Assembly: GCA_003252535.1 (NCBI GenBank)
Contig: QKDN01000030.1
Span: forward strand, 1-33,903
Source: Campylobacterota bacterium
Lineage (GTDB): Bacteria > Campylobacterota > Campylobacteria > Campylobacterales > Sulfurovaceae
Direction of reading: 5' to 3'
Length of the DNA stretch: 33,903 nucleotides
Shown piece after piece: positions 1 through 33,903 of the stretch. How positions within the stretch are numbered: position 1 is the stretch's first letter; every line of letters starts with the position of its first letter. The position numbers and the translations under genes are program-made. The notes under the pieces are model-generated. The model was not told the DNA's origin and ran no database searches. It saw only the letters and a program-made list of their open reading frames with translations.

Positions 1-7
1 GTACATT

Positions 8-34
8 GATTCCCATCGTCTCTCGATGGGAATC
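8..34. repeat. Perfect 11-bp inverted repeat (hairpin)
   Basis: Arms GATTCCCATCG and CGATGGGAATC flank the 5-base loop TCTCT. There is no U-run after it in either direction, so it is not a textbook terminator. The CCCATCG core recurs in the terminal repeats of the element that follows, which suggests related mobile or repeat DNA. It may belong to a feature lying mostly outside the window. Confidence 0.5.
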
Positions 35-118
35 CATACTTGATCTCCAATAACAGAAATATCCACATTTCAGCGATAGCCGATAGAAACATTCTCTTCG
101 TATGTTTATCCCGTATGC

Positions 119-360
119 ATACCCATCGGGAGAGACTGTGCAATAACTGTATAAAGCCAATCTTAAAAGTATTATTCTTGTCAGAATCATCTTGAAGATG
201 ATGCTTAATCGAATGGAATCGGAGACTTTTAGTCCCGAAAAAGTGAATGTTGACTATTTTTGAGAACATTTTATATGTAAATTGAGCTTCTATTTGGCGT
301 GGCTAAAGCCAACAATTCCTATAAAATACGAATTATTGCACAATCTCGGACGATGGGTAC
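119..360. mobile_element. Possible MITE-like element with imperfect 28-bp terminal inverted repeats
   Basis: Bases 119-146 and the reverse complement of 333-360 agree at 23 of 28 positions, sharing the blocks TACCCATCG, GAGA and TGTGCAATAA. The roughly 186 bp between them has no coding potential. It contains small hairpins, for example TTGGC...GCCAA near 294-312 and a GACTTTTAGTCC core near 224-235. This fits a short non-autonomous transposable element moved by an IS elsewhere in the genome. No target-site duplication was evident, and only one copy is seen here, so the element status is inferred. Confidence 0.45.
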
Positions 361-388
361 GAAGGTCAGATCGTGGAAATCTTCACGC

Positions 389-480
389 GTAGGTCGGGGT
401 GCTTGACCCCGACGCATATTTCGCATACAGCTGCTGTTCGGTTTGAGAAGTCAGTGTCGGGGTCAAGCACCCCGACCTAC
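389..480. repeat. REP pair (BIME-like), family A
   Basis: GTAG (389-392) is followed by a hairpin with arms GTCGGGGT and ACCCCGAC around a 5-base loop (393-413). An exactly inverted copy with arms GTCGGGGT and ACCCCGAC lies at 456-476 and ends in CTAC (477-480). A conserved GTAG tetranucleotide next to a palindrome, in inverted pairs, is the structure of REP sequences mobilised by RAYT (TnpA-REP) transposases. The pair lies just downstream of the stop of the regulator gene at 517-1386, a usual place for REPs. A second family A pair is at 6408-6497. Confidence 0.75.
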
Positions 481-516
481 GGATTCCATAATCATTGGGT
501 AATGTATACAAAACCC

Positions 517-1386
517 CTAAAACTTGATCGACAGATAAAAACTCGCCTCGAACCGGTCATCATCGCTCAAAAAGTTGTTCTTGCGGTAGATCACATAGGG
601 GGGTTTGGTGGTGGTCTCGTATTCGCTCCCGAGCAGCCACTGGTGGTAGACCCAGTGGATGAAGCGCAGGAGATCGCCGTGCTGGCCGCTGATATCGAAC
701 TTGGCATAGATACCCTCGGAGATGTGGAAGCGCGGGAGGCGTTCGCTCTTCTTGATCTCGTCCGTCTCGATACAGGCGATGTACTGGCACTCGGCGAGCG
801 GGGTGATGGTGGGGTTGTCGTGGAGGAGCGCTATCTGGCGGTACTCTTTGATATCGTTGGTGAGCACCCAGGTCTGAAGCTTCTGCCAGGTCTCCTTGAT
901 ATTGACATTGTACCCCTGGTTGCGGATATAGAAGCTCTCGATGCGCGGCATCTTGACGATGGTGGGCTGGATGTGGGAGAAATCCGCCTTCGAGCGGAGC
1001 GCGCTTTTGGACTGGCGGATGATCTTTTTGGAGTACTCCATGTGGCCGCCGTTGCGCCACTGCTTGGGGGACATATCGAACCGCCCTTTGAAGGCGTTGA
1101 TAAACGAAGACTGCGAGCTGTAGCCGCATTCATTGGCAATAGTGGAGATGGTCGAGTAGCGGTTGGTCATGAGGAGGTTGGCCGCCTTCTGGAGGCGGAT
1201 CGACTTGATGCTCTCGTAGATGTTCTTGCCGAACGCCTCCTTAAATATCCTGTGCATATGGAACTTGCTCACATCGAGGTCGCGGCTGAGCTCCTCGAGA
1301 TCGATATGGGTCTCGATGTGGGTGTAGATATAGTACATGATATCGTTGGCTATCTTGGTTCTTTTCTGGAGTACTGCTCTTTTCAT
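517..1386 (-). CDS. AraC-family transcriptional regulator with GyrI-like effector domain
   Basis: Predicted cytoplasmic DNA-binding regulator of about 289 aa. Residues about 8-110 hold the two helix-turn-helix motifs of the AraC/XylS family; the second contains IANECGYSSQSSFINAFK followed by MSPKQWR, the family signature. The remaining half (about 120-289) has the look of the GyrI-like small-molecule-binding domain found C-terminal to AraC HTHs in Rob/SoxS-related proteins, so it probably senses a small ligand. The ATG at 1386 begins MKRAVLQKRT, a natural N-terminus. An upstream in-frame ATG at 1425 would add 13 hydrophobic residues; neither start has a good Shine-Dalgarno. It is divergent from the carboxylase operon. 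Its target genes cannot be told from the sequence. Confidence 0.85.
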   Translation of the reverse strand: MKRAVLQKRTKIANDIMYYIYTHIETHIDLEELSRDLDVSKFHMHRIFKEAFGKNIYESIKSIRLQKAANLLMTNRYSTISTIANECGYSSQSSFINAFKGRFDMSPKQWRNGGHMEYSKKIIRQSKSALRSKADFSHIQPTIVKMPRIESFYIRNQGYNVNIKETWQKLQTWVLTNDIKEYRQIALLHDNPTITPLAECQYIACIETDEIKKSERLPRFHISEGIYAKFDISGQHGDLLRFIHWVYHQWLLGSEYETTTKPPYVIYRKNNFLSDDDRFEASFYLSIKF

Positions 1387-1501
1387 AGCAATAATTATAT
1401 CACAAACACGATATAAATAGAGCATTAATAAAAAATAAATAAAGCACTAATGAATAATAAATTTGACAATTTCCATGAAGAATTCGCTATTGGAAAAATA
1501 T

Positions 1502-1526
1502 TATAATTCTCAAAATCTCAAGGAGA
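1502..1526 (+). promoter_or_regulatory. Promoter -10 box and RBS of the biotin carboxylase operon
   Basis: A consensus TATAAT at 1502-1507 lies about 25 bp before the ATG at 1533, giving a very short leader. AAGGAGAA at 1520-1526 is a strong ribosome binding site. A TTGACA at 1463-1468 is 33 bp from the -10, too far to be its -35. The absence of a -35 is normal for Campylobacterota sigma-70 promoters. Confidence 0.6.
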
Positions 1527-1532
1527 ACAAAA

Positions 1533-2987
1533 ATGTCAAAGAAGATCACCAAAGTACTTATAGCCAACAGAGGAGAGATAGCCCTCCGTATCATCAGAGC
1601 ATGTAAAGAGCTCGAGATCACCAGCGTAGCGATATTCTCCGAAGCTGACGTGGACGGTGTATGGGTCAGAAAAGCAGACGAATGCTACCCCATCATGGGC
1701 AATGTCGTCCAGGCGTACCTCGACTACGATGTCATCATCAAGCTCGCCAAAAAAGCGGGCTGTGACGCGGTCCATCCTGGATACGGCTTCCTCTCAGAGA
1801 ACGCCGACTTCGCCAGAGCGTGCGAGGCGAACGGCATCATCTTCATCGGGCCAAAGCCCGACCACATCGCCCTCTTCGGCGACAAGATGGCATCCAAGGT
1901 AGCGATGAGAGAGGTGGGTGTACCCGTCCTCGAAGGTACCGACGAGCCTATCCTCGACAAGTCAGAGGGTGCGAGGATCGCGTTCCGTATCGGCTTCCCG
2001 GTCATCATCAAAGCGGCGTTCGGCGGCGGCGGCAGGGGTATGCGTATCGTAGAGAGCATGAAGGATTTCGAACCGATGTTCGACAGCGCTACTGCCGAAG
2101 CCCAGAAGTATTTCGGACGCGGCGAGGTGTTCATCGAGAAGTATGTCCGCAACCCGCGCCACATCGAGATCCAGGTGATCGCTGACAAGTACGGCAACGT
2201 CCTTCACCTCGGCGAGCGCGACTGCTCGATCCAGAGAAGACACCAGAAGGTGATCGAGATCGCCCCGTCTCCGAGACTCAATGAAGCTACCCGCAAGGAG
2301 CTCTACCGCATCTCCACCAAGGCGATGTTCAAACTCGGTTACGAGAGCGTGGGGACGGTCGAGTTCCTCGTAGACCAGGATGACAATATCTTCTTCATCG
2401 AGATGAACACCCGTGTCCAGGTCGAGCACCCGGTCACTGAGATCATCAGCGGCGTCGACATCATCCAGCGTATGATCGAGATCGCCGAGGGTGACAAGCT
2501 CATCTTCCTCCAGGAGGAGATCAAGTTCAGAGGGTATGCGATCGAGTTCAGGATCAACGCGGAGAACCCCAACAAGAACTTCATGCCGACAGCCGGTACG
2601 ATCACCAACTACCTCACACCGGGCGGCCCGGGGGTGAGACTCGACACGAGCGTCTACAGCGGCTACACCATCCCGACAAGCTACGACTCGATGGTGGGCA
2701 AGCTCATCGTATGGGCGCTCGACTGGGAAGGTGCGGTGAAGAAGGCGAAGAGAGCCCTCGACGAGTTCGTCATCGAGGGTGTCATCACCAATATCCCGCT
2801 CCACCAGCAGATCGTCAGAGACGAGGACTTCAGATCAGGCAAGTTCACGACGAACTACCTTGATACCAAAATGTCACTCTTCAACATGGAGAGCGAGAAG
2901 TCGATCCACAAAGAAGAGGAGAGGATCTCAGGTATCAAGAAGTTCATCGCGAGCCTCAAGAAGAACAACATCACCCCAAGACACTAA
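1533..2987 (+). CDS. accC: Biotin carboxylase subunit (AccC; possibly a PycA-type carboxylase subunit)
   Basis: ATP-grasp biotin carboxylase that carboxylates biotin using ATP and bicarbonate. Motifs include HPGYGFLSEN (81-90), the glycine-rich loop GGGGRGM (164-170), GERDCSIQRRHQK (about 227-239) and EMNTRVQVEHP (290-300), which carries metal and catalytic residues. At 484 aa it is longer than the usual 445-450 aa AccC, with a charged C-terminal extension. Biotin carboxylase subunits of two-subunit pyruvate carboxylases (PycA) and of 2-oxoglutarate carboxylase are closer to this length. The acetyl-CoA versus pyruvate/2-oxoglutarate role is therefore open. No biotin carrier or carboxyltransferase gene is adjacent. 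The carbonic anhydrase that follows starts one base after this stop. Confidence 0.93.
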   Translation: MSKKITKVLIANRGEIALRIIRACKELEITSVAIFSEADVDGVWVRKADECYPIMGNVVQAYLDYDVIIKLAKKAGCDAVHPGYGFLSENADFARACEANGIIFIGPKPDHIALFGDKMASKVAMREVGVPVLEGTDEPILDKSEGARIAFRIGFPVIIKAAFGGGGRGMRIVESMKDFEPMFDSATAEAQKYFGRGEVFIEKYVRNPRHIEIQVIADKYGNVLHLGERDCSIQRRHQKVIEIAPSPRLNEATRKELYRISTKAMFKLGYESVGTVEFLVDQDDNIFFIEMNTRVQVEHPVTEIISGVDIIQRMIEIAEGDKLIFLQEEIKFRGYAIEFRINAENPNKNFMPTAGTITNYLTPGGPGVRLDTSVYSGYTIPTSYDSMVGKLIVWALDWEGAVKKAKRALDEFVIEGVITNIPLHQQIVRDEDFRSGKFTTNYLDTKMSLFNMESEKSIHKEEERISGIKKFIASLKKNNITPRH

Positions 2988-2988
2988 G

Positions 2989-3636
2989 ATGAGCTTCGAA
3001 GACCTCATCGAGGGGAATCTCCTCTTCCGGGACTCGTCGTTCCGCTACTACCGGGATGACTTCACGGCGCTCGTCGAGAACGGACAGAAGCCCGAAGTCC
3101 TCTTCATCGGATGCTCCGACAGTAGGGTCGTCCCCGACCTCATCGTAGGGACGAGCCCCGGCGATATGTTCATCCTCCGCAATGTCGGTAATTTCGTCGC
3201 CCCGTTCAAGGCCGACAACGATTTCCACGGCAGCGCGGCAGTGATCGAGTACGCAGTGAGCGTACTGAACGTCAAACACATCATCGTGTGCGGCCACTCC
3301 CACTGCGGGGCGTGCAGCGCCCTCTACAGCGATCTGGGGAGCGGGGTGGAGCTGGTGCATGTACGTAAATGGCTCGAGCTTGGGCAGGATGCCAGGATGC
3401 AGGCCCTCGCAGCCTACAGCCCAGCACAGCCAAAAGAGGAGCTTTTCAGACTCACCGAAAAGTTCTCCGTCGTCTCACAGCTGGAAAACCTCCAGACCTA
3501 CCCGGAGATCAAAAAGAGGCTGGAGAACGGCTCGATAGAGCTCCACGGCTGGTACTACAGGATAGAAGACGGCTCGATAGAGCAATACGACACCCGCTCA
3601 AAAAATTTCCGGTCACTCACTGCCAAAGCCGACTAG
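2989..3636 (+). CDS. Beta-class carbonic anhydrase
   Basis: Interconverts CO2 and bicarbonate in the cytoplasm. The 215-aa protein has the beta-class zinc ligands C42, H103 and C106, and the D44-R46 dyad in the motif CSDSR (42-46). The ATG at 2989 is one base after the biotin carboxylase stop. An upstream in-frame extension into that gene is out of register with the family, so the short form is chosen. There is no separate ribosome binding site, so translation is probably coupled to accC. The placement suggests it supplies bicarbonate to the carboxylase. Its stop codon overlaps that of the convergent gene at 3633-4853. Confidence 0.92.
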   Translation: MSFEDLIEGNLLFRDSSFRYYRDDFTALVENGQKPEVLFIGCSDSRVVPDLIVGTSPGDMFILRNVGNFVAPFKADNDFHGSAAVIEYAVSVLNVKHIIVCGHSHCGACSALYSDLGSGVELVHVRKWLELGQDARMQALAAYSPAQPKEELFRLTEKFSVVSQLENLQTYPEIKKRLENGSIELHGWYYRIEDGSIEQYDTRSKNFRSLTAKAD

Positions 3637-3644
3637 CTTCGGCT
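3627..3644. terminator. Hairpin spanning two convergent stop codons
   Basis: Arms AGCCGA and TCGGCT flank the loop CTAGCT. The palindrome CTAG in the loop encodes both stops: TAG at 3634-3636 on + and TAG at 3635-3633 on -. There are no clear U-runs, so bidirectional termination is only possible. Confidence 0.35.
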
Positions 3645-4853
3645 GAGGATATTTCTCCCCTGGTTGTACCGTCTGTAGGTACGCTTCTTCCTTACTTTTC
3701 TTTTCTCTTTGAGGGTCTTTGAAGGGGCGCTCTTGAGTGCGGCGATCTCATCCTGGAGCTTCTGGAGCTGTTCGTTCTGGAGCTTGTTCTGCTCTTTGAG
3801 CACTTTCGTCAGATGCTCCAGTTTGGCATTGGTCTCGACAATGGAGGACTTGGTATGCTCTCTGATGATATTCTGCTCATTGAGGGCGCTTGTGATCTTC
3901 TGGAGCTTCTCGCCTGTCAGGTTCTCATGCTGCTGGAACTTCTGGTCACGCTCATGCGTGTCCGCTCCGAACCACTCCTGGTAGACGAAACCGAGTGCAG
4001 TCGCCACTATCGAGAGGAGCACCAGAAGGATGATCACCTTGCTGTACCTGATATTTGATCTTGCGTATTTGCTCCCCTCCGAGGCATACACTTCTGCCCT
4101 GTCACAGGTACTCTTGAGCTCTTTTGCGGCCTGCATCTGTGTCTTGTAGACGCTCCCCGCATATGCAGCGCTTCCCCTCTGCGCTTCGGCGAGCAGATCG
4201 ATCTTCATAGTGAGCTCTTTGAGAGGAACCGTCTCCTTCTCTCCCTCGGCAGGGGTAGATTCCGTTCTCATGCTCCCTGGATGATGATAGCTGTGCGCCA
4301 GGGTCTCGCCCATGTGCATGGTCTTGATGATATCTTCGGAGAGTTTCAGAGAGAAGGATGAGAATAGCTCCCTCGACTCGCTGTAGTCCTTTTTTTGTCT
4401 CTCGACGAGAAGGCGGTGGAGATACTCAATATAGCTCTCGTCAGGACGCTTCAAAAGCGCCGTATCGATATCGCCGTACGACTTGAAGACCGGTATCCCG
4501 GCATCCCTCTCATGCTGGCCCCGTTTGACCGCATGGTAGAGGTACGTGTGCTCTTCGACGAAGAGCCTGGCGATCTCTTCGAGCTCTTTGTCTGTCAGCT
4601 GGTTGACCTCTTCCACCGAAAGGGTGAATGTCCTGGGGCGCTCCAGCCCTTCACCCATGAGGTCCTCTTTGAGATAGACGAAGAACGGCAGGTAGAGTTT
4701 GAAGAAATCTTCGCTCTCGAGGTAGTCGAGCCTGTTGCCGAATGTCCTCTCGAGGCTCAGAAGCTCCTGCCCCCTGACATGGAACAGGTATACCTGACCG
4801 ATGGAGGTATCGATACTGCAAAATGGTCTGTCGTCCGAGTTAATACTGTCCAT
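3633..4853 (-). CDS. Unknown protein with one membrane segment and a coiled coil
   Basis: No family recognised. The 406-aa protein has no signal peptide. Residues 1-260 are a mixed, soluble-looking region with a charged, PDES/YIEYLHRLL-containing part around 137-150. A single strongly hydrophobic segment follows (about 272-291, VIILLVLLSIVATALGFVY). Next come about 70 residues of Q/K/E/L-rich predicted coiled coil (about 305-375) and a very basic tail (KRKVRKKRTYRRYNQ). The layout suggests an inner-membrane anchored protein whose coiled coil lies on the far side of the membrane. The start at 4853 is the first ATG and has only a weak RBS. Its stop overlaps the carbonic anhydrase stop. Codon use is like the neighbouring core genes. 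Confidence 0.8.
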   Translation of the reverse strand: MDSINSDDRPFCSIDTSIGQVYLFHVRGQELLSLERTFGNRLDYLESEDFFKLYLPFFVYLKEDLMGEGLERPRTFTLSVEEVNQLTDKELEEIARLFVEEHTYLYHAVKRGQHERDAGIPVFKSYGDIDTALLKRPDESYIEYLHRLLVERQKKDYSESRELFSSFSLKLSEDIIKTMHMGETLAHSYHHPGSMRTESTPAEGEKETVPLKELTMKIDLLAEAQRGSAAYAGSVYKTQMQAAKELKSTCDRAEVYASEGSKYARSNIRYSKVIILLVLLSIVATALGFVYQEWFGADTHERDQKFQQHENLTGEKLQKITSALNEQNIIREHTKSSIVETNAKLEHLTKVLKEQNKLQNEQLQKLQDEIAALKSAPSKTLKEKRKVRKKRTYRRYNQGRNILSRS

Positions 4854-4968
4854 CTCTTTTTCACTTTGTTTAATATTGCCGAAATATCCTGAATACTTAT
4901 TCTACCAGAAATGAGTTATAATATTAATGAATATTTTGAAAATAATTTGTATCCGATCATATTTTTGT

Positions 4969-4974
4969 TATGAT
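4969..4974 (+). promoter_or_regulatory. Possible -10 box for the exonuclease III gene
   Basis: TATGAT preceded by T-rich DNA, 44 bp before the ATG at 5019, in the 165-bp divergent gap with the gene at 3633-4853. No -35 is evident. The RBS is a weak GGGGA. Confidence 0.4.
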
Positions 4975-5018
4975 TCTGTCACAACTCTAAACACCATAAA
5001 AACGAACGGGGAACTGCT

Positions 5019-5789
5019 ATGAACCAACTTACATTCATCTCATGGAATGTCAACGGCATCCGCGCCGTGGACAAGAAGGAAGCCCTCCGATGGATCGACT
5101 CCCAGTCAGTAGACTTCCTCGGACTCCAGGAGATCAAGGCTGAGGCGGAGCAGATACCCGCCTCGATATTCGACCGGGAGTTCGCCCACTCCCACATCAA
5201 CTCCTCATCGAAAAAGGGACAGTCGGGCGTCGCCCTCTACACAGACCATGAGGGGTTCCACGAGGTATGCGGCCATGTCGATATCCTCTCCGAGGGGCGT
5301 ATCAACGAATACCACTTCGGCGACATCGCCCTATTCAATGTCTACTTCCCCAACGGACAGAGCGGCGATGAGCGGCTGGAGTACAAGATGGCGTTCTACG
5401 ACAGATTCCTCACCCATATCAATGAGCTGAGAAACGCAGGCAAATCGATCGTGGTCTGCGGCGATGTCAACACCGCCCACCGCCCCATCGATCTCGCCCG
5501 CCCCAAGGCCAACGAAGAGACCTCCGGCTTCCTCCCAATGGAGCGCGAATGGATAGACAAGCTCCTCTCACACGGCTACATCGACACATTCCGCCACATC
5601 CACGGCGACACACCCGACCGATACAGCTGGTGGAGCTACAGGGCGGGTGCGAGAGAGAGAAATGTAGGCTGGAGGATCGATTACTTCTTCGTCTCCGAAG
5701 ACCTCAGAGAGAGGATCGTGGACGCCGATATCATGGACGACATACTGGGAAGCGACCACTGCCCGGTGAAGTTGGTGTTGAAGGTTTGA
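5019..5789 (+). CDS. xth: Exodeoxyribonuclease III (AP endonuclease)
   Basis: DNA repair enzyme of the EEP nuclease family that cleaves at abasic sites and degrades 3' ends. The 256 aa are close to the family length. Catalytic residues are in place: N10 in SWNVNGIRA, E38 in GLQEIK, Y109 in FNVYFPNGQ, D149 and N151 in GDVNTAH, D221 in GWRIDYFF, and D246-H247 in GSDHCPV. It stands alone, divergent from the unknown membrane protein gene and followed after about 50 bp by a toxin-antitoxin locus with its own promoter. Confidence 0.95.
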   Translation: MNQLTFISWNVNGIRAVDKKEALRWIDSQSVDFLGLQEIKAEAEQIPASIFDREFAHSHINSSSKKGQSGVALYTDHEGFHEVCGHVDILSEGRINEYHFGDIALFNVYFPNGQSGDERLEYKMAFYDRFLTHINELRNAGKSIVVCGDVNTAHRPIDLARPKANEETSGFLPMEREWIDKLLSHGYIDTFRHIHGDTPDRYSWWSYRAGARERNVGWRIDYFFVSEDLRERIVDADIMDDILGSDHCPVKLVLKV

Positions 5790-5812
5790 AAACCTGACAG
5801 ATATTTTTATGA

Positions 5813-5837
5813 TATAATCATTTGAAAGTAAAGGAGT
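5813..5837 (+). promoter_or_regulatory. Promoter -10 and RBS of the toxin-antitoxin locus
   Basis: TATAAT at 5813-5818 and AAGGAGT at 5831-5837, five bases before the ATG at 5843. The RBS position selects ATG 5843 over the upstream in-frame TTG at 5822, which lacks one. Confidence 0.6.
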
Positions 5838-5842
5838 ATGCA

Positions 5843-6106
5843 ATGACAACGATATCGCTTCAAGTCGAAGATAGCTATGTCGACAAGCTGTTGGAACTAT
5901 TGAAACAGTGTCCCAAAGATGTCGTGAAGATCAATGACTCCTATCAAAATATGGTAGAGGAACGATATACCAAAACGGTCACTGTGAATACTCGCGAAGA
6001 GATAGAAGAACGGCTTACAACAGCCAAAACAAATATCGCAAAAGGCAACTATCTCGACGAAGATACATTCTGGAGCAAAGTAGACAAGCATCTGGAAACA
6101 CTGTGA
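5843..6106 (+). CDS. Probable antitoxin of a type II (RelE/ParE-type) toxin-antitoxin pair
   Basis: A short acidic protein of 87 aa starting MTTISLQVEDSY. An N-terminal strand-like stretch and helix could be a dimerisation domain. The C-terminal half (about 50-87, with EEIEERLTTAK and FWSKVDKHLETL) could wrap the toxin. The assignment rests mainly on context: its stop overlaps by 4 bp (GTGA) the start of a RelE/ParE-like reading frame, the standard arrangement of such loci. Antitoxins of this type usually repress their own promoter, here at 5813-5818. The toxin frame carries a stop codon, so this antitoxin may now be an orphan. Confidence 0.65.
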   Translation: MTTISLQVEDSYVDKLLELLKQCPKDVVKINDSYQNMVEERYTKTVTVNTREEIEERLTTAKTNIAKGNYLDEDTFWSKVDKHLETL

Positions 6107-6375
6107 AGATCATTTTCGACGATAGTTTTTTGACCAAATTCAACGTCATCCTCGACTAAATCGCTCTCGATAAAAAATCTGCTTCAATCAAGTTTCGCAA
6201 TGATGTCCGCAAAAAGCTGGAACTTCTCAAAACCAATCCCTACATCTACCGCACTTCTCACCACACCGATGACACCAATTGTCGAGACCTCATCCATCTC
6301 GGATATACGATCATCTATTGTGTCGACGATGATCTCATCGAGGTTTTGGATATTTTCAAATGGCAGGAGAGATAG
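6103..6375 (+). pseudogene. RelE/ParE-like toxin, interrupted by an in-frame stop
   Basis: Reading from GTG 6103 gives MKIIFDDSFLTKFNVILD, then TAA (6157-6159), then an open frame to TAG 6373-6375. The second part includes KFRNDVRKKLELLKTNP, HHTDDTNCRDLIHLGY and the ending LIEVLDIFKWQER. The strand-helix-helix then beta-rich layout and 90-codon length fit the RelE/ParE ribonuclease/gyrase-inhibitor fold. The stop is a single-base step from TAC or TAT (Tyr), so this looks like one nonsense mutation. The rest of the frame is still intact, so inactivation is recent. No good RBS precedes a restart after the stop. REP pairs follow directly. Confidence 0.75.
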
Positions 6376-6407
6376 GAATCGACAGTTTCAACCCCAAATA
6401 TTTGACC

Positions 6408-6497
6408 GCAGGTCGGGATACTCGATCCCGACATTATCCTGCAAACAGAACAGCTGCTGTATGCCAATACGCGTCGGGGTCAAGCACCCCGACCTAC
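6408..6497. repeat. REP pair (BIME-like), family A, second copy
   Basis: GCAG (6408-6411) then a hairpin with arms GTCGGGAT and ATCCCGAC (6412-6432). An inverted copy with arms GTCGGGGT and ACCCCGAC lies at 6473-6493, followed by CTAC (6494-6497). The right half is identical to the right half of the pair at 389-480, while the left half differs by compensated changes in both arms. The spacer shares CAGCTGCTGT-like sequence with the first pair, so the whole unit is duplicated. It lies 32 bp after the broken toxin. Confidence 0.75.
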
Positions 6498-6522
6498 GCA
6501 GGAAGCAACATTTCAATTGTCT

Positions 6523-6608
6523 GTAGGGTGGGAGAATCCCACCGTTTGTTCCAACCGATAGCAACGGTACGGATAATTGGAGCAGGTGGTGGATTTCATC
6601 CACCCTTG
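6523..6608. repeat. REP pair (BIME-like), family B
   Basis: GTAG (6523-6526) with a hairpin of arms GGTGGGA and TCCCACC (6527-6543). The inverted partner has arms GGTGGAT and ATCCACC (6588-6604), followed by CTTG in place of CTAC. The design matches the other REP pairs but the stem sequence is different (GGTGGG instead of GTCGGGG). It sits beside the family A pair between the broken toxin and the gene at 6622-7026. Confidence 0.65.
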
Positions 6609-6621
6609 TAACACGATCTTC

Positions 6622-7026
6622 TTAATTGATTGAAAAAGACCCTTTGTAAAGAAATATTAGTAATGGAGAAAATTCGCTATAGAAGTCTGAAGGTTTCATA
6701 CGCATTTGCTGTGGAATATTGTATCCCTGCTTTTCAACTAAAGACTCGATCTGAGAAATAATCTCAGACAGTATCATCTCAATCTTTGGATGACGAGCAG
6801 CAGCATTTAAGTGCCCAGCTAATTTAAGTGCATCTTCTTCTGTCACAACTTGTGAATCATTAGTATCATATTTTCCTGACCACTCTTGATTAGATTCATA
6901 GTTTTCAGAAGCCACAGTACCTTTTGGAACCCAACTAAAACTTTGAGCTAAATGCAAGTATACTGCCCAATGTCCGCCACTTACATTAAATGATTCTCCA
7001 CTTTTATTAATTAAATTAAAAGACAT
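6622..7026 (-). CDS. Hypothetical protein, AT-rich orphan
   Basis: No family recognised. The 134-aa protein begins MSFNLINKSGESFNVSGGHW and has no signal peptide or membrane segment. A predicted helix with KIEMILSEIISQIESLVEK lies in the middle. The sequence is clearly richer in A+T than the neighbouring core genes, and repeats flank it, both signs of acquired DNA. AAGGA upstream of the ATG at 7026 is a good ribosome binding site. It lies 80 bp downstream of the ubiD-family gene on the same strand, separated from it by a hairpin, so it is probably expressed on its own. Size and setting would fit an immunity or small accessory protein, but nothing in the sequence shows that. Confidence 0.7.
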   Translation of the reverse strand: MSFNLINKSGESFNVSGGHWAVYLHLAQSFSWVPKGTVASENYESNQEWSGKYDTNDSQVVTEEDALKLAGHLNAAARHPKIEMILSEIISQIESLVEKQGYNIPQQMRMKPSDFYSEFSPLLIFLYKGSFSIN

Positions 7027-7076
7027 CTTATTCCTTTTTTAGTTGGTTTCCATAAATATCGCGAGTAAATAATCCT

Positions 7077-7097
7077 AGTGGGACTAAAAGTCCCACT
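7077..7097 (-). terminator. Hairpin after the UbiD-family gene
   Basis: Perfect 9-bp stem, AGTGGGACT and AGTCCCACT with loop AAA, ten bases past the stop of the gene at 7107-8930. No clear U-run follows in the minus direction, so it may instead be a repeat. A related GACTTTTAGTCC core occurs near 224-235. Confidence 0.45.
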
Positions 7098-7106
7098 TCC
7101 AATACT

Positions 7107-8930
7107 CTACTCCCACCCCAAAATACCAAACTTCCTAAGGAAAGCCTCATCCACATCGATAAGCCCTCTCTCCTGGAGGCTTCTGATGGTCGCTTCGTCG
7201 CAGAGGGTGTCGCCCGGCCACTCTCTCTCGAAGCCGTCGAGCTCGTTCTTGTTGGTCGCATCGAGGATGATGAACGGTTTGAGCAATACATCGCGCTGCG
7301 CGTCGATATTGTTGGCTGTTCTCCAGAGGAGCATATAGGGGTTGTCGACATCGTTGTTGGCCTTGTCGACGACGACGAGCACTTTGATGTGCGGAGCGAG
7401 CGGGAAGACCTTCTCGATATCGCTCATCACTGATGCGGTCTTGTTGACCGTGATGACGGTGATGGGGTTCTTGGTGTGGGTCATGTACTGTTTGAGGGCG
7501 ACAATATTGCCGTCGATCGACTGGAATTTGGTGAGGAGCTCCGCATCGCTGAGCGGTTCGGCTACGCCATGCTCTACCTCGTCGCCTGTCGCGTCGATCC
7601 CCATCTTGCCGCCAACCAGCGCTTCGGGTGCGGTGTGGTCGAGGGCGTCGATGATCCCCTGCGTGATGAGTATTTTGCCCGGGGTCAGGCGGTTGAGGAT
7701 ATGCTCCGCTATCTCCATATCGTGCTCGAGCTCGGGGGCTTTGTCGCCGACGAAGATCGCGTGCTTGACGAAGCTCATCTGCCCTACTCCCCAGAAGGCA
7801 TGCATGAACTGCTGCGCGTGTCCCTTGTAGAGGGTCTTCATCTTGGCGAGGATGAGATTGTGGAAGACACCGTTCTCAGGCATATAGTAGTCGATCAGAT
7901 CGGGCGCGGTGGTCTGGAGGAGCGGGAGGAATATCCGTTCGGTCGCCCAACCCATATACTTGTCCTCGAGAGGAGGCTTGCCCACGACGGTCGCCTGGAA
8001 TACGGGCTTTTTCCTCATCGTGATCGTCTCCACCTCCATCACCGGGTACGGTTCGCGAAGGGTGTAGTAGCCCGTATGGTCGCCGAACGGCCCCTCGATC
8101 TCCATCTTGGTCGGGTCGACGAACCCCTCGATGATGATATCGACATCGCCGGGGATATAGATATCGTTGGTGAGCGACTTGACCAGTCTGGCGTTCTCAC
8201 CCCTGACGAACCCGTAGAGGAGCATCTCGAACATCCCGTAGGGCATCGGAGCCTGGCCGCACCAGATATAGAGCGGATCGCCGCCGATAGCTACGGTGAC
8301 GGGCATTTTTTTGCCGGCATCTCTGTACTGGTCGAAGAAGTGTGAGGAGTCCTTGTGTATCTGCCAGTGCATCCCGAGGTGGTTCTTGTCATACTGCTGG
8401 AGGCGGTACATACCAACATTTTGTACACCGCCGTCGAGGCTCTGTGAGTAGACCTGCCCCATCGTGATGAAGGGGCCGCCGTCCTCGCTCCATGTCGTGA
8501 GGATCGGGAGCTTGTCGAGGTCGACCTGCTCTTTGGGGATCACAATCTCCTGCGCGACGCCTCTTTTGTTCGTACGCTTCGGGAAGACGCTCTTGAGATT
8601 CCAGAATCTCGGGATCATCGCGAGCTTCTCTTGCCATGTTTTGGGCAGCTTGAGCTTGAGGAGTTCGCCGATCCCTTTGGCGATGGTGTCGGGGTGTTTG
8701 CCGAATATCTTCTCGGTGACAGCCTTGGAGGCGAAGATGTTCATCAGTACGGGAATATCGTACTCTATCCCGCGGCTGCGGCTGACAGGTCTGGTGAAGA
8801 GGAGCGGGCGGGAATCGGGCTTCTTGACCTCGAGGTAAGCTATGTGGGGGATCTCCAGCTCGATATCGAGCGGTTCATCGATGATCTTGAGGTTTGCGTT
8901 CTGTTTGAGCCATGCTACTACATCTTCCAT
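7107..8930 (-). CDS. ubiD: UbiD-family decarboxylase, menaquinone (futalosine pathway) type
   Basis: Prenylated-FMN-dependent decarboxylase of the UbiD family. At 607 aa it has the length of the large menaquinone-biosynthesis subgroup (SCO4490/MqnL-like) rather than the roughly 490-aa ubiquinone enzyme. Campylobacterota make menaquinone by the futalosine route, which needs such a step. Motifs include NVGMYRLQQYDKNHLGMHWQ (about 171-190), with R176 at the expected place for the cofactor-binding Arg, and EGPFGDHTGYYT (279-290), carrying the Glu and Asp of the catalytic network. AAGGATAG precedes the ATG at 8930. No other menaquinone gene is adjacent; UbiX, which makes the cofactor, must be elsewhere. 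Confidence 0.9.
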   Translation of the reverse strand: MEDVVAWLKQNANLKIIDEPLDIELEIPHIAYLEVKKPDSRPLLFTRPVSRSRGIEYDIPVLMNIFASKAVTEKIFGKHPDTIAKGIGELLKLKLPKTWQEKLAMIPRFWNLKSVFPKRTNKRGVAQEIVIPKEQVDLDKLPILTTWSEDGGPFITMGQVYSQSLDGGVQNVGMYRLQQYDKNHLGMHWQIHKDSSHFFDQYRDAGKKMPVTVAIGGDPLYIWCGQAPMPYGMFEMLLYGFVRGENARLVKSLTNDIYIPGDVDIIIEGFVDPTKMEIEGPFGDHTGYYTLREPYPVMEVETITMRKKPVFQATVVGKPPLEDKYMGWATERIFLPLLQTTAPDLIDYYMPENGVFHNLILAKMKTLYKGHAQQFMHAFWGVGQMSFVKHAIFVGDKAPELEHDMEIAEHILNRLTPGKILITQGIIDALDHTAPEALVGGKMGIDATGDEVEHGVAEPLSDAELLTKFQSIDGNIVALKQYMTHTKNPITVITVNKTASVMSDIEKVFPLAPHIKVLVVVDKANNDVDNPYMLLWRTANNIDAQRDVLLKPFIILDATNKNELDGFEREWPGDTLCDEATIRSLQERGLIDVDEAFLRKFGILGWE

Positions 8931-8950
8931 TGACTATCCTTGCGTATAGA

Positions 8951-9031
8951 GCGAAGAGCGGAGAGCGGAGAGCGGAGAGCCATATTATGCCCAAGGACAA
9001 ATAGCTCTGAGCTCTGAGCTCTGAGCTCCAA
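8951..9031. repeat. Two heptanucleotide tandem arrays in inverted arrangement
   Basis: 8951-8980 is GCGAAGA followed by three GCGGAGA units and GC. 9004-9031 is three GCTCTGA units followed by GCTCCAA. Read on one strand, both arrays repeat AGAGC every 7 bp with two variable bases between (GG in one, TC in the other). The arrays can therefore pair with each other in five of every seven positions. In each array the degenerate unit is the outermost. They fall between the candidate ubiD promoter and its start codon, so they would lie in its mRNA leader. Confidence 0.75.
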
Positions 9032-9045
9032 GCATTAAGAGAGAA

Positions 9046-9051
9046 AGTATA
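9046..9051 (-). promoter_or_regulatory. Possible -10 box of the UbiD-family gene
   Basis: TATACT on the minus strand, about 115 bp upstream of the ATG at 8930. If used, the transcript leader would contain both heptad arrays. Confidence 0.35.
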
Positions 9052-9084
9052 ACAAAAAGAGTCTAATGATTTTACGATAGAATT

Positions 9085-9205
9085 CTATACATCAGCTCTC
9101 TAAATACCAACGCTCCCAAGAGAGCGCTCCTGCGCCATGCGAACGCAAGCGCCCGCTTCACGGGTTAGGCGCATAGCTTCTCGCACTCTCTTTGGAGCTT
9201 ATGAG
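9085..9205. other. Structured GC-rich intergenic stretch upstream of argH
   Basis: No coding frame. It contains several short inverted repeats, such as CGCTC/GAGCG near 9110-9126 and ATGCG/CGCAT near 9137-9175. It does not fold as a tRNA and matches no riboswitch I know. It may be a decayed repeat. A GATAAT at 9207-9212 could be the argH -10 box. Confidence 0.3.
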
Positions 9206-9237
9206 AGATAATACATACGAATTATGAGGGGAAAATT

Positions 9238-10626
9238 ATGTCAAAAAAGATCGCATCCGCAAGGATAGCAACAGAGAGCTCAGCACTTCTCAAAGAGCTC
9301 AACGACTCGCTGCCGTTCGACAAGGCGCTCTACGCACAGGATATCGCAGGCTCAAAAGCCCACGCGGCGATGCTCGCAAAGCAGGGGATCATCAGCGCTG
9401 AGGACAATGAAGCGATCCAGAGAGGTCTCGACCAGGTGCTTGAGGAGATAGAGAGCGGCGCCTTCACCCTCGATGGTGGCGACGAAGATATCCACATGGC
9501 CAACGAAAGACGCCTCACCGAGATCATCGGCGACGCTGGCAAGAGACTCCATACTGCCAGAAGCCGCAACGATCAGGTCGCGCTCGACTTCAGACTCTAT
9601 GTCCTCGACAACAACCGTCTCATCACAGAGCTCCTCCTCGAGCTCATCGATACCTTTATCGCCACTGCCAAAGAGCACACCGAAACACTGCTGCCGGGGA
9701 TGACACACCTCCAGCACGCCCAGCCGATCAACTTCGGCTACCACATGATGGCGTACACAAGTATGTTCAAGCGCGACTACGAAAGATTCATCGACTCCGC
9801 CAGACGCAACAACCTCTCCCCTATCGGATGCGCCGCCCTCGCAGGGACACCGCACCCCGTAGATCGAAAGATGACGGCCGAAGCTCTGGGATTTGACGCA
9901 CCGACGCTCAACTGCCTCGATACCGTCAGCGACCGTGACTTCGCCCTCGAGATACTTTTCAATATCTCGACGATGATGATGCACATGAGCCGTCTCAGCG
10001 AAGAGCTGATCCTCTGGTCTGCCAGCGAATTCCGCTTCGTCACCCTCTCCGACAAGCACGCGACAGGCAGCTCGATCATGCCGCAGAAGAAGAACCCCGA
10101 TATCCCCGAGCTCCTCAGAGGTAAAACAGGGCGTGTCAACGGCAACCTCATCGCACTCCTCACCGTCATGAAAGGTCTCCCGCTCGCATACAATAAAGAT
10201 ACGCAGGAGGACAAAGAGGGGGTATTCGACTCGGTCAGAACCGCCCTCCTCTCGCTCAGAGTCCTCAACGAAATGATCGCCGAGATGAAGGTCAATGTCG
10301 CAAATATGGAGAGAGCCTGTATGATCGGCCATCTCAGTGCGACAGACCTCGCCGACTACCTCGTGAGATCGGCAGGGATACCGTTCCGCGATGCCTACCA
10401 TATCACGGGCAATGCGGTCAACCTCGCAGAAGAGAAGGGACTCGATATCTCCGAGCTCTCACTTGATGATCTGAAGTCTATAGATGAGAGGATCGGCGAA
10501 GATGTCATCGCGCTCCTCGACAACCGTGCATCGATGAATGCCAGAAACTCCGAGGGTGGTACGGCCACGGTGAGGACGAAGGAGCAGATCGCTGCGATGG
10601 AAGCGTGGCTGGAGAGCGTGAAATAA
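9238..10626 (+). CDS. argH: Argininosuccinate lyase
   Basis: Last step of arginine biosynthesis: splits argininosuccinate to arginine and fumarate, in the cytoplasm. The 462 aa match the family length of the fumarase/aspartase superfamily. Signatures seen are [12 protein letters not shown] (about 107-118), THLQHAQP (156-163) with the catalytic H160, and the flexible signature loop [11 protein letters not shown] (277-287) with the catalytic serine. GAGGGGA precedes the ATG. The gene is monocistronic: a structured intergenic stretch lies upstream, and a REP pair starts three bases after the stop and probably stabilises or ends the mRNA. Confidence 0.97.
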
Positions 10627-10628
10627 GC

Positions 10629-10733
10629 GTAGGGTGGGTTTCCCAACCCACCGTTTGCTGCGAATGCAATAACCATTGCATCTGTAAAATAGAAGTTGTG
10701 CGTGATTTGTGGTGGGTTAAAAACCCACCCTAC
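10629..10733. repeat. REP pair (BIME-like), family B, between convergent genes
   Basis: GTAG (10629-10632) and a hairpin of arms GGTGGGTT and AACCCACC (10633-10652). The inverted partner GGTGGGTT/AACCCACC lies at 10711-10729 and ends in CTAC (10730-10733). It fills almost the whole gap between the stop codons of argH and the HIT gene. Each hairpin could end transcription arriving from either side. Confidence 0.75.
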
Positions 10734-10754
10734 GCGGACATATGATGCCCTGTA

Positions 10755-11108
10755 TCAGATACTCTTGTGCGTATCCTCGTGGAGATGATCCCACTTGAGC
10801 CTGCCGCCGCCGAGCATGTGGAAGTGGAGGTGGTGGATCTCCTGTCCGCCGTCGCTTCCGTTATTGGTGATGAGTCTGTATCCGGTCTCTGCCAGACCGA
10901 GCTTCTCGGCAACTTCCTGGGCGAATGTCGTAAGTCCTGCCATTGTCTCCGGGGTGACGTTCTGGAAGCAGTCTACATGGACCTTGGGGATGATAAGGAT
11001 GTGGATAGGGGCTTTGGGGTAGAGGTCGTGGAATGCCATGAAGTGTTCGTTCTCGGCTTCGAGATTGGCAGGGATCTCTTTATTGACGATCTTGCAGAAA
11101 ATGCACAT
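10755..11108 (-). CDS. HIT-family nucleotide-binding hydrolase (HinT-like)
   Basis: Small cytoplasmic purine-nucleoside phosphoramidase-type protein of 117 aa. It has the histidine triad HLHFHMLGG near the C-terminus, the AFHDLYPKAPIHILIIPK core, and two N-terminal cysteines (C2 and C5, CIFC), which in HinT-branch proteins belong to a metal site. AAAGGA lies six bases before the ATG at 11108. Its position divergent from pheS is the same as in Campylobacter. The physiological substrate is unknown for most members. The leader contains a long inverted repeat, listed separately. Confidence 0.93.
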   Translation of the reverse strand: MCIFCKIVNKEIPANLEAENEHFMAFHDLYPKAPIHILIIPKVHVDCFQNVTPETMAGLTTFAQEVAEKLGLAETGYRLITNNGSDGGQEIHHLHFHMLGGGRLKWDHLHEDTHKSI

Positions 11109-11117
11109 ATTTAGTCC

Positions 11118-11148
11118 TTTGAGTCTTTGAAATCAGACTCAAATTATA
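11118..11148 (-). promoter_or_regulatory. HIT gene -10 box and overlapping palindrome
   Basis: TATAAT (minus, 11148-11143) is followed at once by an inverted repeat, TTTGAGTC and GACTCAAA separated by 10 bases (11118-11143). The repeat spans from the end of the -10 box, across the expected start site, into the ribosome binding site AAAGGA (11120-11115). It could be an operator or an mRNA hairpin hiding the RBS. Confidence 0.5.
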
Positions 11149-11190
11149 GCACCTTAGAGCCAATAAATCCCACTATTATCAATATTTCGT

Positions 11191-11222
11191 TAAAATCTCA
11201 CAATTTTAATAGTGTATAGAGG
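11191..11222 (+). promoter_or_regulatory. Candidate pheS promoter and RBS
   Basis: TAAAAT at 11191-11196 in AT-rich DNA, with AGAGG at 11217-11222 five bases before the TTG start at 11228. It probably drives pheS-pheT-aroA-ispH as one transcript. Confidence 0.45.
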
Positions 11223-11227
11223 TTATT

Positions 11228-12217
11228 TTGGAAATTTTAGAAGAGATCAAAAATACAGACTCCCTTGAGAAGCTCGAAGAGCTCAGAGTGGGCCTCTTCG
11301 GCAAGAAGGGATCGCTTGCGGCTGAGTTCGCCAGGCTCAAAGATATCCCACCTGCAGAGAAAAAAGAGTTCGCAGCAAATCTCAACGAGAAGAAAGCCCT
11401 TTTGCAGAATGCCCTCGATGAGAGATTCGAATTCCTCAAGAGCGCGCAGATGGAGCAGAAGCTCAAAAGCGAATATATCGATGTATCCCTCTACAACCGC
11501 CTCACCAAGAACGGCGCGCTCCACCCTGTCATGGAGACGATGGAGAAGATCATCGATTATTTCGTAGCGCTCAACTTCTCCATCGAGGACGGGCCGATGG
11601 TCGAGGATGATTTCCACAACTTCGAAGCGCTCAACCTCCCCAAACACCACCCGGCGCGAGATATGCAGGACACTTTCTACTTCAATGACGGTTCCCTGCT
11701 CCGCACCCACACTTCGCCGGTGCAGATCAGGACGATGATGCAGAGCAAACCGCCGATCCGCATCATCGCCCCGGGGTCGGTATTCCGACGCGACTACGAC
11801 CTCACCCACACGCCGATGTTCCACCAGGTGGAGGGTCTCGTCGTGGATGACAAAGGGAAGATCAGCTTTGCCAACCTCAAGCATATCCTCACCGACTTCC
11901 TCCAGCATATGTTCGGTGAGGTCGATGTGAGATTCAGACCCAGCTTCTTCCCGTTCACCGAACCGTCGGCGGAAGTGGATATCTCATGCGTCTTCTGCAA
12001 GGGCGACGGATGCCGCGTCTGTTCACACACAGGCTGGCTCGAGGTACTCGGATGCGGGATCGTCGATCCGAACGTATTCAAGGCGGTCGGTTACAAGGAT
12101 GTAAGCGGCTACGCGTTCGGTCTGGGTGTCGAGAGATTCGCTATGCTGATGCATGCCATCCCCGACCTGAGGTCACTATTTGAAGGAGATAATCGTTTGT
12201 TGGAGCAGTTTAGATGA
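11228..12217 (+). CDS. pheS: Phenylalanyl-tRNA synthetase alpha subunit
   Basis: Catalytic subunit of the alpha2-beta2 enzyme that charges tRNA-Phe. The 329 aa are the family length when read from TTG 11228, with RBS AGAGG just upstream; the next in-frame ATG (M75) would remove the N-terminal coiled-coil arm that contacts tRNA. Class II motifs are visible: motif 2 [18 protein letters not shown] (186-203) and motif 3 [10 protein letters not shown] (298-307), plus [10 protein letters not shown] (161-170). A cysteine cluster (C254, C257, C262, C265), seen in many bacterial PheS proteins, may bind zinc. The stop overlaps the pheT start by ATGA. Confidence 0.96.
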
Positions 12218-14547
12218 GAATAACAAGAAGTTGGTTAAATGAATTTGTAAATCTTGACGGTATCTCAAATGAAGAGCTCAGTACTACCTTCAACTCTATC
12301 GGTCTCGAAGTAGACAGCGTCACCGAGTACAATATCCCCGAGAAGGTCGTCGTGGGACGGATCGTATCGTGCTCGAAACACCCTGATGCCGACAAGCTCA
12401 ATGTATGCCAGATCGATGTTGGGAACGAGACACTGCAGATCGTCTGCGGCGCAGCCAATGTCGTCGAGGCGGAATACGTCGCAGTAGCGGTCGTAGGCGC
12501 CGTACTGCCGGGTGATTTCAGGATCAAGGATGCCAAGCTTCGCGGTGTCGAGAGCTCAGGGATGGTCTGCTCCTCTACCGAGCTCGGTCTTCCGCCGCTC
12601 GGTGACGGGATCATGATCCTCGACGACTCCATCGGTACGCTCGAAGCAGGTCGTGCACTGGCAGACTACGAGAAGTTCAACGATACTGCGATCGAGATCG
12701 AGCTCACAGCCAACCGCGGCGACTGTCTCAGCATCAACGGTATCGCCAGAGATGTGAGCGTAGCACTTGAGAGAGAGCTCAAACCATCATCCTACACCAC
12801 TACCCAGAAAGACAAACTCGGTGTCGCAAGACTCGCCGAAATCCAGTCCAAAGGGGAGAGCGAAGCGAACCTCAGGTTCCTTATCGCCCAGGCGAGCGGG
12901 ATCAAAACCCCTTTCCTGATCAGACTCAGACTCGCGATGGTGGAGATAGCTGCGAAAAGCAATATCGAAAACCTCATCAACTATGCGACCCATGCCACAG
13001 GCGTGGTCCTCAGAGCCTACGATGCAGAAGGGCTCAAAGACGAGGGGGGCAGAGTACGCCTCCAGATAGCCAACCGCACCCCTGCCATCGTCGATGTCAT
13101 CTCGTGCCAGAAGACGATCTCGACCGTAGGGCTCAACCAGAACGAAGAGTGCAAGGCCAAGGATACGAGCGGCCTGCTCCTCATCGAGGCGAGCTATATC
13201 CACCCCGAGATCCTCGTCGAAGCGGCTGCCGAGGGGAAATACGACAAAGACGAGCTCTACTATAAGACCTCACGCGGCAGTGAGCCCAACCTCGAGTTCG
13301 GTCTCGAATATATCAGTGTGAACCTCGAGCAGAACTCTTCATGCAAGTTCTATGAGGGACACCTGACGGTATCCTCACCCTGGGAGCCAGCCCGTATCAG
13401 TGCAGATACCCAGGAGATATCCGCCATCATCGGCCAGGACATCCCCAAGACGAAGATCGTTTCGATCCTCTCCAACCTTGGCTTCGGTATCCAGAGCGGT
13501 TCTGACGGCAAGTTCGTCGTGATCGTCCCGCGATTCAGACACGATATCAAGAACATCCAGGATGTCACCGAAGAGATCGTGCGCATAATCGGTATCAATA
13601 ATATCCAGGAGAAACCGCTGGCATTCGTCGAGCACAACAGACACAACGATGTTCTCGCACGACACAACTTCAAAAAATCCCTCCGCCACAAGCTCAGCGC
13701 GGCCGGGTTCAACGAGACGGTAAGCTATATCTTCGCCGACGGAGCCAAACAGAAAAAGTACGGTTTCGACTCTGTAGGGAACGTCCTCGATCTGGCGAAC
13801 CCTATCGCCGAGGACCTCAACACGCCGAGGACCACGATCCTGGTGAACCTCCTCGAAGCTGCCGCAAGAAATGTCAGCTATACCGAGAGATCGATCGGAC
13901 TCTTCGAAATAGGTGCGGTATTCGACCGTACCAGACAGCAGAGCATGAGGGTCAGTATGCTCTTCAGCGGCCAGGACGAAAGCGAATCGGTCCTCAACAG
14001 CGGCAAACCCCGCAAGGTCGATTTCGGTTCGTTCGTCAAGAGGGTACAGTCCGTACTGGGCGAGATGAAGATGGTGGCGTGTACCTACCACAACGAGCTC
14101 ATCCACCCCTACCAGTCGGCCAATGTCATCTATCGCGACAGGCTCTGCGGCTTCATCACCAAGCTCCATCCGGCAGTGCAGGAGGAGTATGGACTGGGCG
14201 ATACCTTCATGGCCGAGTTCGAGTTCGATACGCTGATGCCTGTACATATCAACGCAACGGCGATATCGAAATACCAGGGGGTCTACAAGGACCTGAGCGT
14301 CGTTATCGACAAGAGCCGCCGCTACAGGGAGATCGACAACGCATTGGGCGAGCTCGAGATCGGTATCCTCAAACGTTGGTACCCGATCGACGTCTACGAA
14401 GACGAACAGCTCGGGGACAAGAAGAGCCTGACGGTGAGATTCTTCATCCAGTCGTATGAGAAGACCTTGCAGGACACTGATATCGAAGAGGTTATGCAGT
14501 CAGTCATGAACAAGCTCCAGGAGAAATGCGAGGCGAGACTTCGATGA
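12214..14547 (+). CDS. pheT: Phenylalanyl-tRNA synthetase beta subunit
   Basis: Large partner of PheS, 777 aa, close to the usual 790-800. Domains in order: N-terminal B1; EMAP/tRNA-binding fold at about 43-150 ([20 protein letters not shown]); B3/B4 editing region with [12 protein letters not shown]5 at about 390-460; core B6/B7; and the ferredoxin-like anticodon-binding domain in the last 90 residues ([10 protein letters not shown] to the C-terminus). It overlaps pheS and aroA by 4 bp at each end, so translation is probably coupled to fix subunit ratio. Confidence 0.96.
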
Positions 14548-15848
14548 GTCACGGCGAATTCAAAAAAGCGACCGTCTTCCCGGCAACCGACGGATTCGAG
14601 ATCACCTGCTCCGATATCGCACCGGACAAATCGATCTCTCACCGCTGCGCGATGTTCTCGCTGCTGAGCGACCGTCCTTCGCACATCAGGAACTTCCTTC
14701 TCGGCGAAGACACTCTCAACTCCCTCAATATCGCCGCGCAGCTTGGCGCGACCGTCGAGAGGGAGGGTGGCACGGTCACGATCACTCCCCCCGCCAGGCT
14801 CAGCGAACCGAGCGATGTCCTCGACTGTGGCAATGCAGGGACTGGGATGCGACTCTACTGCGGACTCCTCGCAGGTGTAGAGGGATCGTTCATCCTCACG
14901 GGTGACAAATACCTCCGCAACCGCCCCATGAACCGTGTCACCAAGCCGCTCAGAAGCATCGGCGCGAAGATCGACGGCAGGGACAACGGCAATCTTGCCC
15001 CTCTTGCCATCCGCGGTGGCACCCTCAAAGCGTTCCGCTATGAGTCTCCGATCGATTCGGCACAGGTCAAATCTGCGCTCATCCTCGCAGCGCTCCGCGG
15101 CGATGCGACAAGCTACTACAAAGAGGAGCTCCTCAGCCGCGACCATACGGAAAGGATGCTCCGCGGTATGGGTGCTTCCATCAGTACAGATGAGGATGGC
15201 TGGATAGCGATAGAGCCGCTTCAGGCACCCCTTGCTCCCCTCGAGCTTACCGTCCCTGCCGACCCTTCAAGCGGATTCTTCTTCGCAGTGGCAGCGGCTA
15301 TCACACCGAATGCCAGAGTGACCATCACTGATGTCACCCTCAACCCTACCCGCATCGAAGCCTACAAGATGCTGGAGAAAATGGGTGCGGATATCCGGTA
15401 CATCACCAAAGAGGATCTCTATGAGCCTATCGGTGATATCGTCATCACTTATGCAGGGAAGCTCAGAAGCATCACAGTCGAAGAGAACATCGCCTGGCTG
15501 ATCGACGAGCTCCCTGCCCTCTCCATCGCCATGGCGGTAGCAGAAGGGAGAAGCACGGTCAAAAATGCCAAAGAGCTCCGTGTCAAGGAGAGCGACCGCA
15601 TCGCGACCGTAATGAGCGGTCTCACAGCCTGCGGTATCGAATGTGACGACTTCGAGGACGGTTATACGATCACGGGCGGTGAGATCAGAAGTGCGAGCGT
15701 CGACAGCCACGGCGATCACAGGATCGCTATGAGCTTCGCCGTCGCAGGGCTCCTGATCCAAATGGAGATCACCGATATCGCCTGTGTCGATACTTCGTTC
15801 CCCAACTTCTTCGATATCCTCAAGGGGATCACTAAGGTCGAGCTGTGA
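14544..15848 (+). CDS. aroA: 3-phosphoshikimate 1-carboxyvinyltransferase (EPSP synthase)
   Basis: Sixth step of the shikimate pathway: joins phosphoenolpyruvate to shikimate 3-phosphate. The start is taken at ATG 14544 because it makes the same ATGA overlap as pheS-pheT; an in-frame ATG at 14526 would add six residues. The 434 aa fit the family. Visible motifs are DKSISHR (28-34), CGNAGTGMR (95-103), [11 protein letters not shown] (about 119-129), [21 protein letters not shown] and [11 protein letters not shown] glycine where class I enzymes have alanine (GNAGTG), together with RDHTE, SAQVK and NPTR, points to the class II EPSP synthase type. The stop overlaps the ispH GTG start. Confidence 0.96.
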
Positions 15849-16690
15849 AGATCGCCCTCGCCTCTTCATACGGATTTTGTTTTGGGGTCAAGAGGGCCAT
15901 CAAGATAGCCGAAGAGCACCCCGGGAGCGTCACCTACGGGCCGCTCATCCATAACAAGGATGAGATCAACCGTCTCAAAGAGGGTTTCGGGATCGGTCTT
16001 GCAGAGTCGCTCGATGATATAAAGAACGATGAGGCAGTCGTCATCCGCACACACGGTATCCCAAAAAAAGAACTCGAACTTCTCAAAGAGAATGAGAAAA
16101 AGATCATCGATGCCACCTGCCCCTATGTGACAACCCCGCAGAAGATCGTCGAAGAGATGAGCGAAGAGGGATACAGCATCGTGATCTTCGGCGACAGGAA
16201 CCACCCGGAGATCAAAGGGGTAGTGAGCTATGCAACAAACCCCAAAGATGCGTTCATAGTACTCGAAGCGAGCGAGATCGAAACGCTCCCGCTCAAATCA
16301 AAAGTAGCCGTCGTAGCACAGACCACGAGAAAACCGGAGGACTATCTCAAGATCACTTCGGCCCTTACCCTGAGACACAAAGAGGTAAGGATATTCAATA
16401 CCATCTGCAATGCAACCTTCGAGAATCAGGATGCAGCTGCCGATCTGGCACAGGAAGCCGATGTGATGATCGTCATCGGCGGCAAACACTCCTCCAATAC
16501 CAAACAGCTCCATTCGATCTGCAAACACTACTGTGCTGACAGCTATCTCGTGGAGAACGAGAGCGAACTCAACAGGGAATGGTTCGATGGTAAGAATCTG
16601 TGCGGCATCTCAGCCGGCGCATCTACACCTGACTGGATCGTCCAGAACGTCATCACCAGAATCGAAAATATGACTGCGTTGAAATCGTAG
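15845..16690 (+). CDS. ispH: 4-hydroxy-3-methylbut-2-enyl diphosphate reductase
   Basis: Last step of the MEP isoprenoid pathway: an iron-sulfur enzyme making IPP and DMAPP. The 281 aa match the short form of the family. The three cluster cysteines are C12 (GFCFGVKRA), C92 (DATCPYV) and C188 (NTICNAT). Substrate-binding H36 and H70 (RTHG) and GGKHSSNT are also present. GTG 15845 is the start and overlaps the aroA TGA (GTGA); there is no ATG near the N-terminus, and GTG puts C12 in its usual place. The stop codon lies within the terminator hairpin. Confidence 0.96.
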
Positions 16691-16708
16691 TCATATTTTT
16701 TATTTTTC
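16667..16708 (+). terminator. Intrinsic terminator of the pheS-ispH operon
   Basis: Arms AATATGACT (16667-16675) and AGTCATATT (16689-16697) with a 13-base loop, followed by TTTTATTTTTC. The left arm is inside the last codons of ispH, and the ispH stop TAG (16688-16690) runs into the right arm. Confidence 0.75.
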
Positions 16709-16742
16709 TTATTTCCCTTAAGGTTTAAATTCCCTCCTGTCA

Positions 16743-16756
16743 ATGATCCAAATCAA
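16743..16756. promoter_or_regulatory. FNR/CRP-family-like box
   Basis: ATGAT-CCAA-ATCAA matches the FNR/Anr consensus TTGAT-N4-ATCAA at 9 of 10 defined positions. It lies between the ispH terminator and the rpsA promoter, about 100 bp upstream of the rpsA -10. No good -10 is spaced from it for classical activation, so a role is uncertain. Confidence 0.35.
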
Positions 16757-16854
16757 GGTACTGGCGTTAAAACCCCTAAATTTCGATGTTCAAATGATTA
16801 AAAAAGAATCAAAAATCACAACTCATTGAGATGATAACTTTAAATTAAACAAGG

Positions 16855-16896
16855 TATAATGACACAAAAATTGGTTTAACTAAGAAGGATAGGGAT
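16855..16896 (+). promoter_or_regulatory. rpsA promoter -10 and RBS
   Basis: TATAAT at 16855-16860 within strongly AT-rich DNA, and GAAGGATAGG at about 16884-16893 before ATG 16897. The leader is about 30 bases. No -35 is evident. Confidence 0.65.
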
Positions 16897-18552
16897 ATGA
16901 AGTTCGAAGATATCGAAATAGAAGATGTTGATTTTGAGGCGATGCTAGAGGAGTCGTTCAAGAAATCTGACTCAAAAAGTGATCTGGTTGAAGGTACAAT
17001 CGTCAGAATATCAGAGGAAGACGGACAGGCGATCGTAGATATCGGCAGAAAAAATGAAGCGTTCATGCCGATCGAGCAGATCAAGGATGCTGACGGCAAC
17101 CTCCTTTTCAAAGAAGGTGACACTATCGAGGTAGTAGTGACAGGCCGTGGCGAAAGGCCAACTGTTTCCTATGAAATGGCAAAAAAGAGAAGTGCCCTCA
17201 ACGACTTCATCAAAGAATATGATGAGGATCAGGAGTATATCATCGATGGTCTTATCACGAAGAAAAACAAAGGCGGTTTCGTAGTAGAATGTGACGGCCT
17301 TGAGTTCTTCATGCCGAGAACACTTTCATATCTTAACACGAAAAACGACGTGGTAGGCAAAAAAGTAAAAGCTGTCATCGTTAAAGTCGATAAAGACAAG
17401 AACTCTGTAGTCGTCTCAAGAAAAGAACTTATCGAAAGAGACAAGCAGAAGATCCAGGAGGTCGTAGACAAGCTTCTAGAGAGTAAAGAAGTTGTCGAAG
17501 GTACGATCAAGAAGATCACAAGCTACGGTATGTTCGTAGATGTCGGCGGTATCGACGGTCTTGTACACTACTCGCAGATCTCTCACAAAGGTCCTGTCAA
17601 CCCGTCAAAATACTTTGAAGAGGGTGAGACAGTCAACGTGATCGCGCTCGACTACGACAAAAAGAAAAAGCACCTTTCACTCTCGATCAAGGATGCCAAC
17701 CCTGATCCATGGCAGAACATCGACAAGATCATCGGTGTAGGCGATACTGTAACTGCAACTATCAGCAATATCGAACCGTACGGTGTATTTGTCGACCTTG
17801 GTGAAGACCTTGAGGCATTCCTCCATGTATCTGAAGTATCATGGGACAAGAACGTCAAACATCCGAAAGACTATCTCACAGTTGGTCAGGAGATCAACGT
17901 AGAAGTGATCGAGATCGACAAAGAAGCAAGAAGACTCAGAGTAAGCTACAAGACTCTTCTTCCAAAACCTATGGATGAGTTCAGCTCGAGCTACAAAGTG
18001 GGCGACGTCATCAAAGGTCATGTTTCATCTGTCACTGATTTCGGTGCGTTCGTCAAGATCGGCAGCGTAGAAGGGCTCCTTCACAACCAGGAGATATCAT
18101 GGGACAAATCCAAGAACGCGAAAGATATGCTCAAAGCCGGTGACGAAGTCACTGTCAAGATCATCAAGATCGACAAAGATGCAGGGAAAATCTCTCTGAG
18201 CAAGAAAATCCTTGAAGAATCTCCGGTCAAGCAATTCGCTGCTACACACAAGATCGGTGACATCGTCAGTGGTACAGTGAAAGACCAGAAAGATTTCGGT
18301 GTCTTCATTTCACTTGATGACAATGTAGATGCACTTATCCGTACAGAAGACCTCCACCCTCTCAAAGCAGAAGAGATCGAAAAAGGTCAGGAGATCAGAG
18401 CTGTGATCAGCTTTATCGATACGAACAACGACAGGATCAGAGTTTCGGTCAAGAGACTTGAAAAACAAGAAGAGAGAGATGCACTCAACAAGCTTAACCT
18501 TGCGCAGGATGACAGCATGACTCTCGGTGATGTACTAGCAGGCAAACTCTAA
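16897..18552 (+). CDS. rpsA: 30S ribosomal protein S1
   Basis: RNA-binding ribosomal protein that helps initiate translation of structured mRNAs. The 551 aa contain six S1 (OB-fold) repeats starting at about residues 30, 110, 197, 282, 368 and 455. Repeats 3 to 6 carry the canonical pattern, e.g. YGMFVDVGGIDGLVH, YGVFVDLG, FGAFVKIG and FGVFISL; the first two are divergent, as in other S1 proteins where they bind the ribosome. Codon choice is biased as in a highly expressed gene. It has its own promoter and is followed after 29 bp by serA, probably co-transcribed. Confidence 0.97.
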   Translation: MKFEDIEIEDVDFEAMLEESFKKSDSKSDLVEGTIVRISEEDGQAIVDIGRKNEAFMPIEQIKDADGNLLFKEGDTIEVVVTGRGERPTVSYEMAKKRSALNDFIKEYDEDQEYIIDGLITKKNKGGFVVECDGLEFFMPRTLSYLNTKNDVVGKKVKAVIVKVDKDKNSVVVSRKELIERDKQKIQEVVDKLLESKEVVEGTIKKITSYGMFVDVGGIDGLVHYSQISHKGPVNPSKYFEEGETVNVIALDYDKKKKHLSLSIKDANPDPWQNIDKIIGVGDTVTATISNIEPYGVFVDLGEDLEAFLHVSEVSWDKNVKHPKDYLTVGQEINVEVIEIDKEARRLRVSYKTLLPKPMDEFSSSYKVGDVIKGHVSSVTDFGAFVKIGSVEGLLHNQEISWDKSKNAKDMLKAGDEVTVKIIKIDKDAGKISLSKKILEESPVKQFAATHKIGDIVSGTVKDQKDFGVFISLDDNVDALIRTEDLHPLKAEEIEKGQEIRAVISFIDTNNDRIRVSVKRLEKQEERDALNKLNLAQDDSMTLGDVLAGKL

Positions 18553-18581
18553 TCTATACAATTTGAACAAAAGGTATTTTG

Positions 18582-20171
18582 ATGTCAAAAATTACAGTAG
18601 TAGTATGTGATCATATCCATCAGTCGGGTCTGGACCTCCTCGCAGCCGATCCGATGATCGAAATGATCAATGCAGCCGACGAGCCAAAAGACAAGCTCGT
18701 TACCGAGATCATTCCTCTGGCAGATGTAACGATCACCCGCAGCTCGACAGATGTCGATGAGAAGTTCCTCGAGTATGCTACAAAAACGAAAGCTATCGTA
18801 AGAGCCGGTGTTGGTGTCGACAACGTCGATATCGACGGATGCAGCAAAAGAGGTATCGTCGTCATGAACGTACCGACTGCCAACACGATCGCAGCAGTCG
18901 AACTTACGATGACCCATATGCTCTCATGTGTCAGACAGTTCCCATACGCGCACAACAACCTCAAGCTTGACCGTGTATGGAGAAGACAGGACTGGTACGG
19001 TACTGAGCTCAAGGACAAGAAACTTGGGATCATCGGTTTCGGTAATATCGGTTCGAGAGTCGGTATCCGCTGTAAGGCTTTCGAAATGGACGTGATCGCA
19101 TACGATCCTTACATCGATCCGACCAAAGCCACCAACCTTGACATCGGCTATACAACGAAATTCGATGACATCCTTGACTGTGACATCATCACTATCCACA
19201 CGCCGAAGAACACTGAGACTGTCGGCATGATCGGCAAGGCAGAGATCGCCAGGATGAAAGATGGTGTGATCCTCATCAACTGTGCGAGAGGCGGACTCTA
19301 TGATGAGGAAGCACTCCTCGAAGGTCTCAAGTCAGGCAAGATCGCTATGGCAGGTATCGATGTATTCAACAAAGAACCGGCTACCGATCACCCGATGCTC
19401 GATCTGAACAATGTAACGGTCACACCACACCTCGGTGCCAACACAAAAGAGTCACAGAGAAATATCGCCATCCAGGCAGCAGAACAGGCTATCGATGCTG
19501 CGAAAGGTATCGCGTACCCCAATGCGCTCAACCTCCCTATCAAAGAGAACGAGCTTCCGGACTATGTACGTCCGTTCCTTGAACTTGTCCAGAAAATGGG
19601 ACACCTCAGTGCTCAGGTGACAAAAAACACTGTCAAGTCGATCAAGGTCACAGCCAAAGGTGACATCGGCAACTATATCGAATCTCTCGGTACATTTGCT
19701 ACGGTTGGTGTCCTCGCAGAATCACTCGGCGACCAGATCAACTATGTCAATGCCGAGTTCGTTGCCAAAGAGAGAGGGATCGAGATCGACAAAGTGGTAG
19801 TGCCCAATACAAGCGGCTTTACCAACAAGATCAAGATCAAACTCACTACGCAGAACAGTACGATCACTATCGCCGGAACTGTATTTGACGAAAGCGTCCA
19901 GAGAATCATCGAGATCGATGACTATGATCTTGACGTAGAGCCGAAAGGAAATATGATCTTCTTCAGAAATACAGACACTCCGGGTGTTATCGGTGACGTC
20001 GGTCATATCATTGCCGGAGAGAACCTCAATATCTCCGACTTCAGACTCGGCCGTGACCAGAAGGGTCAGGCACTTGCAGTCGTCAGAGTAGATGGAAAGA
20101 TCACAAAAGAGGTCATCCAGAAGCTCTCTGAACTCAAGGCGTGTATCAGCGTAAGCTACGCCAATATCTAA
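18582..20171 (+). CDS. serA: D-3-phosphoglycerate dehydrogenase
   Basis: First step of serine biosynthesis, oxidising 3-phosphoglycerate with NAD. The 529 aa match the long form of the family: a split substrate-binding domain, a Rossmann domain with GFGNIGSRVG (152-161), catalytic R236 (NCARGG), E265 (NKEPATDHP) and H283 (TPHLGA), an intervening domain, and a C-terminal ACT domain from about residue 455 (IFFRNTDTPGVIGDVG). The ACT domain suggests feedback control by serine. ATG 18582 is preferred over the adjacent TTG 18579; AAAAGG lies upstream. The gap to rpsA is short, with no terminator seen. Confidence 0.97.
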   Translation: MSKITVVVCDHIHQSGLDLLAADPMIEMINAADEPKDKLVTEIIPLADVTITRSSTDVDEKFLEYATKTKAIVRAGVGVDNVDIDGCSKRGIVVMNVPTANTIAAVELTMTHMLSCVRQFPYAHNNLKLDRVWRRQDWYGTELKDKKLGIIGFGNIGSRVGIRCKAFEMDVIAYDPYIDPTKATNLDIGYTTKFDDILDCDIITIHTPKNTETVGMIGKAEIARMKDGVILINCARGGLYDEEALLEGLKSGKIAMAGIDVFNKEPATDHPMLDLNNVTVTPHLGANTKESQRNIAIQAAEQAIDAAKGIAYPNALNLPIKENELPDYVRPFLELVQKMGHLSAQVTKNTVKSIKVTAKGDIGNYIESLGTFATVGVLAESLGDQINYVNAEFVAKERGIEIDKVVVPNTSGFTNKIKIKLTTQNSTITIAGTVFDESVQRIIEIDDYDLDVEPKGNMIFFRNTDTPGVIGDVGHIIAGENLNISDFRLGRDQKGQALAVVRVDGKITKEVIQKLSELKACISVSYANI

Positions 20172-20178
20172 CCTTCAT

Positions 20179-20217
20179 GAGTACGGCGGTTTGATACGCC
20201 CGTACTCAACTTTTATA
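20179..20217 (+). terminator. Terminator of rpsA-serA
   Basis: Stem GAGTACGG (20179-20186) with CCGTACTC (20200-20207), then AACTTTTATAC, starting eight bases after the serA stop. Confidence 0.7.
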
Positions 20218-20268
20218 CAACAATCATTCTTCAAACTTACCTTAATCATAAATTAACATAATCTTGAA

Positions 20269-20301
20269 TATAATATAAGCATTTTATGAAAGTTTGAGGA
20301 G
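20269..20301 (+). promoter_or_regulatory. Promoter -10 and RBS of the RND efflux operon
   Basis: TATAAT at 20269-20274 and GAGGAG at 20296-20301. The RBS is nine bases from ATG 20311 and only three from the in-frame TTG 20305, favouring the ATG. Confidence 0.6.
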
Positions 20302-20310
20302 CTATTGATA

Positions 20311-21738
20311 ATGAACAAGTATCTCACTATAGCTGTTTTGTCTGTTTTGCCGCTTTTCGCAGGGATAGAAAAGCTTTCCTTGGGTCAAGCTGTCAAGATG
20401 GTAAAAAGCGACAACCTGGAAATCAAAGTATCTCGCTTTGAAGAACAGATGAAGGAGTATGAGGTCAAAGCTGCCGAGGGGATGAACTACGGAAAGCTCG
20501 ACCTTACGCTCAATGCCATGCGTTCGAACGACCCTCTCAATGTTTTCGGTTTCAAGCTCATGAGCCGTGAAGCAAATTTTGGAGATTTTGGTTTCAGTGA
20601 ATTTCTCGGCGGTATCGGGAATGTCATGCAGATGTCAGGCGGTGACTTCGCCACATTCTCGCAGATGATGAGCGACCCGAATCTCCAGACAAATATGCTT
20701 GCGACCGAACCCCATGATCTAAACTTCCCGGCAGCCAGAAACCTGTATCAGACCAAGGTAACATACTCCATTCCCCTCTACACCGGCGGAAAACTCACCG
20801 AATACCGGAATATCATGAAGGGTATGCACCGTATGAGCAAGCTCGACACGAAAAACGTCGTCAATGCCAAGATATTCCAGGTCAAAAAAGCCTTCTACGA
20901 TATATCTCTAGTGGATAACTACATCTACAATCTCCAGAAGATCATCTCCAATATCAGAAGACTCAAAGAGATCGTCCAGTCGATGAACACGGAAGGGTAT
21001 GCGCAGAGTATCGATATCCTTGAAGTGGAGGCCAGACTTGCTGAGGCCAACAGCCTCTACAACCAGGCAAGACTCAACAGGGAACTTGCCTACCAGTTCC
21101 TTTCGTTCCTCGTCAACACTGAAGTATCGAGCATCAGGACGATCACCAGCACGCCGCCGATGCCCAAAGGGGATATCGATGCCCTCTTCATGGACAATAT
21201 CGATATTCAGAAAGCAAAACTCGGCCTCGAGATCAGCGCTATGGCGATCAATGCCGAAAAAGCCAATTTCCTCCCTATGATCGGCGGTTTCGCAGAATAC
21301 AGCAGTGCAGACAATGAAATATTCAACGACTTTACAGGCAAAGATGCCTACACCGTAGGTGTACAGGTCAAGTGGAACGTGTTCAACGGCGGTATCGACA
21401 AAGCCAATCTTGAAAAAGCAAAACTCAAGAATATGCAGGTACGTGCCCAGGTCGAACTGGCCAAAAAGGGAATAGCGCTCAAGGTCAAGCAGCTCAGGAC
21501 CGAGATACTCAGTCTTGACGCCGATGTACACAGCTATGCTACACAGCTCAGATTCGCTTCAAAGGTCTACAACAGCTACCGCGAGAAGTACAAAGAGGGT
21601 GTCGTATCGATCAGCGACGTACTTATCAAGCAGTCGAAAGAGCTTGAAGTACTGCTCAAACTTCAAACGGTCAAAAATCAGAGAAACACAAAGGTGTTTG
21701 AACTCAACAGCATCTTAAATTCAGGAGAATACCTATGA
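20311..21738 (+). CDS. TolC-family outer membrane efflux channel
   Basis: Outer-membrane channel of a tripartite export system. The 475 aa start with a signal peptide (MNKYLTIAVLSVLPLFAG). The long helical repeats of the OEP family follow: the first begins after LSLGQAVKMVKSDNLEIKVS, the second around LGLEISAMAINAEKANFLPMIG. The typical strand motif YSIPLYTGGKL is at about 150-160 and its counterpart WNVFNGGIDKA near 355. It is the first gene of a unit with an adaptor (overlap ATGA) and a two-gene RND pump. An unusual Met/Phe/Gly-rich insertion (about residues 80-130, with MQMSGGDFATFSQMMSD) precedes the first strand. Substrate cannot be read from this subunit. Confidence 0.92.
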   Translation: MNKYLTIAVLSVLPLFAGIEKLSLGQAVKMVKSDNLEIKVSRFEEQMKEYEVKAAEGMNYGKLDLTLNAMRSNDPLNVFGFKLMSREANFGDFGFSEFLGGIGNVMQMSGGDFATFSQMMSDPNLQTNMLATEPHDLNFPAARNLYQTKVTYSIPLYTGGKLTEYRNIMKGMHRMSKLDTKNVVNAKIFQVKKAFYDISLVDNYIYNLQKIISNIRRLKEIVQSMNTEGYAQSIDILEVEARLAEANSLYNQARLNRELAYQFLSFLVNTEVSSIRTITSTPPMPKGDIDALFMDNIDIQKAKLGLEISAMAINAEKANFLPMIGGFAEYSSADNEIFNDFTGKDAYTVGVQVKWNVFNGGIDKANLEKAKLKNMQVRAQVELAKKGIALKVKQLRTEILSLDADVHSYATQLRFASKVYNSYREKYKEGVVSISDVLIKQSKELEVLLKLQTVKNQRNTKVFELNSILNSGEYL

Positions 21739-22556
21739 AAAAAATCTTTCTAGCAGCTGCCCTTTTATCAGTGACACTTGTTTCCGGTGTAGAGCTTGAA
21801 CTCAGCGGTAGCGTCGTTTCGGACAACCAGAAGATGATGACAAGCCGTTATATGGGCTATGTCAAGAGGATGATGGTAAGCGAAGGGGATATCGTCAAAA
21901 CAGGCCAGCTTCTCTATGAGATCGATTCCAAAGAGATTGAGGCAGCCGAAAGACAGGTCGATCTTGCAATTTCCCAGGCAAGACTGGCACTTCAGATGAA
22001 CAGAAGCCAGCTCGACAATGTCAGGCTTAACCTTGCCAGATACAAGAGACTCTTTGAGAAGAAAATGGTCTCGAAGTACGAACTCGAGCAGCTTGAGCTT
22101 GGCGAAAAGAACATGGTCGATATGGTCGAGATAGCACAGGAGCAGGTCAACCAGGCACTGGCAAAAAAGGATGAAGTGCTCAATCAGTACAATTACCTCA
22201 AGATCACGGCTCCGAACGACGGTGTCATCGTAGACAAAAGGCTCAACGAAGGTGAAATGGCGATCCCCGGCATGCCTGCTGTCGTGCTCACCGACCTCAG
22301 CCACCTCAGGGTGACGGCTGAGATCAGTGAAACCGACCTGAAATTCATCGATCTCAAAAAAGAAGTTGCCGTCACGATCCCGTCGCTGGCTTTCGAGACC
22401 ACAGGGAAGATCGTCTCCATCATCCCGAGCTCCAACCCTATGACCCATAAGTTCAAGATCAAAATGGACTTCGATGCAAAGGGCAGACCGGTCTACCCGG
22501 GCATGTATGCCAAAGTAGTCATCAAGTCGGATTGGAAAGAAAATGGAACAAAATAA
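21735..22556 (+). CDS. RND periplasmic adaptor (membrane fusion protein)
   Basis: Links the inner-membrane pump to the TolC-type channel. The 273 aa are short for the family (usually 350-400). It starts with a signal peptide (MKKIFLAAALLSVTLVSG). The first lipoyl half follows (YMGYVKRMMVSEGDIVKTGQLLYEID), then a coiled-coil hairpin (about 70-150), the second lipoyl half (LKITAPNDGVIVDKRLNEGEMAIPGM) and a beta-barrel (ISETDLKFIDLKKEVAVTIPS). The membrane-proximal domain is reduced. It overlaps tolC by 4 bp and the pump gene by 14 bp. A paralogue on the opposite strand at 26732-27535 shares the same architecture and several motifs. Confidence 0.9.
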   Translation: MKKIFLAAALLSVTLVSGVELELSGSVVSDNQKMMTSRYMGYVKRMMVSEGDIVKTGQLLYEIDSKEIEAAERQVDLAISQARLALQMNRSQLDNVRLNLARYKRLFEKKMVSKYELEQLELGEKNMVDMVEIAQEQVNQALAKKDEVLNQYNYLKITAPNDGVIVDKRLNEGEMAIPGMPAVVLTDLSHLRVTAEISETDLKFIDLKKEVAVTIPSLAFETTGKIVSIIPSSNPMTHKFKIKMDFDAKGRPVYPGMYAKVVIKSDWKENGTK

Positions 22557-24207
22557 AGAAACATATCAGATAGTCGATTATGCCGGGCACCTGGCAAAAG
22601 GCTTCATCAACAACCCTCTCACTGCCCTCCTGGGCGCTTTCCTTCTTTTTATCGGCTATATGGCGCTTGCGGTTATGCCCCGTGAAGAAGACCCGCAGAT
22701 CGCTATCAGCGGCGGTGCGGTTATCATCATGATGCCCGGAGCCACCCCCAAAGAGATCGAGAATATCATTATCAACCCACTCGAAAGAAAACTCAGGGAA
22801 GTCAGGGGTATAGAGCATGTCTACGGTATGGCTATGGAAAACTACGGCGTGGTCAATGTCATGTACTACATCGGCGAGAACAGGGAAGATTCGAACCTCA
22901 AGCTCTACGATAAAGTTATGCAGAATATGGATGCGATGCCCAAAGGGGTCATGCAGCCACTGATCAAACCTTTCGATATCGACATCGATATCCCTATCGT
23001 ATCGGTAGCATTTTATCCCAAAGCGGGCAAAGAAGTCAGTGATGTCAAGCTCTTTGAGACAGTCAGGATCCTCCAGCAGAAACTCAACGCAGTCGACAAC
23101 GTCGCCAAAACCACCCTCCAGGGAGCTCACAAGGCACAGTTCAACGTCCAGGTCGACATGGGCAAGCTCTCAGCCTACCATCTCTCGATGGGTCAGCTGA
23201 TGAAAGCTATCCAGTCGGTTGCGGTCGACGTCCCCAATGTCAAAGGGAGAACTGAAAACAAACTCGTGATCTTTGGTGTCGAAAATGCCATAGAGAGCAT
23301 CGATGATGTAGGAAATATCATTGTTGCTCAGTACATGGGTTCACCTATCTATCTCAAAGATGTGGCCAGGGTAACCAACGGTATCGACATCCAGAACTTT
23401 CAGAACGCATCCATCCTGTTCAAGAACGAGCACAATGCGACCCTTAGTGAAAGCCAAAAACAGATCACACTCACTGTCGCCAAACTCGCAGGTACGAACG
23501 CCGTCTTCGTTGCCGAAGATGTCACCGAGATACTCAAAGAGAACGAAGCGATGCTGGACAAAGCCGGGATCGGTTACCTGATCACCAGAAACTACGGACA
23601 CAGGGCGAACGAGGCGGTCAACGAGCTGATGCACCACCTTGTCATCACGATCGTCATCATCGCTGTAATGCTCGTCTTTGCACTCGGATGGAAAGAGTCC
23701 CTTATCGTTACCTTTACGGTCCCTGCGATCCTTGCCGTGACACTCTTCACAGCCTGGATGACGGGACAGACGATGAACAGGATCACCCTCTTCGCAATGC
23801 TCCTCTCGCTGGGGCTTCTGGTGGATGCCGCGATCATCGTTATCGAAAATATCCATAGACACCTCCATGCGCATGATGTCGACAGCAAGAACATGAGAGA
23901 CCTCCTTATCGAGGCTACCGATGAGATCGGTGCACCGACCAATATCGCTACCCTCGCGATCATCCTGACGATGGTACCTATGGCGTTCGTCGGTGGTATG
24001 ATGGGATCGTTCATGCAGCCGATCCCCTACAATGTACCTGTGGCACTTGTCGCTTCACTGTTCGTAGCGTATATCTTTACACCGTATCTGAGCCTGAGAC
24101 TCCTCTCGAAGCCAACGCATCACCACCACCATCACAAAAAACACCATCATGATGATGATGAACACGATCATACGCATGAGAACAATGAAGGCAAAGGGGC
24201 ACACTAA
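22543..24207 (+). CDS. RND efflux permease, N-terminal half, with His-rich C-terminal tail
   Basis: Half of a proton-driven RND pump, 554 aa. TM1 is at about 27-46, then a large periplasmic loop (about 47-360) with REEDPQIAI and MMPGATPKEIENIIINPLE, then TM2-TM6 (about 365-525). TM4 has GLLVDAAIIVIEN: the first Asp of the AcrB DD pair is kept and the second is Ala, as in CusA-type pumps. After TM6 the chain ends with a tail carrying six consecutive His (526-531), more HHH and DDDEHDHTH. This replaces the TM6-TM7 linker of a normal fused pump, so it should be cytoplasmic and could bind metal. Its stop overlaps the next ATG by one base (TAATG), so this is an orderly split, not an obvious frameshift. 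Confidence 0.88.
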   Translation: MEQNKETYQIVDYAGHLAKGFINNPLTALLGAFLLFIGYMALAVMPREEDPQIAISGGAVIIMMPGATPKEIENIIINPLERKLREVRGIEHVYGMAMENYGVVNVMYYIGENREDSNLKLYDKVMQNMDAMPKGVMQPLIKPFDIDIDIPIVSVAFYPKAGKEVSDVKLFETVRILQQKLNAVDNVAKTTLQGAHKAQFNVQVDMGKLSAYHLSMGQLMKAIQSVAVDVPNVKGRTENKLVIFGVENAIESIDDVGNIIVAQYMGSPIYLKDVARVTNGIDIQNFQNASILFKNEHNATLSESQKQITLTVAKLAGTNAVFVAEDVTEILKENEAMLDKAGIGYLITRNYGHRANEAVNELMHHLVITIVIIAVMLVFALGWKESLIVTFTVPAILAVTLFTAWMTGQTMNRITLFAMLLSLGLLVDAAIIVIENIHRHLHAHDVDSKNMRDLLIEATDEIGAPTNIATLAIILTMVPMAFVGGMMGSFMQPIPYNVPVALVASLFVAYIFTPYLSLRLLSKPTHHHHHHKKHHHDDDEHDHTHENNEGKGAH

Positions 24208-25928
24208 TGAAGAAGTTTGAAGATTTTGTCTATCGTATATTGGATGACAAGAAGAAAAAAACGATGGTTATCCTCATCACTGCCGCTGCGTTTTTTCTGA
24301 CCCTGCTGATGTTCCCATCCAAGCTCGTACTTGCGAAGATGCTTCCGGGTAAAAGTGACAATACGTTCTCTATCTATATTGATACCCCAACCGGCAGCTC
24401 CATCGAGCAAACCAGAGAAGTGAGCCAGTGTGTCATCGATATCCTCAAAAAAGAGCCGGAGGTCATGCACCTCGAGCTCTTTGAAGCACAGGGAATCCCA
24501 CTGGACTATGCCGGTCTGGTGAAGGGTGCCGGGATGAAGCGTACAGAAGATGTCGCCGAACTCTCGGTCAACCTTACCGACAAGCACCACAGGTCCGAAC
24601 CATCCTACCTGATGGTACAGCGTCTGCGCCCGGAGGTGAAAAAACGCTGCGAGCCTATTGTGCCGAACAGCGTGATCAAGTTCATAGAGCAGCCTGCCGG
24701 ACCGCCGACACTGGCATCTATCGTCGTGGAGGTACACGGACACAACCTTGATGGTATCCGCAAGATCGCCGTTCAGGCAGCAGATATCCTTGGCCGGACC
24801 GAAGGGCTCGTAGACATCGACGTCATGGCCGACGATATCTACAAAAAGTATGAACTCATCCCCGACAAAGAAAAGATATCAAGAAGCGGACTGAGCGTCG
24901 AACAGGTCAATAATATCCTCTATCTGGCATTCGAAGGGATGATCGTAGCACACAAGAACTCCAAAGATGCCCCGGATCAGATACCTATATTCCTGGTCCT
25001 CGATGATGAGACCAAAAAACTCCACAACCAGGAAGAAGAAACGCTCCAGAGTAAGCTCTCGTCGCTCAACCTTATGAACATGAGCGGTATGATGGTACCG
25101 ATGAGCGAAGTCGTATCTATCAGGGAGACCGACTCAAGCCCGATGATCATGCACAAAGATCTCAGCCGTATGGTCAATGTCATCGCCGAGACCGACATGG
25201 TATCGCAGGTCTATCCGCTTCTTGATGCCAGATCGCAGATGCTCGAGTATTTTTCCAAGGATTTTGAAGTGACCAAGGAGCCTGGTATCACGACCTATAT
25301 GTTCGACCTCCACCTTGTCGACAAGAAAACAGGCGAAAAATACCTCCTTAGATGGGACGGCGAGATGAAGGTCACCCTCGATACCTTCCGTGACCTCGGA
25401 GGTGCCTTCATTGCAGCGCTTGTACTGATATTCCTGCTTCTTGTCATCTATTACAGAAGCTTTGCTCTCAGCGGTATCGTACTGCTCGGTTCGTTCCTAT
25501 CACTTATCGGGGTCATCCTCGGGCACTGGGTTGCGAACCTCTTTACATCGTCGACCTTCTTCCTGACGGCGACCTCACTGATCGGCTTCATCGCCCTGAT
25601 CGGTATCAGCTCGAGAAACTCGCTGCTGCTTATCGACTTTGCGAAGTCTCTCATGGAGTACCACAATATGAAAAAGAAACGTGCGATCGCTGTGGCAGCG
25701 GCGACAAGAGCGAAGCCGATCATGCTCACCGCTGTAGCGATCATCCTTGGTTCAGCTCTCCTTGCCTCCGACCCTGTGTTCGGCGGTCTCGGTGTAGCCC
25801 TGATCTCCGGTACTGTAGCGGCAGTATTCGTATCGCTCCTCTTCATCCCTATACTGATGGACAACGCAGAAGCGATGAACTTCGAGCCTGTTGAAGGGAT
25901 ACACGACTCTATCGCTATTACGAAGTAA
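24207..25928 (+). CDS. RND efflux permease, C-terminal half
   Basis: Complements the preceding gene to make a full RND protomer: TM7 at about 20-43, second periplasmic loop (about 44-405), and TM8-TM12 (about 408-555). GISSRNSLLLIDFAK aligns with the AcrB segment containing K940, with Arg in place of that Lys. The basic N-terminus (RILDDKKKKT) lies directly before TM7. Its own RBS (AAAGGGG) is inside the upstream gene's tail. The two halves total 1127 aa, slightly more than fused pumps, partly because of the His-rich tail. Adaptor and channel are upstream in the same operon. Substrate class is uncertain: the sequence mixes features of drug-type and metal-type pumps. Confidence 0.88.
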   Translation: MKKFEDFVYRILDDKKKKTMVILITAAAFFLTLLMFPSKLVLAKMLPGKSDNTFSIYIDTPTGSSIEQTREVSQCVIDILKKEPEVMHLELFEAQGIPLDYAGLVKGAGMKRTEDVAELSVNLTDKHHRSEPSYLMVQRLRPEVKKRCEPIVPNSVIKFIEQPAGPPTLASIVVEVHGHNLDGIRKIAVQAADILGRTEGLVDIDVMADDIYKKYELIPDKEKISRSGLSVEQVNNILYLAFEGMIVAHKNSKDAPDQIPIFLVLDDETKKLHNQEEETLQSKLSSLNLMNMSGMMVPMSEVVSIRETDSSPMIMHKDLSRMVNVIAETDMVSQVYPLLDARSQMLEYFSKDFEVTKEPGITTYMFDLHLVDKKTGEKYLLRWDGEMKVTLDTFRDLGGAFIAALVLIFLLLVIYYRSFALSGIVLLGSFLSLIGVILGHWVANLFTSSTFFLTATSLIGFIALIGISSRNSLLLIDFAKSLMEYHNMKKKRAIAVAAATRAKPIMLTAVAIILGSALLASDPVFGGLGVALISGTVAAVFVSLLFIPILMDNAEAMNFEPVEGIHDSIAITK

Positions 25929-25941
25929 TCGTGTTTTTTAT

Positions 25942-25965
25942 ACTGTGAAGCCAGTGCTTCGCAGT
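25942..25965 (+). terminator. Hairpin after the RND operon
   Basis: ACTGTGAAGC and GCTTCGCAGT with loop CAGT; ten pairs including one G-U. There is no U-run after it, though a T-run precedes it. Possible factor-assisted terminator or mRNA 3' stabiliser. Confidence 0.4.
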
Positions 25966-26100
25966 AATCTTCCGAAAATCTTTCCAAACTATCGAATAGT
26001 GCGAATAGCGAATCTATAATCGATCCTCATTTTATTTCAAAAAGTAACAAAATAAAAATTTTCTATTTTTCTTTCAATCCTCATCTAACCAACCTTTGGC

Positions 26101-26126
26101 TATAATCGCATTATTTTTTTAAGGAG
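26101..26126 (+). promoter_or_regulatory. efp promoter -10 and RBS
   Basis: TATAAT at 26101-26106 preceded by AT-rich DNA; AAGGAG at 26121-26126 before ATG 26132. Confidence 0.7.
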
Positions 26127-26131
26127 TTACC

Positions 26132-26698
26132 ATGGCTACAATAGGTATGGGCGATATCAAAAAGGGTGTCAGACTTGAGCTCGACGGCAACCCGTATAAA
26201 GTGATCGAGTTTCAACACGTCAAACCGGGTAAAGGCGCGGCGTTTGTCAGAGTCAAGATCAAAAACCTCTCTTCAGGCAAAGTGATCGAAAAAACCATCC
26301 ATGCTGGGGACAAGTTCGAAGTGCCGAACCTCGTACAGACAAAGATGCAGTATCTCTACGACGACGGTGAGATGCTCCAGTTCATGGATACTGAGACATA
26401 CGAGCAGATCGGTCTTACACATGAGCAGGTTGGCGAAGATACTTTCAGTTTCATGATCGATGGTATGGAAGCGGAAGTACTCTTCCACAACGGCAAAGCG
26501 ATCTCCGTAGAGATACCGCAGACTGTTGTCCTCAAGATCGTAGAAACGCCACCGAACTTCAAAGGTGATTCACAGGGTGGCAAGAAGCCGGCAACTCTCG
26601 AAAGCGGTGCCGTAGTACAGGTACCTTTCCATGTCCTCGAAGGCGAACTGATCAAAGTCGATACGGTAGAAGGGAAATACCTGGAGAAAGCGAAGTAA
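26132..26698 (+). CDS. efp: Translation elongation factor P
   Basis: Relieves ribosome stalling at consecutive prolines. The 188 aa and three-domain layout are standard: KOW-like N-domain (about 1-65), OB domain (about 67-127) and C-terminal OB domain (about 130-188). The loop KPGKGAAF places Lys at position 34, the residue that EpmA/EpmB lysylate in enzymes of the E. coli type. The C-terminal signature [21 protein letters not shown] is present. It has its own promoter and terminator and sits as a single-gene unit between the RND operon and a convergent adaptor gene. Confidence 0.97.
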
Positions 26699-26714
26699 TA
26701 GCTTCGGTATGAAA

Positions 26715-26750
26715 CACTCAGCCCGTAGGGCTTAGTGCTCGTTCGTTTTT
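26715..26750 (+). terminator. efp terminator
   Basis: CACTCAGCCC (26715-26724) pairs with GGGCTTAGTG (26728-26737) with one mismatch around loop GTA, followed by CTCGTTCGTTTTTATG. The right arm covers the stop codon and last codons of the convergent adaptor gene. Confidence 0.7.
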
Positions 26751-27535
26751 ATGTATATCTTGGCGTACATGCCGGGGAATATATTTTTATCCTCTTTATC
26801 AAATGATACTCTGATCACTATCTTGTGCGTCATCGGGTTGGCATCAGGTATGACAGCCTTGATCTTCCCTTCGGTATGATACTCAAGAGACGGGATCACT
26901 ACCCTCACCGTATCCCCTTTGCGGACATGCTTCATAATACTCTCAGAGATCGAAACATCTATCTCAAGACTCTCCGTATCCACCATCATGATCGTAAGCA
27001 TCCCCGGCATCACCATGTCGCCGACCTTGATATTCTTCTGTACGATGACACCGTCAGAGGGGGCTTTCATCTTGAGGTAGTTGTAAACGGTCGCCATCTG
27101 TTTTGCTTTGATGGTGAGCTGTTCCACCGCTACCTGTGAGGCATCGAGCATTGTCTGGGCATTTTCGGCCATCGAGTCGAGGTCTTCGATATCGGAAATC
27201 GGCACAATGTTCTTTTTGTTCTCAAGCTTGTCCTTTCTTCTCTGAAGGATCTCAAGACGCTTCCTCCAGAACTCCAGCACGATCTTGGACTGTTCGAGTG
27301 CAAGGTCGGCCTGGGACTTCATGATATCAAACTCTGCCGACTCCATCTCATAGAGATCATCCTCACGCTTTACCTTGTCTCCTAGTTCCACAAATACCTT
27401 CTTGATATATCCCATATAGCGGCTTCCTATCATCTTCTGTCCGTTCGAGATGACAGTGCCGGTCAATTCTATGTTGTCTGCATAGGATAGAAGAGGTATG
27501 ACACTCAAAAGTGCTACTTTCAGCATTTTTTTCAA
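26732..27535 (-). CDS. Second RND-type periplasmic adaptor, paralogue without its own pump
   Basis: A 267-aa membrane fusion protein with signal peptide (MKKMLKVALLSVIPLLSYA), two lipoyl halves (YMGYIKKVFVELGDKV and LKMKAPSDGVIVQKNIKVGD) joined by a coiled-coil hairpin (about 75-150), and a beta-barrel (SISESIMKHVRKGDTVRVVIPS). It shares long stretches with the adaptor at 21735-22556, such as SRYMGY, PGM, NPMTHK and FPGMYAKI/YPGMYAKV. TTG 27535 is chosen because AAGGAA lies six bases upstream; ATG 27526 would remove three residues. No pump or channel gene is beside it. It follows the cytochrome gene by 37 bp on the same strand, so the two probably form an operon. Confidence 0.87.
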   Translation of the reverse strand: MKKMLKVALLSVIPLLSYADNIELTGTVISNGQKMIGSRYMGYIKKVFVELGDKVKREDDLYEMESAEFDIMKSQADLALEQSKIVLEFWRKRLEILQRRKDKLENKKNIVPISDIEDLDSMAENAQTMLDASQVAVEQLTIKAKQMATVYNYLKMKAPSDGVIVQKNIKVGDMVMPGMLTIMMVDTESLEIDVSISESIMKHVRKGDTVRVVIPSLEYHTEGKIKAVIPDANPMTHKIVIRVSFDKEDKNIFPGMYAKIYIKTNEH

Positions 27536-27572
27536 GATTTTTTCCTTGTGTTACTATTTGAATCGAATATTA

Positions 27573-27983
27573 CTACCATTTCCTTAACTGGGTATGACAC
27601 TCCATACACTCTTTGGTAATCTTGGTAAATGCCTGTATAGCCTGTGTGGCATCTCCCTCTTTGAATCTCTCCAGGATATCCTTCGCTTTTCTGTTGATAT
27701 TTTTTTTGATCCTGTTGGTCACCTGTACCTTATTGTTGGTATAGCGTGTCATCACATCTTTCTCTTCCACTTCTTCAAGAGGTGGCTGGATCTTCTCGAT
27801 TGTGTCGGAAAGCTTGTTTACTCCCTCTTTGATGATGTCAAAGTTATTATAGAAAAAGCCGTTCTGAATATCCTGCATAGCGGCTGCCATTGTCTGCATA
27901 TCCTGGATTCTGTCCTTTTGCGTGTATCCCTCACCATATGCCATGCTGCCTGCTATTGCGAGTGCAATGAGTGTTTTTTTCAT
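27573..27983 (-). CDS. Class II (c'-type-like) periplasmic cytochrome c
   Basis: 136 aa: signal peptide (MKKTLIALAIAGSMAYG), then a helix-rich body consistent with a four-helix bundle, and one heme-binding motif CMECH (126-130) close to the C-terminus. Single CxxCH at the C-terminal end of a four-helix protein is the pattern of cytochrome c'/c556. Such proteins carry electrons or bind small gases such as NO in the periplasm; which applies here is not visible. AGGAGT precedes ATG 27983 and a TACAAT -10 lies at 28021-28016 (minus). The next gene on the strand is the orphan adaptor. Confidence 0.82.
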   Translation of the reverse strand: MKKTLIALAIAGSMAYGEGYTQKDRIQDMQTMAAAMQDIQNGFFYNNFDIIKEGVNKLSDTIEKIQPPLEEVEEKDVMTRYTNNKVQVTNRIKKNINRKAKDILERFKEGDATQAIQAFTKITKECMECHTQLRKW

Positions 27984-28015
27984 ACCAACTCCTGTAGTTA
28001 ATTTTTGTGTAACAA

Positions 28016-28122
28016 ATTGTACCAGATAAAAATAAATATATCAAAATAATTGAGCATATTAATTCATATTCATAACTACCGTTTATTTCGTAAGTTTCAT
28101 TTTAGAAAAAGATTGCTATAGT
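28016..28122. promoter_or_regulatory. Divergent promoters between cytochrome and repeat-protein genes
   Basis: Minus strand: TACAAT at 28021-28016 for the cytochrome-adaptor unit. Plus strand: TATAGT at 28117-28122, about 54 bp before the ATG at 28176, which has RBS GGAGGA. The region between is very AT-rich. Confidence 0.4.
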
Positions 28123-28175
28123 TTTTCATGCAGAAATTGCAGAAAATTTGATTATAACAATCTGGAGGATTGACA

Positions 28176-28901
28176 ATGAAAAGAATCGTATTGGCAAGTG
28201 CCCTGGCTATCGCTACCATCACATCGGCTCAAGCTGACTTTAGCTTCGGTGATATGTTCAAGGATATGAAAGATGCTGCCACTTCAATGAGCCATGATGC
28301 TAGAGACAGTGTAACTGCGATGAAAGACGGTGCGGTCGAGACAAGTAAGAGTGCCGAAAGAACCGTGACCAATGTCAGTAAAGATGCAAAAGACTCTGCA
28401 GTAAAAGTATCTGATGACCTCAAGACCAGCGAGATCGCGACTGTCAACAGCTCAGAGCGTTCTATCACCAATGTAAGTAAAGATGCAAGAGACAGCACTA
28501 TCGAGATCGCTGAAGATACAAAAGACTCTATCACCAATACTACAAGGGATATGAAAGACAGCTCTACTATGGCTACAAAAGACTTCAAAGATTCTGCAGT
28601 AGCTATCTCACACGATGTCAACGACGCTACAAAAACAGTTTCTAACGACTCAAGAGACTCTGTCAAAACTGTTTCTAACGACTCAAGAGATTCAGTAAAA
28701 ACTGTATCAAATGACTCAAGAGACTCTGTAAAAACAGTTTCTAACGATTCAAGAGATTCTGTCAAAACTGTATCAAATGACTCAAGAGATTCTGTAAAAA
28801 CAGTTTCTAACGATTCAAGAGACTCTGTCAAAACTGTATCGAACGACTCAAGAGATTCTGTAAAAACAGTTTCTAACGATTCAAGAGAAAACAGTTTCTA
28901 A
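28176..28901 (+). CDS. Exported 11-residue-repeat protein, frame broken in the repeats
   Basis: 241 aa with a signal peptide (MKRIVLASALAIATITSAQA), predicted periplasmic. Most of the mature chain is a tandem of 11-residue units. Early ones are degenerate (SKDAKDSAVKV, SKDARDSTIEI); from about residue 153 there are seven nearly perfect TVSNDSRDSVK units. Charged/polar residues with V at fixed places give amphipathic helices, a pattern like group 3 LEA proteins, apolipoproteins and synuclein; homology is not implied. There is no Cys or enzyme motif. Unit 8 is cut short and reads ENSF then stop. The repeat continues in another frame to 29190, so the gene is frameshifted. ATG 28176 is six bases from RBS GGAGGA; an upstream TTG at 28170 is less likely. 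Confidence 0.8.
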   Translation: MKRIVLASALAIATITSAQADFSFGDMFKDMKDAATSMSHDARDSVTAMKDGAVETSKSAERTVTNVSKDAKDSAVKVSDDLKTSEIATVNSSERSITNVSKDARDSTIEIAEDTKDSITNTTRDMKDSSTMATKDFKDSAVAISHDVNDATKTVSNDSRDSVKTVSNDSRDSVKTVSNDSRDSVKTVSNDSRDSVKTVSNDSRDSVKTVSNDSRDSVKTVSNDSRDSVKTVSNDSRENSF

Positions 28902-28920
28902 CGACACAAGAGACTCTGTC
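28632..28920. repeat. 33-bp tandem repeat array
   Basis: About nine copies of a 33-bp unit containing CAAGAGA, seven of them complete before a shortened one. Units differ by silent changes (gactca/gattca, gtc/gta, tttctaac/tatcaaat), and from the fourth onward they alternate, giving a 66-bp higher-order period. Unit 8 lacks 8 bp relative to its neighbours, which causes the frameshift. Such arrays are prone to slippage and recombination. Confidence 0.9.
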
Positions 28921-29190
28921 AAAACAGTATCGAATGACCTTGATGACGCTACAAAAACTGTATCGAACGATACTGCTGATGCCGTCAAAACAGTATCAAA
29001 TGACCTTGACGAGTCTACTAGAACGATCTCTGACAACGCCAACGATTCTACAAAAACAATCTCTAACGATTCAAGAGACTCTGTCAAATCAGTTTCTGAC
29101 AATGTGAACGACTCTACAAAAACCGTTTCAAGCAACGCTAACGATTCTACCAAATCAATCTCTAACGATATCAAGAATGACAAACACTAA
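28888..29190 (+). pseudogene. C-terminal continuation of the 11-mer repeat protein, out of frame
   Basis: Reading from 28888 in the frame one base ahead gives K-TVSNDTRDSVK-TVSNDLDDATK-TVSN and so on to the end IKNDKH and TAA 29188-29190, about 100 residues. The 11-residue periodicity carries on without a break, but sequence divergence increases towards the end. There is no start codon or RBS, so it is not an independent gene. Restoring 8 bp near 28889 would fuse it to the upstream frame and give a protein of about 340 aa. Confidence 0.75.
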
Positions 29191-29210
29191 TTGATACTTT
29201 CGAGTATTTA

Positions 29211-29240
29211 CGGAGCCTCCGGCTCCGGGTTAGCCTTTTC
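29211..29240 (+). terminator. Terminator after the repeat-protein gene
   Basis: Perfect 7-bp GC-rich stem CGGAGCC/GGCTCCG with loop TCC (29211-29227), followed by GGTTAGCCTTTTCG. Confidence 0.6.
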
Positions 29241-29315
29241 GTTTTCCTGTACCCTGTTTGCAAGAAAATGAAAATGTTACATCAACTCAAATGTATCATG
29301 AACTAAGGAGAATGA

Positions 29316-31379
29316 ATGAAGTTTAAATCAAACGTATTGATATCGGCACTGGGGATAGCTGCCTCACTGATGATATCTACAACCACGCTCTTTGCAGCCG
29401 CACCTGCGTCTGAACTTGCCGACTTGTACATCGTGAACGGTGATGGAGTTGAAGCAAAATACAACAAGTTTCTCGAAGAGAAGATCAAGAGCATAGGTTT
29501 CGTACTGACCGACCCACACAAAAGAGTGAATGACGGGTACGCCAAGAAATACGGCTCGACAAAACTCGATCTGCTTAGCTTTATGTCGGTATCCAACAAG
29601 GAATCCATGTCACCGCTGCTGGAGATAGAACCCAAACTGGCAGGTTTCAACCCATTCAATATGCTCATCTACAAAGCGCTCGATGAAAAAGAAGCCCATG
29701 TCGGCCATATCAGACCGGAAGCGGTCCTCGATATACTCGATATCAAGGATGAAAAAGTCAGAAGCGGCTACATCAAAGCGATCGAACCCCTTGATAAGAT
29801 GCTCAAAGAGGAGTTCGGAGGAGAGGTCAAAACGCTCAAGCTCGATGCCTATTCCGACACAAGGATGATGGAGTTCGAGGTACCGTTCGAAAGAGGCGAT
29901 GATCTTGACGAGTTCATCGATGACTTCCAGGAGAGATTCGAAGCGGCTTTTGAAGAGAAGAAATATATTATCGCAGGATTCTTCAACTTCAAAGAGTCAT
30001 TTGATGGTGTAGACAGACTCCCTTCGTATGATGCCTTCTGGGTCTATTCACTTTGTCACTTCAAATTCTCATACAGTGTATTCGACGGCGAAGGGAAAAG
30101 ACCTGAATCAGGACTTTTCGCCCCATGCTCGATGTATATGTACATCAAAAAAGACGACAACAAGCTCATGGTCGGAATGCCCAGACTTGATAACTGGGCC
30201 AAGGCGATATCGATCAAGGATCCCAAAAGACTCGAGCTCATAGCGCAGCTTGACAAAGAGATACCGGAGATCATGGTCAGCCTTGGTGCGAAAGTCCTCA
30301 ACGGCAGCAGTAAAAATGCAGCATCTACGAAAGCTCCCGAAAGTACACCGGCAGCAGAGGAGACAAAACCTGCCGCAGAAGAACCTAAAAACGAGGGTGA
30401 ACCTGCCGCAGCAGAGCCCAACGATGGCGACGTGATCATCGAGATGCCAAAGGTACCGGCACCGGTCAAACCGGTCAAGGTATCGGTCATCGGTGGCAAT
30501 CCTCCCGTAGAGGAGAACCACAGCCACTACAAACCAAGAGCGATCGTCAACAAACCAAGCCAACCTCCAGTCTCTGCGTCAAACAGCACATCAGCAGCCA
30601 ATGACAAGGATGCAAAAGCAGGTGATGTGGTCAGCAGCCGTGTTTCATCATACCTTCGCGGCAAGCTTCAGAGTATTGAAGAGATCAAAAAAGCCCTGGA
30701 AGGCGCCGGATTCACTATCCTGGCGACAAATGCACTCGATAAGGACGGTGAACTCGTCTCGATCGTCTTCAGCGATGCGGTTTTGACCAAAATGGCTGAC
30801 AAAACGAACAGAGGCTTTGCAGGTTCATTGAGAGTATTGGTAAATAAGAAGGATAATGAGATCGCATTTATCAATCCTCTCTATATGGCACGTGCCTTCA
30901 TGCAGGATGAGTTCGATCAGAAAACGGTCGCTCCCGTTCTCGAAAAGCTCCGAAACGCTTTCCCAGGCCTCAGCAATTCCGATGATATGCTCAAGTTCAA
31001 CCTCCTGCCGAAATACCGCTTTATGTCCGGGATGCCTTTCTACGAAGATATGATCGTGGTGGGCAAAGGGAAGAACGAAGAGCTCCTTGCCAAGGTGAGC
31101 AAAAGCGCTGACGTGGTCTTCACCCAGACACTCTCAGCAGACAGGACTCTAATAGGGATCAACCTTTCCAAAAGGACAGCGAAGTTCATCAAGAAAATAG
31201 GAGTCAGGAACGCCGCCCTCCTCCCCTACCCCATTATCATAGAGAATGGGGAAGCCAAGATACTCGATCCAAAGTACTACATTGCACTTATGTATCCTGA
31301 TCTCAAAATGTCCCAGTTCATGACCATTTCGACAGTACCCGGTGCCATCCAGGTAGACTGCGAAAGTATATTCAGATAA
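29316..31379 (+). CDS. Large exported protein with DUF302-like modules, paralogue 1
   Basis: 687 aa with a signal peptide ending near LFAA, predicted periplasmic. The N-terminal region (about 40-150) contains KKYGSTKLDLLSFMSV. The second region (about 185-330) contains YSLCHFKFSYSVFD and GLFAPCSMYMY; GLFxPC is reminiscent of the conserved cysteine segment of DUF302. A low-complexity A/E/P/K linker follows (about 335-450). A further region (about 455-560) contains GFAGSLRVLV and a C-terminal region ALLPYPIIIENGEAKILDPKYYIAL. AAGGAG precedes the ATG. The next gene encodes a clear paralogue. Function is unknown; there is no CxxCH heme motif and no membrane segment after the signal. The module assignment is by eye. 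Confidence 0.82.
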   Translation: MKFKSNVLISALGIAASLMISTTTLFAAAPASELADLYIVNGDGVEAKYNKFLEEKIKSIGFVLTDPHKRVNDGYAKKYGSTKLDLLSFMSVSNKESMSPLLEIEPKLAGFNPFNMLIYKALDEKEAHVGHIRPEAVLDILDIKDEKVRSGYIKAIEPLDKMLKEEFGGEVKTLKLDAYSDTRMMEFEVPFERGDDLDEFIDDFQERFEAAFEEKKYIIAGFFNFKESFDGVDRLPSYDAFWVYSLCHFKFSYSVFDGEGKRPESGLFAPCSMYMYIKKDDNKLMVGMPRLDNWAKAISIKDPKRLELIAQLDKEIPEIMVSLGAKVLNGSSKNAASTKAPESTPAAEETKPAAEEPKNEGEPAAAEPNDGDVIIEMPKVPAPVKPVKVSVIGGNPPVEENHSHYKPRAIVNKPSQPPVSASNSTSAANDKDAKAGDVVSSRVSSYLRGKLQSIEEIKKALEGAGFTILATNALDKDGELVSIVFSDAVLTKMADKTNRGFAGSLRVLVNKKDNEIAFINPLYMARAFMQDEFDQKTVAPVLEKLRNAFPGLSNSDDMLKFNLLPKYRFMSGMPFYEDMIVVGKGKNEELLAKVSKSADVVFTQTLSADRTLIGINLSKRTAKFIKKIGVRNAALLPYPIIIENGEAKILDPKYYIALMYPDLKMSQFMTISTVPGAIQVDCESIFR

Positions 31380-31408
31380 TTGTATTCCAACAACAACAAG
31401 GAGTTTTT

Positions 31409-33262
31409 ATGCTAAAAAGATTTGTCACTGCTCTCTGTGCGATATCAGTCGCTGCAACACTCGGCCTCGCAGAAGCAAAACACGGTATCGTCGTCTACAC
31501 ACACGAGGGTGATATAGAAAAACAGTACAACGAGCTGGTCGAGAAGAAGGTCACTGCGCTGGGCTTCAAAGTCGCCGATCCGCACAAGAGAATCAACGAT
31601 GTCTACAAGAAGAAGTACGGTTCGACCAAACTCGACCTCCTTACTTTCATGACAGTGGTCAATGATGAGAAGATCAAGCCGCTCCTCGCTATAGACCCGA
31701 GACTTGCAGGGTTCAACCCTTTCGATCTCTTCGCATATAAAAAGACCGGTGAGAACACGACTCAGGTCTCCCACCTCACTGCCGATGCGATCCTCGATAT
31801 GCTCCATATCGAAGATGCCAAGGTCAGAGAAGAGTATACTGCTATGCTCAAGCCGCTTGACGAGATGGTGGCGAAAGACCTCGGCGGTAAGGTCAGCTAT
31901 ATCGATTACGACAAAGTGATCGACAAAACGACAATGAACTTCGAATACGAGTTCGAAAGAGCTGAAGACCTTGACGAGTTCATCGATGATTTCCAGGGGA
32001 GATTCGAAGAGGCGTTCGAAGCGAAGAAATACATCATCGCAGGGTTCTTCAACTTCTACGAGCACTTCGGTGACGGACCAAACCCACTTGCCGGGAAGTT
32101 CGATGCGTTCTGGACCTATTCACTCTGCCACTTTACATTCTCGTACAATATCTTCGATAACGAGGGTATGAAACCTGAAGCCGGTGTCTTTGCTCCATGT
32201 ACGATGTATATGTATATCGAAAAGGGCTCGAACAAGCTTGTCATCGGTATGCCGCGTCTTGCCAACTGGGCTCACATGGTCGGTATCACCGATCAGAAAA
32301 GAATTGATTTCATCAAGCAGCTTGATACAGAGATCCCTCAGATCCTCGTAAGCATGGGGGCGAAAGAGGTCGAAAGTACTCCGTTCCCGATGATGGCAGA
32401 GGGTACGGCAGCGACGACAACCGCAGCAAAAACCGAGACCAAAGCAGCAGAAAAAACAGAAGAAGCAAAAAAAGTCATCGAAGCACGCAAGGTCAGCAAG
32501 CCTTCGAATGTCGGCTTCAAAGTAGGTGACAAGATCAGTGCATTCCTCGTAGGACCGTATGCAGTTCCCGAGCAGATCATCGCCGATCTCGGTGCCAACG
32601 GTTTCGAAGTGCTCGCTACGCACAAGGTAGGCGATCTCAGTTCGATCGTCTTCACTTCATCCGATCTCAAGAAGATGGCAAGCAGAAAGAACAGAGGTTT
32701 TGCAGCAGTCCTCAGAGTACTTGTGGATGAGAAAGCCGGCAAGATCACCATCACCAACCCGCTCTATTTCGGTAAAGCCTATATGCAGGCGGACTTCAGG
32801 GCAGTCGCTACAAGAGAACTCCTTGAAAAGCTCAACAAGAGCTTCGAGGGTCTCAAGAACTCTGAAGACGTACTCGAAGAGGATGACCTCGCCGACTACC
32901 AGTTCATGATGGGTATGCCGAAATATGACGATATGGATATCATTGCCGAAGGTGACAATGCAGAGCTTCTGGCCAAGATCAAAAAGAGCGGCAAGATGCT
33001 CTTCGAACTCAAGCTCAGCGATGACGCGACACTCGTCGGTGTAGAGCTTGGCAAGAGAACTTCAAAGTTCCCTGCCAAGATCGGCGAGGGCAACGCGATG
33101 GTACTCCCGTATACGGTACTCATCGAAAAAGGCCAGGCGAAATCACTTGCACCCAAGTACAATATCGCCCTCTACTACCCTATGCTGACCATGAGCACAT
33201 TCATGACCATCGCCACGATCCCCGGAGCGATCGTCAGCGATCTCGAACACGCGTTCAAATAA
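31409..33262 (+). CDS. Large exported protein with DUF302-like modules, paralogue 2
   Basis: 617 aa with signal peptide MLKRFVTALCAISVAATLGLAEA. Collinear with the preceding protein over its whole length: DPHKRINDVYKKKYGSTKLDLL, YSLCHFTFSYNIFD, GVFAPCTMYMY, RGFAAVLRVLVDEKAGKITITNPLY and FMTIATIPGAI all have counterparts. It lacks most of the proline/alanine linker (here a shorter A/T/E/K stretch, about 330-370). The conserved pair YSLCHF and FAPC keeps two cysteines in both proteins. RBS AAGGAG is 29 bp after the first gene's stop, and a good terminator follows, so the two form an operon. The duplication with an intact second copy suggests the two proteins act together or on different partners. 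Confidence 0.83.
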   Translation: MLKRFVTALCAISVAATLGLAEAKHGIVVYTHEGDIEKQYNELVEKKVTALGFKVADPHKRINDVYKKKYGSTKLDLLTFMTVVNDEKIKPLLAIDPRLAGFNPFDLFAYKKTGENTTQVSHLTADAILDMLHIEDAKVREEYTAMLKPLDEMVAKDLGGKVSYIDYDKVIDKTTMNFEYEFERAEDLDEFIDDFQGRFEEAFEAKKYIIAGFFNFYEHFGDGPNPLAGKFDAFWTYSLCHFTFSYNIFDNEGMKPEAGVFAPCTMYMYIEKGSNKLVIGMPRLANWAHMVGITDQKRIDFIKQLDTEIPQILVSMGAKEVESTPFPMMAEGTAATTTAAKTETKAAEKTEEAKKVIEARKVSKPSNVGFKVGDKISAFLVGPYAVPEQIIADLGANGFEVLATHKVGDLSSIVFTSSDLKKMASRKNRGFAAVLRVLVDEKAGKITITNPLYFGKAYMQADFRAVATRELLEKLNKSFEGLKNSEDVLEEDDLADYQFMMGMPKYDDMDIIAEGDNAELLAKIKKSGKMLFELKLSDDATLVGVELGKRTSKFPAKIGEGNAMVLPYTVLIEKGQAKSLAPKYNIALYYPMLTMSTFMTIATIPGAIVSDLEHAFK

Positions 33263-33271
33263 CTCTCTGCA

Positions 33272-33306
33272 AGGTGTTGTCTTTTGACAGCACCTCCTTT
33301 ATTCTT
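33272..33306 (+). terminator. Terminator of the paralogue operon
   Basis: AGGTGTTGTC (33272-33281) pairs with GACAGCACCT (33286-33295), ten pairs with one G-U, loop TTTT, then CCTTTATTCTTC. Confidence 0.7.
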
Positions 33307-33441
33307 CACTCGATCATTATAATAAAGTTTGTTTTCATTTGTAACATCTCCTATATTTTTCCTCTACATTTTCTATAACCTGATGACTAGTGATTTTTTT
33401 ATATTACTCTGGTGTGAATTGTATTTATAAGGTGATAAGAC

Positions 33442-33804
33442 TTGCAAAAAGAAACAGAGATTTTAAAACGAAACTATGACAAAGACCCGATAGTAATAAA
33501 TGATTATGGAGCTTACTTTCAATTATCGTATCTTATGTTACTTTTTTTAATTATTATAATCTTATGGGCAGGAGACTTTCAAGATGGTGTATTTGAAACA
33601 TTAGATTATGGAAGCTTTGAGTTTTTTCGTAAAGTAATAGTAGCTATTTTCATGGTTTGGTTTATTCATTTTTTATATATGTTTCCGAAGAAATTTGAAG
33701 AAAATCCAAGTTTTTTTAAATTCTTAAATCATAAATTTCAATATATCGAACCGGGTTATGATATAAAAAATAGGGGCTTGACTAGTTTAGAGGTTCATTC
33801 CTGA
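33442..33804 (+). CDS. Small AT-rich two-helix membrane protein, unknown
   Basis: 120 aa, no family recognised. Two hydrophobic segments (about 26-43, LSYLMLLFLIIIILWAG, and about 64-80, KVIVAIFMVWFIHFLYM) separated by an acidic loop, with a soluble C-terminal tail rich in aromatic and charged residues. TTG 33442 is taken as the start because AAGGTGAT lies about eight bases upstream and no ATG occurs before residue 31. Base composition is far richer in A+T than the adjacent paralogue operon, indicating acquired DNA. Its last 23 bases overlap the convergent transposase end, so it may travel with that element. Confidence 0.65.
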   Translation: MQKETEILKRNYDKDPIVINDYGAYFQLSYLMLLFLIIIILWAGDFQDGVFETLDYGSFEFFRKVIVAIFMVWFIHFLYMFPKKFEENPSFFKFLNHKFQYIEPGYDIKNRGLTSLEVHS

Positions 33805-33903
33805 AGATTCTGAGTAGCAGTTTATACAAATCTTCACCTCTATTATTGAACCTGAACTCGCACTCTTTAAGATGTAAATTGAAGTTCTCTTTATCCATTC
33901 CGT
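33782..33903 (-). CDS. 3' end of an IS1595-family-like transposase (cut by window edge)
   Basis: On the minus strand an open frame enters at the right edge and ends at TAG 33784-33782. The 39 visible residues include NFNLHLKECEFRFNNRGEDL and YKLLLRIFRNEPL. The pattern of a terminal EFRFNNR followed by LYKLLL is what I know from the C-terminus of ISXO2-like DDE transposases of the IS1595 family. The catalytic domain and the terminal repeat are outside or not visible here, so intactness cannot be judged. Confidence 0.7.
   Translation of the reverse strand, partial: GMDKENFNLHLKECEFRFNNRGEDLYKLLLRIFRNEPLN

Follow-up and report, generated by a model that had tools for sequence, protein, structure and literature searches.

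An exported 11-residue-repeat helix family of Sulfurovum- and Sulfurimonas-type bacteria, with an 8-bp break in one of its repeat arrays

A gene for an exported protein built of 11-residue units, broken by the loss of 8 bp inside its 33-bp repeat array, raises the question of whether the break is a switch, a mutation or an error of assembly, and of what the unbroken protein does. The gene lies in a 33,903-nucleotide stretch of DNA from a Campylobacterota bacterium of the Sulfurovaceae, referred to here as the window, which makes up the entire contig C41 of a draft genome of 2.92 Mb in 77 contigs. No second copy of the gene was found in the 77 contigs.

The repeat gene opens with a 241-aa ORF on the forward strand (28176–28901), preceded by a GGAGG ribosome-binding site recognized in the sequence (28164–28168, forward strand). 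The product starts with MKRIVLASALAIATITSAQA|DFSF..., in which the first 20 codons (28176–28235) read as a Sec-type signal peptide ending in AQA|D; alanine 20 is conserved in alignments of the whole 11-mer protein family. The conserved N-terminal part of the mature chain (28236–28631, defined from alignments) consists of the FSFGDMFKDMKD motif and of degenerate 11-mers that make up mature residues 21–152 and the first ~12 units of the array. These are followed by seven perfect KTVSNDSRDSV units of 33 bp each (28632–28862). The signal peptide and 11-residue chain that had been read from the DNA are thus borne out, with the degenerate 11-mers upstream belonging to the same chain. Opposite the array, the reverse strand carries an open frame of 200 codons (28229–28831), probably as a by-product of the codon composition of the repeats. 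Just past the original stop of the gene, folding places a GC-rich hairpin (29211–29227, forward strand; z −2.1) that could mark the end of the transcript; no T-run directly follows its stem, and a terminator scan found no intrinsic terminator 3′ of 29190 despite the stable hairpin there.

The units were originally said to differ at silent sites only, and the comparison upholds this. Eight columns vary among the seven perfect units, and every one is a third codon position. All of the at least nine changes between the units are silent (p ~3e-6 if changes were random), the changes being not fully independent because two unit types alternate with a 66-bp period within the array. Between the N-terminal part and same-genus relatives, dN is 0.02–0.03 and dS is at or near saturation, and family alignments show strong conservation over the N-terminal 150 residues. 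As judged from these substitution patterns, the 11-mer protein family is under strong purifying selection.

Of 175 genomes in the source organism's taxonomic family, 98 carry the repeat gene; among 397 genomes sampled evenly across the phylum it turned up in 20, all within that family or a few further families of its order. Its named carriers are Sulfurovum, Sulfurimonas and related MAGs. The window gene shares the features of the family, namely an FSFGDMF.DMK N-terminus after the signal peptide, the 11-mers and a divergent cytochrome c′-like neighbour, and on these sequence features it is a member of a family conserved among Sulfurovum/Sulfurimonas-type bacteria. Among the 85 complete ORFs recovered from the 87 loci scanned (L057–L143), 83 are long open frames with a mature length of 161–478 residues. 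The two short ones are L129, which carries an independent break in a Sulfurimonas MAG and loses its frame after 144 aa, and L143, where an additional copy within a tandem cluster has decayed. In five single-contig or near-complete genomes the frames are intact (257–383 aa), and no relative's array is frame-shifted across intact sequence. L059 was considered as a second frameshift and rejected: its halves differ in frame across an N-run, and it was not counted because the gap length of an N-run is arbitrary.

Relatives whose N and C ends are similar were compared in pairs, and of 118 differences in length 111 equal a whole number of 11-residue units; the pairs are not independent, but the pattern is clear. 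These comparisons show that the array evolves in length almost solely by whole 33-bp units, which preserves both the frame and the helical phase. In some genomes the 11-mer gene is present as two to five copies in tandem, some of them decayed (L143 in G117, L127 in G016, L082 in G033, and L135). A second C-terminal type, Y.EYLKLKAKY..KKL, replaces the K/D-rich tail at L072, L105, L115 and other loci, mostly in Sulfurimonas-type genomes.

Computed over the whole mature chain, the hydrophobic moment is highest at 98–98.5 degrees, equivalent to three turns per 11 residues, where it reaches 0.30–0.41, compared with maxima of 0.12–0.27 in shuffled sequences. The hydrophobic stripe keeps a single phase over 220–480 residues, and along 220–380 residues this phase is held within about 50 degrees. 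The stripe itself is narrow and weakly hydrophobic (V/I/M/A), and the remainder of the helix surface is polar (S/T/N/D/K/R), giving a hydrophobic content of 21–26% and a net charge of −6 to −26. The mature chain contains neither proline nor cysteine, and its few aromatic residues lie mainly in the FSFGDMF motif. The periodicity shows that a single unbroken 3-11 (11/3) amphipathic helix could accommodate the whole chain after the signal peptide. AlphaFold2 predicts only long helices and no strand, with a mean pLDDT of 52 and values above 70 only at residues ~270–385 of the family member L060.

The gene neighbourhood is conserved as well. A divergent gene (27573–27983, reverse strand) encodes a small exported, cytochrome c′-like protein with a C-terminal CMECH haem motif (Cytochrom_C_2, E 1e-4, 23.4 bits, below the cut-off of 26.5). 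The divergent cytochrome c′-like gene lies upstream of the repeat gene in 69 of 71 loci, at a median distance of 212 bp, and a hand count found the repeat gene in all 77 family genomes with a close cytochrome orthologue (E <1e-35). Beyond it, an HlyD/CusB-like periplasmic adaptor (26732–27535, reverse strand in the window) recurs in 62 of 65 loci. Downstream lies a gene for an exported protein with a weak DUF302 match (29316–31379, forward strand; 20.8 bits, cut-off 23), which is a conserved neighbour in Sulfurovum-type genomes, DUF302-like exported proteins being found at this position in 35 of 48 loci; it is followed by a paralogue with no Pfam match (31409–33262, forward strand). TolC-, HlyD- and split RND-type genes are also located near the repeat gene in the window. 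The RND pump is split into two ORFs (22543–24207 and 24207–25928) corresponding to the two halves of ACR_tran, an arrangement also seen in relatives, and the first of the two ORFs has a His-rich tail at its end. The neighbourhood of a haem protein, an adaptor and TolC/HlyD/RND genes suggests that the repeat protein acts in the envelope, in connection with redox or export.

We favour, with a probability of roughly 0.6, a reading in which the gene encodes an exported, rod-like 11-mer helix that coats a hydrophobic surface and in which the 8-bp loss is not a switch but an assembly misjoin or a recent deletion. By analogy with perilipin-4 and the apolipoproteins, the helix would lie flat on lipid or on some other hydrophobic surface, either periplasmic or extracellular; many weak contacts would hold it there, so that its length would set its affinity. 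The analogy suggests that the protein may coat a surface in the cell envelope.

The main structural rival is a hendecad coiled coil, that is, a right-handed rod or filament serving as a spacer, an envelope tether or a surface fibre and not bound flat to a surface. Repeats of the hendecad type suit a right-handed coiled coil no less than a surface-bound helix: the hydrophobic positions are spaced 3-4-4, V or I occupies two of the three core positions, the predicted helix is mostly continuous and the gene neighbours encode envelope proteins. The low AlphaFold confidence counts against the surface-bound helix. Yet the third core position is mostly S, T or M, which at the hydrophobic content given above leaves a thin core, and the closest profile matches are to lipid-binding apolipoproteins, so that we regard the coiled coil as possible and the less likely of the two structures. 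Far less probable is a desiccation or stress protectant of the group 3 LEA type, a resemblance that the original prediction had drawn together with apolipoproteins and synuclein. The chain does share hydrophilic 11-residue repeats and a lack of Cys and Pro with such proteins, but LEA family models matched none of the 32 members scanned (Pfam, E up to 0.01), genes for a haem protein and an efflux-type adaptor are its conserved neighbours, and the hosts are mostly Sulfurovum-/Sulfurimonas-type sulfur oxidisers of wet habitats. The LEA part of that comparison is not supported, whereas its apolipoprotein and synuclein part stands on the hydrophobic moment, the phase and the profile matches.

How, then, did a putative coating helix under purifying selection come to be broken in this assembly? 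Unit 8 is only 25 bp long (28863–28887), with 8 bp missing at 28887/28888; the position of the break is ambiguous by one base, and the loss may have been of 8+33n bp. The original frame consequently runs into a premature TAA (28899–28901). The remainder of the gene (28888–29190) continues in the +1 frame with 100 codons of 11-mers (28888–29187) and a stop at 29188–29190, exactly the short unit and the new frame of about 100 codons that had first been described. An open +1 frame of 100 codons has a 0.17% chance under base shuffling. The helical phase of the post-break part equals that at the end of the pre-break part, and similarity to relatives is kept there with dN/dS ~0.1 and no second lesion, unit homology in this part being uncertain. 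Because no further lesion has accumulated at this dN/dS, the break, if real, would be recent.

The two explanations offered originally as alternatives, a fresh mutation and an assembly error, are those that the data support best. Draft assemblies often fail at the array, since 11 of 80 relatives' assemblies break inside the gene: in nine the contig ends there and in a further two there are N-runs. Against an assembly error, collapse by a k-mer assembler normally removes whole units; a loss of 8 bp is unusual for it, and a gap-closing misjoin would have to be assumed. The deletion edges fall at or adjoin two variable sites of the array, columns 26 and 32, as expected for branch points of an assembly graph, which is suggestive only because 8 of the 33 columns vary anyway. 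A further point against an assembly error is that no frame is broken in the other genes near the array in the source contig, which makes its base-level accuracy look good. We lean towards a misjoin in a hard-to-assemble array, and give a recent deletion in the source strain a chance somewhat below even; that the break has any functional role appears very improbable.

A separate oddity concerns L137 (G012:C1:1250000-1254000), where a near-perfect inverted duplication (99.1% over 3818 bp) is centred within the repeat gene, with ~42 differing central bp and with the repeat gene and its cytochrome neighbour on both strands. It does not extend 6–12 kb away, and the mirror image is either a hairpin assembly artefact or a true palindrome.

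If the break is real, the 241-aa product would keep the signal peptide, the conserved N-terminus and ~20 helical 11-mers. Lengths of this order occur naturally in the family, and the protein may still be functional. The 25-bp unit could be deleted, and the frame regained, by recombination between the units flanking the break; for the reverse change, from intact to broken, such recombination would offer no route.

The locus had also been proposed to be phase-variable, with slippage of the array toggling the length of the exported protein between short and long. The array is indeed repetitive, it differs in length between species over the mature range given above and both frames are open with repeat sequence. 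Slippage is nevertheless frame-neutral because 33 bp is a multiple of three, and the deletion is not a product of slippage because the microhomology at its edges amounts to only ~1 bp. The relatives' lengths differ by multiples of 11 aa and their arrays stay in frame, and 27901–29300 contains no homopolymer tract of the phase-variable type, only a T7 at 27974. A change of repeat number that alters the reading frame or expression, by which phase-variable loci are defined, was not seen among these arrays. A phase-variable switch is thus not supported, and it ranks marginally below even the LEA-type protectant. Programmed ribosomal frameshifting at the junction, which would join the two repeat-encoding open frames, is hardly credible, since the repeats resume in the +1 frame, in which tRNA-Phe would re-pair only poorly at the stop context AGT TTC TAA, there is no fitting X_XXY_YYZ heptamer and intact relatives require no shift.

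The break itself is ordinary, and a warning that draft assemblies fail at this array. The helix deserves more attention as a conserved exported 11-mer family of bacteria from sulfidic habitats, linked there to a haem protein and an efflux-type adaptor and without a curated name in the libraries searched. A search of the Sulfurovum/Sulfurimonas literature at title and abstract level returned nothing on the repeat gene, and the hendecad literature yielded no bacterial exported parallel. If the surface-coating role is true, giant weak amphipathic helices also serve in bacterial envelopes, and the family offers a natural length series, from 161 to 478 residues, relating repeat number to binding.

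Comparison with known systems was based on a Pfam scan of 32 family members, which matched 17 Pfam families at E up to 0.01; curated Pfam/NCBIfam cut-offs were reached in none of the members checked. Apolipoprotein (PF01442) matches 30 of the 32 members and apolipophorin-III (PF07464) 22 of them. L060 scores 28.8 bits against PF01442 (cut-off 90) and 33.0 against PF07464 (cut-off 36.3), the two window parts score 20.1 and 19.9 bits against PF01442, likewise below 90, and the best family member reaches E 8.2e-17, or ~63 bits by extrapolation, against the same cut-off. YtxH-like (PF12732) gave weak matches in 22 of 32 members, with 16.9 and 10.7 bits for the two window fragments (cut-off 37.5); YtxH proteins are short and membrane-anchored. 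Synuclein (PF01387), which shares the 11-mer repeat helix, weakly matches a single member (E 1.6e-5), and the repeat protein differs from it in being exported. Solved structures gave no meaningful match by sequence (best E 0.53), PHROGs gave weak matches only, including long tail proteins, and weak NCBIfam matches to helical or periodic proteins were discarded as below cut-off.

Like apolipoproteins A1, A4 and E, the repeat protein has an 11/22-residue amphipathic periodicity with its phase kept; unlike apolipoproteins and ApoLp-III, it has no prolines at all. The likeness is probably one of periodic composition and not of descent. In perilipin-4, 11-mers that are nearly identical build a 3-11 helix of great length without a break, which is weakly hydrophobic and binds by length (PMC5889406). 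The repeat protein resembles it in its abundance of small beta-branched residues, the near absence of aromatics and the lack of out-of-step indels (PMC5889406), and its moment of 0.35–0.42 compares with 0.257 for Plin4 and 0.35 for Plin3 (PMC5889406). In contrast to perilipin-4, it is bacterial and exported, bears the FSFGDMF N-terminal motif, is negatively charged where Plin4 is net positive, and has a hydrophobic content of 0.21–0.26 against 0.35. The perilipin PAT domain and C-terminal 4-helix bundle are absent from it, as no perilipin model matched in the scans of the window and of the 32 members and the predicted structure consists of long helices only. A more specific picture, which we advance tentatively and consider unlikely in full, is a bacterial exported counterpart of perilipin-4, in which giant 3-11 helices would coat a hydrophobic phase outside the inner membrane of sulfur-oxidising Campylobacterota, such as membrane vesicles or elemental sulfur, together with the cytochrome c′-like protein and HlyD/RND export, the count of 33-bp units tuning how strongly they bind. 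On the features compared, the helix most resembles the coats of eukaryotic lipid droplets and lipoproteins, perilipin-4 is the closest described analogue in manner of working, and the conserved family adds a bacterial representative to the 11-mer amphipathic helices.
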